64,000 nucleotides of DNA from Allostella vacuolata. GTDB lineage: Bacteria; Pseudomonadota; Alphaproteobacteria; ATCC43930; Allostellaceae. The stretch covers positions 3,931,388 to 3,995,387 of the forward strand of contig AP019702.1 in assembly GCA_006739055.1 (NCBI GenBank). The letters are read 5' to 3'. A program made the translations under genes and the position numbers. Below are positions 1 to 64,000 of the stretch, one piece after another; within the stretch, counting starts at the first letter, position 1; every line of letters begins with the position of its first letter. A model generated the notes under the pieces. That model was not told the DNA's origin. It made no database searches and worked only from the letters and a program-made list of their open reading frames with translations.

Positions 1-904
1 GGTCGATCGCCAGCGACAGGGCGCGGCGCACCCGCGGGTCGTCGAACGGCTTCTTCTCGGTGTTGAAGGTGACGATCATGTGCAGGAGCCAGCTCGACTC
101 CTGGACCTTGGCGTCCTTGCCGAGCGCGCGGACGATCCGGTCGCGTTCGGTCGGCGAGAAGCCACGGAACTCGGCGTCGACCTGCCGGCCGGCGAGCGCG
201 TTGGTCATCGCCGAGGAGGACATGGTGACGGCGCGGAAGCCGTCGAGATAGGGATGGCCCTTGCGGAAATAGTCCTCGAACCGCTCGCCGCGCCAGTGGG
301 AGCCGGCGACGTGCTCGACGAACTTGAAGGGCCCGGTGCCCATCACGTTCTTGGCCGGGAAGTTCGGGTCCTGCTTCAGCTTCGCCGCGCTGTAGACGCA
401 ATTCCACGGCGAGGCGAAGTTGGTCATCATCGAGGCGTCGACCTCCTTCATCTTGAAGACGACGGTCTGCGGGTCGGGGGTCTCGACCGAGGCCACCTTC
501 ACGAAGGACGACTGACGGTTGGAGATCACCCCGTCGGGCGGGTTGATGATCCGGTCGTAGGTCGCCTTGAGGTCGGCCGAGGTCAGCACCGAGCCGTCGT
601 GGAACTTGACGTTGGGGCGCAGCTTGAAGGTGTAGGTCAGGCTGTCGGGGGAGACCGTCCAGCTCTCGGCCAGATCGCCCACGATGTTGGGATAGTTGCC
701 CGGCTCGAACTTCATCAGGGTCGAGTAGTGCGGCGCCACGCGCTGCATGACCGCGAAGGTGCCGGTGGCATGGCAGTCGTAGGTCGGCGGCTCGGCCGCG
801 ATCGCCCAGTTGAGGACGCCGCCGCGACGCGGGGTCTCCGTCTGGGCCGCCGCCGGCAGGGCCAGCAGGACGGCCGCCGCGGACAGCAATGTCAGCGCTT
901 TCAT
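1..904 (-). CDS. Peptide/nickel-type ABC transporter substrate-binding protein (3' end beyond window)
   Basis: Periplasmic family 5 solute-binding protein; about 301 N-terminal codons are visible and the C-terminus lies left of base 1. Reading leftward from the ATG at 904 gives a signal peptide (MKALTLLSAAAVLLALPAAA) and then typical SBP_bac_5 features: a RPNVKFHDGSVLTSADLK stretch, which is the family signature, and further on DDPRVRRALSLAID. It is the last visible gene of a minus-strand dipeptide/oligopeptide importer (ATPases, DppB-like, DppC-like, then this gene). It should capture a peptide or similar oligomeric substrate and deliver it to the two permeases. The exact ligand cannot be read from the sequence. 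Confidence 0.9.
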   Translation of the reverse strand, partial: MKALTLLSAAAVLLALPAAAQTETPRRGGVLNWAIAAEPPTYDCHATGTFAVMQRVAPHYSTLMKFEPGNYPNIVGDLAESWTVSPDSLTYTFKLRPNVKFHDGSVLTSADLKATYDRIINPPDGVISNRQSSFVKVASVETPDPQTVVFKMKEVDASMMTNFASPWNCVYSAAKLKQDPNFPAKNVMGTGPFKFVEHVAGSHWRGERFEDYFRKGHPYLDGFRAVTMSSSAMTNALAGRQVDAEFRGFSPTERDRIVRALGKDAKVQESSWLLHMIVTFNTEKKPFDDPRVRRALSLAID

Positions 905-933
905 GAAACTCCCTCCCAATAGTGGATGGCACG

Positions 934-957
934 GGCCCGCGCGCGCATGCGCGGGCC
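934..957 (-). terminator. GC hairpin between DppC-like and binding-protein genes
   Basis: Perfect 9-bp inverted repeat (GGCCCGCGC at 934-942 and GCGCGGGCC at 949-957) in the short gap between the permease stop and the binding-protein start. There is no T-run. Because downstream genes continue on the same strand, an mRNA-stabilising or attenuating hairpin is as likely as a terminator. Confidence 0.4.
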
Positions 958-978
958 GCCGAGCCTACGGTTCGAGGT

Positions 979-1881
979 TCAGGTCTTGAATTTCGGGTCG
1001 AGCCAGTCGCGCAGGGAATCGCCGAACAGGTTGAAGGCGAAGACCGTGAGCGAGATGGCCACCCCCGGGAAGATGATCATCCACGGCGCCTCCTGGTAGA
1101 AATTGGAGGAGTCGCCGGACAGCATCAGGCCCCAGGCCGGCTTGGGCTCGGAGACGCCGAGCCCGAGGAACGACAGGGACGCTTCGAGCAGGATCGCCTG
1201 CGCGACATAGGCCGTCAGCATGATCAGGTAGGGTGCCAGCACGTTCGGCAGCAGGTGGCGGAAGATGATGTGTGCGTCGGAATAGCCGCCGGCGCGCGCG
1301 GCATCGACATAGGGCATCGCGCGGATCGCCAGGGCGGCCGAGCGCACCACCCGGGCGACGCGCGGGATGATCGGGATGGCGATCGCCAGGATCAGGTTGA
1401 TGTCGATGCCGGCGATCGGCTGGCGGCCGACGACGGCGACCACCACCAGCGCCAGCACGATGATCGGGTAGGACAGCAGGATGTCGATGAAGCGCTGGAT
1501 CGTCAGGTCGACCCGGCCGCCGAAATAGGCCGAGCTGACGCCGATGATCGCCCCCAGCGAGCAGCCGACGAAAGACGAGACGAAACCGATCGTCAGCGCC
1601 GTCCGGGCGCCGTAGATGATGCGGGTCATGATGTCGCGGCCGAAGGCGTCGGTGCCGAAGGGATGCTCCCAGGACGGCGCGGTCAGCATCGCCATGAAGT
1701 CGATCGCCTCCGGGTCGTAGGGCGCGATCACGTCGGCGAAGATCGCGGCCGCCGCCATGATCAGGATCACGAGGAGCCCGGCGGCGCCGAGCGGCTGGAA
1801 CCGGATGAAGGCGAGGACCGGGTTGGGCTGGCGCCGGCGGGCGACGGTGGGGGCGCCCGCGTTCTGGTCGATTGCGGTCAT
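979..1881 (-). CDS. DppC/OppC-type ABC transporter permease
   Basis: 300-aa inner-membrane permease of the peptide/nickel importer family. An N-terminal hydrophobic segment (about residues 30-52, GAAGLLVILIMAAAAIFADV) precedes the family's periplasmic stretch (APYDPEAIDFMAMLTAPSWE, then HPFGTDAFGRDIMTRIIYG). The C-terminal binding-protein-dependent transport domain carries the EAA-type loop (DAARAGGYSDAHIIFRHLLP) that docks on the ATPase. The next gene upstream, the DppB-like permease, ends 13 bp before it, so the two are probably cotranscribed and form the heterodimeric channel. Length is normal for the family. Confidence 0.93.
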   Translation of the reverse strand: MTAIDQNAGAPTVARRRQPNPVLAFIRFQPLGAAGLLVILIMAAAAIFADVIAPYDPEAIDFMAMLTAPSWEHPFGTDAFGRDIMTRIIYGARTALTIGFVSSFVGCSLGAIIGVSSAYFGGRVDLTIQRFIDILLSYPIIVLALVVVAVVGRQPIAGIDINLILAIAIPIIPRVARVVRSAALAIRAMPYVDAARAGGYSDAHIIFRHLLPNVLAPYLIMLTAYVAQAILLEASLSFLGLGVSEPKPAWGLMLSGDSSNFYQEAPWMIIFPGVAISLTVFAFNLFGDSLRDWLDPKFKT

Positions 1882-1894
1882 TGGTCGGGCCCCG

Positions 1895-2848
1895 TCAGGC
1901 GAAGCGGATGCGCGGGTCGAGCACGCCGTAGAGCAGGTCGACCAGCAGGTTGACGACGGTGAACATGACGGCGATCAGCAGGACCAGCGTCTGCACGATG
2001 ATGAAGTCGTTGCGGCTGACCGCCTCGACGAACAGGCGGCCGATGCCGTTCAGGTTGAACACCTGCTCGGTCACGACCAGCCCGCCGATGAGGAAGGCGA
2101 ACTCCAGCCCGACCACGGTGATCGCCGGCAGCAGGGCGTTGCGCATGGCGTGCCGGCCGACCACCAGCCGTTCGAACACGCCCTTGGCGCGCGCGGTGCG
2201 GATGTAGTCCTCCTTCATCACCTCGATGATCGAGGACCGCACCATCCGGGCGACGACCGCCGAATAGCGGTAGCCGACGGCCAGCGCCGGCCAGATCAGC
2301 TGGGACATGTTGGCCAGCGGGTCGGTCAGGAACGGCGTGTAGGTGACGGGCGGCGACCAGTGGAAATAGGTCAGCAGGCCCATGATCATCAGCATGCCGA
2401 GCCAGAAGCTGGGCACCGCCAGCCCGGCGATGGTGACGACGCGCACCACGTAGTCGATCCAGGTGTCGCGGAAGAGCGCGGATATGGTGCCGAGCGGCAG
2501 GGCTATCAGCACCGATATTATGGCCGCCATCACCGCCACCTGGAGGGTCAGCCCGATGCGGATGCTGATCTCCTCGGCGACGGGGCGGCCGGTCCACATC
2601 GAGGTGCCGAAATCGAAGGTGGCGAGGCCCTTCATCCAGTCGGCGAACTGGATGACGAGCGGCTTGTCGAGGCCGAGGCGGGTGCGCTCGCGGTCGATCA
2701 CCTCCTGGGTAACGGTGCCGCCGTCGCCGCGCAGCTTCAACTCGACGATGTCGCCCGGTACCACGCGGAGCATGAAGAAGGTGAGGACCGCGACGCCGAG
2801 CAGGGTCGGGATCATCAGCAGGATGCGCTTGGTGAGGTAGCGGAGCAT
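1895..2848 (-). CDS. DppB/OppB-type ABC transporter permease
   Basis: 317-aa inner-membrane permease, partner of the DppC-like protein. The start chosen is the ATG at 2848 (MLRYLTKRILLMIPTLLGVA), the classic N-terminus of this family; a longer reading upstream would run through the ATPase gene in another frame. It has multiple hydrophobic segments and the EAA loop (YIRTARAKGVFERLVVGRHA) before the last helices. It lies 14 bp downstream of the ATPase stop, consistent with one operon. Confidence 0.93.
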   Translation of the reverse strand: MLRYLTKRILLMIPTLLGVAVLTFFMLRVVPGDIVELKLRGDGGTVTQEVIDRERTRLGLDKPLVIQFADWMKGLATFDFGTSMWTGRPVAEEISIRIGLTLQVAVMAAIISVLIALPLGTISALFRDTWIDYVVRVVTIAGLAVPSFWLGMLMIMGLLTYFHWSPPVTYTPFLTDPLANMSQLIWPALAVGYRYSAVVARMVRSSIIEVMKEDYIRTARAKGVFERLVVGRHAMRNALLPAITVVGLEFAFLIGGLVVTEQVFNLNGIGRLFVEAVSRNDFIIVQTLVLLIAVMFTVVNLLVDLLYGVLDPRIRFA

Positions 2849-2862
2849 GGCTGGACGACCCG

Positions 2863-4908
2863 TCAGATCTTGATGCAGGCGGCGAAGTGGCCGGGGCGGA
2901 TTTCGCGCACCTCGGGCACCGTCTGGCGGCATTCCGCCGACGCCATCGGGCAGCGGGTGTGGAAGACGCAGCCCGACGGCGGGGCGAGCGGCGACGGCAG
3001 CTCGCCGGTCAGCGCCCGCGGCTGGCGGGCCCGCTCCATCGCCGGGTCCGGCACCGGGGCCGCGTCGAGCAGGGCCTGGGTGTAGGGATGGAGCGGCGCC
3101 GCATAGAGCTCGTCGCGGTCGGCCATCTCCATCACCCGGCCGAGATACATGACCACGATGCGATGGGAGATGTGGCGGACCACCGCCAGGTCGTGGGCGA
3201 TGAAGAGGTAGGTCAGGCCGAGCCGCTCCTGCAGCTCGTCCAGCAGGTTGATGATCTGCCCCTGGATCGACACGTCGAGCGCGGAGACCGGCTCGTCGCA
3301 GACGATGAAGCTCGGCTCCATGGCCAGCGCGCGGGCGATGCCGACGCGCTGGCGCTGGCCGCCGGACAGCTGGTGGGGGTAGCGGTCGGCCATGTCGGCA
3401 TAGAGCCCGGACTGCACCAGCAGCTCCGCAACCCGCTCGCGCGCCTCGCGCTTCTTGATGCCGCGGCGGAAGATCAGCGGCTCGGCGATGATGTCGCCCA
3501 CCAGCATGCGCGGGTTGAGCGAGCTGTAGGGATCCTGGAAGATGACCTGGATCTTGGTGCGCAGCGCCTTCATGCGGGCCCGCGACGCCGTCACCAGGTC
3601 CTCGCCCTCGAAGCGGACCTCGCCGCCCGTGGCCTCCTCCAGGCGCAGGATGGTGCGGCCGATGGTGGTCTTGCCGCAGCCGGACTCCCCGACCAGCCCC
3701 AGCGTCCGCCCCTTCTCGATCGAAAACGAGACGTTCTCGACCGCGCGGACCGTGCCCTTGGTACCCATCAGGCCGCGCCCGCGCACTTCGAAATGCTTGG
3801 TCAGGCCGCGCACCACCAGCAGCGGCTCGGTCGTCGCCTGGCCGACCGTTCCGGCGACCACGGCCGCGGTCTGCTCCGCCAGGCCCTGGGCCAGTTCCTC
3901 GGCCCGGTGGCAGGCCGAGCGCTGGCCGTCCCCGGCATAATGGTAGGGCGGGTCGATGGCGCACTTCTCGATGCGGAACGGGCAGCGCGCCGCGAACCGG
4001 CAGCCGGACGGCGGCGCCAGCAGGTTGGGCGGCAGGCCCTCGATGGTCGCCAGCTTGTATTCGCGCGGCCGGTCGAGACGCGGCACCGAGCGCATCAGGC
4101 CGATCGTGTAGGGATGGCGCGGGGCGCCGAAGACCTGGTCGGCCGGCCCCTCCTCCACCACCCGGCCCGCATACATGACCGCGACCCGGTCGGCGTAGCG
4201 GGCGACGATGCCGAGATTGTGGGTGATGATGACCAGGGTGATGCCGAGGCGCCGCGACAGGTCCTTCATCAGCTCCAGGATCTGCGCCTGGATGGTGACG
4301 TCGAGGGCGGTGGTCGGCTCGTCGGCGATGATCAGCTTGGGATTGCAGGCCAGCCCGATCGCGATCATCACCCGCTGGCGCATGCCGCCCGAGAACTGGT
4401 GCGGGTACTGGCCGAGCCGGCGCTCCGCGTCGGGGATGCCGACCAGCCCCAGCAGCTCGATGGCGCGCGCGGTCGCCTGCTCGTCGCTCATGCCGAGATG
4501 GATCTTGAGCGGCTCCATGATCTGCAGCCCGATCGTCAAGGTCGGGTTCAGGCTGGTCATCGGTTCCTGGAAGATCATCGAGATGTCGCGGCCGCGCAGC
4601 TCGCGCATCTCGCTCTCGGGCAGGGTCAGGAGGTCCCGCCCCTCGAACATGATCCGCCCGCCGGCGACCCGGCCGGCCGGCTTGGCCAGCAGGCGCATGA
4701 CCGCCAGCGCCGAGACCGACTTGCCGCAGCCGGATTCCCCGACCAGCGCCATCGTCTCGCCGGGCTGGACCGACCAGTTGACCCCGTCGACCGCCTTGAC
4801 GACCCCGCGGCCGGTGGAGAACTCCACCCGCAGATCTTCCACGGAAATCAGCGGCGCGGTGGGCGCCGTCTGTGTGTGCGTCGGCTCCAGAAGAGTGGCG
4901 CTGGACAT
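2863..4908 (-). CDS. Fused double ATPase of peptide-type ABC importer (DppD-DppF fusion)
   Basis: 681-aa cytoplasmic protein with two complete ABC ATPase halves where many operons have two genes. The first half (about residues 20-330) has Walker A GESGCGKS, signature [14 protein letters not shown] and Walker [10 protein letters not shown]. The second half (about 360-680) has [23 protein letters not shown] and FIVCDEPVS. Each half ends in the oligopeptide-type C-terminal extension with a cysteine-bearing motif ([23 protein letters not shown]) typical of OppD/F-like subunits. It powers the permeases encoded downstream. It is the first gene of the minus-strand operon, whose promoter lies in the divergent gap 4909-5090. 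Such fusions are known in alphaproteobacteria. Confidence 0.94.
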
Positions 4909-4984
4909 TCCCCGTTCCGCGTTGGTGAGGCAGAATATACGATATAAGTTACATGACGCGGGTGGGTCGCCAACCCCTTAATCA

Positions 4985-4999
4985 TGCTGCATAGCAGCA
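4985..4999. promoter_or_regulatory. Inverted repeat in divergent promoter region (candidate operator)
   Basis: Perfect 6-bp inverted repeat TGCTGC-ATA-GCAGCA in the 182-bp gap between the importer operon (leftward) and the SDR gene (rightward). The gap is clearly more AT-rich than its surroundings (for example ATATACGATATAAG at about 4935-4948), as expected for promoters. A regulator-binding role is inference; no family is assigned. Confidence 0.35.
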
Positions 5000-5090
5000 A
5001 GGCAGCTACCGCGTTAGCGAAGGCAGACTTGGTTTTCCCGCGAATGCAATCGCTTACATACCGCGACCGGGCAAAGGACAGGATGAAAAA

Positions 5091-5858
5091 ATGCGCATCG
5101 ACGATCTGAGGGGGAAGGCCGCCCTGGTGACCGGGTCATCCACGGGAATCGGCGCGGCGGTGGCCCGCGGCTTCGGCGCCCAGGGCATGATGGTGGCCGT
5201 CCACGGCAACTCCAACCTCGCCCAGGCCGAGGCGGTGGCGGCCGATGTCGAGCAGGCCGGCGGGCGGGCGATCGTGCTGAAGGGCGACGTCCGCGACATC
5301 GCCACCTGCACCCGCCTGGTGCAGGAGGCGCACGCCGCCTTCGGCCGCCTGGACGTGCTCGTCAACAATGCCGGCGGGGTGGTCGAGCGCAAGCCGCTCA
5401 AGGACGTCGACGACGATCTCTATCGCCGCATCGTCGAGCTCAACGCCCAGTCGGTGTTCGCCTGCTCGCGGGCGGCCCTGCCGATCATGGAGGCGGCCGG
5501 CGGCGGCTCCATCATCTCCACCACCTCGCTGGCGGCCCGCAACGGCGGCGGCAGCCGGTCGACCCTCTACGCGGCATCCAAGGCCTTCATGTCGACCTTC
5601 ACCCGCGGCCTGGCCAAGGAGGTGGCGCGCCACAACATCCGGGTGAACGCGGTCGCGCCCGGCGTGATCGGCAAGCCGAACAAGGAGAAGTCGACCCCGA
5701 CCCACCAGCTGGAGGCATCGCTGAAGCTGACCCCGATGCGCCGCATGGGCACGGTCGAGGAATGCGTCGGCGCCTACCTCTACTTCGCCTCCGAGGAGCT
5801 TTCGAGCTTCGTCACCGGGCAGGTGATCGAGGTCAACGGCGGGCTGCTGATGCCGTAG
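5091..5858 (+). CDS. SDR-family NAD(P)-dependent oxidoreductase
   Basis: 255-aa classical short-chain dehydrogenase/reductase. The nucleotide-binding glycine motif TGSSTGIG is near residue 16, NNAG (LVNNAGG) near residue 90, the catalytic Ser in SIISTTS near residue 145, and the YxxxK pair in LYAASKA near residue 163. The C-terminus has the usual VTGQVIEVNGG. It is cytosolic and oxidises or reduces an alcohol/ketone; the substrate is unknown. It is divergent from the peptide-type importer and 53 bp upstream of the two hydroxyacid dehydrogenases, suggesting a shared catabolic pathway. Confidence 0.92.
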   Translation: MRIDDLRGKAALVTGSSTGIGAAVARGFGAQGMMVAVHGNSNLAQAEAVAADVEQAGGRAIVLKGDVRDIATCTRLVQEAHAAFGRLDVLVNNAGGVVERKPLKDVDDDLYRRIVELNAQSVFACSRAALPIMEAAGGGSIISTTSLAARNGGGSRSTLYAASKAFMSTFTRGLAKEVARHNIRVNAVAPGVIGKPNKEKSTPTHQLEASLKLTPMRRMGTVEECVGAYLYFASEELSSFVTGQVIEVNGGLLMP

Positions 5859-5911
5859 GGTGGGACCGGACAGGCATTTTCCCCAATCATAGAAATCCTG
5901 CGGAGGGACCG

Positions 5912-6904
5912 TTGGCGACCAACAAGAAGAAGGTGCTGGTGCCGGAAGATCTGGGCCAGGCCGGCTGGCATCTGCTGCGCGCGCGCGACGACATCGAGGT
6001 CGCGACGTTTCCGAACTTCATCACCCGGGCGGATTTCCAGGATCTGCTGCGCCGGCACGGCAAGGTCCACGCCGTCGTCCTGGGCGGGACCCCCTACGGG
6101 CCCGAGGAGTTCCAGGCGACCGACGGGCTGGCCGTCGTCGCCCGCGTCGGCGTCGGCTTCGATGCCGTCCACATCCCGTCCCTGAACGCGGCCCGCGTGC
6201 CGCTGATGACGGCCGGCACCGCCAACTCGCCGTCGGTGGCCGAGCTGGCCGTGTTCTTCATGATGACGCTGGCCAAGCGCGGCGCCATGTTCAACACCCT
6301 GGTCCAGGAAGGCCGCTGGGTCGCCGACCGGATGAAGCAGATGCCGGCCGACCTCAACGGCAAGACGGTGCTGATCGTCGGCTTCGGGCGCATCGGCACC
6401 CGCACCGCCAAGCGCTGCGCGGCGATGGAGATGGAGGTCCTGGTCCACGACCCCTACGTCTCCGAGGTGTCGATCCGGGCGGCCGGCTGCGAGCCCGCCC
6501 CCGACCTCGACGCCGCACTCGCCCGGGCCGACTTCCTGACCCTGCACTGCCCGAAGACGCCGGAGACGGTCGGCCTCATCAATGCCGAGCGGCTGGCGCG
6601 GATGAAGCCCACCGCCTACCTCGTCAACACCGCCCGCGGCGGCATCGTCGACGAGCCGGCCCTGCACGCGGCACTGACGGCGGGCCGGCTCGCCGGCGCC
6701 GGGCTCGACGTCTATGCCCAGGAGCCGCCCGACCCGGACAACCCGCTGCTGAAGCTGGACAGTGTCGTCAGCTCCCCGCACATGGCCGGCGTCACCACCG
6801 AGGCGGTCGAGCGCAAGTCCGAGGTCTCGATCCGCAACGTGCTGAGCGTCTTCGACGGCGCCATCATCCGCGAGAACGTGGTCAACAAGGAAGTGCTAGG
6901 CTAG
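5912..6904 (+). CDS. D-2-hydroxyacid dehydrogenase (SerA/hydroxypyruvate-reductase type), copy 1
   Basis: 330-aa NAD-dependent D-isomer-specific 2-hydroxyacid dehydrogenase. The TTG start at 5912 follows the Shine-Dalgarno CGGAGGG and is identical in context to the neighbouring paralogue; a longer reading from 5762 would overlap the SDR gene. Rossmann motif GFGRIGTRTAKR is near residues 151-162. Catalytic Arg is in NTARGGIVDE, Glu in QEPPDPDNPL and His in SPHMAG. It would interconvert a 2-hydroxyacid and a 2-oxoacid. Bases 6215-6672 are all but identical to the downstream copy, whereas the ends differ. Confidence 0.92.
   Translation: MATNKKKVLVPEDLGQAGWHLLRARDDIEVATFPNFITRADFQDLLRRHGKVHAVVLGGTPYGPEEFQATDGLAVVARVGVGFDAVHIPSLNAARVPLMTAGTANSPSVAELAVFFMMTLAKRGAMFNTLVQEGRWVADRMKQMPADLNGKTVLIVGFGRIGTRTAKRCAAMEMEVLVHDPYVSEVSIRAAGCEPAPDLDAALARADFLTLHCPKTPETVGLINAERLARMKPTAYLVNTARGGIVDEPALHAALTAGRLAGAGLDVYAQEPPDPDNPLLKLDSVVSSPHMAGVTTEAVERKSEVSIRNVLSVFDGAIIRENVVNKEVLG
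6215..6672 (+). repeat. Near-identical core of tandem dehydrogenases, copy 1
   Basis: Direct repeat with 7293-7750 at an offset of 1078 bp. By base-by-base reading the only difference I find is 6601 (G) against 7679 (A). The flanking parts of the same genes differ at many positions, including many synonymous ones, which points to recent gene conversion. Confidence 0.85.
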
Positions 6905-6914
6905 ACGATGGTGG

Positions 6915-6943
6915 CCGCGGCCGGCCCCTGGGCCCGGCCGCGG
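6915..6943 (+). terminator. GC hairpin between the two dehydrogenase genes
   Basis: 10-bp perfect stem (CCGCGGCCGG at 6915-6924, CCGGCCGCGG at 6934-6943) with a 9-base loop, 10 bp after the first dehydrogenase stop. No T-run follows, so it may be an intra-operon attenuator or 3'-end stabiliser. Confidence 0.45.
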
Positions 6944-6989
6944 CACCGCCTCACACCTGACCACCCATAGAACTTTTCCGGAGGGATCG

Positions 6990-7982
6990 TTGGCGACCAA
7001 CAAGAAGAAGGTCCTGGTGCCCGACACCATGGGCCAGGCCGGCTGGCACCTGCTGCGCGCGCGCGACGACGTGGAGGTCGCGACCTTCCCCAACTTCATC
7101 AAGAAGCCGGACTTCCTGGAGCTGCTGCGCGCCAGCGGCAAGGTCCACGGCGTCGTGCTGGGCGCCACGCCCTATGGCCCCGACGAGGTCGCGGCGACGG
7201 ACGGGCTGATGGTGGTGGCCCGCATCGGCGTCGGCTACGACGCGGTGCACGTGCCGACGCTGACGGCGCACAAGGTGCCGCTGATGACGGCGGGCACCGC
7301 CAACTCGCCGTCGGTGGCCGAGCTGGCCGTGTTCTTCATGATGACGCTGGCCAAGCGCGGCGCCATGTTCAACACCCTGGTCCAGGAAGGCCGCTGGGTC
7401 GCCGACCGGATGAAGCAGATGCCGGCCGACCTCAACGGCAAGACGGTGCTGATCGTCGGCTTCGGGCGCATCGGCACCCGCACCGCCAAGCGCTGCGCGG
7501 CGATGGAGATGGAGGTCCTGGTCCACGACCCCTACGTCTCCGAGGTGTCGATCCGGGCGGCCGGCTGCGAGCCCGCCCCCGACCTCGACGCCGCACTCGC
7601 CCGGGCCGACTTCCTGACCCTGCACTGCCCGAAGACGCCGGAGACGGTCGGCCTCATCAATGCCGAGCGGCTGGCGCGAATGAAGCCCACCGCCTACCTC
7701 GTCAACACCGCCCGCGGCGGCATCGTCGACGAGCCGGCCCTGCACGCGGCGCTCACCGGCGGCCAGATCGCCGGCGCCGGCCTCGACGTCTACGCCCAGG
7801 AGCCGCCCGACCCGGCGAACCCGCTGTTGAAGCTGGACAGCGTCATCAGCGCCCCGCACATGGCGGGCGTCACCGCGGAATCGGTCGAGCGCATGGCAGC
7901 GGCCTCGATCCGCAACGTGCTGAGCGTCTTCGACGGCGCGCCCATCCGCGAGAATGTGATCAACCCCGAGGTGCTGGGGTGA
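6990..7982 (+). CDS. D-2-hydroxyacid dehydrogenase (SerA/hydroxypyruvate-reductase type), copy 2
   Basis: 330-aa paralogue of the gene before it, same length and same TTG start context (GGAGGGATCG before TTGGCGACC). It keeps the Rossmann motif GFGRIGTRTAKR and the Arg/Glu/His catalytic set (TARGGIVDE, QEPPDPANPL, APHMAG). The N-terminal about 100 residues, which hold much of the substrate domain, differ from copy 1 (for example KKPDFLELLRASGK against TRADFQDLLRRHGK). So the pair may have different substrates on a shared NAD domain. It is followed by a strong hairpin and then the Ugp-type importer. Confidence 0.92.
   Translation: MATNKKKVLVPDTMGQAGWHLLRARDDVEVATFPNFIKKPDFLELLRASGKVHGVVLGATPYGPDEVAATDGLMVVARIGVGYDAVHVPTLTAHKVPLMTAGTANSPSVAELAVFFMMTLAKRGAMFNTLVQEGRWVADRMKQMPADLNGKTVLIVGFGRIGTRTAKRCAAMEMEVLVHDPYVSEVSIRAAGCEPAPDLDAALARADFLTLHCPKTPETVGLINAERLARMKPTAYLVNTARGGIVDEPALHAALTGGQIAGAGLDVYAQEPPDPANPLLKLDSVISAPHMAGVTAESVERMAAASIRNVLSVFDGAPIRENVINPEVLG
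7293..7750 (+). repeat. Near-identical core of tandem dehydrogenases, copy 2
   Basis: Partner of the repeat at 6215-6672. The boundaries fall at base differences 7292 (G against C) and 7751 (G against A); divergence resumes immediately on both sides. Confidence 0.85.
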
Positions 7983-7985
7983 TCC

Positions 7986-8015
7986 GGGCGGGGGCGGCGA
8001 AGGCCGCCCCCGCCC
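7986..8015 (+). terminator. Strong GC hairpin, candidate terminator
   Basis: Perfect 13-bp stem GGGCGGGGGCGGC / GCCGCCCCCGCCC closed by a GAAG tetraloop, starting 4 bp after the second dehydrogenase stop. Only a loose pyrimidine stretch follows (CTGCTCCTTCC). It plausibly ends the dehydrogenase transcript before the importer operon. Confidence 0.6.
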
Positions 8016-8104
8016 CTGCTCCTTCCACATCCCCCTTTCATCCAACCGTCATGAAATCGTAAAGAAGCGGCGCTACCCACGACGCTTTCGGGGAAGGGGT
8101 GCCA

Positions 8105-9106
8105 TTGGCCGCGATCGTGCTGACCGACGTCTCCAAGGATTGGGGGGAGACGCGCGTGCTCGACGACGTGTCCTTCACGGCCGAGGCCGGGTCGCTGGTG
8201 GTGCTGCTGGGGCCGTCCGGCTGCGGCAAGTCGACCACGCTGCGGCTGATCGCCGGGCTCGACCAGGTCTCCTCCGGCCGCATCGAGATCGCCGGGCGCG
8301 ACGTCACCGGGCTCAAGCCCGGCAGCCGCAACGTCGCCATGGTGTTCCAGTCCTACGCGCTCTTCCCGCACCTGACGGTGCGCGAGAACATCGTCTTCGG
8401 GCTGAAGGCGCGGAAGGTGCCGGCAGCCGACCGCGAGCGGCGGCTGGCCCGGGCCGCCGACGTGCTGGGGCTGGCGGCGCTCCTGGAGCGCAAGCCCTCG
8501 CAGCTCTCGGGCGGGCAGCAGCAGCGCGTCGCGCTGGGCCGCGCCATCGTCGCCGAGAGCCCGGTCTGCCTGATGGACGAGCCGCTCTCCAACCTCGACG
8601 CCCAGCTGCGCGGCGAGATGCGGCGCGAGATCCGCGCGCTCCAGCAGCGGCTCGGCATGACCATGGTCTATGTCACCCACGACCAGGTCGAGGCGATGAC
8701 CATGGCCGACCGGGTGATCCTGATGGAGCGCGGCCGGATCGCCCAGAACGGCGCGCCGGAGGACCTCTATGCGTGCCCGGCCACCGTCTTCGCCGCCCGC
8801 TTCATCGGCACCCCGCCCATGAACGTGGTCGATGCCGAGCGCATCGGCGTGCCCGGCCCGCGGCCGGGCGTGCTGCTCGGCATCCGGCCGGAGAGCATCC
8901 AGGTCGGGGCCGAGGGCGTGCCGGCGCGGGTCGCCAGCGTCGAGTATCTCGGTGCCGACAGCCTGGTCGAGACCGAGGCCGCGGGCGAGACGATCTTCGC
9001 CAAGGTCGACGGCAAGTCCCAGCTGCGCCCCGGCGCCACGGTGCGCCTGGCCTGGGCGGACGCCGATTGTCACTGGTTCGACACGAAAACCGGCGACCGC
9101 CTGTAA
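8105..9106 (+). CDS. UgpC/MalK-type ABC transporter ATP-binding protein
   Basis: 333-aa ATPase of carbohydrate-type importers. Walker A GPSGCGKST, Q-loop VFQSYALFPHL, signature LSGGQQQRVALGRAI, Walker [14 protein letters not shown]-loop VYVTHDQ; a C-terminal TOBE-like regulatory domain runs from about residue 235. The TTG at 8105 is preferred because the purine-rich ribosome site GGGGAAGGGG (8090-8099) would overlap a GTG start at 8099. It is the first gene of a four-gene importer (ATPase, binding protein, two permeases), an order with the ATPase in front. Confidence 0.9.
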   Translation: MAAIVLTDVSKDWGETRVLDDVSFTAEAGSLVVLLGPSGCGKSTTLRLIAGLDQVSSGRIEIAGRDVTGLKPGSRNVAMVFQSYALFPHLTVRENIVFGLKARKVPAADRERRLARAADVLGLAALLERKPSQLSGGQQQRVALGRAIVAESPVCLMDEPLSNLDAQLRGEMRREIRALQQRLGMTMVYVTHDQVEAMTMADRVILMERGRIAQNGAPEDLYACPATVFAARFIGTPPMNVVDAERIGVPGPRPGVLLGIRPESIQVGAEGVPARVASVEYLGADSLVETEAAGETIFAKVDGKSQLRPGATVRLAWADADCHWFDTKTGDRL

Positions 9107-9159
9107 TGGACCGCGCCCAGGGAATGCCGGTCCGACAACCGAGAGGGGAGACTGTTGCG

Positions 9160-10449
9160 ATGCTGGTGCAGATGTTGAAGACGGCGGGGCTGGCCGCGGC
9201 CGGTGCGGCCATGTCGGTGGCCGCCGCCGCCCAGACGGTGGAAGTGCCGTTCTATTTCCCGGTCGCCGTGGGCGGTCCGATCACCAAGCTGATCGACCAG
9301 TACGCGACCGACTTCTCCAAGGAGCATCCGTCGATCAAGGTGACGCCGATCTATGCCGGCACCTACCAGGAGACGATCGTCAAGGCGCTGACCGCCCACA
9401 AGAGCGGCACCCCGCCCGTCACCTCGGTGCTGCTGTCGACCGACATGTTCACGCTGATCGACGAGGACGCGATTGTCCCGATCGACAATTTCGTCAAGAC
9501 CGACGCCGACCGCGCCTGGCTGAAGAGCTTCTTCCCCGCCTTCATGACCAACAGCCAGACCGACGGCAAGACCTGGGGCGTGCCGTTCCAGCGTTCGACC
9601 GTCGTGCTCTACTGGAACAAGGAGGCCTTCAAGGAGGCCGGCCTCGACCCCGAGAAGCCGCCCGCGACCTGGGAGGAACAGGTCGAGTTCGCCCGGAAGC
9701 TGACCAAGCGCGACGCGGCCGGCAACGTCTCCCAGTGGGGCGTGCAGGTTCCCTCGTCCGGCTTCCCCTACTGGCTGTTCCAGGGCTTCACCACCCAGGC
9801 CGGCGTCGAGCTGATGAACCAGGCCGGCGATACCACCTACTATGACCGGCCCGAGGTGGTGCAGGCGCTGCAATACATGGTCGACCTGTCGACCAAGCAT
9901 AAGGTGATGGCCCCCGGCGTGATCGAGTGGGGCACCACGCCCAAGGACTTCTTCGAGCGCAAGACGGCGATGATGTGGACGACGACGGGCAACCTGACCA
10001 ACGTCCGCGCCAACGCCAAGTTCGACTTCGGCGTCGCCATGCTGCCGGCCGGCAAGCGCCGCGGCAGCCCGACCGGCGGCGGCAACTTCTACATCTTCAA
10101 GAAGAGCACCCCCGCCCAGCAGGAGGCCGCCGCCACCTTCATCAAGTGGATCACCACCCCCGAGCGCGCCGCCCAGTGGGGCATCGACACGGGCTATGTC
10201 GCGGTCCGGCCGGATGCGTGGGAAACCCCGGCGATGAAGAAGTACGTCGAGGGCTTCCCGCCCGCCGCCGTCGCCCGCGACCAGCTGCCCCATGCGGTGG
10301 CCGAGCTGTCGACGCACGAGAACCAGCGGGTGACCAAGGCCCTCAACGACGGGCTGCAGGCCGCCTTGACCGGGGCCAAGACGCCCGAGCAGGCGATGAA
10401 GGATGCCCAGGCCGAGGCGGCCCGCATCCTGCGCCCGTACAAGCGCTGA
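9160..10449 (+). CDS. UgpB-like ABC transporter substrate-binding protein
   Basis: 429-aa periplasmic family 1 binding protein with an N-terminal signal peptide (MLVQMLKTAGLAAAGAAM; cleavage probably after AAAAA-Q near residue 23). The stretch TVEVPFYFPVAVGGPITKLI and the following IKVTPIYAGTYQETI resemble UgpB-type glycerol-phosphate/sugar binders. The ATG at 9160 follows GAGAGGGGA. It is the specificity component of the importer; the ligand is inferred to be a sugar, polyol or glycerophosphate. A perfect palindrome follows the stop codon. Confidence 0.88.
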   Translation: MLVQMLKTAGLAAAGAAMSVAAAAQTVEVPFYFPVAVGGPITKLIDQYATDFSKEHPSIKVTPIYAGTYQETIVKALTAHKSGTPPVTSVLLSTDMFTLIDEDAIVPIDNFVKTDADRAWLKSFFPAFMTNSQTDGKTWGVPFQRSTVVLYWNKEAFKEAGLDPEKPPATWEEQVEFARKLTKRDAAGNVSQWGVQVPSSGFPYWLFQGFTTQAGVELMNQAGDTTYYDRPEVVQALQYMVDLSTKHKVMAPGVIEWGTTPKDFFERKTAMMWTTTGNLTNVRANAKFDFGVAMLPAGKRRGSPTGGGNFYIFKKSTPAQQEAAATFIKWITTPERAAQWGIDTGYVAVRPDAWETPAMKKYVEGFPPAAVARDQLPHAVAELSTHENQRVTKALNDGLQAALTGAKTPEQAMKDAQAEAARILRPYKR

Positions 10450-10459
10450 CGACTACGAC

Positions 10460-10485
10460 GGGGCGGGTGCCCGGGCACCCGCCCC
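10460..10485 (+). promoter_or_regulatory. Perfect 26-bp palindromic hairpin after binding-protein gene
   Basis: Left arm GGGGCGGGTGCCC and right arm GGGCACCCGCCCC are exact reverse complements with no spacer. It sits between the binding-protein stop and the first permease start inside one operon. In importer operons such hairpins commonly protect the upstream mRNA so that binding protein exceeds permease; that role is inferred here. Confidence 0.6.
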
Positions 10486-10507
10486 TCCCCACCGGAGCCG
10501 CCGCCCG

Positions 10508-11383
10508 ATGCGCCGCATAGATGCCCACGTGCATGGCTGGCTGCTGCTGCTGCCGGCGATGGCCTTCCTGGCGCTGTTCACCCACTGGCCGGCGGTCGCC
10601 ACCCTGGTCGACAGCTTCTATTCGACCCCGCGCGGCAGCCGGCCGGCCCGCTTCGTCGGCGCCGACAACTATGCGGTGATGCTGGACGACCCGGTCTTCT
10701 GGCAGTCTGTCGCGAACAACCTGTGGTTCGCGGTCGGCACCATCCCGGTCTCGATCGCGCTCGCCATGCTGATGGCGCTGTGGGTCAACGACCGGCTGGC
10801 CGGGCGCGCCTGGCTGCGCGTCGCCTTCTTCACGCCGACCATCCTGCCGATGATCGCGGTCGCCAACATCTGGCTCTTCTTCTACACCCCGCAATACGGC
10901 CTGCTGGAGCAGGTGACCGGGCTGTTCGGCCTGCCGTCGCACAACTGGCTGGGCAGCCGCGACACCGCGCTCGCCTGCGTCATTCTGGTGGCGATCTGGA
11001 AGGAGGCCGGCTTCTTCATGATCTTCTACCTGGCCGCCCTGCAGCAGATCCCGCCCAGCCTGGCCGAGGCCGCGGCGCTGGAAGGCGCGTCGCGCGCCTG
11101 CTACCTGCGCCGCGTCGTCCTGCCGCTGCTGATGCCGACCACCATGTTCGTGCTGATCAACGCGGTCATCAACTCGTTCCGGCTGGTCGACCACATCATC
11201 GTCATGACCCGCGGCGGGCCCGACAACGTCACCTCGCTGCTGCTGTTCTACGTCTACGAGGTCGGCTTCAAGTTCTGGGACACCGCCTATGCGGCCGCCC
11301 TGACCATGGTCCTGGTCGTCGTCCTGGCCCTGGTGGCGCTGGGCCAGTACCTGTTCCTCGAGCGCCGGACCCACTACCAGTGA
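10508..11383 (+). CDS. UgpA/MalF-type ABC transporter permease
   Basis: 291-aa inner-membrane permease. ATG at 10508 gives MRRIDAHVHGWLLLLPAMAF with the first membrane helix. The binding-protein-dependent transport domain contains an EAA loop (SLAEAAALEGASRACYLRRV) near residue 200. About six hydrophobic segments are visible. It ends in a GTGA overlap with the second permease, so the two are translationally coupled and form the channel heterodimer. Confidence 0.92.
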   Translation: MRRIDAHVHGWLLLLPAMAFLALFTHWPAVATLVDSFYSTPRGSRPARFVGADNYAVMLDDPVFWQSVANNLWFAVGTIPVSIALAMLMALWVNDRLAGRAWLRVAFFTPTILPMIAVANIWLFFYTPQYGLLEQVTGLFGLPSHNWLGSRDTALACVILVAIWKEAGFFMIFYLAALQQIPPSLAEAAALEGASRACYLRRVVLPLLMPTTMFVLINAVINSFRLVDHIIVMTRGGPDNVTSLLLFYVYEVGFKFWDTAYAAALTMVLVVVLALVALGQYLFLERRTHYQ

Positions 11384-12222
11384 GCGCCGACGCCCGCCTC
11401 TCCCCGTTCGAGCCGGCCGGGATCGGCCGCTGGCTGGAGACGATCGCCGCCTGGGCGCTCGCCATCCTGTGGGCGCTGCCGCTGCTCTATGCCGTGTGGA
11501 CGGCCTTCCACCCCTCGGAATTCTCCACCCGCTTCGACCTCGGCGCGCCACTCACCCTGCAGAACTTCGCCAACGCCTGGGACGCCGCCCCCTTCGCGCG
11601 CTACTTCGTCAACACGGTGGCGCTGGTGACGCTGATTCTGGTGTGCCAGTTCGTGCTGTGCACGCTGGCCGCCTATGCCTTCGCCCGCTACCGCTTCGCC
11701 GGCGCCGACCTGGCCTTCTTCCTGGTGCTGATGCAGCTGATGGTCATGCCGGACATCCTGATCGTCGAGAACTACCGGACCATGGCCCGGCTCGGCGTGC
11801 TCGATTCGATCCCGGCCATCGCATTGCCCTACGTCGCCTCGGCGTTCGGCGTGTTCCTGCTGCGCCAGACCTTCAAGACCGTGCCGCGCGAGCTGGACGA
11901 GGCCGCCCGCGTCGAGGGCGCGGGCAGCCTGCGCATCCTGCTGCGCGTCTACGTGCCGCTCGCCCGGCCGATCTACCTCGCCTACGGCCTGGTCTCGGTC
12001 AGCCACCACTGGAACAACTTCCTGTGGCCGCTGATCGTCACCAACTCGGTCGAATCGCGGCCGCTGACGGTCGGCCTGCAGATCTTCTCGTCCTCGGACC
12101 AGGGCATCGACTGGTCGATCATCACCGCCGCCACCCTGCTGACCTCGGGCCCCCTGCTGCTGGCCTTCCTGCTGTTCCAGCGCCAGTTCGTGCAGAGCTT
12201 CATGCGCGCCGGAATCCGCTAG
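11380..12222 (+). CDS. UgpE/MalG-type ABC transporter permease
   Basis: 280-aa second permease of the importer. The GTG start at 11380 overlaps the stop of the previous gene (GTGA). EAA loop DEAARVEGAGSLRILLRVYV is near residue 180, followed by the conserved LARPIYLAYGLVSVSHHWNN region. Last gene of the four-gene importer; 243 bp without a recognised feature follow before the exporter operon. Confidence 0.92.
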   Translation: MSADARLSPFEPAGIGRWLETIAAWALAILWALPLLYAVWTAFHPSEFSTRFDLGAPLTLQNFANAWDAAPFARYFVNTVALVTLILVCQFVLCTLAAYAFARYRFAGADLAFFLVLMQLMVMPDILIVENYRTMARLGVLDSIPAIALPYVASAFGVFLLRQTFKTVPRELDEAARVEGAGSLRILLRVYVPLARPIYLAYGLVSVSHHWNNFLWPLIVTNSVESRPLTVGLQIFSSSDQGIDWSIITAATLLTSGPLLLAFLLFQRQFVQSFMRAGIR

Positions 12223-12465
12223 GCGCCGCTCCCCCGGCCGGCAGCCGCGGCGTCTTGGAGCAGGGTTCGATCTGGGATAGGTTGCGCGAATGGGTCGCGG
12301 TCCGCACAACCAGCCGGAACCGGGCCGTGTCGGGGGCAGGCGCGATGCGCATCAGGAGCGGACTGGGAGCCATGGGGCGGCGGCTATCGGTTGCCTGCGC
12401 GAAGCGCTGACGGGCCACCCTTGCATCCGTCCTCGCCCAGCGACGCCGGCAGGAGATCGGCCCCG

Positions 12466-13185
12466 ATGCTGGAGCTGGTCGACGTGCGCAAGGCGTACAA
12501 GGTCGGCCCGGTCGAGATTCCGATCGTCAAGGGCGTCTCGCTGACCCTGAACGCGCGGGAGATCGTGTCCATCATGGGCGCGTCCGGCTCCGGCAAGACC
12601 ACGCTGATGAACCTGATCGGGCTGCTCGACCGGCCGACGTCCGGAGAGGTGCGCTACAACGGCGCCAACGCCGCCGACGCCGCGGCCGACGAGCTGGCCA
12701 GCATCCGCAACCGGCAGGTCGGCTTCGTCTTCCAGCAATTCTTCCTGCTGCCCCGCCTCACCGCGCGCGAGAATGTCGAGCTGCCGCTGACCTATCGCGG
12801 GGTCGGCGAGGCCGAACGGCGGCGGCGCGCCAGCATCGCCCTGGAACGGGTCGGCATGGCCAAGCGCGAGAAGCATCGGCCGATGGCGCTTTCGGGCGGC
12901 GAGCGCCAGCGCGTCGCCATCGCGCGGGCCATCGTCGGCGAGCCGAGCCTGATCCTGGCCGACGAGCCGACCGGCGCGCTCGACACCAAGACCGGGGCCG
13001 AGGTCATGGCGCTGTTCAAGGAACTCAACACCGAGGCCGGGACCGCGCTGGTCATCGTCACCCACGACCCGCAGGTCGCCCAGCAATGTCCGCGGCGGGT
13101 GGTCATGAGCGACGGCGTGCTCGTCCATGACAGCGGCACGTTCGATCACCACCGGGCGGGCGCCCCCGCGGAAACCCGCCCGTGA
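12466..13185 (+). CDS. MacB/LolD-type ABC transporter ATP-binding protein
   Basis: 239-aa cytoplasmic ATPase of the type VII (MacB/LolCDE/FtsE) branch. Walker A GASGSGKTTLMN, Q-loop FVFQQFFLLPRLTARENVE, signature [15 protein letters not shown], Walker B LILADEPTGALDT, H-loop IVTHDP. ATG at 12466 follows AGGAG (12451-12455). It overlaps the FtsX-like permease by GTGA and begins a four-gene operon (ATPase, permease, outer-membrane factor, PAS-adaptor). Unlike E. coli MacB, ATPase and membrane domain are separate proteins. Confidence 0.93.
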   Translation: MLELVDVRKAYKVGPVEIPIVKGVSLTLNAREIVSIMGASGSGKTTLMNLIGLLDRPTSGEVRYNGANAADAAADELASIRNRQVGFVFQQFFLLPRLTARENVELPLTYRGVGEAERRRRASIALERVGMAKREKHRPMALSGGERQRVAIARAIVGEPSLILADEPTGALDTKTGAEVMALFKELNTEAGTALVIVTHDPQVAQQCPRRVVMSDGVLVHDSGTFDHHRAGAPAETRP

Positions 13186-14357
13186 TCCGCCTGCTCGCCG
13201 AGGCGTTCCGCAACCTGGCCGGCAACAAGCAGCGCTCGCTGCTGGCCCTGCTCGGCATCGTCATCGGCACCGGCTCGGTGATCGCCATGGTGAACATCGG
13301 CGCCATCGTCCGCCAGGAGGCGCTGCGCCAGTTCGAGGCGATGGGCACCGACCTGCTCACCCTCTCCACCCGTTCCGACGGCGACAACGCCGGCTTCACC
13401 CCGGAGGAGATCTCGCTCCTGCCGGAGCGGGTTCCGGGCGTGCGGCTGGCGGCGGCCTATGGCCAGCGCAGCGAGCAGTTCGGGCCCACCGGGCAGGCCC
13501 CGGTCTACGGCGCGCTGGTCGGCGCGACGCCGGAATTCCTGGAGGCGGTCGAGGTCAGGCTCGGTGGCGGCCGCACCCCGTCCAGCTTCGACGGGCACGA
13601 GCTGTTCGCCGTGGTCGGCGCCGACCTGGCGGCGCTATGGATCAAGGCGGGCCGGCCGCTGGAGGTGGGCGACACGATCCCCGGCCCGGACGGCAGCATG
13701 CTGATGGCGATCGGGTTCCTGCAGCGGACCACGATCAATCCGCTGGTGCCGATCGACATGAACAAGGCCCTGGTCATCTCGGTGCCGGCGTTCCGCCGCG
13801 TCGCCCCCGACCAGGGCCTGACCGGCGCCATCCTGCGCGCCGCCCCCGGCAGCGACCCGCGCACCGTCGCCCGCGCGGTGGAACAGCACCTGCGGGCCGG
13901 CCAGCCGTCCCGGATCGTCCAGGCCCGCAGCGCCGAGCAGATCATCGAGCAGATGGCGAGCCAGATGCGGCTCTACACGCTGCTGCTGGGCGCGGTCGGC
14001 GGCATCTCGCTGATCGTCGGCGGGGTCGGCGTCATGAACGTGATGCTGGTGGCGGTGACCGAGCGCCGGCGCGAGATCGGCATCCGCATGGCGATCGGCG
14101 CCCGCCGGCGCTCCATCGTCAGCATGTTCCTGACCGAGGCGCTGTGCCTGTCGCTGGCCGGCGGCGCGATCGGGACGGCGATCGGCATCGGCACCGCCTA
14201 TGCGGCATCCGAGCTCGCCAACTGGGCCTTCCTCGTCTCGCCGGTGGCCATTCCGCTGGGGGCCGGGGTGTCCGCGGTGGTGGGCGTCGTCTTCGGCTAC
14301 CTTCCGGCCCGCCAGGCCTCGCGGGTCGACCCCATAGAGGCGCTGCGCTACGAATGA
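13182..14357 (+). CDS. MacB-like/FtsX-domain ABC transporter permease
   Basis: 391-aa inner-membrane protein. One N-terminal helix (LLALLGIVIGTGSVIAMVNI, about residues 20-40) is followed by a roughly 200-residue periplasmic MacB-core domain and then the FtsX domain with three helices. The stretch GGVGVMNVMLVAVTERRREI and IGARRRSIVSMFLTEAL are family hallmarks. It starts with GTG overlapping the ATPase stop and ends overlapping the TolC-like gene (ATGA). In MacAB-TolC-type pumps this part drives periplasmic substrate through the outer-membrane channel by mechanotransmission rather than carrying it across the inner membrane. Confidence 0.93.
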   Translation: MIRLLAEAFRNLAGNKQRSLLALLGIVIGTGSVIAMVNIGAIVRQEALRQFEAMGTDLLTLSTRSDGDNAGFTPEEISLLPERVPGVRLAAAYGQRSEQFGPTGQAPVYGALVGATPEFLEAVEVRLGGGRTPSSFDGHELFAVVGADLAALWIKAGRPLEVGDTIPGPDGSMLMAIGFLQRTTINPLVPIDMNKALVISVPAFRRVAPDQGLTGAILRAAPGSDPRTVARAVEQHLRAGQPSRIVQARSAEQIIEQMASQMRLYTLLLGAVGGISLIVGGVGVMNVMLVAVTERRREIGIRMAIGARRRSIVSMFLTEALCLSLAGGAIGTAIGIGTAYAASELANWAFLVSPVAIPLGAGVSAVVGVVFGYLPARQASRVDPIEALRYE

Positions 14358-15877
14358 CCGTCCCCCGTTCGACATTCCCAGGACCGAAAGGCAGGCTCGC
14401 CGCCCCGTTGCTGCTGGCCGCCCTGCTGGCACTGCCCGGCCAGGCCGCGCGGGCCCAGGTGCCGAGCCCGCCCGGCACCTATGGCGGCGCCTTCGCCGAG
14501 ACCAAGCGCATCTCGCTGTCCGAAGCCGTGGCGCTGATGCTGCGCGACAACCGCACGGTGCGTAGCGTCCTGCTGAGCCGCATCGTCGACGACTTCAACC
14601 TCCGCGTCGCCGAGGACCAGTTCAACCCGCAATATTCCCTGGCCGCGTCGGTCGGCCGCAACCAGCCGCAGCGCGGCCCCGGCGACCCGCGGGCGCGCGG
14701 CACGCTGGCCGGCGGCTGGACCCCCAGCGTCTCGCTCGCCCTGCCCTACGGGACCCAGATCCAGGCCACCGCCCGCGGCGGCTTCGCCCGGCGCGAGGGC
14801 GGCAGCACCAGCTTCGACCAGGCATTGGACCTGACCGTATTGCAGCCGCTGCTGCGCGGCGCCGGCAGCGACATCGCCACCGCCAGCCTGGAGATCTCGC
14901 GCATCAGCCGCCGGGTGCAGGCCCTCGGCACCGAGCGATCCGTGGTCAGCAGCATCGTGCTGGCGATCCAGTCCTACCGCAGCCTGATGCAGTCCATGGA
15001 GCAGGTGCGGATCGCCGAGGATTCGCTGCGCCGGGCCGTCGACCTGATGGGCGTGAACCGGCAGCTGGTCACAGCCGGCCGGCTGGCCGCGGTCGAGATC
15101 GTGCAGAGCGAGGCCAACGTCGCCCGCCAGGAGCTGTCGCTGCTGACGGCCCGCAACGCGCTGGATGCGGCCCGCCTCGACCTGCTGCAGATCCTGGCCC
15201 TCGATGTCGGCATCGGCCTGACCCCGACCGAGACGCTGACCGCGGAGCCCCTGAAGCTCGAGCTCGCGCGGGCGCTGGAGACCGCGCGCGCCAACCGCTC
15301 GGACTATCGCCAGGCGAACCTGCTGGTGGAGATCGCCCGGCTGAACCTGAACCTGGCGGAGGACGGGCTGCGCTGGGAGCTGAACGCGATCGCCAACCTG
15401 TCGACCACGGCGACCGACCGCACCTTCACCTCGACCCTGCGCCGCTTCGGCCGGACCGAACCCGGCCTCGGCTTCGGGCTGGAGCTGCGCATCCCCATCT
15501 CCAACCTGTCCGACCAGGCCCGTGCGGTCAGCGCGCGCATCGCCCTGCAGCAGCAGGAGCTGGCGCTGCGCGACCTCGACCAGCGGCTGGAGGTGCAGGT
15601 GCGCAACGGCCTGCGCCAGGTCGACATCAGCTGGCAGTCGCTGCGCCTGGCCGAGCAGGCGGTGCGCCTGTCGGAGCAGAAGCTCGACATCGAGCGCCAG
15701 CGCCTGCGGGCCGGCCGCAGCACCAACTTCCAGGTCGTGACCTTCGAGGACGACCTGGTGCGCACGCGGACCGAGCTGCTCTCGTCCAGGATCGGATACC
15801 TGAACGCCCTGACGTCGCTGGACGACGTGCTGGGCACCACGCTCCAGACCTGGGGCGTCCGGCTGGAGGCGATGTGA
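14354..15877 (+). CDS. TolC-family outer membrane efflux protein
   Basis: 507-aa outer-membrane factor. An N-terminal signal peptide ends near residue 37 (GQAARAQ), followed by the family opening ISLSEAVALMLRDNRTVRSV. Two long helical repeats are visible, including RQLVTAGRLAAVEIVQSEAN and RLRAGRSTNFQVVTFEDDLV, the typical repeated TolC helix pattern. ATGA overlap with the permease upstream; the following adaptor gene starts within its stop (TGATG). It should form the trimeric exit duct of the pump. Confidence 0.92.
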   Translation: MTVPRSTFPGPKGRLAAPLLLAALLALPGQAARAQVPSPPGTYGGAFAETKRISLSEAVALMLRDNRTVRSVLLSRIVDDFNLRVAEDQFNPQYSLAASVGRNQPQRGPGDPRARGTLAGGWTPSVSLALPYGTQIQATARGGFARREGGSTSFDQALDLTVLQPLLRGAGSDIATASLEISRISRRVQALGTERSVVSSIVLAIQSYRSLMQSMEQVRIAEDSLRRAVDLMGVNRQLVTAGRLAAVEIVQSEANVARQELSLLTARNALDAARLDLLQILALDVGIGLTPTETLTAEPLKLELARALETARANRSDYRQANLLVEIARLNLNLAEDGLRWELNAIANLSTTATDRTFTSTLRRFGRTEPGLGFGLELRIPISNLSDQARAVSARIALQQQELALRDLDQRLEVQVRNGLRQVDISWQSLRLAEQAVRLSEQKLDIERQRLRAGRSTNFQVVTFEDDLVRTRTELLSSRIGYLNALTSLDDVLGTTLQTWGVRLEAM

Positions 15878-17691
15878 TGGCCGAGAAGGAGGCCGCAGGC
15901 AGGGAGACCATGGGGCCGGCGCCCGAGCACGCCCTGCGCGTCGTCGAGAGCATGACCAGCGGGGTCGTCACGCTCGACCCCGAAGGCCGGGTCACCGCGA
16001 TCAACCAGCGCGCGGCGCAGATCATCGGCGCGGAGCCCGCCGCCCTGATGGGCGAGACGCTGATCACGATCCTGCTGGAAGACCCGAACAACGAGCACCT
16101 GACCGACGCGATCGTCGAGGCGAGCTACGATGCGACCGGCCGCTATCACCGCCAGGTCGAGTACCATTCGGGCGACCGGCGGCGGGTGCTGGACCTGCGC
16201 GCCAACCTGCTGCGCGGGACCGGCGGCACCACCGAGGGCGTCGTCCTGGTCATCGACGACGTGACCGAGACCGCCATCCTGCGCGCCTCCGAGCAGCGCC
16301 TGGCCGACGAGCTGCGCACCCGCAACGACACCCTGACCGAAGCCTATCGCGGCCTGGAGGAGAAGAGCCGGTCGCTCGACCAGGCCCAGCGCCGCATCCG
16401 CAGCCTGGGGCTGATCGCGCTCGCCATGACCGCACTGGTGGTGGGCGGCGCCGCCTTCTACGCCTGGACCTCCACCGCGCCGCCCGAGGCGCGCCGGCCG
16501 CCGCCGGTCAACCCCGGCGGCGCCCCGGCGGGGCTGGTCGCGACGCCGCGGCCGATCCGGCAGACCGCATCGGTCACCGGCACCATCGAGCCCGGCAAGG
16601 TGGTGGAGGTGACCGCCCCCTTCGCCGGCCCGGTCCAGGCGCGCGACTTCGTCTACGGCTCGCGGGTCGAGGCCGGGCAGGAGCTGCTGCGGCTGGATGG
16701 GGCCGAGATCGAGCGCGAGCGCCGCAAGTCGGTGGTGGCCGCCATGAACGCCCGCCAGAAGGTCGCCGAGCTGGTCGACTGGGAGCACGGCAACGAGGTG
16801 CAGCGGGCCCGCCGCCAGCTCGCCCAGGCGCGCCAGAACCTGGAACGCAGCCAGCAGCAGCTGCAGACCGCGGGCGAGCTGCTGAAGCGCGGCATCATCG
16901 CCCGGCAGGAATTCGAGAGCCTGCAGCAGCAGCAGCGCCAGCAGGAGCTGCAGGTCTTCTCTTCGGAGCAGGACCTGGCGGCGACGGTGCGCAAGGGGTC
17001 GGCCGACCAGATCACCATCGCCCGGCTCGACCTCGCCAGCATCGAGGAGAAGCTGGACGACCAGACCCGCCAACTGGCGGGCGCGCGCATCCTGGCGCCG
17101 GTGTCGGGCGTGGCGCTGCGCCCGCGCGCCCAGGCCGCCGCCGGCGCGGCCGGTGGCGAGGGCGCGGGCGGCCGCGACATCTCCGTCGGCACCCGCATCG
17201 AGCAGGGCCGGACCCTGCTGGAGATCGGCGACCTGTCGACCCTGTCGGTGCGCGGCCAGGTGGACGAGATCGACGTCAGCCGGGTGCGGCCGGGCCTGGC
17301 CGTGGTCGTGCAGGGGGCCGGCTTCGGCGGCCGGCCGCTCGCGGGCGTAGTGACCGCCGTCTCGTCCCAGGCGAACATCGAGCGCAGCGGCCGCAACCCG
17401 CGCGCCCGCTTCGACGTGCAGGTCACCATCCGCGACCTGCCGGCGGCGGTGCGCGAGCACCTGCGCATCGGCATGTCGGCGACGATGGAGATCGTGATCT
17501 ACGAGAACCGGGCCGCGATCGTGATCCCGCCCGACCTGATCCGGCGCACCGCCCAGGGCCCGCGCCTCAAGGTCCGCCAGGGCGGCCAGGGGGAGCCGCA
17601 GGAAGTCGTCCCGACGCTGGGCGTCAGTCTGCCCCAGGGCGTGGAGGTCACCGCCGGACTATCGGCCGGCGACGAGATCGTCAGGCCGTAG
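15877..17691 (+). CDS. PAS domain fused to HlyD/MacA-type periplasmic adaptor
   Basis: 604-aa protein with an unusual order of parts. Residues about 18-133 look like a cytoplasmic PAS domain (RVVESMTSGVVTLDPEGRVT, then AQIIGAEPAALMGE and a closing VVLVIDDVTE). Residues about 135-175 are a probable coiled coil, and 177-197 the only membrane helix. From about 215 to the end is a membrane fusion protein: a lipoyl-like half (VTAPFAGPVQARDFVYGSRV), a long coiled-coil hairpin about 260-370, the second half (ARILAPVSGV) and a barrel domain (VRGQVDEIDVSRVRPGLAVV). ATG at 15877 shares one base with the TolC stop; a GTG at 15874 is possible. Ordinary adaptors have only a short cytoplasmic N-terminus. 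The PAS assignment is from pattern, not from a profile search. Confidence 0.88.
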   Translation: MAEKEAAGRETMGPAPEHALRVVESMTSGVVTLDPEGRVTAINQRAAQIIGAEPAALMGETLITILLEDPNNEHLTDAIVEASYDATGRYHRQVEYHSGDRRRVLDLRANLLRGTGGTTEGVVLVIDDVTETAILRASEQRLADELRTRNDTLTEAYRGLEEKSRSLDQAQRRIRSLGLIALAMTALVVGGAAFYAWTSTAPPEARRPPPVNPGGAPAGLVATPRPIRQTASVTGTIEPGKVVEVTAPFAGPVQARDFVYGSRVEAGQELLRLDGAEIERERRKSVVAAMNARQKVAELVDWEHGNEVQRARRQLAQARQNLERSQQQLQTAGELLKRGIIARQEFESLQQQQRQQELQVFSSEQDLAATVRKGSADQITIARLDLASIEEKLDDQTRQLAGARILAPVSGVALRPRAQAAAGAAGGEGAGGRDISVGTRIEQGRTLLEIGDLSTLSVRGQVDEIDVSRVRPGLAVVVQGAGFGGRPLAGVVTAVSSQANIERSGRNPRARFDVQVTIRDLPAAVREHLRIGMSATMEIVIYENRAAIVIPPDLIRRTAQGPRLKVRQGGQGEPQEVVPTLGVSLPQGVEVTAGLSAGDEIVRP

Positions 17692-17772
17692 GGCGGAGGA
17701 GCGCCAACCACGACCACTTGACGCGGTATTCGCCGAACCCGATGGTGATATTGTCGCAGTGGAGAATGGAAC

Positions 17773-18228
17773 ATGCGTATCCTGGGATCACCGGCGGCAC
17801 TCGCCGGCGCGATGCTTCTGACCGCATTGGCCGCTCCCGCCAGCGGCGCCGAGCCGTATCCGGTCGAATTCAAGTTCGTGAACAATCAGAAGAACAACGA
17901 CATGAAGGGCGTCGTCCACAGGCTGGCCGGCTGGGTCCATGTGCCGCGGAACGACTCCCGAAGCATCCACAACAAGTTTGGATCGGGAAACGGCGAGGCT
18001 TTGTACTATTATGACGTCACCGTCACGGAGAATCGCGAAGGCGGCGAAATCTATTGCTCATATCAGATCGAAATAAAACAGCAGAGAACCTACCACAACG
18101 AAGAGAAGAGTTACTGCTCGATCGCGAACAGCTATGCGTCATCGACGCGGACCTGCCTCGGCGAGATACACCATGAAAGCGCTGCCGGGGCCTGCGAATT
18201 CACCTTCACTGCCGGCGATCCAGGCTGA
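17773..18228 (+). CDS. Secreted hypothetical protein, lower-GC gene
   Basis: 151 aa; not recognised. A clear Sec signal peptide (MRILGSPAALAGAMLLTALA, cleavage near residue 26 after ASGA) precedes a mature domain of about 125 residues rich in Asn, Lys, Tyr and Glu, with four cysteines in its second half (IYCSYQ, SYCSIANS, RTCLGE, GACEFT) that could form two disulfides. GC in 17960-18200 is visibly lower than in neighbouring genes, hinting at transfer or weak codon selection. It lies 81 bp after the exporter operon on the same strand and converges with the glycosyltransferase gene. Confidence 0.7.
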   Translation: MRILGSPAALAGAMLLTALAAPASGAEPYPVEFKFVNNQKNNDMKGVVHRLAGWVHVPRNDSRSIHNKFGSGNGEALYYYDVTVTENREGGEIYCSYQIEIKQQRTYHNEEKSYCSIANSYASSTRTCLGEIHHESAAGACEFTFTAGDPG

Positions 18229-18303
18229 GCGTCCGGCACCAGGTACCTCGCTGCGATTGGTACTCCGCCGGCCAATGCCCGTCGCCCCTTGCATGCGACA
18301 TGG

Positions 18304-19686
18304 TCATGACGCTTGGCCTGCGGCGGTCCGCAGGGCGACGCCACGCAGAGCGGCGGCATGCGCATCCCGGGCCTCCCCATCGGCCGGGGCGGCCTCGGCC
18401 CAGGCACGCAGCACCGGCTCCGCCTCGCCGAGGCGGCCGGCGGCCGCCAGGTGCCGCCCCAGCATGCGCAGTGCCGAGACCTGACGCGGAGATCGCTGGA
18501 GGGCCGACCGCCACGCTTCCTCGGCGCCGTCCGCGTCCCCCGCGGCCTGACGGACATTGCCCAGATTGACCCAGCCGGGGGCGAAATCCGGCCGCAGCTG
18601 CACGACGGTCTGGAAACAGTTCCCCGCAGCGTCCCGGGCGCCTCGCGCCTGGCAGAAATTGCCGTAATTGAACCAGATCTCAAATCGGCCCGCATCCAGC
18701 GCCAGAGCCTGCTTGAAGCACCAGCCCGCCTCGGCGTCGAGCCCGAGGCGTCGCAGAACGGTCGCGAGATTGCCCAGCGCGTCGACGTCGCCTGGCCGGT
18801 AGGCCAGGACGCGCGCGAGCCCGTCCCGGGCGGCCGGCCAGTTCCCCGTCCGCTGCGCCTCCAGCGCCGCCGCGCGCACCTGGTCCAGGTCCGGCGGCTC
18901 ATCCTCCTCCAGCGCCGCACCGCCCCCCGGCCCCGCCACGACCCGCTCGGCTGCCGACGCGAACCACCGGAACCGCTCGGCCGTCGCGGCCTCCGATTCG
19001 AGATAGCCCATTCCCAGCCCGAGATCGAGATTGTACTGGCTGAGCCGCGCGCCGACGGCGGCGAACCGGCGGCGGACATGCGCGATCCCGAGCAGCCGAT
19101 AGTGCAGCAGCGCCAGGCCGGGCCGGCCGAAGAACTGCACGCGTCCCGTCGGTTGGCAGGTATGGCCGCCGACACCGTACTGCATCTCCGCGATCGCATT
19201 CGGGTCGAAGAGCAGGCACTTGTCATACTCGTACCAGCGCCGGCCCGAATGCACGAGCTTCAACAGGTCCTCGTCCGGGCCCGGAGGCCGCTCGCCGACC
19301 ATCTCATAGCCCGCCGGTCGCAGGATCGTCCCCCCGGTCTGCCGCATCCGCAGCAACAGACGGTCCATCTGCGGATGGTAGAGGAACTCGTCCGCATCGC
19401 AGACGATGACGAAATCGGCCGAGCCTCGGCTTTCCTTCCATGCCTCGTTCTTGAGCCGAACATAGGCCCGCTCGTCGATCCTCCCCCCGGTGTCGAACTC
19501 GCGCAGCTCGGCCTTCGGCTCGGCCGCGATCAGGTCGCGGCTCGCGTCGGTCGACCCGTTGTCGTAGACGACGAAGCGCTCCACGAAGCCATAGTGCCGG
19601 AACAGGTGCGGCAGGATGACCGCTTCGTTCCAGCACAGGGTGTAGAGATGAATTCGCGGCGCCGGTCGCGGCATGCTCGAGCTCAT
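18304..19686 (-). CDS. Glycosyltransferase family 2-like protein with C-terminal TPR repeats
   Basis: 460-aa protein. The N-terminal domain (about residues 10-240) has the Glyco_tranf_2_4 layout: RIHLYTLCWNEAVILPHLF, VVYDNGSTDASRDLI, and the metal/nucleotide-binding acidic motif in VIVCDADEFLYHP. From about residue 285 to 455 there are successive 34-residue TPR-like repeats (for example GDVDALGNLATVLRRLGLDA and GRFEIWFNYGNFCQARGARD). The start ATG at 19686 overlaps the stop of the small secreted protein upstream (ATGA), so the two are translationally coupled. Acceptor unknown; cell-surface polysaccharide or protein glycosylation is inference. Confidence 0.85.
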   Translation of the reverse strand: MSSSMPRPAPRIHLYTLCWNEAVILPHLFRHYGFVERFVVYDNGSTDASRDLIAAEPKAELREFDTGGRIDERAYVRLKNEAWKESRGSADFVIVCDADEFLYHPQMDRLLLRMRQTGGTILRPAGYEMVGERPPGPDEDLLKLVHSGRRWYEYDKCLLFDPNAIAEMQYGVGGHTCQPTGRVQFFGRPGLALLHYRLLGIAHVRRRFAAVGARLSQYNLDLGLGMGYLESEAATAERFRWFASAAERVVAGPGGGAALEEDEPPDLDQVRAAALEAQRTGNWPAARDGLARVLAYRPGDVDALGNLATVLRRLGLDAEAGWCFKQALALDAGRFEIWFNYGNFCQARGARDAAGNCFQTVVQLRPDFAPGWVNLGNVRQAAGDADGAEEAWRSALQRSPRQVSALRMLGRHLAAAGRLGEAEPVLRAWAEAAPADGEARDAHAAALRGVALRTAAGQAS

Positions 19687-20060
19687 TGCTGCGACGGGCA
19701 TCTCGGCTGCTGGATCCAGTTCTCGCGCGTGATGACCGTCCCGGCCCTCTGGGCAGCCGCGTCGCGGCAGACCGGGTTGCCGAACCGGTCCTCGGTGCGC
19801 TCGAAGCAGTTGCCCGTGGTCTCGGTCACCCGGTCGAAGAAGCGCAGGCTGCGGCCATAGTCGGCGAACATGCCGGTGAACGTCGCGCCGGAGAATTCCG
19901 TCGCCTCCGCATCGCTCAGGTTGAAGGGCTGATGGGCCGGACCGCCGCACAGGTGCTCAGCCAGCTTGTCGCCGAGCCCCGACGCGACGGCCTGCCCCGG
20001 CGCCGCCGCTCCGGCGAAGAGCAGCACGGCCGCAGCCGCGCGCAGAGTTGGGGAAAGCAT
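19683..20060 (-). CDS. Small secreted cysteine-containing hypothetical protein
   Basis: 125 aa, not recognised. Start ATG at 20060 gives a Sec signal peptide (MLSPTLRAAAAVLLFAGAAA, cleavage near GQAVAS). The mature part is about 100 residues with four cysteines (EHLCGG, GNCFER, PVCRDA, PRCPSQQ). The C-terminal codons overlap the glycosyltransferase start, so the pair forms a two-gene unit. A periplasmic partner or target of the downstream enzyme is possible but unsupported. Confidence 0.7.
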   Translation of the reverse strand: MLSPTLRAAAAVLLFAGAAAPGQAVASGLGDKLAEHLCGGPAHQPFNLSDAEATEFSGATFTGMFADYGRSLRFFDRVTETTGNCFERTEDRFGNPVCRDAAAQRAGTVITRENWIQQPRCPSQQ

Positions 20061-20285
20061 CGCCGTCGCCTCGCAGGGCCGTTGACCGAAGAGCCGGCAG
20101 CCGGGGTACCTTGCCGAGCCGCGAGGGAATATGCCAAGGACTATGCGCGCGGGCAATGACCGGCGCCCGCCGGTCAGCGGATTTGTCTCGGCAACGGCCG
20201 CCGCCGCCCCGATACTGGCCGGCGCCGCGGCGCCGGCCGACCGGCTCCGGCCAGGCGGCGGCGGCCGGATCGCCATGGAAAGACA

Positions 20286-21128
20286 ATGAAGCTCATCACC
20301 TGGAACATCCAATGGGGCCTCGGCATCGACGGCCGCCTCGACCTCGCCCGCATCGTCGCCGACGCCCGGCGGATCGCCGACTTCGACGTGCTGTGCCTGC
20401 AGGAGGTGGCCGACAACTTCCCCGAGCTGAAGCAGAGCCGGGGGGAGAACCAGTTCGCCGAGCTGGCCGCCCTGCTGCCCGGCTACACGGCGGTCGAGGG
20501 GGTGGCGGTCGACCTGCCCGACGGCCGGGGCGGCCGCAAGCGCTTCGGCAACATGGTCCTGTCGCGCCTGCCGGTCGGCCGCGTCCTGCGCCATGCCGCG
20601 CCCTGGGTGGCCGACGGCAGCCGCTCGATGCCGCGCCTCGTGATCGAGGCCGTGGTCCATGCCGGCTTCGGCCCGGTCCGGGTCATGACCACCCACCTGG
20701 AGTTCTATTCGGCCGACCAGCGCCAGGCGCAGGTGGCGACCATCCGCCAGGCGCACCGGGTCGCGGCCAGCCGCTTCGTGCTGCCGCCCAAGCCCGGCAA
20801 CGGCACCTTCGCGACCGACGTGCAGACGCCGTCCGCGATCCTGACCGGCGACTTCAACATGACGCCCGACGAGCCGATCCTGCACCACCTGCTGGAGCCG
20901 TTCGACGACGGCGCGCCCGCCTTTCGCGACGCCTGGACCATCGCCCACGGCGACCGCCCGCATCCCCACTCGTTCTGCATCTACGAACAGCTGCACAAGC
21001 CGCCGCACACCAGCGACTATATCCTGGTGACCGAGGATCTGGCGCCGCGCGTCCGCAGCGTGCACTACGACGTCGACACGCAGGTATCGGACCACCAGCC
21101 GGTACTGCTCGAACTGGCGGCCGATTGA
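20286..21128 (+). CDS. Endonuclease/exonuclease/phosphatase-family protein
   Basis: 280-aa metal-dependent hydrolase of the EEP (DNase I/APE1-like) fold. Motifs in order: WNIQWG near residue 6 (Asn), LQEV near residue 39 (metal-binding Glu), VMTTHLEFY near 137, the catalytic GDFNMTPDE near 190, and SDHQPVLLE near the end (Asp-His pair). There is no signal peptide. The substrate may be a nucleic acid or a phosphoester such as a phosphoinositide-like compound; the sequence does not decide. Single gene, followed by a signalling cluster. Confidence 0.88.
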   Translation: MKLITWNIQWGLGIDGRLDLARIVADARRIADFDVLCLQEVADNFPELKQSRGENQFAELAALLPGYTAVEGVAVDLPDGRGGRKRFGNMVLSRLPVGRVLRHAAPWVADGSRSMPRLVIEAVVHAGFGPVRVMTTHLEFYSADQRQAQVATIRQAHRVAASRFVLPPKPGNGTFATDVQTPSAILTGDFNMTPDEPILHHLLEPFDDGAPAFRDAWTIAHGDRPHPHSFCIYEQLHKPPHTSDYILVTEDLAPRVRSVHYDVDTQVSDHQPVLLELAAD

Positions 21129-21190
21129 AGGTAGCGTCCCCCCGGCGCCCGGGGACCGCGGCCGACCGACCACGCGCACCCAGGTAGACG

Positions 21191-22696
21191 ATGCCGATCA
21201 CCAGCACCGCATTCGCCCGCACCACCGTCCTGCTGCTCCTGGCGGGGGCGCTCGCCCTGTTCGGCATCGTCGCGGCCTCGCTCTGGCTGGTCGAGCGCAC
21301 CAACGCCTACACCGAAGAGGTGATCGCGGCGCAGCAGACGCGCGCCGCGACCAGCGGGCTCCTGACCTTGATGCAGTATGCCGAGACGGGGCAGCGCGGC
21401 TACCTCATCACCCAGGAAGCAGCCTACCTGGAGCCCTATGAACTGGCCCGGAGCCGCGTTCCGGAGCAGCTCGGGCGGTTGCGGGCCCTGTTCGCCGGGC
21501 ATCCGGCCGAGTTGGCCACACTCGACGAGATCGGCGGCAAGGTCGACGCGAAAATGGCCGAGCTGGCGGAAAGCATCGCCCTGGTGCAGGCCGGGCGGAC
21601 AGCCGAGGCGGTGGAGCTGGTCCGCACCGATCGCGGCAAGGCGGTGATGGATTCGCTGCGCGACGACCTGCGGGAGCTGATCCTGCGGATCGACGGCGGC
21701 ATCCGGGCGGCCGTCGACGGCACCCGCAGCACCGCGGATGCGCTCAGCTGGGCGGTGATCCTGGGCGCGCTGCTGATCGCCGCCCTGGCGGGCGGTTCGG
21801 TCTGGATCTCGTTCCGCTACACCCGCGACCTGGTGGCCGCGCGCCAGGAAGTGCAGGAGCTCAATTTCAGCCTGGAGGAACGGGTCGCCGATCGCACCGC
21901 CGACCTCGCGCGGGCCAATGACGAGATCCAGCGCTTCGCCTACATCGTCAGCCACGACTTGCGGGCGCCGCTGGTCAACGTGATGGGCTTCACCAGCGAG
22001 CTGGAGGTCTGTCTCGCCACCCTGCAGCGCTACGTCGAGACGACCGAAGCCGCCCCTTCGGTCGAGGCCGAGCAGGCGGCCGAGGCCCGGCTGGCGGCGT
22101 TCGAGGACCTGCCGGAGGCGCTGCGCTTCATCCGCTCCTCCACCACCCGGATGGACCGCCTCATCAACGCCATCCTCAAGCTGTCGCGCGAGGGGCGGCG
22201 GACGCTGACCGCGGAGCGCATCGACATGGGCGCGGTGCTGGAGACGGCGGCGGCCAGCGTCCAGCACCAGCTGCAGGCGGGCGACGGCACGATCACGGTC
22301 GAGAAGCCGGTGCCCAACATCCAGTCCGACCGGCTGGCGGTGGAACAGGTGTTCGGCAATCTGGTCGACAATGCGGTAAAGTACCTCGACCCGGCGCGGC
22401 CCGGGCGCATCGTCATCCGCGGCCGCGAGGAAGGCGGGCGGCTGGTGTACGAGGTGGAGGACAATGGCCGCGGCATCGCCCCGCAGGACCATGAACGCAT
22501 CTTCGAGCTGTTCCGCCGCTCCGGGCCCCAGGACAGGCCGGGCGAAGGCATCGGCCTGGCCCATGTCCGCACGCTCGCGCGGCGCCTCGGCGGCGATGTC
22601 ACCGTCGATTCGGCGCTTGGTCGCGGCACCATTTTCCGGGTAATCCTGCCGCGTCGCGCCGATGGCCCAGCCGCCCGGCCCGTCGCCGCCGCATAG
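21191..22696 (+). CDS. CHASE3-domain sensor histidine kinase
   Basis: 501-aa inner-membrane kinase. TM1 (VLLLLAGALALFGIVAASLW, about residues 13-33) is followed by a periplasmic CHASE3 domain (about 35-175, including YAETGQRGYLITQE) and TM2 (about 190-210). HisKA phosphoacceptor motif is IVSHDLRAPLVNVMG near residue 255. ATPase: N box FGNLVDNAVKYLD, G1 VEDNGRGIAP, G2 GEGIGLAHVRTLA. The kinase family resembles those that pair with Rcp1-like receivers. The receiver gene starts 10 bp downstream. Confidence 0.92.
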   Translation: MPITSTAFARTTVLLLLAGALALFGIVAASLWLVERTNAYTEEVIAAQQTRAATSGLLTLMQYAETGQRGYLITQEAAYLEPYELARSRVPEQLGRLRALFAGHPAELATLDEIGGKVDAKMAELAESIALVQAGRTAEAVELVRTDRGKAVMDSLRDDLRELILRIDGGIRAAVDGTRSTADALSWAVILGALLIAALAGGSVWISFRYTRDLVAARQEVQELNFSLEERVADRTADLARANDEIQRFAYIVSHDLRAPLVNVMGFTSELEVCLATLQRYVETTEAAPSVEAEQAAEARLAAFEDLPEALRFIRSSTTRMDRLINAILKLSREGRRTLTAERIDMGAVLETAAASVQHQLQAGDGTITVEKPVPNIQSDRLAVEQVFGNLVDNAVKYLDPARPGRIVIRGREEGGRLVYEVEDNGRGIAPQDHERIFELFRRSGPQDRPGEGIGLAHVRTLARRLGGDVTVDSALGRGTIFRVILPRRADGPAARPVAAA

Positions 22697-22706
22697 GGGA
22701 TACGAC

Positions 22707-23153
22707 ATGAACGCAGCCGCCCAGGCGGTGACCATCATCATGGTCGAGGACGACGAGGGCCACGCCCGGCTCATCGAGAAGAACATCCGGCGCGCCGGGG
22801 TGCACAACGAGATCGTCCCCTTCACCGACGGCACCAGCGCGCTCGAATACCTGTTCGGCAAGGACGGCAGCGGGCAGGTCAGCGCCGGCCGCGGCCTGCT
22901 GATCCTGCTCGACCTCAACCTGCCGGACATGACCGGCGTCGACATCCTGGCCAAGGTCAAGGCGAACCCGCATACGCGACGCTCGCCGGTGGTGGTCCTG
23001 ACCACGACCGACGACCAGCGCGAGATCCAGCGCTGCTACGACCTCGGCGCCAACGTCTACATCACCAAGCCGGTCAACTACGAGGCGTTCGCCAACGCGA
23101 TCCGGCAACTGGGCCTGTTCTTCGCCGTGATGCAGGTGCCGGAGATCGATTGA
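22707..23153 (+). CDS. Single-domain response regulator (Rcp1-like)
   Basis: 148-aa stand-alone receiver. Acidic pair in IIMVEDDEGHARLIEKNI, phospho-acceptor Asp in LILLDLNLPDMTGVD near residue 70, Thr in VVVLTTTDD and Lys in VYITKPVN. No output domain, so it passes phosphate or acts by protein contact. ATG at 22707 (MNAAAQAV) follows GGGGA; an upstream in-frame start at 22662 would overlap the kinase gene. It ends in a TTGA overlap with the next kinase. Confidence 0.93.
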   Translation: MNAAAQAVTIIMVEDDEGHARLIEKNIRRAGVHNEIVPFTDGTSALEYLFGKDGSGQVSAGRGLLILLDLNLPDMTGVDILAKVKANPHTRRSPVVVLTTTDDQREIQRCYDLGANVYITKPVNYEAFANAIRQLGLFFAVMQVPEID

Positions 23154-24190
23154 CCGTGCCCGCGCGCAGCCGCCTCCTCTACATCGACGACGACGCCGGA
23201 ATCGCGCGTCTCGTCCAGCGGACGCTGGAGGCGCACGGCTTCGCGGTCGAACATGCAGCGGACGGCGCCACCGGCGTCGCCCGCATCCGCGCCGGCGGCA
23301 TCGACGTCGTGGCGCTGGACCACTACATGCCGGGCGAGACCGGGCTCGACCTGCTGCCGCAGATCCAGGCGCTGCCCGATGCCCCGCCGGTCGTCTATGT
23401 CACCGGATCCGAGGACAGCCGGGTGGCCGTCGCCGCCCTGAAGGCCGGGGCGGTCGACTACGTCTGGAAGGACGTGGAAGGCACCTTCCGCGACCTGCTG
23501 GCCGAAGCCGTCCGGCAGGCGATCGAAACCAACCGCCTGCGCCGGGCCAAGGAGCGGGCGGAGGAGGAAACCCGGGCGGCACGGGACCGGGCCGAGATGC
23601 TGCTGCGCGAGGTCAACCACCGGGTCGCCAACAGCCTGGCGCTGGTCGCGGGCCTGGCCTACATGCAGGCGCACTCGATGACCGACCCGACCGCGAAGGC
23701 GGCGCTGGAGGAGATGCAGGCGCGCATCACCGCGATCGCCGGCATCCACCGCCGCCTCTACACCTCCGACGATGTCCGCTTCGTCGAGATCGATGCCTAC
23801 CTGAAGAGCCTGATCGAGGAGCTGCAGGCGGCGATGAAGGCAAGCGGGCGCGACCACACCATCCGCCTCAGCGCCGAGGCGATCCGCATCCCGACCGACA
23901 AGGCGGTCTCCGTCGGGGTGATCGTCACCGAACTGGTCACCAACGCCTACAAGTACGCCTATCCGCCCGGGGCCCACGGCGATGTCCGGGTCCGGATCGG
24001 TCACGACGACGGGCAGCAGGTATCGCTGGTGGTGGAGGATGACGGCATCGGCTGGGCCGGGACGGGCAAGCCGCGCGGCACCGGGCTCGGCTCGCGCATC
24101 GTCAAGGCGATGGCGGCCGACCTCAAGACCGCGGTGCGCTTCGACGAGGCCCATCGCGGAACCCGGGTGAGCCTGAGCTTCGCCCTCTGA
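23150..24190 (+). CDS. Receiver domain fused to HisKA_2/HWE-type histidine kinase
   Basis: 346-aa cytosolic hybrid. N-terminal receiver (about residues 5-125): LLYIDDDAGIARLVQ, phospho-acceptor in VVALDHYMPGETGLD, Lys in VDYVWKDVE. A linker coiled coil (about 125-150) leads to a HisKA_2-type phosphoacceptor (LREVNHRVANSLALVAGL). The ATPase domain has VTELVTNAYKYAYP, a DGIGW motif and GTGLGSRIVKAMA. The TTG start overlaps the stop of the preceding receiver gene; a GTG six bases later is an alternative. The three genes look like one phosphorelay cassette. Confidence 0.92.
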   Translation: MTVPARSRLLYIDDDAGIARLVQRTLEAHGFAVEHAADGATGVARIRAGGIDVVALDHYMPGETGLDLLPQIQALPDAPPVVYVTGSEDSRVAVAALKAGAVDYVWKDVEGTFRDLLAEAVRQAIETNRLRRAKERAEEETRAARDRAEMLLREVNHRVANSLALVAGLAYMQAHSMTDPTAKAALEEMQARITAIAGIHRRLYTSDDVRFVEIDAYLKSLIEELQAAMKASGRDHTIRLSAEAIRIPTDKAVSVGVIVTELVTNAYKYAYPPGAHGDVRVRIGHDDGQQVSLVVEDDGIGWAGTGKPRGTGLGSRIVKAMAADLKTAVRFDEAHRGTRVSLSFAL

Positions 24191-24349
24191 TCCGGCCTCC
24201 AGGGGCCATCCCGTTTCCCGACTCTCACAATATTAGGTTAGATTTCGCCGACGCACCGATTGAAGTCCCGGCAGGCCGGATTTCGTCCCGGAATGCCCGC
24301 GGAACATCCTATGCTTTTGCGCCGGGGACGGCGTCCGAAGGAACTGACG

Positions 24350-25381
24350 ATGCGAATTCTGCGAAGGTTCCTGCTCGGCGTGGTGATCGGCATGGCCGCG
24401 ACCGGCGCGCTGGCCCAGGAGCGCCTGGCCCAGGAGCGCTTGGCACTGCATCTCGTCTGGCGGCATCAGGCCCAGTTCGCCGGCTTCTACATCGCCCAGA
24501 CCGACGGGCTGTTCGCCGCGCAGGGCCTGACGGTCGACCTGGTCGAAGGCGGACCGGGGATCGATCCCCTGCAGCAGCTCGCGGCCGGCAAGGTCGACAT
24601 CGCAATCGGGCGCCTGGCCCATGCGATCGAGCTGCGGCAGGCGGGCGCCGACATCGTCAACATCGCCCAGCTGTTCCAGCATCCCGGTACCCTGCTGGCA
24701 TGCCGCCGCAAACCCGGGCTCGCCGGCCGGCTCGATCTGGCGGGCAAGACGATCGGCGTCTGGCATCTGGGCGACGATGTCGACCTGCGCCACTGGCTCC
24801 AGCGGGAGGGCATTTCCACGGCCAGCGTCCGCATGGTGCCGCAGCAGGCCGACGGCCGCGACCTGATCGAAGGACGCGCCGACTGCGTGACGGCGATGAG
24901 CTACAACGAGTACTGGAAGATCCTGGACGCGCGGCCGCCGTCGAACGACCTCTTCATGGTGGATTTCTCGGGCCTGCTCGAGGACGGGCTCTATGTCCGC
25001 CGCGCCAGCCTGGATTCGCCCGCGGCGCATGCCCGGCTGGCCCGATTCCTGGCTGCGGCGGCGGAGGGATGGGCTCGGGCGCGGCGCCGGCCGGAAGCGG
25101 CCCTGACCGTCGTCCTGGCCCGTGCGCCCGGCCTCGACCCCCTGCATCAGGGCCGGATGCTGCACGGCACGCTGCAACTGATCGACGGCCGGCGCCCCTT
25201 CGGCCGGCTCGACCCCGCCGCCTATGCCCGGGCGATCGCCATCCTGGCCCAGCAGTCGCCCGATCCCGGCTCCATCCGCGACGCAGCCCGCAACGGCTGG
25301 ACGCACTCCGTCCTGCAGGATGCCGGCCTCGACCCGAAGCCGGTCGAGCTGCGCCAGGAACAGGGCGTCGCCACCCCCTGA
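24350..25381 (+). CDS. NMT1/THI5-like ABC transporter substrate-binding protein, orphan
   Basis: 343 aa with a signal peptide (MRILRRFLLGVVIGMAATGA, cleavage before QERL near residue 23). A directly repeated AQERL at the mature N-terminus comes from a short duplication in the DNA. The body matches the NMT1/THI5 fold: LVWRHQAQFAGFYIAQTDGL, IDPLQQLAAGKVDIAIG and AGKTIGVWHLGDDVDLRHW. These bind pyrimidine, riboflavin-like or alkanesulfonate-type ligands, or act as ligand sensors. No permease or ATPase genes are adjacent, so it may serve the neighbouring kinases or a distant transporter. Confidence 0.83.
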   Translation: MRILRRFLLGVVIGMAATGALAQERLAQERLALHLVWRHQAQFAGFYIAQTDGLFAAQGLTVDLVEGGPGIDPLQQLAAGKVDIAIGRLAHAIELRQAGADIVNIAQLFQHPGTLLACRRKPGLAGRLDLAGKTIGVWHLGDDVDLRHWLQREGISTASVRMVPQQADGRDLIEGRADCVTAMSYNEYWKILDARPPSNDLFMVDFSGLLEDGLYVRRASLDSPAAHARLARFLAAAAEGWARARRRPEAALTVVLARAPGLDPLHQGRMLHGTLQLIDGRRPFGRLDPAAYARAIAILAQQSPDPGSIRDAARNGWTHSVLQDAGLDPKPVELRQEQGVATP

Positions 25382-25399
25382 GGCGGTCCCGACGGCGGC

Positions 25400-26059
25400 T
25401 CAGGGCCGGATGTCGATCGCCGTGCCGTCGGCGACCAGGTCCCAGATCTCCTCGATCTCCTCGTTGCGGACGGCGATGCAGCCCTCGGTCCAGTCGCGCT
25501 TCTTCTGCGCCCGCTCGTAGGAGCGCGCGTTGTTGGGCTGTCCGTGGATCAGGATCAGGCCGCCCGGCGATTCGCCGCGGGCGCGGGCGCGGGCGCGATC
25601 CTCGTCGTTGGGATAGGAGATCTTGAGGGCGCGGTGGTAGCCGCTGCGGTCGTTGCGCGTCTCGATATGGTAGATGCCCTCCGGGGTCCGGCCGTCGCCT
25701 TCATGCTGCTTGTGGCCCAGCGTCTGCCAGCCGAGGTCGATGCGGTAGGTGCGGATCGGCTGCCCGTCGCGGATCAGCTCCATCCGCCGGTCCATCTTGT
25801 GGACGACGATGCGCTCGGCGAGCGCCACCGGGGCTTCCGGCGGCGTCAGGCTGGCGCGACGAAAATGCGGCAGGGGCGGCGGGGCGGCGATGTCGAAGCG
25901 CACCGCCCGGGCCGGCTCGCCGAGATTGCCGCCGCCCAGCGCCGCGGTCTGCTCCGCCGTGGGAGAAGAGGCCGTGGCGGTGGCGGGCGCCACCGCGATC
26001 GGCCGGTCGGTGCAGGCGGCCAGCGCCGCCAGCAGGGTCAGTACAGCCAGAAATCGCAT
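25400..26059 (-). CDS. YkuD-family L,D-transpeptidase, lipoprotein
   Basis: 219 aa from the ATG at 26059 (MRFLAVLTLLAALAAC, lipobox cysteine at residue 16); a TTG at 26074 would add five residues. The YkuD domain starts near residue 80 (RIVVHKMDRRMELIRDGQPI). The active-site region carries the conserved His (LILIHGQPN) and ends in DWTEGCIAVRNEE with the nucleophilic Cys. It makes or modifies peptidoglycan cross-links in the periplasm, or attaches proteins to it. Upstream lies thyX on the same strand, 18 bp away. Confidence 0.9.
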   Translation of the reverse strand: MRFLAVLTLLAALAACTDRPIAVAPATATASSPTAEQTAALGGGNLGEPARAVRFDIAAPPPLPHFRRASLTPPEAPVALAERIVVHKMDRRMELIRDGQPIRTYRIDLGWQTLGHKQHEGDGRTPEGIYHIETRNDRSGYHRALKISYPNDEDRARARARGESPGGLILIHGQPNNARSYERAQKKRDWTEGCIAVRNEEIEEIWDLVADGTAIDIRP

Positions 26060-26077
26060 CGCTTCCGAATCCAAGCC

Positions 26078-27013
26078 TCAGCCGCGGCCCAGCACCGCCA
26101 TCAGTTCCCGCCATTCGCGCGGGCCGAGCCCGCTCGACGCCTGCTCTACCGCCTCGCCGGCAAGCATGCGGCGCACCACCGCCAGCATCCGCGACGACAG
26201 CAGGGCCGCCCCCATCCGGTAGTCGAGGAAGGCGTCATGGACCATCGGGACCCAGCGCCGCACCGCCTCGATCATCGCGTCGGCATAGGCCCGGATCTCA
26301 TACTGCGCATGAGGGTCGGCCCGCAACGACAGGAAATGCAACAGATTGTGGAGGTCGGTCTTCCAGTACCACTGGGTATAGACATTGACCGGCAGGTTCA
26401 TCCGCGCCAACTCGCGCGCCAGTCCGGGGCGATCGGGATCGAGCGTCTCCCCCGCCTCGCTCTCGTTCAGCATTTCCAGGTAGTGGTCATAGGTGCGGGT
26501 CGCGTCGGCGCGCAGGATGTCGAGCACGCGCGCGGCGTCCGCCCCGTCCAGGACCGCGCCCCGGCCCTGCCGGTTCGAGGCCGACTGGGCCGCCAGATGC
26601 TCGGGCGCGGGAATGTAGAACTCGCGGTCGAGCACGGAGTATCGGGCGGAATACTCATTGACGCTGGCGGTGCGGTGGCGGATCCACTGGCGGGCGACGA
26701 ACACCGGCAGCTTCACATGCAGCTTGATCTCGCACATCTCGAACGGCGAGGTATGGCGGTGGCGCATCAGGTAGTTGATGAGCGCCCGGTCCTCGCTGAC
26801 CTTGCGCGTGCCGCGCCCGTAGGACACGCGGGCGGCCTGGACGACCGCCGCATCGTCCCCCATGTAGTCGATCACCCGGACGAAGCCGTGGTCCAGCACC
26901 GGCAGCGGCTGGTGCAGGATCTCCTCCAGCGCCGGCACGGTGGCGCGCAGGGTCGGTCGGGTCTCGGCGCGAGCCGAATCGATCTCGCGCTTCTGTTCAT
27001 CGGTCAGGGCCAT
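26078..27013 (-). CDS. thyX: FAD-dependent thymidylate synthase ThyX
   Basis: 311-aa flavin-dependent thymidylate synthase, making dTMP from dUMP with methylenetetrahydrofolate and NADPH. The ThyX signature is present as [14 protein letters not shown]. Other supports: [20 protein letters not shown] and [20 protein letters not shown] before it, and [14 protein letters not shown] near the C-terminus. About 310 residues is the alphaproteobacterial length. Divergent from the ABC exporter. Confidence 0.97.
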
Positions 27014-27066
27014 GGCGCCCTCATACCCGGTACCCGGCCATCCCTCAACCCGCCAAGAGCGTCTGA

Positions 27067-28920
27067 ATGTTCGCCTGGTTCGAGCGCCGCATAGACCCGT
27101 TCAAGCCGGCACCGGTGGCCCAGCCGCCGGGCGGGCTGATCGCGTTCTACTGGCACTTCGTGCGGCAGGTATGGCCGGTGTTCGCGGCCCTGCTGGTCAC
27201 CGGCGGCATCGTGGCGCTGCTCGAGGTCGCGATGTTCCGCTACGTCGCGAAGATCATCGACCTGCTCAAGGACACCGAGCCCGCGCGCTTCTTCGCCGAG
27301 CATGGCTGGAGCCTGCTCGGCATGGCGGCACTCGTCCTGCTGCTGCGCCCGCTGCTGGGCCTGGTCCACGACATGATCGTGCGCCAGACGGTGGTGCCCA
27401 GCCTGACCAGCATGGTGCGCTGGCAGGGCCACCGCTACCTCGTCCGCCAGAGTCTCGGCTTCTTCCAGAACGACTTCGCCGGCCGGCTCGCGACCCGCGT
27501 GCTGCAGACCGGCGTGTCGCTGCGCGAGTCGGTAATGGAGCTGGTCGGCTCCGTCTGGTTCGTCGTCGTCTACGCGGTCAGCGCCATCATCCTGTTCGCC
27601 GAGGCCGACCCGTGGCTGGCGGTGCCGCTGGTCGTGTGGATCGCCCTCTATGTCGCGACGCTGGCGGTCATGGTGCCGCGGGTGCGCGAGCGGGCCCGGG
27701 CCGCGTCCGAGACCCGCTCGGCCCTGACCGGGCGGATCGTCGACAGCTACACCAACATCTCCACGGTCAAGCTGTTCGCCCACGCCGAGCGCGAGGACGC
27801 CTATGTCCGCCGCGCGGTCGAGCGCAACACCGATGCGATCCGCGCCCAGCTGCGCATGGTGACGGTGATGAGCGGCATCATCTCGGCCCTCAACTGCGCC
27901 CTGATCGGGGCCACGGTCGGGCTGGCGGTGTGGCTGTGGACGCTGGGCGCGGTCAGCCAGGGGGCGATCGCGCTGACCGCCGGGCTCGCCATCCGCCTCT
28001 ACAACATGTCCGGCTGGGTCATGTGGGTGGTCACCGGCATCTTCGAGAACATGGGCGTCGTCCAGGAGGGAATGGAGACGCTGGCCCGGCCGCACACGGT
28101 GGTCGACCGGCCGGCCGCCCCGGCCCTGCAGGTGACGCGGGGCGAGATCGCGTTCGACCATGTCCGCTTCCACTATGGCCGCCCGTCGGGGGTGATCGAC
28201 GACCTGTCGCTGGTGGTGCGGCCGGGCGAGCGGCTGGGGCTGGTCGGGCGGTCGGGTGCGGGCAAGTCGACCCTGGTCAACCTGCTGCTGCGCTTCCACG
28301 ACCTGGAGGGCGGGCGCATCCTGATCGACGGCCAGGACATCGCCCAGGTCAGCCAGGAGAGCCTGCGCGGCGCGATCGGGGTGGTGACCCAGGATACTTC
28401 CCTCCTCCACCGCTCCGTGCGCGACAACATCCGCTACGGCCGGCCCGAGGCCGACGAGGAGATGATCCGAAAGGCCGCCGCCCGGGCCCATGCCGACCTC
28501 TTCATCCCCGACCTGGTCGACCTGCGCGGTCGCACCGGGCTCGACGCCCATGTCGGCGAGCGCGGGGTGAAGCTGTCGGGCGGGCAGCGGCAGCGGGTGG
28601 CGATCGCCCGCGTCCTGCTCAAGGACGCGCCCATCCTGGTCCTCGACGAGGCGACCTCCGCGCTCGATTCCGAGGTCGAGGCGGCGATCCAGGAGGATCT
28701 GGATGCGCTGATGGAGGGCAAGACCGTCATCGCCATCGCCCACCGCCTGTCGACCATCGCGCGGATGGACCGGCTGGTGGTGCTGGACCGGGGCCGGGTC
28801 GTGGAAACGGGCACCCATGCCGAACTGGTCGCCGCCGGCGGCATCTATGCCGGCCTGTGGCAGCGCCAGTCGGGCGGCTTCCTGGGCGCCGAGCCGAGCC
28901 AGGCCCAGGCGGCCGACTGA
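27067..28920 (+). CDS. ABC exporter, fused membrane and ATPase domains
   Basis: 617-aa homodimeric type IV exporter half. Six-helix membrane domain about residues 25-340, ATPase about 355-600 with Walker [12 protein letters not shown]-loop VVTQDTSLL, signature [15 protein letters not shown], Walker [13 protein letters not shown] and H-loop AIAHRLST. Substrate is not evident; the family includes lipid, peptide and drug exporters. Its 3' end lies 3 bp from the convergent nsrR stop. Confidence 0.94.
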
Positions 28921-28923
28921 TCC

Positions 28924-29364
28924 CTACGACCCGCCGGCCCGCGGCGGATCGCGCAGGAACAGGTCCGCCAGGTCCTGGCGGCGGGCCAGCAGGTCGGCCA
29001 GCGTGTAGCGATCGAGCACCTGGAGGAACGCCTCCAGCGCCTCGCGCAGCACGCCCGTCAGCCCGCAGGCCGGCGCGATCACGCAAGTGCCGCACTCGAC
29101 GAGGTCGAAATCCACCTCGGTGTGGCGCACCACCTGCCCGACATTGACGAGGCCCGGGTCCCGGGCGAGGCGGATGCCGCCGAGCCGGCCGCGCACGCTG
29201 GCCACGTAGCCCGCCCGGACGAGATCGTTCACCACCTTCATCAGATGGTTCTGGGATACGTCGTAGGCGCGCGCGATCTCGGCGATCGAGCATAGCCGCT
29301 CGGGCCGGGCGCCCAGGTAGAGCAGCACCCGCATGGCATAATCGGTGTAGCGCGTCAGGCGCAT
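28924..29364 (-). CDS. nsrR: Rrf2-family regulator NsrR (nitric-oxide sensing repressor)
   Basis: 146-aa Rrf2 regulator starting at the ATG at 29364 (MRLTRYTDYAMRVLLYLGAR). Winged helix-turn-helix about residues 25-70 with SQNHLMKVVNDLVRAGYV and RGRLGGIRLA. Three cysteines at 91, 94 and 100 (VECGTCVIAPAC) match the NsrR iron-sulfur ligand region, including the APACGL context; IscR and CymR spacings differ. NsrR loses DNA binding when NO attacks its cluster. It is divergent from the alternative oxidase gene, and an NsrR-like operator lies between them. A C-terminal TLADLL stretch is also typical of NsrR. Confidence 0.9.
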   Translation of the reverse strand: MRLTRYTDYAMRVLLYLGARPERLCSIAEIARAYDVSQNHLMKVVNDLVRAGYVASVRGRLGGIRLARDPGLVNVGQVVRHTEVDFDLVECGTCVIAPACGLTGVLREALEAFLQVLDRYTLADLLARRQDLADLFLRDPPRAGGS

Positions 29365-29406
29365 CGGAGCTCCCGCGTCGGAGGCCAATCGGTCGCAGTT
29401 TTATAC

Positions 29407-29423
29407 ATGTATTTTTGATGCAT
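29407..29423. promoter_or_regulatory. NsrR-box operator between nsrR and aox
   Basis: ATGTATTTTTGATGCAT matches the enterobacterial NsrR core ATGYATTTNAAATRCAT at 14 of 16 informative positions. It sits inside a larger inverted repeat with arms TTATACATGTAT (29401-29412) and ATGCATGTATAA (29418-29429), one mismatch between arms. The site is AT-rich in a GC-rich genome and lies 43 bp from the nsrR start and 96 bp from the aox start, suited to control both. Confidence 0.85.
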
Positions 29424-29518
29424 GTATAAGCGAGCAGGATTAAAAAAGACCCATCGCCTTCGCAGGCGCTTCCATCCGGGTCGCACCCATCCTGCGACCC
29501 GACCCGAGGAGAAGAACC

Positions 29519-30205
29519 ATGCAGACCGCCCCCGTCGTCGACCTGGGCATCCACCACCGGCCGGCCGACCTGCCCGACCGCGTCGCGCTCGGCTTCACCA
29601 AGCTGCTGCGCTTCTGCGCCGACACCTTCTTTGCCAGGCGCTACGGCCACCGCGCGATCGTTCTGGAGACCGTGGCCGCGGTGCCGGGGATGGTCGGCGC
29701 GACCCTGACCCACCTGCGCTGCCTGCGCCGCATGTCCGACGATCACGGGTGGATCCGCACCCTGATGGAAGAGGCCGAGAACGAGCGCATGCACCTCATG
29801 ACCTTCGTCAAGGTGGCCCAGCCGACGGTGTTCGAGCGGCTGGTGATCCTGGGCGTGCAGTGGGTCTTCTACCTCGCCTTCTTCGGCCTCTACCTCGTCA
29901 GCGCCAGGACCGCGCACCGCGTCGTCGGCTATTTCGAGGAAGAAGCGGTGATCAGCTACACCCACTACCTCCGGGAGATCGACGAGGGCCGGTCTCCCAA
30001 CGTCCCCGCCCCGGCAATCGCCCGGCACTATTGGAAGCTGCCCGACGACGCCACGCTCCGCGACGTCGTGCTGGTCGTCCGCGCCGACGAGGCGCATCAT
30101 CGCGACGTCAACCACGGCTTCGCCGACGTGCTGGCCGGGCTGCCGGCCGCCGGGCGGGTCGCGCCCTATCCGGAGCATGCCGACGACATCCGGCAGGGCG
30201 CCTGA
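29519..30205 (+). CDS. aox: Alternative oxidase (cyanide- and NO-resistant ubiquinol oxidase)
   Basis: 228-aa di-iron ubiquinol oxidase, a non-proton-pumping terminal oxidase on the inner membrane. All six metal ligands are visible: Glu50 (VLETVA), Glu89 and His92 (ENERMHL), Glu141 (YFEEEAVIS), Glu191 and His194 (RADEAHH). Conserved AOX stretches include [13 protein letters not shown] and YTHYLREID. The ATG follows GAGGAGAAG. Bacterial length is normal, lacking the plant regulatory extension. It forms an apparent operon with the DUF1971 gene (1-bp gap) and stands divergent from nsrR, implying induction by NO. Confidence 0.96.
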
Positions 30206-30206
30206 C

Positions 30207-30488
30207 ATGGCCCGGCCCTACCGGTCGACGCCCGTCTTCGACGAAACGACGCTCCCCGCCGCCCTGCGCGGGGAGCATCGCACCAAGGCCGGCGTCTGGG
30301 GCGTGGTACGGGTGCTCGAGGGACGGCTACGGCTCGCCTACATCGAGCCGCCATCGGAAACCGTGGTGGTCCCGGGCCGGCCCGGGATTATCCTGCCCGA
30401 CCACCCGCATCTGGTGGAGCCGCTCGGCCCCATGCGCATGCAGGTCGACTTCTACGACGAACCCCCGCCGGACGGCGGTGGCGATTGA
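30207..30488 (+). CDS. DUF1971 (YeaR/TehB-like) protein
   Basis: 93-aa small cupin-like protein of the DUF1971 family, to which E. coli YeaR belongs (known to be NO/nitrite-responsive and NsrR-controlled). Visible features: YRSTPVFDETTLPAAL at the N-terminus, KAGVWGVVRVLEGRLRLAYI, and GIILPDHPHLVEPLGPMRMQ at the C-terminus, where histidines could bind metal. ATG at 30207 is one base after the aox stop, so expression is coupled. Biochemical role is unknown in the family. Its stop codon lies within an FNR/FixK box for the next gene. Confidence 0.9.
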   Translation: MARPYRSTPVFDETTLPAALRGEHRTKAGVWGVVRVLEGRLRLAYIEPPSETVVVPGRPGIILPDHPHLVEPLGPMRMQVDFYDEPPPDGGGD

Positions 30489-30498
30489 CCCAGGTCAA
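30485..30498 (+). promoter_or_regulatory. FNR/FixK-type box upstream of eRF1-like gene
   Basis: TTGACCCAGGTCAA is a perfect match to the alphaproteobacterial FixK/FnrN consensus TTGAYNNNNRTCAA and a full palindrome in both 5-base arms. It overlaps the DUF1971 stop. A start point 41 bp downstream of the centre would fall near 30533, just before the GGAGGG ribosome site (30541) and the ATG at 30550, the class II activation geometry. Confidence 0.82.
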
Positions 30499-30549
30499 TG
30501 GCGGGCCGGCCGGATGGCCCTATCCAGGACCAGGACTTCCGGAGGGTAC

Positions 30550-30945
30550 ATGCCGCACCACCATCACGCCGTCGTCTGGCTCGATCACCATGAAGCCCGC
30601 GTCTTCGCCTTCGGGCACGACGAGGCCGACCGCACCGTCCTGCATGCCCATGGCCAGTACGGCAATCTTCGCCATGACGCAGGCCGCCTGATGGGCCGCA
30701 AGGCGCCCGCCGACCGGGCCTTCCTCGACGCGATCGTCAACACCGTGAAGGCGGCGCCGGAGATCCTGATCACCGGCCCGGGCACCGCCAAGCTGGAACT
30801 GCTGAAGCATGTGCACGACACCGCCCCCGGCCTGGTCGAGCAGATCGTCGGGGTCGAGACCGTCGACCATCCGACCGACAACCAGATCCTGGCCCATGCC
30901 CGCACCTACTTCCTGCGCCAGGACCGCATGCGGCCGCAACTCTGA
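30550..30945 (+). CDS. eRF1-like small protein ('translational machinery protein')
   Basis: 131 aa. Begins with a histidine-rich MPHHHHAVVWLDHHEARVFA and continues with a compact alpha/beta domain (EILITGPGTAKLELLKHVHD, then VVGVE-like QIVGVETVDHPTD). These small bacterial proteins resemble the eRF1/Pelota domain 3 fold and are commonly annotated as translational machinery proteins, but their function is unproven. ATG at 30550 has a strong GGAGGG. The perfect FNR/FixK box upstream suggests induction under low oxygen, consistent with ribosome protection or hibernation, which is inference. Confidence 0.8.
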   Translation: MPHHHHAVVWLDHHEARVFAFGHDEADRTVLHAHGQYGNLRHDAGRLMGRKAPADRAFLDAIVNTVKAAPEILITGPGTAKLELLKHVHDTAPGLVEQIVGVETVDHPTDNQILAHARTYFLRQDRMRPQL

Positions 30946-30964
30946 CGGCAGAGCGGCCGTCAGA
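30941..30964 (+). terminator. Hairpin overlapping the eRF1-like gene stop
   Basis: 9-bp perfect stem TCTGACGGC (30941-30949) / GCCGTCAGA (30956-30964), loop AGAGCG, including the TGA stop. No T-run, but nothing else follows in the transcript before mltA. Confidence 0.5.
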
Positions 30965-31098
30965 AGAGCAACACTACAAGCAGCTTCCGACATTTTTCTG
31001 CCAAAATGCTCGAAGGCGGCCGGCCACGGGTGGCGTCGCGCCGCCTTTCGCCGCTATCTTCCGGCCAGGGGAATCGCAAGCCTGGGGGATGCGGAAAC

Positions 31099-32235
31099 AT
31101 GGGGGGTTGGGGACGCGGCGCGCTGATGGCGGGCCTGGCGGCGATCCTGGCGGCGTGCGGCTCGACCGGCGACAAGGCCGGCAGCGCCGGCAGCTGGGGG
31201 TCAGGGCGCAGCGCACCGGTGGCGGGCGGGCCGGTCGATCCGGTCTACGCGCCGCTGCCGGGATGGGGCCATGACGACGCCACCGCGGCGCTCGCCGCCT
31301 TCCGGGTGTCGTGCGCCCGCCTGACGCGCCAGCCCGCCGGCAACATGCTGGGGCCCGAAGGCATCGCCGGCCGGGCATCCGACTGGCACGAGCCCTGCCG
31401 CGCCGCCGACGGCGTGGAGGGCGGGCCGGTCGCCGCCCGGCGCTTCTTCGAGCGCTGGTTCCTGCCGGTGGCGCTCGGCGGTGGCGAAAGCGGCCTGTTT
31501 ACAGGGTATTACGAGCCGGAGCTGCGCGGGTCCTGGACCCGCACCGCCAGGTACAGCACGCCGCTCTACCGCATGCCGCCCAAGTCGGCGCGGATGCCGA
31601 CGCGCGGCCAGATCCAGAACGGGGCGCTGGCGCGGCGCGGGCTGGAGCTGATGTGGGTCGACGACCCGGTCGATGCCTTCTTCCTGGAGATCCAGGGCTC
31701 GGGGCGGGTCCGCATGACGGACGGCAGCGTGGTGGGCGTCGAGTACGCAGGGCAGAATGGCCACCCCTACCACCCGGTCGGCCGCACCCTCGTGAGCTGG
31801 GGCGAACTGAACCTGGAAAGCGTGTCGATGGCCTCGATCCGCGACTGGATGCGGCGCAACCCCAACCGCATGCGCGAACTGAAGGCGACCAACGCCAGCC
31901 ACATCTTCTTCCGCCAGCGCGAGATCGTGGGCGCGCGCGGCGCCATGGGCGTGCCGCTGACCCCGGGCCGCAGCCTGGCCGTCGACCCGCGCAACGTGCC
32001 GCTCGGCGTGCCGCTGTGGATCGACCTGACCGAGGCGCCGACCAACGACGGCACGCTGCGCCGCCTGGTGGTCGCCCAGGATACCGGCGGCGCCATCAAG
32101 GGCCCCGTGCGCGGCGACGTCTTCTGGGGCGTGGGCGAGCAGGCCGGAGCCGCGGCGGGCGGGATGCGCGCCAACGGCCGGGCCTGGATGCTGGTGCCTC
32201 GCCAGCGCACCGCGGGCGTGTCCGCGGCGCGCTGA
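31099..32235 (+). CDS. mltA: Membrane-bound lytic murein transglycosylase A
   Basis: 378 aa from the ATG at 31099; a lipoprotein signal (ALMAGLAAILAACGS) places it in the outer membrane facing the periplasm. MltA domain: GLFTGYYEPELRGS, DAFFLEIQGSGRVR and the 3D-domain stretch VVAQDTGGAIKGPVRGDVFW, which holds the catalytic Asp of this family. It cleaves glycan strands to 1,6-anhydromuropeptides. Earlier in-frame codons (from 31006) lack a ribosome site and a signal. It converges with the DUF882 peptidoglycan gene. Confidence 0.95.
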   Translation: MGGWGRGALMAGLAAILAACGSTGDKAGSAGSWGSGRSAPVAGGPVDPVYAPLPGWGHDDATAALAAFRVSCARLTRQPAGNMLGPEGIAGRASDWHEPCRAADGVEGGPVAARRFFERWFLPVALGGGESGLFTGYYEPELRGSWTRTARYSTPLYRMPPKSARMPTRGQIQNGALARRGLELMWVDDPVDAFFLEIQGSGRVRMTDGSVVGVEYAGQNGHPYHPVGRTLVSWGELNLESVSMASIRDWMRRNPNRMRELKATNASHIFFRQREIVGARGAMGVPLTPGRSLAVDPRNVPLGVPLWIDLTEAPTNDGTLRRLVVAQDTGGAIKGPVRGDVFWGVGEQAGAAAGGMRANGRAWMLVPRQRTAGVSAAR

Positions 32236-32256
32236 GGGGGCATTCCGGCCCCGGCC

Positions 32257-32835
32257 CTACCAGGCCCGGGCCGGCCCGACGTCGAGGTGCAGGAATCCGG
32301 CGCGCGGATAGGCACCGACCCCGCCCCGTTCCAGCTTGACCGCGACCTGGCGCACCGCCAGCAGGTTGCGGTCGGGCAGCACCACGTCGAAGGCCTGGCC
32401 GCGGGTGTGGTAGCTGTTGCGCGCGACCGACCGATCGCCGCGGCGCCGGGCCCGGTTCGTCTCCGGCGAGCGGTAGGCCGACACGATCTTGGTCGGCTGC
32501 CCGTCGTCGAGCCGCACCGCCGCCTGCAGGTCATGCAGGTAGTCGTAGAGGCCGGGGTCCATCTTGGCCACCCGGCCCGAGCGGTAGTCGCGCAGGAAGC
32601 GGCTCAGCGTCTGGAGGGCATCCGGGCGGTAGCGGCCCTCCCGGAAATAGACGACATCGACGGTTTCCAGCGTGTTGACATTGTGCAGGTGCAGCCGGCG
32701 ATCGGGCTGCGCCTCGGCCACCACGGCAAGCGCCGGGCGGGAGGCGATCACGGCCAGGCTGGCTGCCAGGCCGCAAAGCAGTCGACGGCGCGACGGCATC
32801 CCCATGCCGCCGACACCATTCGGCTGATCGGTCAT
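32257..32835 (-). CDS. DUF882 / YcbK-like peptidase M15 family protein, Tat-exported
   Basis: 192 aa from the ATG at 32835. The N-terminus has a twin-arginine signal (MPSRRRLLCGLAASLAVIAS). The DUF882 domain shows LHLHNVNTLETVDVVYFREG, then AAVRLDDGQPTKIVSAYRSP and metal-ligand-like HTRGQAFDVVLPD and FLHLDVG, as in M15/LAS metallopeptidases. It probably trims peptidoglycan cross-links. It lies downstream of the YcbB-type transpeptidase on the same strand (134-bp gap), as often seen for this pair in alphaproteobacteria. Confidence 0.9.
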   Translation of the reverse strand: MTDQPNGVGGMGMPSRRRLLCGLAASLAVIASRPALAVVAEAQPDRRLHLHNVNTLETVDVVYFREGRYRPDALQTLSRFLRDYRSGRVAKMDPGLYDYLHDLQAAVRLDDGQPTKIVSAYRSPETNRARRRGDRSVARNSYHTRGQAFDVVLPDRNLLAVRQVAVKLERGGVGAYPRAGFLHLDVGPARAW

Positions 32836-32968
32836 AAAGAAACTCCCCAAGCTCTGATGAGCCCTCGTCCCGGAACGGACGCGGGCGTGCGGCCCTGGCG
32901 TCATGCCCCCCAGCGATGACGGGCCGCAGGCGACCCTGGAACGGGCCGCCGAAGTCCATGTCGGCGTG

Positions 32969-34611
32969 CTACCCCTCTTTCTCCTTGGTACCCGGCCCCT
33001 CGGCGCGCAGGCCATAGATGTCGTCGCGGACCACCAGTTCGCCCGAGCCGTCGACCCAGGCGGTCTGATAGACGAGGTAGACCGGCCAGCGCTTGCGCAG
33101 TGCCACCGTGCGGGTCTCGCCCACCTCGATCGCAGCGTTCAGGCGCTCGGGCGGCCACCCCGCCGCCTGATCGGAAAGCAAGAGTTCTGCCAGCTCGACC
33201 GGCTTCTCCAGCCGGATGCAGCCCGAGCTGAAATTGCGGGCGCTGCGGTTGAAGAGATGGCGGTCGGGCGTGTCGTGCAGGTAGATCGCGTGCTGGTTGG
33301 CCATGTTGAACTTGATCCGGCCCAGCGCGTTCTTCGGCCCCGGATCCTGCCGCACCCGCACCGACCCCATCGGCGACGACAGCCGGACGGTGTCGACCAT
33401 CGACAGCGGCACCTCCGGCGCGCTCTGGCTCCATCCCGCCAGGACGCGATAGCCCTTTTCCGCGAAGTAGCCCGGATGGCTGCGCAGCTTGGGGAAGAGG
33501 TCTTCCTTGGCCAGCTTCTCGGGCGCGTTCCAGAACGGGTTGAGGACGAGGTCGGTGATGTCGCTGCGCATGATCGGCGTCTGCCGGAAGGGCCGGCCGA
33601 CCACCACCTTCATGGTCATCACCGACTGCCCGCCGCGCATGACGTTGAGGTCGTAGCCCGCCATGTTGACGACGATGTGGTCCGGCTCCAGATGCCGCGG
33701 CATCCAGCGCAGGCGCTCCATGTTCTCGGCCACGATGCGGCGCCGCTCGCGGTCGTCCATGTTGAGCGCCCACAGCGTGCGACCGCCGACCAGCCCGTCG
33801 TCGAGCAGCGCCAGCCGGCGCTGGTAGCGGCGCACGGCGCGCGTCAGCCCCTCGTCGTAGCGGGACCAGTCGCCACCCTCGGCATAGTTGGGGACCGCGA
33901 ACGCCAGTTCCTCGGCTTCCGACCACTCGCCCTCGGCCTCGATGCGCTCGCGCACCGGGGCGACGCGCGGGTCGCGCACCCCCGGTCGCAGGATCGGGCC
34001 CTCGGCGATGGCCTTCTCCGCGGGCCCGGTGCCGGCGTCGAGCTTGGCCAGCGCGGCGCGCAGCTTGGCGTATTGCGGATGCGGCGGACGGACGCCGTCC
34101 ACCAGCCGGGCGAGCCCGGCCGCATCCGCCTGGGCGGCGCCCGCCAGGAACTTCGCCAGGTCGAGTCGCTCGTGCCGGCGGCTCAGGCTCTCGTCGACGA
34201 CCTTGGCATCGGGCCGGCCGTACCAGAGGTCGTGGGCATAGGCGGCAAGCCCGCGGGTCAGCGCCACGTCGAGCGCGGCCCGGGCGGCGTCGCCCTGCCC
34301 CTGCCAGCCTGCCTCGACCGGGCCGGCATAGCGGCCGGCATCCATGCCGTCGGTGGTGGCGGCCTGCAGCAGGGCGCGCACGGCGGCGGCGCGGGCCGGC
34401 TGGTCGACCCAGACCGGCCGGTTGCGCCGCGCCCGGTAGAGATCGCCGACCGCGCTGCGCACGGCGGCCGGGGCCGCCTCGGCCCCGCGCTGGGCCTGGG
34501 CCAGCACCGCCGGGACGGCCTGGGCGACGTCGGCCCGGGCGGCGGGGGAAAGGGTCAGGAAGGCGGCCAGCAGGAGGCCGCCGAAGCGAATGGACGAGCC
34601 CGACAGTCGCA

Positions 34612-34612
<1 letters not shown>
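32969..34612 (-). CDS. L,D-transpeptidase, YcbB-type with peptidoglycan-binding region
   Basis: 547 aa from the ATG at 34612; Sec signal peptide MRLSGSSIRFGGLLLAAFLT, cleavage near ARA-D. A middle scaffold (about residues 60-270) and peptidoglycan-binding-like segment (AVRRYQRRLALLDDGLVGGR) precede the YkuD domain. The active site is HDTPDRHLFNRSARNFSSGC ending in the nucleophilic Cys, followed by IRLEKPVEL. It forms 3-3 cross-links in the periplasm. Its start overlaps the M17 aminopeptidase stop (TGATG), an odd operon partner for a cell-wall enzyme. Confidence 0.93.
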
Positions 34613-35988
<1,376 letters not shown>

Positions 35989-36113
35989 GGGGGGCGGACT
36001 CGCGTCTTGTAGGGGACGAGGCAGTGTCTACCCCGAGCCGCCACCGAAGTCACGGTTGCGTCCGGTCGCAGGTTTCCTCTAACTCGTGCCTCGCCAACGA
36101 GAGGGGATCAACG

Positions 36114-36767
36114 GTGGCGGATCTGACGATCTATATCGGCAACAAGAACTACTCCTCGTGGTCGCTGCGGGGATGGCTGATGCTGAAGGCAAGCGGGATC
36201 GAATTCGACGAGGTGGTCATCGCCCTCGACGAGCCGACCACGCGCGAGACCATCGTGCGCCACTCGCCCTCCGGCCGCGTACCGGTCATCAAGCATGGCG
36301 ACCGCGTCGTCTGGGACACGCTGGCAATCGGCGAGTACCTGGCCGAGCTGGTCCCGGAGGCCGGGCTGTGGCCCGCCGACCAGACCGCGCGCGCGGTCGC
36401 CCGCTCGGTCTCGGCCGAGATGCATTCCGGCTTCCAGGCGCTGCGCGAGCACTTCCCGATGAACATGCGCAGCACCTTCTCCGAGCGATATCCCAACGCC
36501 GGCGCCCAGGCGGACATCAACCGCATCTCGGCCATCTGGCGGGACTGCCGGCGCCGCTTCGGCGGCACGGGCGAGTTCCTGTTCGGCGAGTTCACCATCG
36601 CCGACGCCATGTTCGCGCCCGTGTGCAGCCGCTTCCGCACCTACAAGATCGAGATGGACGAGGTCGGCCAGGCCTATTGCGACGCGATCTGGAACCGGCC
36701 CGCGGTACAGGAATGGCTGCAGGCGGCACGCAAGGAGCCGATGGTCATTCCCGCCGCCGAATTCTGA
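36114..36767 (+). CDS. Glutathione S-transferase family protein
   Basis: 217 aa from the GTG at 36114, preceded by GAGAGGGG. N-terminal thioredoxin-like domain: LTIYIGNKNYSSWSLRGWLM with a Ser-rich active-site loop, and cis-Pro region GRVPVIKHGD, then DTLAIGEYLAE. C-terminal helical domain has the folding box GEFTIADAMFAPV. Role is probably detoxification or redox; no specific substrate. The next gene starts 16 bp later, so cotranscription is likely. Confidence 0.9.
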   Translation: MADLTIYIGNKNYSSWSLRGWLMLKASGIEFDEVVIALDEPTTRETIVRHSPSGRVPVIKHGDRVVWDTLAIGEYLAELVPEAGLWPADQTARAVARSVSAEMHSGFQALREHFPMNMRSTFSERYPNAGAQADINRISAIWRDCRRRFGGTGEFLFGEFTIADAMFAPVCSRFRTYKIEMDEVGQAYCDAIWNRPAVQEWLQAARKEPMVIPAAEF

Positions 36768-36783
36768 CGGGACAGGAGCCCCC

Positions 36784-37647
36784 ATGCATTGGACCCCTCG
36801 GCGCGAACGCTTCCGCGCCATCCTGGCGGGCGACCGCTGCGTCCATCCGGGCTCCGTCTCGGACCCGATCTCGGCCCGGATCGCCGAGGATCTGGGCTTC
36901 GAGATCGGCATGTTCGCGGGCTCGATCGGCGCCATGGCGGTGATCGGCGCGCCGGACCTGATCACCCTGACGCTGTCGGAGTTCGCCCAGCAGGCCTATC
37001 GCATCGGCCGGGCCGGCAACCTGCCGCTGCTGGTCGACGCCGACCACGGCTACGGCAACGCGCTCAACGTCAAGCGCACGGTGGAGGAGCTGGAGTCGGC
37101 CGGGGTCGCCGCGCTGACGATCGAGGACACCGACCTGCCGCAGCCCTTCGGCACGGTCGGCCGGACCCGGCTGATCCCGCTCGAGGAAGGTGTCGGCAAG
37201 ATGAAGGCCGCGCTGGCCGGCCGCCAGGACCCGTCCCTCGCCGTCATCGGCCGCACCAGTGCCGTGCAGGTGACCGGCATCGACGACGCGGTCGCCCGCG
37301 CGCGGGCCTACGAGGCGGCCGGGGTCGACGCCCTCTTCTTCACCGGGGTCAAGGCGAAGGCCGAGATCGAGGCGATCCAGGCAGCCGTGCGCATCCCGCT
37401 CATCCTGGGCGGCACGGTGCCGGCGCTGCGCGACCGCGACCTCTTGTCGAGCCTCGGCGTGCGCATCTGCCTGCAGGGCCACCAGCCCTATGCCGCGGCC
37501 GTCCAGGCGACCTATGCGACCCTGAAGGCGCTGCGCGACGGTGCCGACCCGGACAGCCTGCCGGGCGTCGCCCCGGCCGAACTCATGAAACGGGTGACGC
37601 GAGAGGACGAGCACCGCCGCTGGATGAAGGACTGGCTGGGGGGCTGA
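36784..37647 (+). CDS. Isocitrate lyase/PEP mutase superfamily, oxaloacetate decarboxylase-like
   Basis: 287-aa TIM-barrel enzyme. Key stretches: HPGSVSDPISARIAEDLGFE, LPLLVDADHGYGNALNVKRT (metal-binding Asp in DADHGYGN) and AALTIEDTDLPQPFG. The KKCGH-type motif of isocitrate lyases is absent, and the overall pattern resembles the PA4872-type oxaloacetate decarboxylases. It would convert oxaloacetate to pyruvate and CO2. Its last 65 bases overlap the 3' end of opgH on the other strand. Confidence 0.87.
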   Translation: MHWTPRRERFRAILAGDRCVHPGSVSDPISARIAEDLGFEIGMFAGSIGAMAVIGAPDLITLTLSEFAQQAYRIGRAGNLPLLVDADHGYGNALNVKRTVEELESAGVAALTIEDTDLPQPFGTVGRTRLIPLEEGVGKMKAALAGRQDPSLAVIGRTSAVQVTGIDDAVARARAYEAAGVDALFFTGVKAKAEIEAIQAAVRIPLILGGTVPALRDRDLLSSLGVRICLQGHQPYAAAVQATYATLKALRDGADPDSLPGVAPAELMKRVTREDEHRRWMKDWLGG

Positions 37648-39811
37648 GCTCCCCCACCGCTTCCTTGTCCGGCAGGGCCATCAGCCGGGCGAGCGCCCGG
37701 CCGTCGCCCAGCACGGCCAGCTTCTCGGCCCGGCTCAGGCCGGCGGCCGCCTCGCCCCGGGTCCTGGCCTCGTCGATCCGGGCGAGGCCGACCACGAGCG
37801 GCACGTCGATCGGGTCCCGCCCAGGACGGCGCGGCGGCGGCAGCATACGTCGATGGGCATCGAGCAGTTCCCCGTCGGCCGCCAGCTCGGCGACGGCATC
37901 GGCGGCCTCGCCCCGCGGCAGGGCGGCGCGCAGTTCGGTGGCCCGGCGCAGCTCGGCCGGCGGCTCGGCCTCCTCGGGCGTGCGCAACAGCCCGCAACGA
38001 GCCAGCGCCAGGCCGGCGCGCCGGCTTCCCGCCAGCAGGACCAGCGGAATGGCCAGCGCCAGGCCGACGATGACCGGCGACATCCACAGGAAGAGGTGGG
38101 TCGACACCGCATAGCCGATGGCGCCCAGCAACAGGCCGGCCAGCGTGTGCGGCAGGTAGCGCCGTGCGACCTGGGAGGCCGGATAGCTGCCGTCGTCGCG
38201 CTGCTGCGGCTGCCAGCCGCCGTCGCGGCCGGACAGGATCGATGCCACGGCGGCACTCTGGCTCAGCATCGTCACCGGCGCCAGCAGGCCGGCCAGCAGG
38301 GTCTCGACGACCACGCCCAGGAACAGCCGCACGCCGCCGCCGCAGGCCCGCCGCGCCGGCCGGTCGGCCATGGTCGCGATCCAGGCGAGCAGCTTGGGCG
38401 CCAGCAGCAGCCCCATGGTGCCGGCCAGGACCCACATGGCGCGGACCGGGTCCTGGGCCGGCCATTGGGGGAAGAGCGTGGCGCCGGGCGGAAAATATTC
38501 GGGACGGATGAAGCGCGCCTGCAGCGAGATGAGGATGCCGACGCACAGGAAGCCCAGCCACATCGGCGCGGTGATGTAGGAGCCGATGCCCATCAGGAGG
38601 TGCATCCGGCTGATCCAGTGCAGGCCGCGGGCGGGCAGGACCGCCGCATGCTGCAGGTTGCCCTGGCACCAGCGGCGGTCGCGCACGGCCAGCTCGGTCA
38701 GGGACGGCGGCCCCTCCTCGTAGCTGCCCGGCAGCGCCGGCACCATGACCACCGCCCAGCCGGCGCGGCGGATCAGGGCGGCCTCGACGAAGTCGTGGCT
38801 GAGGATGTGCCCGCCGAACGGCTTGCGGCCGCCCAGCTGCGGCAGGCCGGCCGCCTCGGCGAAGGCCCGGGTGCGGATGATCGCGTTATGGCCCCAGTAG
38901 TTGCCGTCGCGGCCGTGCCAGGTGGCGATACCGCGCGCGATCAGGGGACCGTAGATCCGGCCCGCGAACTGCTGCATGCGGGCGAAGAGGGTGCGGCCGC
39001 CGACCAGGATCGGCAGGGTCTGGATCAGGCCGGCCCGCGGATCGGCCTCCATGGCAGCCGCCATGCGCACGATCGTGTCCGCGGTCATGACGCTGTCGGC
39101 GTCCAGCACCAGCATATGGTCCCAGGCGCCGCCGAAGCGCGTCACCCATTCGGCGATGTTGCCGGCCTTGCGCTCCACGTTCTTCGGCCGGCGCCGGTAG
39201 AAGATGCGGTCATGGCCGCCGGTGCGGGCGCGCAGCGCCAGGAAGGCGCGCTCCTCGGCGATCCAGACATCGGGATCGGTGGTGTCGCTCAGGATGAAGA
39301 TCGCGAACGCATCGCCGCGCCCGGTCGCCTGCAACCCTTCGTCGATGGCCTGCAGGGCGGCTGCGACCCGGCCCGGATCCTCGTTGTAGGTCGGCATCAG
39401 GATGGCCGTCCGCCGCGCCAGCGCCGGCAGCGGCAGATCCGGGTCGATCGGCCCGGGCCCGCCGCGCAGGACGGCGACGAAGCCGGCGACGGCGCTGGTG
39501 AAGGCAAGCGCAATCCAGGCGAACAGGGCGACGAAGAGCGCCAGGACCATGCCTTCGAGGATGGTGACCCCGCCCACCGCCAGGGCCTCGAACATCTCCA
39601 CGGCCGCCAGCAGGGTCAGCAACACGGCGCCGCCGATGACGAGGAAGCGCGTCAGGTGGGTGCCGACCTCCGCCGGCACCGGGCCGGCCGCCGGCCGCAC
39701 CCGCAGGTCCTGCCGCGGCATGGCCAGCGGCGCCTCGCCGGGCAGCGCCGGGGCGGGGTCCGGGGCCGGCAGGGGATCCGGCATCGGGCGGACGGGCGTC
39801 AGGGCGTCCAT
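37583..39811 (-). CDS. opgH: Glucans biosynthesis glucosyltransferase OpgH (MdoH)
   Basis: 742-aa inner-membrane GT2 enzyme that polymerises osmoregulated periplasmic glucan from UDP-glucose. ATG at 39811 (MDALTPVRPMPDPLP). N-terminal helices about residues 55-115, then the GT domain: ILMPTYNEDPGRVAAAL, MLVLDADSVM and the R/QxxRW motif in DRRWCQGNLQH. Further membrane segments follow in the C-terminal half. The start overlaps the opgG stop by 13 bp. The C-terminal tail overlaps the convergent decarboxylase-like gene. Confidence 0.95.
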   Translation of the reverse strand: MDALTPVRPMPDPLPAPDPAPALPGEAPLAMPRQDLRVRPAAGPVPAEVGTHLTRFLVIGGAVLLTLLAAVEMFEALAVGGVTILEGMVLALFVALFAWIALAFTSAVAGFVAVLRGGPGPIDPDLPLPALARRTAILMPTYNEDPGRVAAALQAIDEGLQATGRGDAFAIFILSDTTDPDVWIAEERAFLALRARTGGHDRIFYRRRPKNVERKAGNIAEWVTRFGGAWDHMLVLDADSVMTADTIVRMAAAMEADPRAGLIQTLPILVGGRTLFARMQQFAGRIYGPLIARGIATWHGRDGNYWGHNAIIRTRAFAEAAGLPQLGGRKPFGGHILSHDFVEAALIRRAGWAVVMVPALPGSYEEGPPSLTELAVRDRRWCQGNLQHAAVLPARGLHWISRMHLLMGIGSYITAPMWLGFLCVGILISLQARFIRPEYFPPGATLFPQWPAQDPVRAMWVLAGTMGLLLAPKLLAWIATMADRPARRACGGGVRLFLGVVVETLLAGLLAPVTMLSQSAAVASILSGRDGGWQPQQRDDGSYPASQVARRYLPHTLAGLLLGAIGYAVSTHLFLWMSPVIVGLALAIPLVLLAGSRRAGLALARCGLLRTPEEAEPPAELRRATELRAALPRGEAADAVAELAADGELLDAHRRMLPPPRRPGRDPIDVPLVVGLARIDEARTRGEAAAGLSRAEKLAVLGDGRALARLMALPDKEAVGELSPPASPSSSGGARPLASPVS

Positions 39812-41322
39812 CGGTAGAGCCAGACCTCCGACGCCGGCTTGTCGCCGTCCATCAGCTGCGCGCGCAGCTCGACCGCCCGCGCGCCTTCCGGCGACAGCTC
39901 GAAACTGAGGCGCCAGCCGCCGGTGACCGGGTTGGGCTGCGCCACCACGTTGCGCAGCTTGCCGCGATCCGCCTGGACCAGCGGCTGCCGGGTGCCCGGA
40001 TCGCGCGGCAGCTTGTCGCCGAAGAACTCCAGCACGACCAGCCGGGCGCGGTCGGTCAGGCTCTGGCCGATCCGGGTGTCGGTCACCCGCGCCAGCTCCG
40101 ACTTCCAGGGCGCCTCCCAGCACCAGTGCATGCGATAGGACAGGATATGCTCGCTGCCGGCCGCCAGCGGCGTCTCGGGCCGCCAGGAGGCGACGATGTT
40201 GTCGTGGATCTCGCGGTCGGTCGGGATCTCGACCAGGTGCACGGCGCCTTTGCCCCATCGGCCGAGCGGCTCGATCCACAGGCTGGGGCGGCGGTCGTAG
40301 CGCGCCTCCAGGTCCTTGTAGCCGCCGAAGTCACGCTGCCGCTGCATCAGCCCGAAGCCGCGCGGGTTGGTGTCGACGAAGGCGCTGACCTGCAGCTCGG
40401 CCGGATTGCACAGCGGGCGCCAGATCTGCTCGCCGCCGCCGGTCCACATCGACAGCCCCTCGCTGTCATGGACGGCCGGCCGGAAGTCGTCGACGCCCAG
40501 CCGATCGTTGGCCGCGAAATGGAACATGCTGGTCAGCGGCGCGATGCCGACCTGGGCCAGTTCCACCCGGGGATAGAGCGCCATCTCGACGTCGAAGATG
40601 GTGGCCTCTCCCGGCCGGATGGCGAAGCGGAAGGCAGCGGCCGCGCTGCGGCTGTCGAGCAGGGCGTGAACCACGACCGCGCCCGCCTCCTGGGCCGGCC
40701 GCTCCAGCCAGAACTCGGTGAAGACCGGGAACTCCTCCCCGCCCGGCTCGGCCGTCTTGATCGCGAGGCCGCGGGCCGACAGGCCGTAGATGTGGTTCTT
40801 GGCGACCGCGCGGAAATAGCTGGCGCCGAGGAAGGCGCAGACCTCGTCGAAATAGTCCGGCCGGTTCATCGGGGCATGGATGCGGAAGCCCGCGAAGCCG
40901 ACATCCCCGTCGGCCGGCTTGCCGACCCGGGACAGGTCGAAGAGCTCGGGCGCGTAGGCGATGCGGCGGGCCTGGCCGTCCACCACCTCGTGCATCTCCA
41001 CCCGGTCCTTGTAGAGGAAGCCGCGGTGGAAGAACTGGACCCCGAACGGCAGCTTCTCGGCCGCCCACAGGGCCCGGTTCGGGTCGTAGCGGATGGTGCG
41101 GTAGGTGTCGTAATCCAGGCGCGCCAGCGCCGCCGAGATCGTGTCCTTCGGCGCCTGCCAGGGCTTGCCGGCACGCTCGCGGGCCAGCCGCCGGACGGTG
41201 CCGGCATCGAACGGCTCGGTGTCCGCGGCGGCGGTCGCCGACGAGCCGAACTCCCGCGTCATGGACAGGAAGAACGGCAGGGACAGGGCACCTGCCAACA
41301 ACTCCCGACGGCGCACCCGCAT
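39799..41322 (-). CDS. opgG: Glucan biosynthesis protein OpgG/OpgD
   Basis: 507-aa periplasmic protein needed for osmoregulated glucan backbone synthesis. The twin-arginine signal (MRVRRRELLAGALSLPFFL) resembles OpgD more than Sec-exported OpgG. The mature domain opens with the family stretch AREPFDAG-like EPFDAGTVRRLARERAGKPW and YDTYRTIRYDPNRALW. It also carries QFFHRGFLYKDRV, DNRLGVDDFRP-like (NDRLGVDDFRPAVHDSEGL) and SYRMHWCWEAPW. First gene of opgGH. Confidence 0.94.
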   Translation of the reverse strand: MRVRRRELLAGALSLPFFLSMTREFGSSATAAADTEPFDAGTVRRLARERAGKPWQAPKDTISAALARLDYDTYRTIRYDPNRALWAAEKLPFGVQFFHRGFLYKDRVEMHEVVDGQARRIAYAPELFDLSRVGKPADGDVGFAGFRIHAPMNRPDYFDEVCAFLGASYFRAVAKNHIYGLSARGLAIKTAEPGGEEFPVFTEFWLERPAQEAGAVVVHALLDSRSAAAAFRFAIRPGEATIFDVEMALYPRVELAQVGIAPLTSMFHFAANDRLGVDDFRPAVHDSEGLSMWTGGGEQIWRPLCNPAELQVSAFVDTNPRGFGLMQRQRDFGGYKDLEARYDRRPSLWIEPLGRWGKGAVHLVEIPTDREIHDNIVASWRPETPLAAGSEHILSYRMHWCWEAPWKSELARVTDTRIGQSLTDRARLVVLEFFGDKLPRDPGTRQPLVQADRGKLRNVVAQPNPVTGGWRLSFELSPEGARAVELRAQLMDGDKPASEVWLYRWTP

Positions 41323-41355
41323 CTCCTCGGCCAGATCAGCAACTCGAACGGGCGA

Positions 41356-41383
41356 GGGCGCCGGCCACGACCGGCCGGCGCCC
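41356..41383 (-). terminator. Hairpin between ketopantoate-reductase-like gene and opgG
   Basis: 11-bp stem (GGGCGCCGGCC at 41356-41366 with GGCCGGCGCCC at 41373-41383), 6-base loop, 70 bp beyond the stop of the minus-strand reductase gene and upstream of opgG. Probably ends the reductase transcript. Confidence 0.5.
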
Positions 41384-41452
41384 TACGGAAGATCGCCCGT
41401 GCTGTGCTGAACGCGGCCGCGGAGCCTCGGTTCCTCCGCGGGCGGCGGATCC

Positions 41453-42511
41453 TCAGTTGAGGCGCAGGTCGACGATATGGCTCGGGTCGGCCGCCAGCTC
41501 GCCGCGCTCGACCCGCTGGACGATGTCGGTCAGGGCGGCGTTGGCCCGCGCATCGATGCCGATCTCCCGGCCGCGCTCGACGACGTAGCCGTTGAGGAAG
41601 CCGATCTCGGTGCGCCGGCCCTTCAGCATGTCCTGGCCCATCGACGGGCGCTGCCCGTCCGAGCGCTTCTTTGCAGCGGCCATCAGGATGTCCTCGGCCG
41701 CCTGGAGCGCGGCCGCGTCGCCCTCGCCGGCGGCCGCCAGCGTCTCGGGCTTGATGTTGAGGATGTCCTCCAGCACGTAGCCCGCCGCCTGCCCGACCCG
41801 GACCGCCTCGCTGCCGAGACGGATGGAGAAGCGGCGGATGGCGTCGGTGCGCATCATCGCGTTGCCCGACAGGCCGGTGCAGGCGGACAGGCCGTTCTGC
41901 ATCGAGTTGGCGACGAGCTTCGACCAGCGCTCGCCCCACAGGTTGCTCGTCACCTTGGCGCTGTCCGACAGGCCGACCAGCCGGCAGACCTCCTCGGCCC
42001 GCGGCGTGATGCGGCCATGCACCTCGCCCGCCCGGAAGATGGTGTAGGCGGCGCCGCCCTTCTCGACCCCGCGATGGACGTGGCCCGGCTCGAACAGCTC
42101 GACCGAGATCTTGGAGGCGATGCAGCCGACCGTCTTGCCCCAGCCGACCACGGAGGCGACCCGCTCCTCGTTCATGCAGTTCTGCAGCGAGACGACGAAG
42201 CCGCCCGGCGCCAGGTACTGGCGGATCAGCATCGTCATCCATTCGGTGTCGTAGGACTTGACGCTGACGAAGGCGATGTCGATGGGCGCCTCCCGGGCCA
42301 GCTGCTGCGCGTCGGTCAGGTGGAGCGCGCGCACCGGCACGGTGAACTCTTCCTCCGCCGTGACCCCGGTCACCCTGATGCCGTGGGCGCGCATGTGCTC
42401 GACATGGGCGGGCCAGGCGTCGAGGAACGTCACGTCCTCCCCCGCCCGCACCATGTGGGCGCCGACATAGGCCCCGACGGCACCCGTGCCGACGATCGCG
42501 ATCTTGCTCAT
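41453..42511 (-). CDS. Ketopantoate reductase family 2-dehydropantoate 2-reductase-like protein
   Basis: 352 aa from ATG at 42511. N-terminal Rossmann motif KIAIVGTGAVGAYVGAHM; then IDIAFVSVKSYDTEW (family Lys) and VVSLQNCMNEE. The C-terminal ApbA domain has WSKLVANSMQNGLSACTGL with the conserved Asn and Ser region. It is longer than E. coli PanE (303 aa), and several such paralogues act on other 2-oxo/hydroxyacids, so pantothenate synthesis is not certain. Single gene. Confidence 0.88.
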   Translation of the reverse strand: MSKIAIVGTGAVGAYVGAHMVRAGEDVTFLDAWPAHVEHMRAHGIRVTGVTAEEEFTVPVRALHLTDAQQLAREAPIDIAFVSVKSYDTEWMTMLIRQYLAPGGFVVSLQNCMNEERVASVVGWGKTVGCIASKISVELFEPGHVHRGVEKGGAAYTIFRAGEVHGRITPRAEEVCRLVGLSDSAKVTSNLWGERWSKLVANSMQNGLSACTGLSGNAMMRTDAIRRFSIRLGSEAVRVGQAAGYVLEDILNIKPETLAAAGEGDAAALQAAEDILMAAAKKRSDGQRPSMGQDMLKGRRTEIGFLNGYVVERGREIGIDARANAALTDIVQRVERGELAADPSHIVDLRLN

Positions 42512-42607
42512 CTGAAGGTTTCCTTCCCCGGAATGGACCGGGATGGTGCCCGAGCCGGCAGCGCCAGGGCAAGGCGTGACGGCCGCTCCGCGCCTCATGT
42601 ACGCTAC

Positions 42608-42781
42608 ATGATCTGCGCCGGCCCGACCCTGGAGGGATGCGACGTGCGCCAGTCGGACGTGCGCCAGTCATATGGCGAGGTCCGGATCGCGGCCCTGGGC
42701 CGGCACGATGTCCGCCGCATCGTCTCGGCCCGTCTCGCCAACCGGAAGGAGCGCAAGCTATGGCAAGAAGTGTTCGGCTGA
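42608..42781 (+). pseudogene. BrnT-like (DUF497) toxin remnant
   Basis: 57-residue reading whose C-terminal part resembles the end of BrnT toxins: YGEVRIAALGRH, then directly RRIVSARLANRKERKLW. The intervening beta-strands and most of the N-terminal half of a roughly 90-aa BrnT are missing, so this looks like an internally deleted relic. It overlaps the start of the antitoxin-like gene, the usual toxin-first order. Confidence 0.6.
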
Positions 42782-43242
42782 CGCGGGCAAGCCTTGGGGA
42801 GATCCTCGCAAGCCCGCCCGATGTCGATCTGGAGAAGGTGCGCGCGACTTCCGAGGAGGATATCGAGCGCCACATGGCCCAGGACGGCGAGCCGGCCGGC
42901 GGCTACGAGCCCCAGCCCTTCCCTGACCTTAAGGCCCTGCGGGCCAGGCTCGGCATGAGCCAGGACGCGTTCGGCGCGGCCATCGGCGTGCCAGCCGGAA
43001 CGCTCCGCAACTGGGAGCAGGGTCGGACCTATCCGGCCGTGCTGCCGATGACGTACTCGAGCCGCAGCGCCATCTCGGGGGAGATGGCGCTTTCGCCCCG
43101 GACGACGCGATGCACCTGCGCGCGGGTAACGCCCAGCGCCGCCGCCACCGCCACGGAGACACCGAGGTCGTCGATCGTCGACTTCACCAGGCGACCGGGT
43201 TGGGGAGGGTCCTTCATCGCCATGTTCGGCCGTCCTCAATGA
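42760..43242 (+). pseudogene. HTH antitoxin fused by deletion to antisense DNA
   Basis: The first about 92 codons encode a plausible antitoxin: MARSVRLTRASLGEILASPP, then an XRE-type helix-turn-helix (LKALRARLGMSQDAFGAAIG, VPAGTLRNWEQGR). At about 43035-43040 the homology stops, and the frame runs on for about 70 residues through the antisense of a HigA fragment, with a low-complexity STAR-rich tail. The normal C-terminus is lost. Ribosome access is within the toxin remnant. Whether the chimera still binds DNA is unknown. Confidence 0.7.
43029..43223 (-). pseudogene. HigA-type antitoxin, C-terminally truncated
   Basis: 64 aa against about 95-100 for HigA. The HTH is intact (GVSVAVAAALGVTRAQVHRV, then RGESAISPEMALRLEYVIGS), but after GSTA, where HigA continues with a DAWLRMQ-like stretch, it meets a stop at the junction with the opposing antitoxin fragment. 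It starts 12 bp after the stop of the HigB fragment, the standard higBA order. Confidence 0.75.
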
Positions 43243-43376
43243 TAGTCCAGGAAGTCGACATCTTCCGGCTCGTCCTCGAAGCGGAAGACGATGCGCCAGT
43301 TGGCGCGCACGGTCACCGCCCACTCCCCCTTCCGAATTCCGGTCAGGCGGTGAAGACGGAAATGGGGCAGATCCAT
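43236..43376 (-). pseudogene. HigB-type toxin, C-terminal half only
   Basis: 46-residue frame MDLPHFRLHRLTGIRKGEWA continuing to VTVRANWRIVFRFEDEPEDV and ending DFLDYH. This is the second half of RelE-like HigB toxins (MDLPGxxLHxLKG, W-V-V-xNWRI-F-F pattern). The first half, about 45 residues, is absent; upstream codons run into the kdpE 3' end without homology. Presumably inactive. Confidence 0.8.
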
Positions 43377-43401
43377 CTCGCTTGCCGAATGGCAACACGT
43401 C

Positions 43402-44094
43402 CTACGGCAGCAGCAACCGGTACCCCACCCCCGGCTCGTTCAGGATGAAGCGCGGGTGGGCCGGGTCGTCGTCCAGCTTCTCGCGGATCTGGCCGATGAA
43501 GACGCGCAGGTAGTGGACGTCGTTCTCGTGCGCGCGGCCCCAGACCTGGCGCAGCAGCTGGGGGTGGGTGACGATGCGGCCGGCGTTGCGGGCCAGCATC
43601 GCCAGCAGGTCGAACTCCTTGCGGGTCAGGCGCACCGCCCGCCCGGCGACGCGGACCTCGCGGCGGGCGAGGTCGATGTGCAGCTCGCCCACGGTCAGTT
43701 CCGCGGGCTCGGCCGGGCCGGCGTCGGGCCGGCGCTTGCGGGCGAGCGCGCGCAGGCGGGCCAGCAGCTCGGCGATGCCGAACGGCTTGACGACGTAGTC
43801 GTCGGCGCCGGCATCGAGCGCGGCCACCTTCTCGGCCTCCGCCTGGCGGACCGAGAGGACCAGGATCGGCACGCTCGACCATTCCCGGATGCGGCCGACC
43901 ACGGCCTTGCCATCCATGTCCGGCAGGCCGAGGTCGAGGATGACGATGTCGGGGTTCTCCGATGCGGCGCGGGCGACCGCGTCCTGGCCGCGGATCGCCT
44001 CGACCACCTGGAACCCGTGCGCCTCCAGCGCGATGCGCAGGAAGCGGCGGATCTGCGCCTCGTCGTCGACGATCAGGACCTTGGTCCCGTCCAT
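43402..44094 (-). CDS. kdpE: Two-component response regulator KdpE
   Basis: 230-aa OmpR-family regulator. Receiver about residues 1-120 (VLIVDDEAQIRRFLRIALEA, phospho-acceptor IVILDLGLPDMDGK, Lys in VVKPFGIAEL), winged helix about 130-228 (LTRKEFDLLAMLARNAGRIV, VHYLRVFIGQIREKLDDDPA). The ATG at 44094 shares a base with the kdpD stop (TGATG). It activates kdpFABC at low potassium. Its stop lies 26 bp from a HigB fragment. Confidence 0.96.
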   Translation of the reverse strand: MDGTKVLIVDDEAQIRRFLRIALEAHGFQVVEAIRGQDAVARAASENPDIVILDLGLPDMDGKAVVGRIREWSSVPILVLSVRQAEAEKVAALDAGADDYVVKPFGIAELLARLRALARKRRPDAGPAEPAELTVGELHIDLARREVRVAGRAVRLTRKEFDLLAMLARNAGRIVTHPQLLRQVWGRAHENDVHYLRVFIGQIREKLDDDPAHPRFILNEPGVGYRLLLP

Positions 44095-46805
44095 CAGCCG
44101 GCCTCCGGCGGCGGCGCGGCCGGCGGGGCAATGCCGGCCGGCAGGCGGATCTCGATGCGCGCGCCGCCGCCCGGCGCCTGGTCGACCATGATCCGGCCGC
44201 CATGGGCCTCGACGATGCCGCGGCAGATGGCGAGGCCGAGGCCGGTTCCCGCCCGCTGCCCGTCGCCCGCACGCACCCGATAGAACATGTCGAAGACCCG
44301 CTCGCGATCCTCGGCCGGGATGCCGGGGCCGCGGTCGCTGGTCTCCACCACCACCCAGCCGGCCTCGCGCCGGGCGGCGATGGTGATCGGCGTGCCGGCC
44401 GGGGCATGCTTGGCGGCGTTGTCGAGCAGGTTGGCCAGCACCTGCTCCATCATCACCGCATCCGCCCGGACCGGGCCCAGCTGCGCCGGCACCTGGATCT
44501 CGACCGGGTGCCGACGCAGCACCGGGCCCAGCTGGCGCACCGCGCGCCCGGCCACCTCGCGCAGGTCGACCCAGTCGAGGTTGAGGCGGAGCGCGCCGTA
44601 GCCGAGCCGGGTCATGTCGAGTAGGTTCTGGACGAAGCGGTTGAGCCGCTCCCCCTCCTCGCGGATCGCCTCGGCCATCTCCCGCCGCCCGTCCGGGCCC
44701 AGCGCCGCGTCGGAATCGATCAGGGTCGATGCCGCGCCGATGATCGATACCAGCGGCGTGCGCAGGTCGTGGCTGACCGACGACAGCAGGGCCTGGCGCA
44801 GCCGCTCGGTCTCGGACAGGAAGCGGGTCTCCTCCAGGTCGGCGACCAGCCGGGTGCGCTCGATCGCCAGCGCCACCTGGTCGACCAGCGCGTCCAGCAG
44901 GCGGCGCTCGTCCGGCGACAGCAGCGAGCGCCCGTCGAAGGCGACCCCCAGCAGGCCGACCGCCCCCTGCCCCGTCTTCAGCGGCAGGAACAGCCAGGCC
45001 GAGGTCGGCAGCGTGTCGGAGCCCCAGCCGGCCGGCTCGCCATGCTCCCACGCCCACTCGGCCGCGCCCCAGTCCTTCGGCTCCAGCTGGTCCTCCGGCG
45101 GGTAGCCGCCGATGATGGCGAGCCGGCCGTCGCCCGGGGTCAGGACCAGCGCGCGGCATTGCAGCGTCGAGGCGACATGGTGGACGGCGGCCCAGACCAC
45201 GTCCTCCAGGCTGGCGGCGCTGGCGATCTTGCGGCTGAACTCGTAGAGGGTGGTGGTCCGGCGCGAGACGGCGCGCTGCGCGGTCACCTGGGCGCGCAGC
45301 CGGCCCGCCAGGTTGCCGGTGAAGATCGCCGCGATCAGGAACAGGAGCAGAGCCAGCACGTCGTCCTGGCTGTCCACCACCAGCGTGTGCACCGGCTCGG
45401 TGAAGAAGAAGTTGTAGACGGCGAAGCTGGCGAGGCTGGCGAAGAGCGACGGCCACAGACCGAGGCGGGTCGCGACCAACAGCACGCCGACCAGGAAGAC
45501 CGGGGCCAGGCTGGCGACCGGCAGCACCCAGTCGATCGCCAGCGCCACCACCGTCGCGGCGGCAACCGCGACGGCGGCCCAGGCATAGGCGCGCGGGTCG
45601 CGCTCGGGCTGCAGGGCCGGGCCCTGGATCGGTGCCCGCTGCCCCTCGCGCGGGTCGCTGGCGACCAGCGTCACCTCGAAGTCGGTGGCGCGCCGCACCA
45701 GCTCCTCGGCCACGGTCTCGCGCGACAGGAAGGCGAGCAGGCGGCGCGGCCGCGGCCGGCCGACCACCAGCCGGCTGACGTTGCGCTTACGGGCGAATTC
45801 CAGGATCTCGCCCGCCACGTCCGCCCCGGCCGTCAGCGTCACTACCTCCGCCCCCAGGGTCTCGCCCAGGCGCAGGGCCTCGGCGATCCGGTCCTTGGCC
45901 GCGTCCGGCAGGGATTCGCGGTGCGGGGTGACGACGTTGGCGACGATCCAGCCGATCCGGGCCCGCTCGGCCATGCGCTTGGCCGCGCGCACCAGCGACT
46001 TCGCCACCGGCGATTCGTTGATGCAGACCAGGATCCGTTCCTGCGTCGGCCAGGGACCGGCGATGGCGTGGCTGCGCATGTGCTGGGTCATCTGCGCGTC
46101 GACCCGGTCGGCGGCGACGCGCATCGCCAGCTCGCGGAGCGCCGTCAGGTTGCCCTTGGAGAAGAAGTTCTGGATCGCGCGCGCGATCTGCTCCTGGACG
46201 TAGACCTTGCCCTGGCGCAGGCGCTGGATCAGCTCGTCGGTCGGCAGGTCGATCAGCTCGACCTCGTCGGCCAGCTCCAGCACCCCGTCCGGCACCGTCT
46301 CGCGCACGCGCACGCCCGAGATGCGGGCGACGATGTCGTTCAGGCTCTCCAGGTGCTGGATGTTGAGCGCCGAGTAGACGTCGATCCCGGCCTCCAGCAG
46401 GTCCTCCACGTCCTGGGCACGCTTGAGGTGCCGGCTGCCGGGCACGTTGGTGTGGGCCAGTTCGTCGACGATGGCGAGCCGCGGCCGCCTCGCCAGCACG
46501 GCGTCCACGTCCAGCTCGCTGAAGGTCCGGCCGCGATAGGCGACGGCCCGGCGCGGCGTCACCTCCAGCCCGGCCAGCAGCGCCTCGGTCTCGGCCCGGC
46601 CATGGGTCTCCACCAGGGCGACCACCACGTCGATCCCCTCGGCCTTCAGGCGCCGCGCCTCCTCCAGCATGGCGAAGGTCTTGCCGACCCCGGGGGCAGC
46701 GCCCAGGAACACCTTCAGCCGCCCACGCCCCTCCCGCGCCGCGTCGGCGAGCAGGGCTTCGGGTTGGGGACGGCGCGGTTCGGGATGGCGGGGTTCTTCG
46801 GCCAT
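44094..46805 (-). CDS. kdpD: Potassium sensor histidine kinase KdpD
   Basis: 903-aa membrane kinase. The N-terminal KdpD domain has a Walker A-like GAAPGVGKTFAMLEEAR near residue 35 and DELAHTNVPGSRHLKR near 113. A universal-stress-like domain follows (about 250-370), then four close membrane helices (about 405-500) and a GAF region. Next come HisKA (SVSHDLRTPLVSIIGAASTL) and ATPase (NLLDNAAKHAP, DRGPGIPAEDRERVF, GTGLGLAICRGIV). It is complete, in contrast to the truncated KdpD forms of some bacteria. It is transcribed away from kdpFABC. Confidence 0.96.
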   Translation of the reverse strand: MAEEPRHPEPRRPQPEALLADAAREGRGRLKVFLGAAPGVGKTFAMLEEARRLKAEGIDVVVALVETHGRAETEALLAGLEVTPRRAVAYRGRTFSELDVDAVLARRPRLAIVDELAHTNVPGSRHLKRAQDVEDLLEAGIDVYSALNIQHLESLNDIVARISGVRVRETVPDGVLELADEVELIDLPTDELIQRLRQGKVYVQEQIARAIQNFFSKGNLTALRELAMRVAADRVDAQMTQHMRSHAIAGPWPTQERILVCINESPVAKSLVRAAKRMAERARIGWIVANVVTPHRESLPDAAKDRIAEALRLGETLGAEVVTLTAGADVAGEILEFARKRNVSRLVVGRPRPRRLLAFLSRETVAEELVRRATDFEVTLVASDPREGQRAPIQGPALQPERDPRAYAWAAVAVAAATVVALAIDWVLPVASLAPVFLVGVLLVATRLGLWPSLFASLASFAVYNFFFTEPVHTLVVDSQDDVLALLLFLIAAIFTGNLAGRLRAQVTAQRAVSRRTTTLYEFSRKIASAASLEDVVWAAVHHVASTLQCRALVLTPGDGRLAIIGGYPPEDQLEPKDWGAAEWAWEHGEPAGWGSDTLPTSAWLFLPLKTGQGAVGLLGVAFDGRSLLSPDERRLLDALVDQVALAIERTRLVADLEETRFLSETERLRQALLSSVSHDLRTPLVSIIGAASTLIDSDAALGPDGRREMAEAIREEGERLNRFVQNLLDMTRLGYGALRLNLDWVDLREVAGRAVRQLGPVLRRHPVEIQVPAQLGPVRADAVMMEQVLANLLDNAAKHAPAGTPITIAARREAGWVVVETSDRGPGIPAEDRERVFDMFYRVRAGDGQRAGTGLGLAICRGIVEAHGGRIMVDQAPGGGARIEIRLPAGIAPPAAPPPEAG

Positions 46806-46889
46806 CGGCCGCCTGCTCCTGGGATGCGAGCCCCCTATCTCGGCGCTTGCCGCGGGCTTGTCGAGCCCGGCACCGCGGCGCCACGCCGA

Positions 46890-46941
46890 TCCTTACGCGA
46901 TCCTTACGGCCGCGGTCCCGAATACACCTCGTCTCCTTACG
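46890..46941 (+). promoter_or_regulatory. Helically phased TCCTTACG repeats, candidate KdpE operator
   Basis: TCCTTACG occurs at 46890-46897, 46901-46908 and 46934-46941. Spacings are 11 and 33 bp (three turns), so all lie on one face of the DNA, as OmpR-family dimers require. A TTGACG -35-like hexamer follows at 46957. The array sits in the 210-bp divergent gap between kdpD and the kdpF side. Assignment to KdpE is inferred from location and spacing. Confidence 0.6.
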
Positions 46942-47015
46942 GTCCGCCCGCCCATCTTGACGGTCGAGCGGTCCGCCGGACGGCCCCGTCACGGCGCACC
47001 GCGAGGGATCGAAAA

Positions 47016-47099
47016 ATGCTAGACTTTTTTCTGCTGGCCGTGGGCACCGCGTTCATCGTGGTGGCCGCAGCCTACGCATCGGCCTGCGACCGCCTCTAG
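47016..47099 (+). CDS. 27-aa membrane microprotein upstream of kdpF
   Basis: Short frame from ATG at 47016 to TAG at 47099, beginning MLDFFLLAVGTAFIVVAAAY and ending SACDRL. One hydrophobic helix with a short charged tail; a GCGAGGGAT ribosome-site-like sequence precedes it. Similar microproteins ending in C-D-R-L can precede kdpF in proteobacterial kdp operons. A stabilising or regulatory subunit role like KdpF is inference. The gap to kdpF is 16 bp. Confidence 0.7.
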   Translation: MLDFFLLAVGTAFIVVAAAYASACDRL

Positions 47100-47115
47100 G
47101 CGAAAGGCTCTTACC

Positions 47116-47205
47116 ATGACCATCGACTATCTGCTGGGCGGCGCCGTCGCGGCGCTGCTCGTGGTTTACCTCGTCTATGCCCTGATCCGCCCCGACCGCT
47201 TCTGA
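47116..47205 (+). CDS. kdpF: K+-transporting ATPase small subunit KdpF
   Basis: 29-aa single-helix subunit ([20 protein letters not shown], ending YALIRPDRF), the typical KdpF pattern of a helix followed by a short P-[DE]-[KR]-F tail. KdpF stabilises the KdpABC complex. Its last codons lie in the first unit of a 15-bp tandem repeat that fills the gap to kdpA. Confidence 0.9.
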
Positions 47206-47258
47206 CTCCGGGACTTCTGGCTCCGGCACTTCTGGCTGCGGCGGTTCTCACTCCAGCG
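47199..47258 (+). repeat. 15-bp imperfect tandem repeat between kdpF and kdpA
   Basis: Four 15-base units resembling CTTCTGGCTCCGGCA (47199-47213, 47214-47228, 47229-47243, 47244-47258); units 2 and 3 differ at two positions, units 1 and 4 are more decayed. It includes the kdpF stop and separates kdpF from kdpA by 86 bp, where other kdp operons have a short gap. Confidence 0.85.
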
Positions 47259-47291
47259 ACTCCGACCCGATCAGGTCCGAGAGGACAACCC

Positions 47292-49007
47292 ATGACCCTC
47301 AATGGCTGGTTGCAGATCCTCCTCTTCTGCGCCCTCACGCTGGCCCTGGTGAAGCCGCTCGGCGGCTACATGGTCCGCGTCTTCCAGGGCGAGCGCACCC
47401 TGCTCTCGCCGGTCCTGCAGCCGATCGAGCGGCTGCTGTACCGCGCCGCCGGGCCCGGCGCCCGCGACGAGCAGCACTGGCTGGCCTATGCGCTCGCCAT
47501 GCTCGCCTTCAACCTGGCGGGCTTCCTCGTGCTCTACCTGCTGCAGCGCCTCCAGGGATCGCTGCCGCTGAACCCGGCCGGGATGGCGGCGGTGGCGCCG
47601 GACCTCGCCTTCAACACCGCCGCCAGCTTCATGACCAACACCAACTGGCAGAACTACGGCGGCGAGACGACCCTGTCGCACCTGGTCCAGATGGCCGGGC
47701 TGACGGTGCAGAACTTCGTCTCCGCCGCCACCGGCATCGCCGTGGCGCTGGCGCTGATCCGCGGCTTCGCCCGCGCGTCCGCCCGCACGGTCGGCAACTT
47801 CTGGGTCGACATGACCCGGACCGTCCTCTACCTGCTGCTGCCGATCTCGGTCGTCCTGACGCTGGTCTTCGTCTGGCAGGGCGTGCCGCAGACCCTGTCC
47901 GGCAGCATCGACGCGACCACGCTGGAAGGGGCGAAGCAGACCATCGCGCTCGGCCCCGTCGCCTCGCAGGAGGCGATCAAGATGCTGGGAACCAACGGCG
48001 GCGGCTTCTTCAACGTCAACTCCGCCCACCCGTTCGAGAACCCGACCGCCTTCACCAACCTGCTGCAGATGCTGGCCATCTTCGCGATCGGCGCGGCCCT
48101 GACCAACGTCTTCGGGCGCATGGCCGGCGACCCGCGCCAGGGCTGGGCGATCCTGGCCGCGATGGGCGTGCTGTTCCTGGCCGGCGTCGCCGTCGCCTAC
48201 TGGGCCGAGGCGGCGGGCAACCCGCTGCTGCACCAGGCGGGCGTCGCGGGCCCCAACATGGAAGGCAAGGAGGTCCGCTTCGGCCCGGCCCTGTCGGCGC
48301 TCTTCGCGGTCATCACCACGGCCGCCTCGTGCGGGGCCGTCAACGCCATGCATGACAGCTTCCTGCCGCTGGGCGGCATGATCCCGCTCATCAACATGCA
48401 GCTGGGCGAGATCATCGTCGGCGGGGTCGGTGCCGGGCTCTACGGCATGCTCGTCTTCGTCGTCATCACCGTCTTCGTGGCCGGGCTGATGGTCGGCCGC
48501 ACACCGGAATATCTCGGCAAGAAGATCGAGGCGAAGGAGATGAAGCTGGCGATGCTGGCCATCCTCTGCCTGCCCTTCGCCATGCTGGTGCCGACCGCGG
48601 TCTCGGTGGTGCTGCCGCAGGCCGTGGCGTCGATCGCCAATCCGGGCCCGCACGGCTTCTCGGAGGTGCTCTACGCCTATACCTCGGCCGCGGCCAACAA
48701 CGGCAGCGCCTTCGCCGGCCTGTCCGGCAACACGCCCTGGTACAACGTGACGCTGGCGCTGGCCATGCTGGCGGGCCGCTTCCTGGTCATCATCCCGGCC
48801 CTGGCGATCGCCGGCGCGCTCGCCGCCAAGAAGACCGTGCCCGCGTCGGCCGGCACCTTCCCCACCCATGGCGGCCTGTTCGTCGGCCTGCTGGTCGGCG
48901 TGATCCTGATCGTCGGCGGCCTGACCTTCTTCCCGGCGCTGGCGCTGGGTCCGGTCGTCGAGCACCTCGCCATGATGGCCGGCCAGACCTTCGCGGCCGG
49001 CAACTGA
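47292..49007 (+). CDS. kdpA: K+-transporting ATPase potassium-binding subunit KdpA
   Basis: 571-aa channel-like subunit that selects K+. The four-fold repeat of filter regions is visible, for example [40 protein letters not shown] and [16 protein letters not shown]. About ten hydrophobic segments. ATG at 47292 follows GAGAGGACAA. Normal length. Confidence 0.98.
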
Positions 49008-49048
49008 GCCGGCCGGCACACCCCATCCCGCTTCCAGGGAATCCCCCG

Positions 49049-51097
49049 ATGATCCAGTCCAAGCCCGCGGGCCTGCTCGACGCCCGCATCCTCGTGCCGG
49101 CCTTCGGGTCGGCCTTCGCCAAGCTCGACCCGCGGCAGATGATCCGCAACCCGGTGATGTTCGTGGTCGCCGTCGTCACGGTGCTGACCACCATCCTCTT
49201 CCTGCGCGACCTCGGCACCGGCGCCGGCAACCTGGGCTTCTCGTTCCAGATCGTCCTATGGCTGTGGTTCACGGTGCTGTTCGCCAACTTCGCCGAGGCC
49301 GTCGCCGAGGGCCGCGGCAAGGCGCAGGCGGCGACGCTGCGGCGCAGCCGCGGCGAGACCCAGGCCAAGAAGCTGCTGGCCGGGGTCGGCCGCAGCGACT
49401 ACCGCCTGGTGCCCGGCACCACGCTGGTGGTCGGCGACCGGGTGCTGGTCGAGCCGGGCGACATCATCCCGTCGGACGGCGAGGTCGTGGAGGGCATCGC
49501 CTCGGTCAACGAGGCCGCCATCACCGGCGAATCCGCCCCGGTCATCCGCGAGAGCGGCGGCGACCGCTCGGCGGTGACCGGCGGGACCCAGGTCCTGTCG
49601 GACTGGATCGTGGTGCGCATCACCGCGGCCGCCGGCTCCACCTTCCTCGACCGGATGATCGCGCTGGTCGAGGGCGCGGAGCGGCAGAAGACCCCGAACG
49701 AGATCGCCCTCAACATCCTGCTGGCCGGGATGACGCTGATCTTCGTGCTGGCGACCGCGACCATTCCCGGCTTTGCCGCCTATGCCGGGGGCAGCATCCC
49801 GGTGCTGGCGCTGGTCGCGCTCTTCGTGACGCTGATCCCGACCACCATCGGCGCGCTCCTGTCGGCGATCGGCATCGCCGGCATGGACCGGCTGGTCCGC
49901 TTCAACGTCCTCGCCATGTCGGGCCGCGCGGTGGAGGCGGCAGGCGACGTCGACACGCTGCTGCTCGACAAGACCGGGACGATCACGCTCGGCAACCGCC
50001 AGGCGACCGAGTTCCGGCCGCTGGGCGGGGTGCCCGTCCAGGAACTGGCCGAGGCGGCGCGCCTCGCCTCGCTGGCCGACGAGACGCCGGAGGGCCGCTC
50101 GATCGTGGCGCTGGCGCAGGACCGGCACGGCATCGGCGGCGCGGCCGCCCCCGACCCCGATGCCCTCTTCGTCCCGTTCTCGGCCAACACCCGGATGAGC
50201 GGCGTCGACATCGGCGGCATGGCGATCCGCAAGGGTGCGGTCGACGCCATCCTGAAATCCCTGCCGGCGGATGGCGGCGAGGCGGCCCGCGAGATCCGGG
50301 CGATCGGCGACGAGATCGCGCGGGCCGGCGGCACCCCCCTGGCGGTCGTGCGGGACGGACGGTTGCTCGGCGTCGTCCAGCTCAAGGACATCGTCAAGAG
50401 CGGCATCCGCGAGCGCTTCGCCGAGATGCGGCGGATGGGCATCCGCACGGTGATGATCACCGGCGACAACCCGCTGACGGCGGCCGCCATCGCCGCCGAG
50501 GCCGGGGTCGACGACTTCCTGGCCCAGGCGACGCCCGAGAACAAGCTGCAGCTGATCCGCGAGGAGCAGGCCAAAGGCAAGCTGGTGGCGATGTGCGGCG
50601 ACGGCACCAACGACGCCCCGGCCCTCGCGCAGGCAGACGTCGGCGTCGCCATGAGCAGCGGGACGATGGCCGCGCGCGAGGCCGGCAACATGGTCGACCT
50701 CGATTCCGACCCGACCAAGCTGATCGAGGTGGTGGAGATCGGCAAGCAGCTGCTGATGACCCGCGGTGCGCTCACCACCTTCTCGATCGCCAACGACGTG
50801 GCCAAGTACTTCGCGATCATCCCGGCCATGTTCGCGGCCCTCTACCCGCAGCTCCAGGCGCTCAACGTCATGGGGCTGGCTACGCCGCAGAGCGCCATCC
50901 TGTCGGCCATCATCTTCAACGCGCTGGTCATCGTGGCACTCATCCCGCTGGCGCTGAAGGGGGTGCGCTATCGCCCGGTCGGCGCCGCCGCCCTGCTGCG
51001 CCGCAACCTGCTGGTCTACGGGCTGGGCGGCATCATCGTGCCGTTCGCCGGCATCAAGGCGATCGACCTCGCCGTCGTGGCACTCGGGCTCGCCTGA
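49049..51097 (+). CDS. kdpB: K+-transporting P-type ATPase subunit KdpB
   Basis: 682-aa P-type ATPase. Phosphorylated Asp in [19 protein letters not shown] near residue 308, dephosphorylation motif AITGESAPV near 155, hinge [20 protein letters not shown] near 515. It energises K+ uptake through KdpA. 41 bp after kdpA. Confidence 0.98.
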
Positions 51098-51126
51098 GCC
51101 CGGCTGCGCCTGAAGGAGCATTTCCC

Positions 51127-51732
51127 ATGCTGAAGCATCTGCGCCCCGCGCTGGTCCTGATCGTCGCCATGACGGTCCTGACCGGCCTCGCCTACCCGCT
51201 GGCCATGACCGGCATCGCCCGGGCGGTCTTCCCCGACCAGTCGTCCGGCTCCCTGCTGGTCCGCGACGGCCAGGTGGTCGGCTCCGCCCTGATCGGCCAG
51301 GAGTTCAAGGCCGACCGCTACTTCCAGGGCCGCCCGTCGGCGACCACCGCCGCCGACCCGGCCGACCCGGCGAAGAGCGTGGCCGCGCCCTACAACGCCG
51401 CCGCCTCGGGCGGCTCGAACCTCGGCCCGACCAGCGCCGCCCTGGTCGAACGGGTGACGGCGGACGCCGCGCGGCTGCGGGCGGAGAACCCGGCCGCCCC
51501 GGTGCCGGTCGACCTCGTCACCACCACCGCCAGCGGCCTCGACCCGCACATCTCGCCCGACGCCGCCTATTTCCAGGTGCCGCGGGTGGCGCTCGCCCGC
51601 GCGCTGCCTGCGGAGGCGGTCCGCGCCCTGGTCGAGCGCCATGTCGAGGGGCGGCTCTTCGGCATCATCGGCGAACCCCGGGTCAACGTGCTGGCGCTCA
51701 ACCTGGCGCTCGACCGGGAAGCCGCGCGGTAG
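51127..51732 (+). CDS. kdpC: K+-transporting ATPase subunit KdpC
   Basis: 201-aa subunit with one N-terminal helix ([20 protein letters not shown]) and a periplasmic domain. Family stretches: [27 protein letters not shown] and [20 protein letters not shown] at 51127, 29 bp after kdpB. Last gene of kdpFABC. Confidence 0.97.
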
Positions 51733-51824
51733 AAGCGGCCCCGGGGGTGGACGAACGCCGCGCCAGGGACGATCCTCGGGTCCGCCCCAGCCAGGGCGAG
51801 CCCCCCCGAGGAGAATCCCTAGAC

Positions 51825-52775
51825 ATGGCCAAGCTGAGCAACCCCGAGTTCGCGTGGATGGACGGCCGCATCGTGCCCTGGGCCGAGGCGACCGTCCACG
51901 TCTCGGCCGAGACGGTCCTGCGCGGCGCCAACGTGTTCGAGGGCATGCGCGCCTACTGGAGCGAGGCGGAGAAGGAGCTCTACATCTTCAAGAGCGCCGA
52001 GCACCTGCGCCGCCTGCGCCAGTCCTGCAAGATCATGCGCATGACGGTGCCCTACAGCGACGACGAGTTCACCCAGGCCTTCATCGAGCTGCTGCGCGCC
52101 AACAAATTCACCGAAGGCGTCCATTTCCGCCCGGTGGTCTATTTCGGCGAGGGCGAGTCCTACGCCTGGAAGCCGGACGAGATCCACAACGGCGCCTTCA
52201 TCATCGCCTTCGCCCGCCCGCACGTCGCCTCGATCAAGACCGGCGTGAAGAGCTGCGTCAGCACCTGGCGGCGCAACTCCGACAACGCCTCGCCGTCCCG
52301 GGTCAAGGCCGCCGCCAACTACCACAACTCCCGCCTGGCCCAGGTCGAGGCGAAGATGAACGGCTTCGGTCCGCCGATCATGCTGAACGACCGCGGCGAG
52401 GTGGCCGAGAGCCCCGGCGCCTGCTTCATGATGGTGCGCGACGGCGTCGTCATCACCCCCCCGGTCAGCGCCGACATCCTGGAGAGCATCACGCGCCAGA
52501 CCCTGATCGACCTGTACCGGGAAGAGCTGGGCGTCACCGTCATCGAGCGCGACATCGACCGCACCGAGCTCTACATCGCCGACGAGACCTTCTTCTGCGG
52601 CAGCGGCGCCGAGGTGCAGCCGATCATCGGCGTCGACCACTACGCCGTGGGCGACGGCAAGGTCGGGCCCCTCACCCGGCGGATCCAGGACCTCTACTTC
52701 GACATCGCCGCCGGCAAGGTCGACAAGTACCGCCACTGGCTGACCCCGGTCTACGGCAACTCCGCCCGCGGCTGA
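51825..52775 (+). CDS. Branched-chain amino acid aminotransferase-like (class IV)
   Basis: 316-aa PLP enzyme of fold type IV. The ATG at 51825 gives MAKLSNPEFAWMDGRIVPWA; residues before it in frame (from 51747) lack a ribosome site. Substrate loop GANVFEGMRAYWSE, catalytic Lys in SRVKAAANYHNSRLAQ, and the glutamate/phosphate-binding region EVAESPGACFMMVRDG. It resembles IlvE-type transaminases that interconvert Val, Leu, Ile and their 2-oxoacids, though this family also includes other amino-acid aminotransferases. Monocistronic, ended by a hairpin. Confidence 0.87.
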   Translation: MAKLSNPEFAWMDGRIVPWAEATVHVSAETVLRGANVFEGMRAYWSEAEKELYIFKSAEHLRRLRQSCKIMRMTVPYSDDEFTQAFIELLRANKFTEGVHFRPVVYFGEGESYAWKPDEIHNGAFIIAFARPHVASIKTGVKSCVSTWRRNSDNASPSRVKAAANYHNSRLAQVEAKMNGFGPPIMLNDRGEVAESPGACFMMVRDGVVITPPVSADILESITRQTLIDLYREELGVTVIERDIDRTELYIADETFFCGSGAEVQPIIGVDHYAVGDGKVGPLTRRIQDLYFDIAAGKVDKYRHWLTPVYGNSARG

Positions 52776-52785
52776 TCCCCCGTAC

Positions 52786-52813
52786 CCCCTCGCCCCGGCA
52801 CCGGGGCGAGGGG
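52786..52813 (+). terminator. Hairpin terminator after the aminotransferase gene
   Basis: 13-bp perfect stem CCCCTCGCCCCGG (52786-52798) / CCGGGGCGAGGGG (52801-52813), 11 bp after the stop codon. The two-base CA spacer implies the innermost pairs open to form the loop. No T-run. Confidence 0.6.
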
Positions 52814-52958
52814 CTGGGGCCGGCTCGCCTCGGCGGCCACCACCCGCCCGTCCCCGCAGACACACGGGCTGGCGCCGCTGGCCCGGCCGCCGCTATGCTG
52901 TTTCCAGGCATGTCAGGAACCGGCGGCCTCGAACGCCGGCCGGCGAACAGGGGATCCC

Positions 52959-53963
52959 ATGGACAAGACCTTCGGTTGGCGCGCGGCCGCGTTCGCGGCG
53001 GCCCTTTTCGCCCTTCCCGGCGCGGCTGCGGCGCAGGGGCAGCTCGTCGTCTATTCCGCCAACGAGCAGACGCTCGACGACCTCGTCTTCACCGCCTTCA
53101 ACAAGGAGACGGGGATCGAGGTGCAGCCGGTGTCCGGCGGCTCCGGGGTCGTCTTCCGGCGCATCGTCGCCGAGAAGGACCGGCCGCTGGGCGACATCGT
53201 CTGGGGCGTCAGCCGGTCGCTGCTGCAGCAGCACAAGGCCTATTTCCAGGCCTTCCGCTCGGCCCACCGCGACGCCATCCCGGCGGAGTACCGCGACCCG
53301 GACGACCTGTGGATCGGCAACAACCTGCACCTGCTGGTGGTGCTGCAGAACACCAAGGCCCTGCCGGAGGCCCAGGGCCCCAAGGCCTGGGCCGACCTGC
53401 TCGACCCCAAGCTGAAGGGCAAGATCGCCTTCACCGACCCGGCCAATTCGGGCTCCGCCTACACCAACGCCACCCTGATGGTCGACCTGCTGGGCGGCGG
53501 CGACGCCGGCTGGGGCAAGGTGTCGGAGTTCTTCCGCAACAGCCGCATCCTCAACCGCTCGTCGCTGGTCTTCCAGGGCGTCGGCCAGGGCGAGTACCCG
53601 CTCGGCGTGTCGATGGAATATGCCGGCTACCTGTGGGCCAACAACGGCGCGCCGGTGAAGGTGGTCTACCCGGCCGAGGGCACCTACGCCGCCATGGAAG
53701 GCGTCGCCATCATCAAGGGCGGCCCCAACACCGAGAACGCCAAGAAGTTCGTCGACTTCATCAACCGCAAGGACGTGCGCGAGATGATCCTGGCCAGGCA
53801 TTTCCGCCGGCCGGCGCGCCAGGACATCGACCTGTCGAAGATGCCGGGCGGCATGCCGCAGCTGTCGTCGATCAAGCTCGCCCCCTATGACGAAGTGCGC
53901 TGGACCGAGGCGCGGCCGGCGACGCTGGCCAAGATCAAGGACGTCATCGTCCAGACGCGCTGA
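52959..53963 (+). CDS. Fbp/2-aminoethylphosphonate-type ABC transporter substrate-binding protein
   Basis: 334 aa with a Sec signal peptide (cleavage near AAAAQG, residue 26). Opening QLVVYSANEQTLDDLVFTAF and VQPVSGGSGVVFRRIVAEKD match the family of Fe3+/phosphonate/polyamine-like binders (FbpA-type). DIVWGVSRSLLQQHK and GKIAFTDPANSGSAYTNATL follow. Tyr pairs of iron binders are not obvious at the C-terminus, so an organic ligand is at least as likely as iron. First gene of a three-gene importer. Confidence 0.88.
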   Translation: MDKTFGWRAAAFAAALFALPGAAAAQGQLVVYSANEQTLDDLVFTAFNKETGIEVQPVSGGSGVVFRRIVAEKDRPLGDIVWGVSRSLLQQHKAYFQAFRSAHRDAIPAEYRDPDDLWIGNNLHLLVVLQNTKALPEAQGPKAWADLLDPKLKGKIAFTDPANSGSAYTNATLMVDLLGGGDAGWGKVSEFFRNSRILNRSSLVFQGVGQGEYPLGVSMEYAGYLWANNGAPVKVVYPAEGTYAAMEGVAIIKGGPNTENAKKFVDFINRKDVREMILARHFRRPARQDIDLSKMPGGMPQLSSIKLAPYDEVRWTEARPATLAKIKDVIVQTR

Positions 53964-53969
53964 CCCGTC

Positions 53970-54001
53970 CGGACGGCCGGGCGCCCGTGCCCGGCCGTCC
54001 G
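53970..54001 (+). promoter_or_regulatory. Intra-operon hairpin between binding protein and ATPase genes
   Basis: 13-bp perfect stem CGGACGGCCGGGC (53970-53982) / GCCCGGCCGTCCG (53989-54001) with a 6-base loop, 6 bp after the binding-protein stop. Same position relative to the binding-protein gene as the hairpin at 10460-10485, supporting a role in raising binding-protein expression. Confidence 0.6.
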
Positions 54002-54037
54002 CACCCGCCTGCCCCGCCGCCATCCGAGGACCCCCGC

Positions 54038-55099
54038 TTGACCGCCGTCACCATCTCCCGCGTCGAGCGGACCTTCGGCGCCGTGCACGCCGTGGCCGGG
54101 GTGTCGATCGACATCCGCCCCGGCGAGCTCTTCACCCTGCTCGGCCCGTCCGGCTGCGGCAAGACCACGCTCCTGCGCATGGTCGCCGGCTTCTGCGACC
54201 TGGACCAGGGCAGCATCGCCTTCGGCGACCGGCGCATCGACACCCTGCCGCCGCACCGCCGCAACACCGGGATGGTGTTCCAGAACTACGCGATCTTCCC
54301 CAACCTGACGGTGGCCGGCAACGTCGCCTATGGGCTGAAGGCCCGCGGCGTGGCCGGGGCGGACATCCAGCGCCGGGTCGGCCGGGCGCTCGAGCTGGTC
54401 CATCTGGACGGCTATGGCGAGCGCCAGCCGTTCCAGCTGTCGGGCGGCCAGCTGCAGCGCGTGGCGCTGGCCCGCGCGCTGGTGATCGAGCCCGACGTGC
54501 TGCTGCTGGACGAGCCCCTGTCCAACCTCGACGCCCAGCTGCGGCTCGACATGCGGCGCGAGATCCGCACCCTGCAGCAGACCCTCGGCATCACCGCCAT
54601 CTACGTCACCCACGACCAGGAGGAGGCGCTCGCCATCTCCGACCGGATCGCGGTCATGCGCGCGGGCCGGCTGGAGCAGGTGGGGGCGCCCGCCGCCATC
54701 TACCGCACGCCCGCCACCCCCTTCGTGGCCGAGTTCCTGGGGGCCACCAACCTGCTGACCGGCACGGTCGAGGCGCTGGACGGCGCCCACCTGCTGGTGG
54801 CAGCCCTGGGCCGCCGCTTCCGGGTGCCGGCCGCCGCGGTCCCCACCGGCAGCGCCGTCTCCTTTTCGCTGCGGCCGGAGGCGCTGATCCCGGTCGAGCC
54901 CGGCCACCCCTGGGCCACGGTGACGGGCGAGATCGCCGCCGCCGAGCATCTGGGCGCCCTGCTGCGCCTCGACGTCAGGCTCGGCGACGGGCCGCCCTTG
55001 CGGGTGGCGATGCTGGATGACGGGGCGGTGGCACCCGCCCCCGGGCGGCCGATCACGCTCGCCTACGACCCCGCCCGGATCACGGTGTTCGCCCCATGA
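54038..55099 (+). CDS. Fbp/Pot-type ABC transporter ATP-binding protein
   Basis: 353 aa from the TTG at 54038, which has GAGGA seven bases before it. Walker [13 protein letters not shown]-loop [17 protein letters not shown], signature [15 protein letters not shown], Walker [14 protein letters not shown]-loop [10 protein letters not shown]-terminal TOBE-type domain runs from about residue 240. ATGA overlap with the permease. Confidence 0.93.
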
Positions 55100-56754
55100 G
55101 ATGGGCCGTCCCGTCGCGCTCGGCCTTTCCGCTGACGGTGGCGGTGCTCGCCTTCGCCTTCCTCGGCCTGTTCCTGGCCTATCCCTTGTGGAAGGTGCTG
55201 GCGTCGAGCTTCCTCGATGCCAGCGGCATGCGCTTCACGGTCGAGGCCTACGCCAAGGTGCTGTCGACCGGCTACTACCGCTCGGCCATCACCAACAGCC
55301 TGCTGATCGGCGCGCTCACCACCGCCGCCTCGATCGCGATCGGCCTGCCGATGGCCTTCCTGCTGGCGCGGATGGCGATCCCCGGCCGCTCGGTGCTGCT
55401 GGCGCTGTCGGCCCTGCCGCTGATCCTGCCCTCCTTCATCGGCGCCTATGCCTGGGTGCTGCTGTTCGGCCGCGCCGGCATCGTCACCCAGTGGCTGCAG
55501 GGGCTGGGCCTGCCGACCACCACCATCTACGGCCTGCCGGGCCTGGTGCTGGTCTTCACGCTGCATTCCTTCCCCTACGTCCTGCTGCCGGCGATCGCCG
55601 CCGTGCGCGCGGTCGACGCCTCGATCGAGGAGGCCGGGCAGAATCTCGGCGCCTCGCGCTGGCGGGTGTTCCTGACCGTGACCGTGCCCGTCATCATGCC
55701 GGCGGTGCTGGCGGGCGGGCTGCTGGTCTTCATCGAGACGCTGGAGAATTTCGGCGTGCCGTTCGTCCTGGCCGAGGACATGCCGATCCTGGCGATCGAG
55801 GCCTACAAGCTGTTCGTGGGCGAGGTCGGGGCCAACCCCGGCATGGCGGGGGCGCTGGCCATGATCCTGGTGCTGATCGCCGCCCTGGCCCTGCTGGTGC
55901 AGCGCTACTATCTGGGGCGGCGGCGCTTCGCCACCGTCGCCCGCAGCGCGCCGCCGGTCCTGCGCCCGGGGCCGCTCGGCCGCTGGCTGGCGGGCGGCTT
56001 CGTCTGGGGCGTGGTGCTGCTGGCGATCCTGCCCTTCGTCGCCATCGTCATCGTCGCGCTGATGAAGTTCCGCGGGCCGGTGATGCAGTCGGAGATGAGC
56101 CTCGGCAACTTCGAGCAGCTGTTCGCCCGCTCGCACCGGCCGCTCTACAACACGCTGGGCCTCGCCACCGTGGCGGCGATCGGCGCCTCGCTGATCGGCA
56201 TCCCGATCGCCTATGTCCTGACCCGCTACCGCTCGACGCTCTCGCACGCGCTCGACGTGCTGGCGATGGTGCCGTTCGCGGTCGCCGGCACGGTGATGGG
56301 CATCGGCCTGATCCTGGCCTTCAACAGCGGCTGGCTGGTGCTGACCGGCGGCTGGCTGATCCTGGTCCTGGCCTGGCTGGTGCGCAAGCTGCCCTTCAGC
56401 GTGCGCTCGGGCAGCGCCATCCTGCACCAGATCGATCCCTCGCTGGAGGAGGCATCGATCAATCTCGGCCGCTCGCCCTCCTGGACCTTCTTCCGCCTCA
56501 CCGTGCCGCTGATGCTGGGCGGCATCGTCGGCGGCACCGTGCTCGCCTGGGTCACCATCGTCTCCGAGCTGAGCTCCACCGTGGTCCTCTACAGCGGGCC
56601 CTGGTCGACCATGACCGTCGTCATGTTCCGCGCGCTGGAGGGCCAGGGCGCGGGGGCGGCGGCGGCCGCCGCGACGGTGCTGATCGTGGCGACCGTCGTG
56701 CCGCTGGCGCTGGTCTATCGCCTGCTGCGGCGGAACAACCTGGCGGTGCTTTAG
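55096..56754 (+). CDS. Double-length ABC transporter permease (two fused permease domains)
   Basis: 552 aa with two complete permease halves, each about six helices, as in FbpB-type proteins. The first EAA loop is ASIEEAGQNLGASRWRVFLT (about residue 180), the second SLEEASINLGRSPSWTFFRL (about 455). One gene therefore supplies the whole channel. ATG at 55096 overlaps the ATPase stop. Confidence 0.94.
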   Translation: MRWAVPSRSAFPLTVAVLAFAFLGLFLAYPLWKVLASSFLDASGMRFTVEAYAKVLSTGYYRSAITNSLLIGALTTAASIAIGLPMAFLLARMAIPGRSVLLALSALPLILPSFIGAYAWVLLFGRAGIVTQWLQGLGLPTTTIYGLPGLVLVFTLHSFPYVLLPAIAAVRAVDASIEEAGQNLGASRWRVFLTVTVPVIMPAVLAGGLLVFIETLENFGVPFVLAEDMPILAIEAYKLFVGEVGANPGMAGALAMILVLIAALALLVQRYYLGRRRFATVARSAPPVLRPGPLGRWLAGGFVWGVVLLAILPFVAIVIVALMKFRGPVMQSEMSLGNFEQLFARSHRPLYNTLGLATVAAIGASLIGIPIAYVLTRYRSTLSHALDVLAMVPFAVAGTVMGIGLILAFNSGWLVLTGGWLILVLAWLVRKLPFSVRSGSAILHQIDPSLEEASINLGRSPSWTFFRLTVPLMLGGIVGGTVLAWVTIVSELSSTVVLYSGPWSTMTVVMFRALEGQGAGAAAAAATVLIVATVVPLALVYRLLRRNNLAVL

Positions 56755-56838
56755 CCCGCCGTCATCGCGCTTGATGCGGTCACGCCGTCGGCGGCAGAGT
56801 CTCCCCGGAACGGGGGCACTTGCCCCGACGGAGGAACG

Positions 56839-57078
56839 ATGCGCGCCTTCCTGATCGCGGGATTCTGCTGGGCCCTGCTGGGCGCCGCCCCGGCCGGTGC
56901 GGCCGTCGGCAGTGCCATGCCGCTTGCCGGCCCAACCGCGCTGCAGGCGGAGCCGGTCGCCAAGGCCGCCAAGGCCGCCCGGCTCGGCGCCTGCGGCGGC
57001 GACTATGTGAAGAGCAAGAGCAAGCGGAAGAGGAAGGCCTATTGCGGGCGCAGGAAGCCCGCCGCCGAGCCGTCCTGA
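56839..57078 (+). CDS. Small secreted basic hypothetical protein
   Basis: 79 aa; unrecognised. Sec-type signal peptide (MRAFLIAGFCWALLGAAPAG, cleavage near AGAA). The mature part of about 55 residues ends in a Lys/Arg-rich stretch (VKSKSKRKRKAYCGRRKPAA) with two cysteines (GACGG, AYCGRR). A short palindrome (TCCTGCCGGCAGGA, 57094-57107) then a run of five T follow the gene and may terminate it. Confidence 0.6.
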   Translation: MRAFLIAGFCWALLGAAPAGAAVGSAMPLAGPTALQAEPVAKAAKAARLGACGGDYVKSKSKRKRKAYCGRRKPAAEPS

Positions 57079-57188
57079 GCCGTCATCGCGTTGTCCTGCC
57101 GGCAGGAACTATTTTTCACGGTACGAACTTTGTATATCGAAAGAACGAGCATCGACGACTCGGACCCCGGACCAGCTCCAAGGCACCA

Positions 57189-57623
57189 ATGGCCGCTGTG
57201 CGCATCCAGTATGGCGTTCTGCCCTACCGCCTTTCGCCCGATGGCGACCTGCAGATCCTGCTCCTGACGACGCGCCGGACGGGCCGCTGGAGCATTCCCA
57301 AGGGCTGGCCGATCAAGGGGCTGAAGCCGCCGAAGTCGGCCGCGCGGGAGGCGTACGAGGAAGCCGGGCTGCGCGGCAAGGTGGGTGGCCGGGCGATCGG
57401 CTCCTTCGCCTACACCAAGGTGGTGGAGGGCGAGACCGCTCTGCGCTGCGAGGTCCAGGTCTTCCCGCTCGCGGTGAAGAAGCAGCTGATCTCGTGGCCC
57501 GAAGGCGCCCAGCGCGACACGGTCTGGCTCGCCGCGATGGACGCGCTGGCGGTGGTCGACAAGGCCGAGCTGCGCCCGATCATCGAGAGGTTCGTCGCGC
57601 GCTTCGCCCGCCCGGCCATGTGA
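57189..57623 (+). CDS. Nudix hydrolase (DIPP-like)
   Basis: 144 aa from ATG at 57189. The core of the Nudix box is SAAREAYEEAGLRG near residues 57-70, giving REUXEEXGU. The first Glu of the GX5E part is not evident (KGLKPPKS), as in related alphaproteobacterial members. RWSIPKGWPIKGLK precedes it. Probably hydrolyses nucleoside or inositol polyphosphates; substrate open. The preceding 110 bp hold a lower-GC promoter-like stretch. Confidence 0.9.
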   Translation: MAAVRIQYGVLPYRLSPDGDLQILLLTTRRTGRWSIPKGWPIKGLKPPKSAAREAYEEAGLRGKVGGRAIGSFAYTKVVEGETALRCEVQVFPLAVKKQLISWPEGAQRDTVWLAAMDALAVVDKAELRPIIERFVARFARPAM

Positions 57624-57630
57624 CCGGCAG

Positions 57631-57653
57631 GACCGGGCCGGAGCGGCCCGGTC
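57631..57653. terminator. Hairpin between convergent Nudix and DJ-1 genes
   Basis: 10-bp perfect stem GACCGGGCCG / CGGCCCGGTC with a GAG loop, between two convergent stop codons. Probably bidirectional; no T-run on either side. Confidence 0.6.
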
Positions 57654-57668
57654 GCCCGCCGGCCGGGT

Positions 57669-58469
57669 TCAGGCCGCGCCCGCCTGGCGGTCGAGGGCAG
57701 CGACGAACGCCGCGGCGATCGGATGGTCGGAGCGCGGGTTCTGGCCGGTGATCAGCTCGCGATCGACGACCACGTTGGGCTCGAAGTCGACCGCGCCGGT
57801 CGTCACCTCGCCGCCGGCCGCCGCCAGGGCGGAGGGCATGTCGAAATACATCCGGGCATGCAGGATGTGGTCTTCCACGACCTTCTCCTCGGTGGCCGAG
57901 AACACCGTCATGCGGTAGCCGGCATAGGGCCAGCCCCGGGCCCATTCCTTCGCCTTCTCCACGTCGCCGGCGATCAGCGCCGCGCGGAACTCGCGGGCGT
58001 GCGCCATGGCCGCCACCACCGCGATCGGCCCGTGGCAGAGCAGCGCGGTCGGCTTGGCGCGCTCGTGGAAGTGACGCAGGATCCGGCCCAGCTCGGCATC
58101 CTGCATCAGGTCGACGACCGGCGCCTGGCCGCCCGGCACGAACACCCCGGCATAGCCGTCGAGCCCCTCCGCGATGACCGCGCGCAGGGTCCGGACCGCG
58201 GTCATCGCCGGGTGCCCGGCCCAGAAGGCCCGGGCGCGGGCATGGGCCGCCTCGTCGCCCTCGAAATGCGCCGCCGCGTCCGATACCGGGTCGATGGTCG
58301 GCCGGGTGCCGTCCGGCGTGGCCAGGACGACCTCGTAGCCGGCGTCGATGATCGCCATCGCCGGGACGACGGTTTCGTTGAGATACTGGCCGGTGGCACC
58401 CCAGCCGCCGCCCTGGACCTCGATCCGGGTGGCGTTGGAACCGATCACCAGCACTTTGCCCTTGGTCAT
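57669..58469 (-). CDS. DJ-1/PfpI (type 1 glutamine amidotransferase-like) protein
   Basis: 266 aa from ATG at 58469 (MTKGKVLVIGSNATRIEVQG). Nucleophile elbow TALLCHGPIAVVAA with the catalytic Cys near residue 140; VFVPGGQAPVVDLMQDAEL holds the preceding conserved turn. Class I GATase-like members of this length act as chaperones, glyoxalases or stress proteins. Divergent from a LysR gene, which may regulate it. Confidence 0.87.
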   Translation of the reverse strand: MTKGKVLVIGSNATRIEVQGGGWGATGQYLNETVVPAMAIIDAGYEVVLATPDGTRPTIDPVSDAAAHFEGDEAAHARARAFWAGHPAMTAVRTLRAVIAEGLDGYAGVFVPGGQAPVVDLMQDAELGRILRHFHERAKPTALLCHGPIAVVAAMAHAREFRAALIAGDVEKAKEWARGWPYAGYRMTVFSATEEKVVEDHILHARMYFDMPSALAAAGGEVTTGAVDFEPNVVVDRELITGQNPRSDHPIAAAFVAALDRQAGAA

Positions 58470-58491
58470 GTCAGCCTCCGTCGGAATGTGC

Positions 58492-58509
58492 GCGTCCGTT
58501 GTTGGACGC
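58492..58509. promoter_or_regulatory. Inverted repeat in DJ-1/LysR divergent promoter
   Basis: GCGTCC-GTTGTT-GGACGC, a perfect 6-bp inverted repeat 22 bp upstream of the DJ-1 start and 76 bp from the LysR start, in a 116-bp divergent gap. Placement suits an operator; regulator identity is inferred. Confidence 0.4.
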
Positions 58510-58585
58510 CCGCAGGATGCCGCTGGGCCAGACATTCCAGAACTTGATTGTTTGGATTTCAGATATACGCATGAGACTATAACTC

Positions 58586-59509
58586 ATGCGGTACGACCTG
58601 AACCTGCTGCCGATCTTCGTCGCGCTGATGGACGAACGCAGCGTCACCCGCGCGGCGGAGCGGCTGGGCATGACGCAGCCGGCGCTGTCCAACGCGCTCG
58701 CCCGGCTGCGCACCACCCTGCAGGACCCGCTGTTCGTGCGCGAGCGCTACGGCATCCAGCCGACGCCGGTCGCACTGGAACTCGCCCCGGTGATCGCGGA
58801 GGCGCTGGCCCGCATCGACGACGCGGTCCTGGGCCAGCAGGAGTTCGACCCGGCCAGGGCGGAGCGCCTGTTCACCATCGCGCCCAACGGCTATGTCGAG
58901 TTCGTCCTGGCGCCGGCGATCGTGGCCCGGCTGCAGGCGGTGGCGCCCGGCATCCGGCTGCGCCTTGCGCCCTATGGCAACGACCTGGCGGAAACGGGCG
59001 TGGTCTCCGGCACCACGGCGATGGTGCTGGGCCGGATCGTCGATCCGCCGGACAACCTGGTCGTGCAGCACCTGATGGACGAGGGGCTCGCCTGCGTGGT
59101 GCGCGCCGGCCACCCGGAGATCGGCGACAGCCTGTCGCGCCGGCAGTTCGAGCGGATGAAGCATGTCAACGTGGTGCCGCCGGGGCGCCTGCGCGCCGGC
59201 CTGTTCCAGGCACTGGCGCAGCAGCAGCTCCGGCGCGACGTCGCGATCTCGGTCACCAACTTCTTCGCGGTGGCGGAGATGGTGGCCGTGACCGACCATG
59301 TCGCGACGCTGCCCGCCCTGATCTGCCGCCGCCTCGCCCGCGACCCGCGCCTGAAGATCCTTCCGGCACCGGTCGATCTCGGCACCTTCCCGGTCGAGAT
59401 GGCCTGGCACGTCCGCTACCGCCACGACCCCGCGCACCGCTGGCTGCGATCGCTGATCGGCGACGTCGCCCGGGAGGTCGTCCAAGAGGTCGCGGGGGCG
59501 GACCGGTGA
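58586..59509 (+). CDS. LysR-family transcriptional regulator
   Basis: 307 aa. N-terminal winged HTH (MRYDLNLLPIFVALMDERSV, then RAAERLGMTQPALSNALARL and DPLFVRERYGIQPTP). C-terminal inducer-binding domain from about residue 95. Divergent from the DJ-1 gene, the standard LysR layout, so that gene is the likely target. Confidence 0.94.
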   Translation: MRYDLNLLPIFVALMDERSVTRAAERLGMTQPALSNALARLRTTLQDPLFVRERYGIQPTPVALELAPVIAEALARIDDAVLGQQEFDPARAERLFTIAPNGYVEFVLAPAIVARLQAVAPGIRLRLAPYGNDLAETGVVSGTTAMVLGRIVDPPDNLVVQHLMDEGLACVVRAGHPEIGDSLSRRQFERMKHVNVVPPGRLRAGLFQALAQQQLRRDVAISVTNFFAVAEMVAVTDHVATLPALICRRLARDPRLKILPAPVDLGTFPVEMAWHVRYRHDPAHRWLRSLIGDVAREVVQEVAGADR

Positions 59510-59750
59510 GCGCGCGCGGCCGTTCCGTCAGCTGATGGCCGGCGCCCTTGTGGCCGACTGCGGCGTGGTGCGCATGCGGCACCCAAATCCGATTGCTGGC
59601 ACGCGCCATCTCGCCCCAAATGGCGGGATGAATCGCGACGGTGACGGACCCGCGGCCCGCCGCATACGGTACGCCTGCCGTGCCGCCGCACGATCCGAGC
59701 GGCGGCACGGCTGCCGGCGGCGACCGGTGCAGAACGAGAAGAAGAGTTGA

Positions 59751-61289
59751 ATGCCTACCTTGAGCTGGCTCACCCGAGACGACGACATCCGTGCGGCCCA
59801 GCAGGTGCCCTATCGCCTGCTGGAGGAAGTCACGGCACTGTCGGCAGGCGACCCGACGACCGGCAACATGCTGATCCAGGGCGACAATCTCGATGCGCTG
59901 AAGGCCCTCCTGCCGTTCTATGCCGGGCAGGTGAAATGCATCTATATCGATCCGCCGTACAATACACGGTCGGCCTTCACCCACTATGATGACAATCTTG
60001 AACACACGCGATGGCTGTCCCTGATGTGGCCGCGGCTCGAATTGCTGCGCGACCTTTTGTCAGAAGACGGGTCGATTTGGGTATCGATCGACGACAACGA
60101 AGGGCACTACCTCAAAGTCATCATGGATGAGGTATTCGGAAGATCCCGATTTGTGGCAAACATCGTCTGGCAAAAGAGAATGTCACGAGAGAATCGCGCT
60201 GCGATCGGTTCGGCTCATGACCATATACTCCTGTATGCGGTACAAGGACCGCAAACTTGGAAAGAAACTCGCAATCTTCTTCCTGATTCTGACAACGGAT
60301 ATGCCAACCCGGATAACGACCCGCGAGGCCCCTGGCGCTCCATACCATTTAGCGCGCAGGGGTTCCGAAGAAATCAAATGTACACTATAATTTCCCCATC
60401 CGGAGCACTTCTGGATCCACCCAAAGGTCGATGCTGGGGAGCAACTGAACCTGAATTCGTCCGTCTTCGAGACACAGAAAATCGCGTATATTTTCCCAAT
60501 AATGGAAATGGACGGCCACGAATAAAGAAATTCTCATCTGAAGAAACTGGTCTAGTGCCAATGACTTGGTGGGATGCAGTAAATTTCGGAGACAATCAAC
60601 AGGCCAAAAAAGAAAACATCGATCTTATTGAATCTAACGATATATTTGGCACCCCAAAGCCGGAGAAATTAGTAGAGAAGCTTCTGCACATCGCCACCAA
60701 CCCCGGCGATCTCGTCCTCGACTCCTTCCTGGGTTCCGGTACCACGGCTGCCGTCGCGCACAAGATGGGTCGCCGCTATATCGGCATCGAGATGGGCGAG
60801 CACGCCGTCACCCATTGCGCGCCGCGCCTGCGCAAGGTGATCGACGGCGAGCAGGGCGGCATATCGGAGAGCGTCGGCTGGAAGGGCGGCGGCGGGTTCC
60901 GCTTCTATCGCCTCGGGCCGCCCGTCTTCGACGAGGACGGCCATATCCGCTCGGACATCGCCTTCCCGGTGCTGGCGGCGCACATCTGGTTCAGCGAGAC
61001 GGCGACGCCCTGGACGGTGATGCCGCGCACCCCGTTCCTCGGCATCCGCGACGGCCGGGCCTTTGCCCTGCTCTACAACGGCATCCTCGGCGATCGGCGG
61101 GCGGACGGCGGCAACGTGCTGACCCGGGCGACGCTGGCCCTGATTCGCGCCGCCATCGCCGAAGCCGATCCCACCTTCGCCGGCCCCGTCACCGTCTATG
61201 GCGAGCAGTCCCGCCTCGCCGCGCCGACGCTGGACCGCGAGGCCGTGACCTTCAAGCAGACGCCCTATGACGTCAGGGCCCGCCGATGA
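59751..61289 (+). CDS. Type III restriction-modification DNA methyltransferase (Mod), N6-adenine
   Basis: 512-aa beta-class amino-methyltransferase: catalytic motif IV DPPY at residues 67-70 (KCIYIDPPYNTRSAF) comes before the AdoMet motif I at about 324-330 (LDSFLGSGTTAAVAHKMGRR). LIQGDNLDALKALLPFYAGQ precedes motif IV. The part between (about residues 117-317), where the target recognition domain lies, has AT-rich DNA unlike its flanks. A C-terminal extension of about 150 residues follows motif I. The Res gene starts 22 bp downstream. It methylates one strand of an asymmetric site and gives the complex its specificity. Confidence 0.93.
   Translation: MPTLSWLTRDDDIRAAQQVPYRLLEEVTALSAGDPTTGNMLIQGDNLDALKALLPFYAGQVKCIYIDPPYNTRSAFTHYDDNLEHTRWLSLMWPRLELLRDLLSEDGSIWVSIDDNEGHYLKVIMDEVFGRSRFVANIVWQKRMSRENRAAIGSAHDHILLYAVQGPQTWKETRNLLPDSDNGYANPDNDPRGPWRSIPFSAQGFRRNQMYTIISPSGALLDPPKGRCWGATEPEFVRLRDTENRVYFPNNGNGRPRIKKFSSEETGLVPMTWWDAVNFGDNQQAKKENIDLIESNDIFGTPKPEKLVEKLLHIATNPGDLVLDSFLGSGTTAAVAHKMGRRYIGIEMGEHAVTHCAPRLRKVIDGEQGGISESVGWKGGGGFRFYRLGPPVFDEDGHIRSDIAFPVLAAHIWFSETATPWTVMPRTPFLGIRDGRAFALLYNGILGDRRADGGNVLTRATLALIRAAIAEADPTFAGPVTVYGEQSRLAAPTLDREAVTFKQTPYDVRARR
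60110..60690. other. AT-rich island covering the Mod target-recognition region
   Basis: GC falls from about 65-70 % to roughly 45 % by eye within one intact reading frame, and codons such as AAA, ATA, TTA and AGA become frequent. Both edges fall inside the gene, just after motif IV and just before the motif I block. This fits replacement of the recognition domain by recombination with a low-GC homologue. Confidence 0.85.
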
Positions 61290-61311
61290 CACGGGCCGCG
61301 GGGGACCGGTC

Positions 61312-63972
61312 ATGAAGCTCAAGCCGTATCAGGCCGATACGCTCGCCATCCTTCGCCGCTTTCTCGAAGAGGCGCGCGTGGCCGGCCCCACGAACGCATA
61401 TGACGGCATCACCGCGACCCCGGAGCAGGCCGCGCGGCTGGGGCGCTACCGAACGACGTACAGGACGCTCGAAGGTCTGCCGGGCGCCCCCTATGTGTGC
61501 CTTCGCCTGCCGACCGGCGGCGGCAAGACGATGCTGGCCGCGCACGCCATCGCCGTGGCGCGGGACGCCTGGGTGGAAAAGGACTGGCCGCTGGTGCTGT
61601 GGCTGGTGCCGTCGAACACCATCCGCCAACAGACGGTGGAGGCGCTACGCAATTCCCGACATCCCTACCGCCAGGCGCTCGACGCGGCGTTCGAGGGCCG
61701 CGTCCGGGTGTTCGACATCGCCGACTTCACGACGATCCGGCCGCACGACATCCGCGACAATGTCTGCATCGTCGTCGGCACCATCCAGACGCTGCGGGTC
61801 AGCAATACCGAGGGCCGCAGGGTCTATGCCCACAACGAGAACATGGAGCCGCACTTCAGCGCCATACCCCGGACCATGGCCGGCCTGGAACAGATCGACG
61901 GCTCGACGGAGGATACGGGCAATCCGCGCTTCTCGTTCGCCAATCTGCTGCACGTCCATCGACCGCTCATGATCGTGGACGAGGCGCACAACGCGGTGAC
62001 CGGCCTGACGCGCGACATGCAGGCCCGGGTCCGGCCCTGTGCCATCATCGAGTTCACCGCGACCCCGAGGGCGAATTCCAACATCCTGCATAGCGTCACC
62101 GCGCAGGAACTGAAGGCGGCGGAGATGATCAAGCTGCCGATCGTGCTGGCCGAGCACGACAGCTGGCAGACCGCGGTGAACGGGGCGATCGCCAGCCGTG
62201 CGGCGTTGGCGGAGGCGGCAAAGGGCGAGGCGGACTATATCCGCCCCATCGTCCTGTTCCAGGCCCAGCCGCGGAACCAGGAGGTGACCGCAGAGGCACT
62301 GAAGACGCACCTGATGGAGGTGGAGCAGATCCCGGAATACCGGATCGCCATCGCCACCGGCGAGCAGCGGGAGCTCGACGGCATAGACCTGTTCGATCCC
62401 CAATGCCGCATCGAGTACGTCATCACCATCGAGGCGCTGAAGGAAGGCTGGGACTGTTCCTTCGCGTATGTGTTCTGCTCGCTCTCGCGCATCCAGAGCG
62501 CGACCGATGTGGAGCAGCTGCTCGGCCGGGTGCTGCGCATGCCCTACGCGCGACGCCGTCGGGCCGATGCATTGAACCGAGCCTACGCGCATGTTTCCGA
62601 ACCCTCGTTCAGCGCCGCGGCGTCGGCACTCGTCGACAGGCTGGTGGCGATGGGCTTCAGCGAGCCGGACGCCCGGGACGCCATCGAACCGGCCCAGGGG
62701 CATCTGGACGACACCGGCCTGTTCGCACCGCGGGAGCGCCCCGCCCCCGTCTTCCGACACTCCGTCGCGGCGACGCCGGAAATTGCCGCCGCGCTGGCGT
62801 CGCTCGCCGCGCACGAGGCGGTGTCCATCGTTACCCAGGAGGGCGGGACGGTGGAGATCGCGGTTATCGGTCATGTCGCGCCGGAGCTGGAGGCCGCGAT
62901 TGCCGACGCCATTCCCGCGCATCAGCGCCGGGACCTGGCCGAGGCGGTCCGGAAGTACCGGTTCGAAACCGCGGGCCAGCTCTCGCCAGCCCAGCGGGGC
63001 GAGAGCTTCCGCGCGCCGAGGCTGATGACCGAGATCCAAGGGAGCTTCGAGTTTGCCGATACCGACCTGTTCATGGAATTCCATGACTGGTCGCTGGCTT
63101 CGCACCCGGCACGGCTGGACGAATCCGCCTTCGCCATCCGCGAAACGGCGCGCAGCTTCGAGATCGACGTGGACGGCAACCGCGTCGCCTGGCAGTTCGC
63201 CGGGGAGGGAGAGCAGCTGGCGCTCGATGTGCAAGTGGATGGCTGGTCGCCGCAGAACCTGATCATTTGGCTGGATCGCCAGCTGCGCCAGCCCGACATC
63301 CACCAGGCCGACCTGTTGCGATGGATTGCGGACTGCATCGGCCATCTGATGGGGCCGCGCAGGATCCCTATCGCGGCGCTGATGCGAACCAAGTTCATCC
63401 TGGCGCGCAAGCTGCGCGAACGCCTGGCCGCCGCCCGCCTGGCCGAACGGCAATCGGCCTATCAACGCTATCTCTTCGTGCCGGAGGCACGCGTCCATGC
63501 CTCGCTCGAAAACGGCTTCCAGTTCCGCGATGGAATGTACCGGGACGTGAAGAAGCAGCGCGGCGGCCGCTGGAAGCCGCGCAAGCACTTCCTGGGGCCG
63601 GACGGGCTGCCGGCATTCGATGGCGTCGAGGAGGGCGAGGAGTTCCAGTGCGCACAGGCCATCGACAGCCTGCCCGACGTAACGTTCTGGCTGCGGAACG
63701 TGGCAAGGAACGCGGAGTCCTTCTGGCTGCCGACTGCGACGGGCAAGTTCTATCCCGACTTCGTCGCGCGCTTGAACGACGGGCGCACGATGGTCGTCGA
63801 GTACAAGGGGGCTCTGCTGGCCGGCTCCGGCGTCGACGACACGAACGAGAAGCGCGCCATCGGACGGTTGTGGGAACAGGGCAGCGACGGCCGAGGCCTG
63901 TTCGTGATGGTCGAAAAGCAGCTCGGGGGCCGGGATGTGCGTCAGCAACTCCAGGACAGGATCGACGGATGA
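61312..63972 (+). CDS. Type III restriction enzyme Res subunit (helicase-nuclease)
   Basis: 886 aa from ATG at 61312 with GGGGGA before it. SF2 helicase motifs: Walker A LPTGGGKT (residues 66-73), DEAH 223-226 (MIVDEAHNAV), motif III IEFTATPRAN and motif VI DVEQLLGRVLRMPYARRR. C-terminal endonuclease PD-(D/E)xK: Asp816 (YPDF), Glu830 and Lys832 (VVEYKG). With Mod it would cut DNA after ATP-driven communication between two sites. GC is normal for the genome, in contrast to the Mod core. ATGA overlap with a further gene. Confidence 0.94.
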   Translation: MKLKPYQADTLAILRRFLEEARVAGPTNAYDGITATPEQAARLGRYRTTYRTLEGLPGAPYVCLRLPTGGGKTMLAAHAIAVARDAWVEKDWPLVLWLVPSNTIRQQTVEALRNSRHPYRQALDAAFEGRVRVFDIADFTTIRPHDIRDNVCIVVGTIQTLRVSNTEGRRVYAHNENMEPHFSAIPRTMAGLEQIDGSTEDTGNPRFSFANLLHVHRPLMIVDEAHNAVTGLTRDMQARVRPCAIIEFTATPRANSNILHSVTAQELKAAEMIKLPIVLAEHDSWQTAVNGAIASRAALAEAAKGEADYIRPIVLFQAQPRNQEVTAEALKTHLMEVEQIPEYRIAIATGEQRELDGIDLFDPQCRIEYVITIEALKEGWDCSFAYVFCSLSRIQSATDVEQLLGRVLRMPYARRRRADALNRAYAHVSEPSFSAAASALVDRLVAMGFSEPDARDAIEPAQGHLDDTGLFAPRERPAPVFRHSVAATPEIAAALASLAAHEAVSIVTQEGGTVEIAVIGHVAPELEAAIADAIPAHQRRDLAEAVRKYRFETAGQLSPAQRGESFRAPRLMTEIQGSFEFADTDLFMEFHDWSLASHPARLDESAFAIRETARSFEIDVDGNRVAWQFAGEGEQLALDVQVDGWSPQNLIIWLDRQLRQPDIHQADLLRWIADCIGHLMGPRRIPIAALMRTKFILARKLRERLAAARLAERQSAYQRYLFVPEARVHASLENGFQFRDGMYRDVKKQRGGRWKPRKHFLGPDGLPAFDGVEEGEEFQCAQAIDSLPDVTFWLRNVARNAESFWLPTATGKFYPDFVARLNDGRTMVVEYKGALLAGSGVDDTNEKRAIGRLWEQGSDGRGLFVMVEKQLGGRDVRQQLQDRIDG

Positions 63973-64000
63973 CGGCAGCGGAGCGCTGGTGCGCAGCAGC
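63969..64000 (+). CDS. Start of a third gene in the restriction-modification operon
   Basis: ATG at 63969 overlaps the res stop (ATGA) and opens a frame (MTAAERWCAAA) that runs off the window. Coupling implies a further operon member. Product unknown. Confidence 0.5.
   Translation, partial: MTAAERWCAA

Follow-up and report, generated by a model that had tools for sequence, protein, structure and literature searches.

A MacA-type adaptor with a cytoplasmic PAS domain in a four-gene pump operon of Allostella vacuolata, and a proposed role in gating the pump

For the most part, tripartite pumps are taken to be under transcriptional control. The described system closest to the locus reported here is MacAB-TolC, a type VII ABC tripartite pump; the two share a MacB-like NBD, a MacB_PCD/FtsX permease, a MacA-like adaptor with an N-terminal membrane helix and a TolC-type duct. 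In MacA that lacks the cytoplasmic region or the membrane helix, stimulation of the MacB ATPase is compromised and macrolide resistance is prevented; the helix is unresolved in the cryo-EM structure (review, PMC5985334). In the hemolysin type 1 secretion system the N-terminal cytoplasmic segment of the HlyD adaptor is reported to be necessary for ATPase activation and TolC recruitment: HlyD deltaN45, which has no N-terminal cytoplasmic helix, neither recruits TolC nor activates HlyB (PMC4446572). More generally, ABC- and MFS-linked adaptors have been described with sizable cytoplasmic domains that are structurally little-known (PMC8277102), and an earlier note on this DNA, which held that adaptors normally have a short or no cytoplasmic part, was thus only partly right. 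The window (the whole stretch analyzed, 64,000 nucleotides of Allostella vacuolata) encodes an adaptor with about 175 cytoplasmic residues that include a PAS domain. Unlike MacAB-TolC, the operon has its own TolC-like gene, and its sequences fall below the NCBIfam MacA and MacB cut-offs; unlike this adaptor, HlyD has a short cytoplasmic helix, HlyB as its partner and no sensor domain. No PAS- or GAF-bearing adaptor was found in open-access papers (most subscription journals lie outside this coverage), and within the open-access literature the earlier remark that no pump with such a layout has been described still holds.

The four pump genes, all on the forward strand, overlap head to tail in the order ATPase, permease, TolC-like protein, adaptor. 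The first (12463-13185, +) encodes a separate MacB-like ABC ATPase of 240 aa (Pfam ABC_tran, E = 3.2e-35), for which the best NCBIfam match is MacB (1.6e-74), the model being aligned over its NBD positions 3-232 of 648. The start of the MacB/FtsX-type permease (13182-14357, +; 391 aa; FtsX 1e-20, MacB_PCD 2.2e-20) overlaps the ATPase stop, and the TolC-type outer-membrane channel (14354-15877, +) overlaps the permease stop in turn; this channel is matched by OEP in two stretches (1.2e-29) and by NCBIfam type_I_sec_TolC below the cut-off of that model (3.4e-23). These coordinates and Pfam matches bear out the tight overlap of the adaptor gene with a MacB-like ATPase, an FtsX-type permease and a TolC-type gene that had been noticed before. 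The transporter is MacB-type (type VII) by its MacB_PCD and FtsX domains and its related NBD. Because the NCBIfam MacB model aligns its NBD portion to the ATPase and its permease portion to the gene that follows, we regard the MacB-like transporter as split in two genes, unlike MacB, in which NBD and permease form one polypeptide; family members elsewhere are likewise split. Wherever a relative was retrieved together with its flanks, ATPase, permease and TolC-like genes stand beside the adaptor, the one exception being TolC in genome G1118, where the contig starts too close. The order ATPase-permease-TolC-adaptor occurs in Stella and in several sensorless pumps, the order TolC-adaptor-ATPase-permease in the other PAS pumps and in a GAF pump described below, and some plasmid pumps differ from both. 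This operon conservation suggests that transporter, adaptor and duct form a putative tripartite pump.

The adaptor frame (15877-17691, +) begins with an ATG at 15877 that shares one base with the TolC-like stop, ends with the stop at 17691 and encodes 604 aa. From the N- to the C-terminus, a PAS domain is followed by a coiled-coil helix without gaps, a single membrane helix and then the MacA-type adaptor, an assignment on which Pfam, NCBIfam, AF2 and Foldseek agree and which matches the architecture read earlier from the sequence. The fusion is intact in 4/4 Stella-genus genomes searched (that of the window and three others, with 77, 71, and 63% identity to the window protein). In 385 alphaproteobacterial genomes, six had a match at ≤1e-20 and 6/6 of these covered both PAS and adaptor; order-level searches added three PAS-adaptors, every genome set searched being a sample, so that the true spread may differ. 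We aligned 11 PAS-adaptors, the four from Stella and seven from G418, G328, G106, G327, G1118, and G1085 (two). The six non-Stella genomes are Alphaproteobacteria of four other families; in their seven proteins the PAS domain was recognized by Pfam in four cases and by alignment in three, and the four compared from end to end share 29-34% identity with the window protein. The survey that the earlier note had proposed turned up PAS-adaptor fusions beside the same pump genes in further Alphaproteobacteria. Since four Stella genomes and seven further proteins all show this fusion, two genes joined by sequencing error or by chance were ruled out, and we concluded that the adaptor with a built-in PAS domain is a real gene architecture and neither a frameshift nor a chance fusion.

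The PAS domain occupies residues 16-129 (15922-16263, +) and ends at D128-V129-T130. PAS_4 matches residues 24-132 (E = 1.6e-11) and Pfam PAS scores 6.6e-8, both above the gathering score; NCBIfam sensory_box (TIGR00229) matches at 3.4e-9, above its cut-off. The PAS part modeled alone with ten relatives reached a pLDDT of 85.2, and 50/50 of the listed Foldseek matches are PAS, LOV, PYP, FixL, or PAS-bearing sensor proteins. The absence of a PAS fold was rejected on the Pfam profiles and Foldseek matches, and the domain claimed earlier at residues 18-133 is present, its limits being corrected to about 16-129 with the DxT-type ending at 128-130. At the junction between PAS and coiled coil, 11/11 aligned PAS-adaptors keep a DxT-type motif in which D and E are invariant with T or S between them. 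Such a motif is common at this junction among PAS domains and is not obligatory. In 11/11 proteins the DxT-type ending is followed by an invariant AY at a spacing of 29 residues, and the residues invariant throughout are G29, V30, G37, N43, L105, V125, D128, E131, L135, R136, A156, and Y157. According to a paper on RsbP (PMC3183031), the DIT motif is believed to link PAS domains with a neighboring coiled coil. Across the 11 proteins the PAS part has no conserved His or Cys, so no known PAS chemistry is indicated; a heme- or LOV-type PAS was considered and set aside for want of a conserved His ligand or flavin-binding Cys in the set, and a use of such residues specific to Stella may exist. The PAS part resembles PAS-type sensor histidine kinases (AtoS, PnpS, WalK), with which it shares the succession of PAS, DxT-type junction and coiled coil and strong NCBIfam matches. 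Unlike in those kinases, the output here is a membrane helix and a periplasmic adaptor with no kinase, and a signal would leave the cytoplasm.

The signaling helix or coiled coil spans residues 130-174 (16264-16398, +). The linker at residues 131-172 has zero gaps in the alignment of the 11 PAS-adaptors and follows a heptad hydrophobic pattern: 58% of its strong hydrophobic residues fall at a/d positions against a shuffled mean of 37% (p = 0.0008, column shuffle, 11 proteins). It leads into the only hydrophobic segment of the protein at about residues 176-194 (16402-16458, +), in keeping with the single membrane helix claimed before. Because more K/R precede this segment than follow it (5 before, 2 after), the PAS domain is placed in the cytoplasm, with a predicted N-in topology by the positive-inside rule. 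The periplasmic MacA/HlyD-type adaptor body comprises residues 219-604 (16531-17688, +) and contains the HlyD-type lipoyl/barrel domains and alpha-hairpin (Pfam, AF2, Foldseek). It is matched by HlyD_3 (1e-10) and HlyD_D23 (3.3e-9), which together with the PAS_4 match settles the profile searches proposed earlier for this frame, and by NCBIfam RND_mfp below its cut-off (1.4e-21); the NCBIfam MacA equivalog NF008606 gave 32.8 bits against a cut-off of 342, and the best matches in a PDB sequence search are MacA. The whole protein modeled with AF2 (eight full-length relatives) showed the PAS order of strands and helices, a single helix at 130-190 and then the barrel, lipoyl and hairpin parts. The mean pLDDT was 74.6 with a low pTM of 0.41, so the arrangement of the domains is left undefined by the model, and its best Foldseek match is MacA of MacAB-TolC (E = 1.3e-19); structure prediction thus returned both the PAS fold and the MacA-like adaptor expected from the earlier note. 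By spacing, the RLS-motif places at the hairpin tip would be taken by T331-L335-A342, the tip lying at 340-342 in the AF2 model; the RLS motif is not universal among adaptors (PMC4446572).

Relatives of this adaptor also occur with another sensor domain or with none. In L054, from another class of Pseudomonadota, a GAF domain stands in the PAS place (Pfam, E = 3.2e-12). Sensorless relatives are found in other Pseudomonadota and on plasmids of Enterobacter, Pantoea, Deefgea, Azospirillum, Methylosinus, and Rhizobium. The plasmid-borne adaptors match the adaptor profile at E-values of 9.5e-99 to 2e-126, whereas the best matches reach only ∼1e-53 in 149 Acidobacteriota and ∼1e-56 in 149 Planctomycetota. 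The sensorless four-gene pumps on plasmids of Pantoea, Enterobacter, Deefgea, and Azospirillum belong to the same family by adaptor profile and operon, but their adaptor begins at the membrane helix without PAS or GAF. In a tree of the adaptor body the PAS proteins form two groups, one of Stella with G418 and one of the remaining six; the former has the main sensorless group (11 rows) as its sister, and the GAF adaptor is the first branch of the ingroup. A single clade of sensor-bearing adaptors was not rejected (p-AU 0.073). We read this as an ancestral sensor-adaptor in which sensors were later lost and swapped; two gains would also be possible. The sensor would then appear to be an exchangeable module, with PAS in some lineages, GAF in one and none in others. 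Frames of 530-722 aa among general MacA relatives (Alphaproteobacteria, Acidobacteriota, Planctomycetota) were considered as further fusions and set aside as C-terminal inserts or frames extended upstream of the start; no sensor domain was seen in the sequences read among them. As separate observations, the L054 gene with GAF lies at 7511-9418 of L061 downstream of two transposase-like ORFs of identical translation (610-1497 and 3104-3991), and G1085 has two PAS-adaptor pumps that have diverged from each other and lie on separate contigs, L153 (C77) and L154 (C66).

We propose that the PAS domain is a cytoplasmic switch on a MacA-type adaptor that gates the pump through the coiled coil and the membrane helix, and give this reading a probability of roughly 55%. 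The PAS fold, junction, helix, adaptor and their co-conservation come from sequence and modeling, and from them we infer the gating. The PAS dimers would be altered by a protein partner or by a signal, be it a small molecule, redox or energy; this change would pass along the coiled coil and the membrane helix to the adaptor's membrane-proximal part, and that part would set the strength of ATPase stimulation and duct engagement. Cargo would be picked up from the periplasm, as for MacB. Since MacA needs its cytoplasmic region and membrane helix for ATPase stimulation, the PAS domain is attached to the adaptor part that reaches the motor. Of the earlier suggestion of direct gating by a cytoplasmic signal, then, the anatomy (DxT-type junction, fixed-length coiled coil, recurrence of PAS or GAF) and the MacA precedent speak in favor, which supports it in part; on the other side, many bacteria have pumps of this family with no sensor, and sensing is thus not required for the pump as such. 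If the proposal is true, a swappable cytoplasmic sensor on the adaptor would provide direct signaling from cytoplasm to periplasm via a pump part, and its recurrence in distantly related bacteria suggests a pump switchable by intracellular conditions. The fusion also offers a test case for the role that the cytoplasmic and membrane portions of MacA play in stimulating MacB, and its gapless signaling helix is amenable to the insertion and heptad tests used on sensor kinases.

The same anatomy could serve assembly. PAS domains often dimerize via helical extensions, adaptors must oligomerize, and no class of ligand-binding residue is conserved in this PAS domain, all of which would suit a module that dimerizes or oligomerizes the adaptor without any signal. 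We regard this as unlikely: sensorless relatives exist, the DxT-type motif is kept in 11/11 PAS-adaptors, and in L054 the unrelated GAF fold replaces PAS, which fits sensor exchange better than a specific assembly part. Signaling might also run in reverse, the adaptor then relaying pump load or periplasmic cargo to the PAS domain and from there to partners in the cytoplasm. A CHASE3 histidine kinase, a response regulator and a response regulator-HisKA_2 kinase lie in a row at 21191-24190 (Pfam), about 3.5 kb from the pump, and two-component genes are also beside the pump in another Stella genome (L194); moreover, it has been suggested that MacA signals to the NBDs when substrate is present (PMC5985334). 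However, the PAS domain has no fused kinase or other output domain, and two-component genes were not found beside the other PAS pumps (in a plain reading of their flanks), which makes the reverse direction very unlikely. Still more doubtful is a role like that of the HlyD N-terminal part, in which the cytoplasmic domain would bring in a substrate or factor from the cytoplasm. In type 1 systems, recognition and assembly involve the N-terminal cytoplasmic parts of the adaptors (PMC4446572, PMC8277102), but the transporter here is MacB-type and described as taking periplasmic cargo (PMC5985334), and the candidate cargo near PAS pumps bears signal peptides. That a sequencing error joined two genes has a negligible probability, given that three other Stella genomes have full-length orthologues, that seven additional PAS-adaptors exist and that nothing was found in its favor.

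Under the preferred reading, a PAS switch that gates the pump, the cargo may perhaps be a Cys-containing small secreted protein such as the one encoded just downstream of the adaptor (17773-18228, +), a signal-peptide protein of 151 aa with four Cys in its mature part and no Pfam match. Another Stella genome has a similar 151-aa, 6-Cys protein in the same place (L067 6016-6471; phmmer E about 3e-5 in a small set); no counterpart was seen in the other two Stella genomes. Similar signal-peptide Cys neighbors occur in G418 (three), G328, G1085, and G1118 and beside the sensorless pumps of Azospirillum and Rhizobium. MacAB-TolC exports STII, a Sec- and Dsb-dependent peptide; the enterotoxin is likewise a small, Sec-exported, disulfide-bonded protein taken from the periplasm, but this is an analogy only, and the neighbors here are unrelated families without known function. 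These small secreted proteins are perhaps candidate cargo of the pump, and "efflux", the label used in the earlier note, may be the wrong word since the neighboring genes point to secreted proteins. If they are cargo, new families of secreted proteins would be named together with their exporter. It is a tentative possibility that these pumps represent a class of tripartite systems dedicated to small signal-peptide Cys proteins, with PAS or GAF acting on the motor through the adaptor membrane helix and export controlled post-translationally from the cytoplasm.

The linkage between one such family, A5, and the pump was examined with a profile whose source sequences were four copies from G1085 and one from G1118, so that only copies beyond these are independent. 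Among 23 whole genomes, 12/12 G1085 matches with E ≤1.4e-5 lie on contig C66, at 2.7-10.8 and 20.3-20.7 kb, on both sides of the pump at 11.0-16.1 kb, and no strong match was found elsewhere in that genome. The matches include fragments and thus amount to about ten gene copies, some perhaps decayed. The sole match in G1118 adjoins the pump, and 14 control relatives gave no match below 0.06. The G1085 copies (L216 2701-10840, L217 265-699) carry the motif CxxxWxxSxAAxxC, and the members tested had no Pfam match. Pump linkage is not absolute for the L147 cargo family, one relative of which (in Azospirillum sp. B510) has no such pump within 6 kb. On plasmid pAB510c of the same strain, three tandem 252-aa paralogues without signal peptide lie beside a sensorless pump (L144 511-2945); their middle part is variable and their C-terminus nearly constant.
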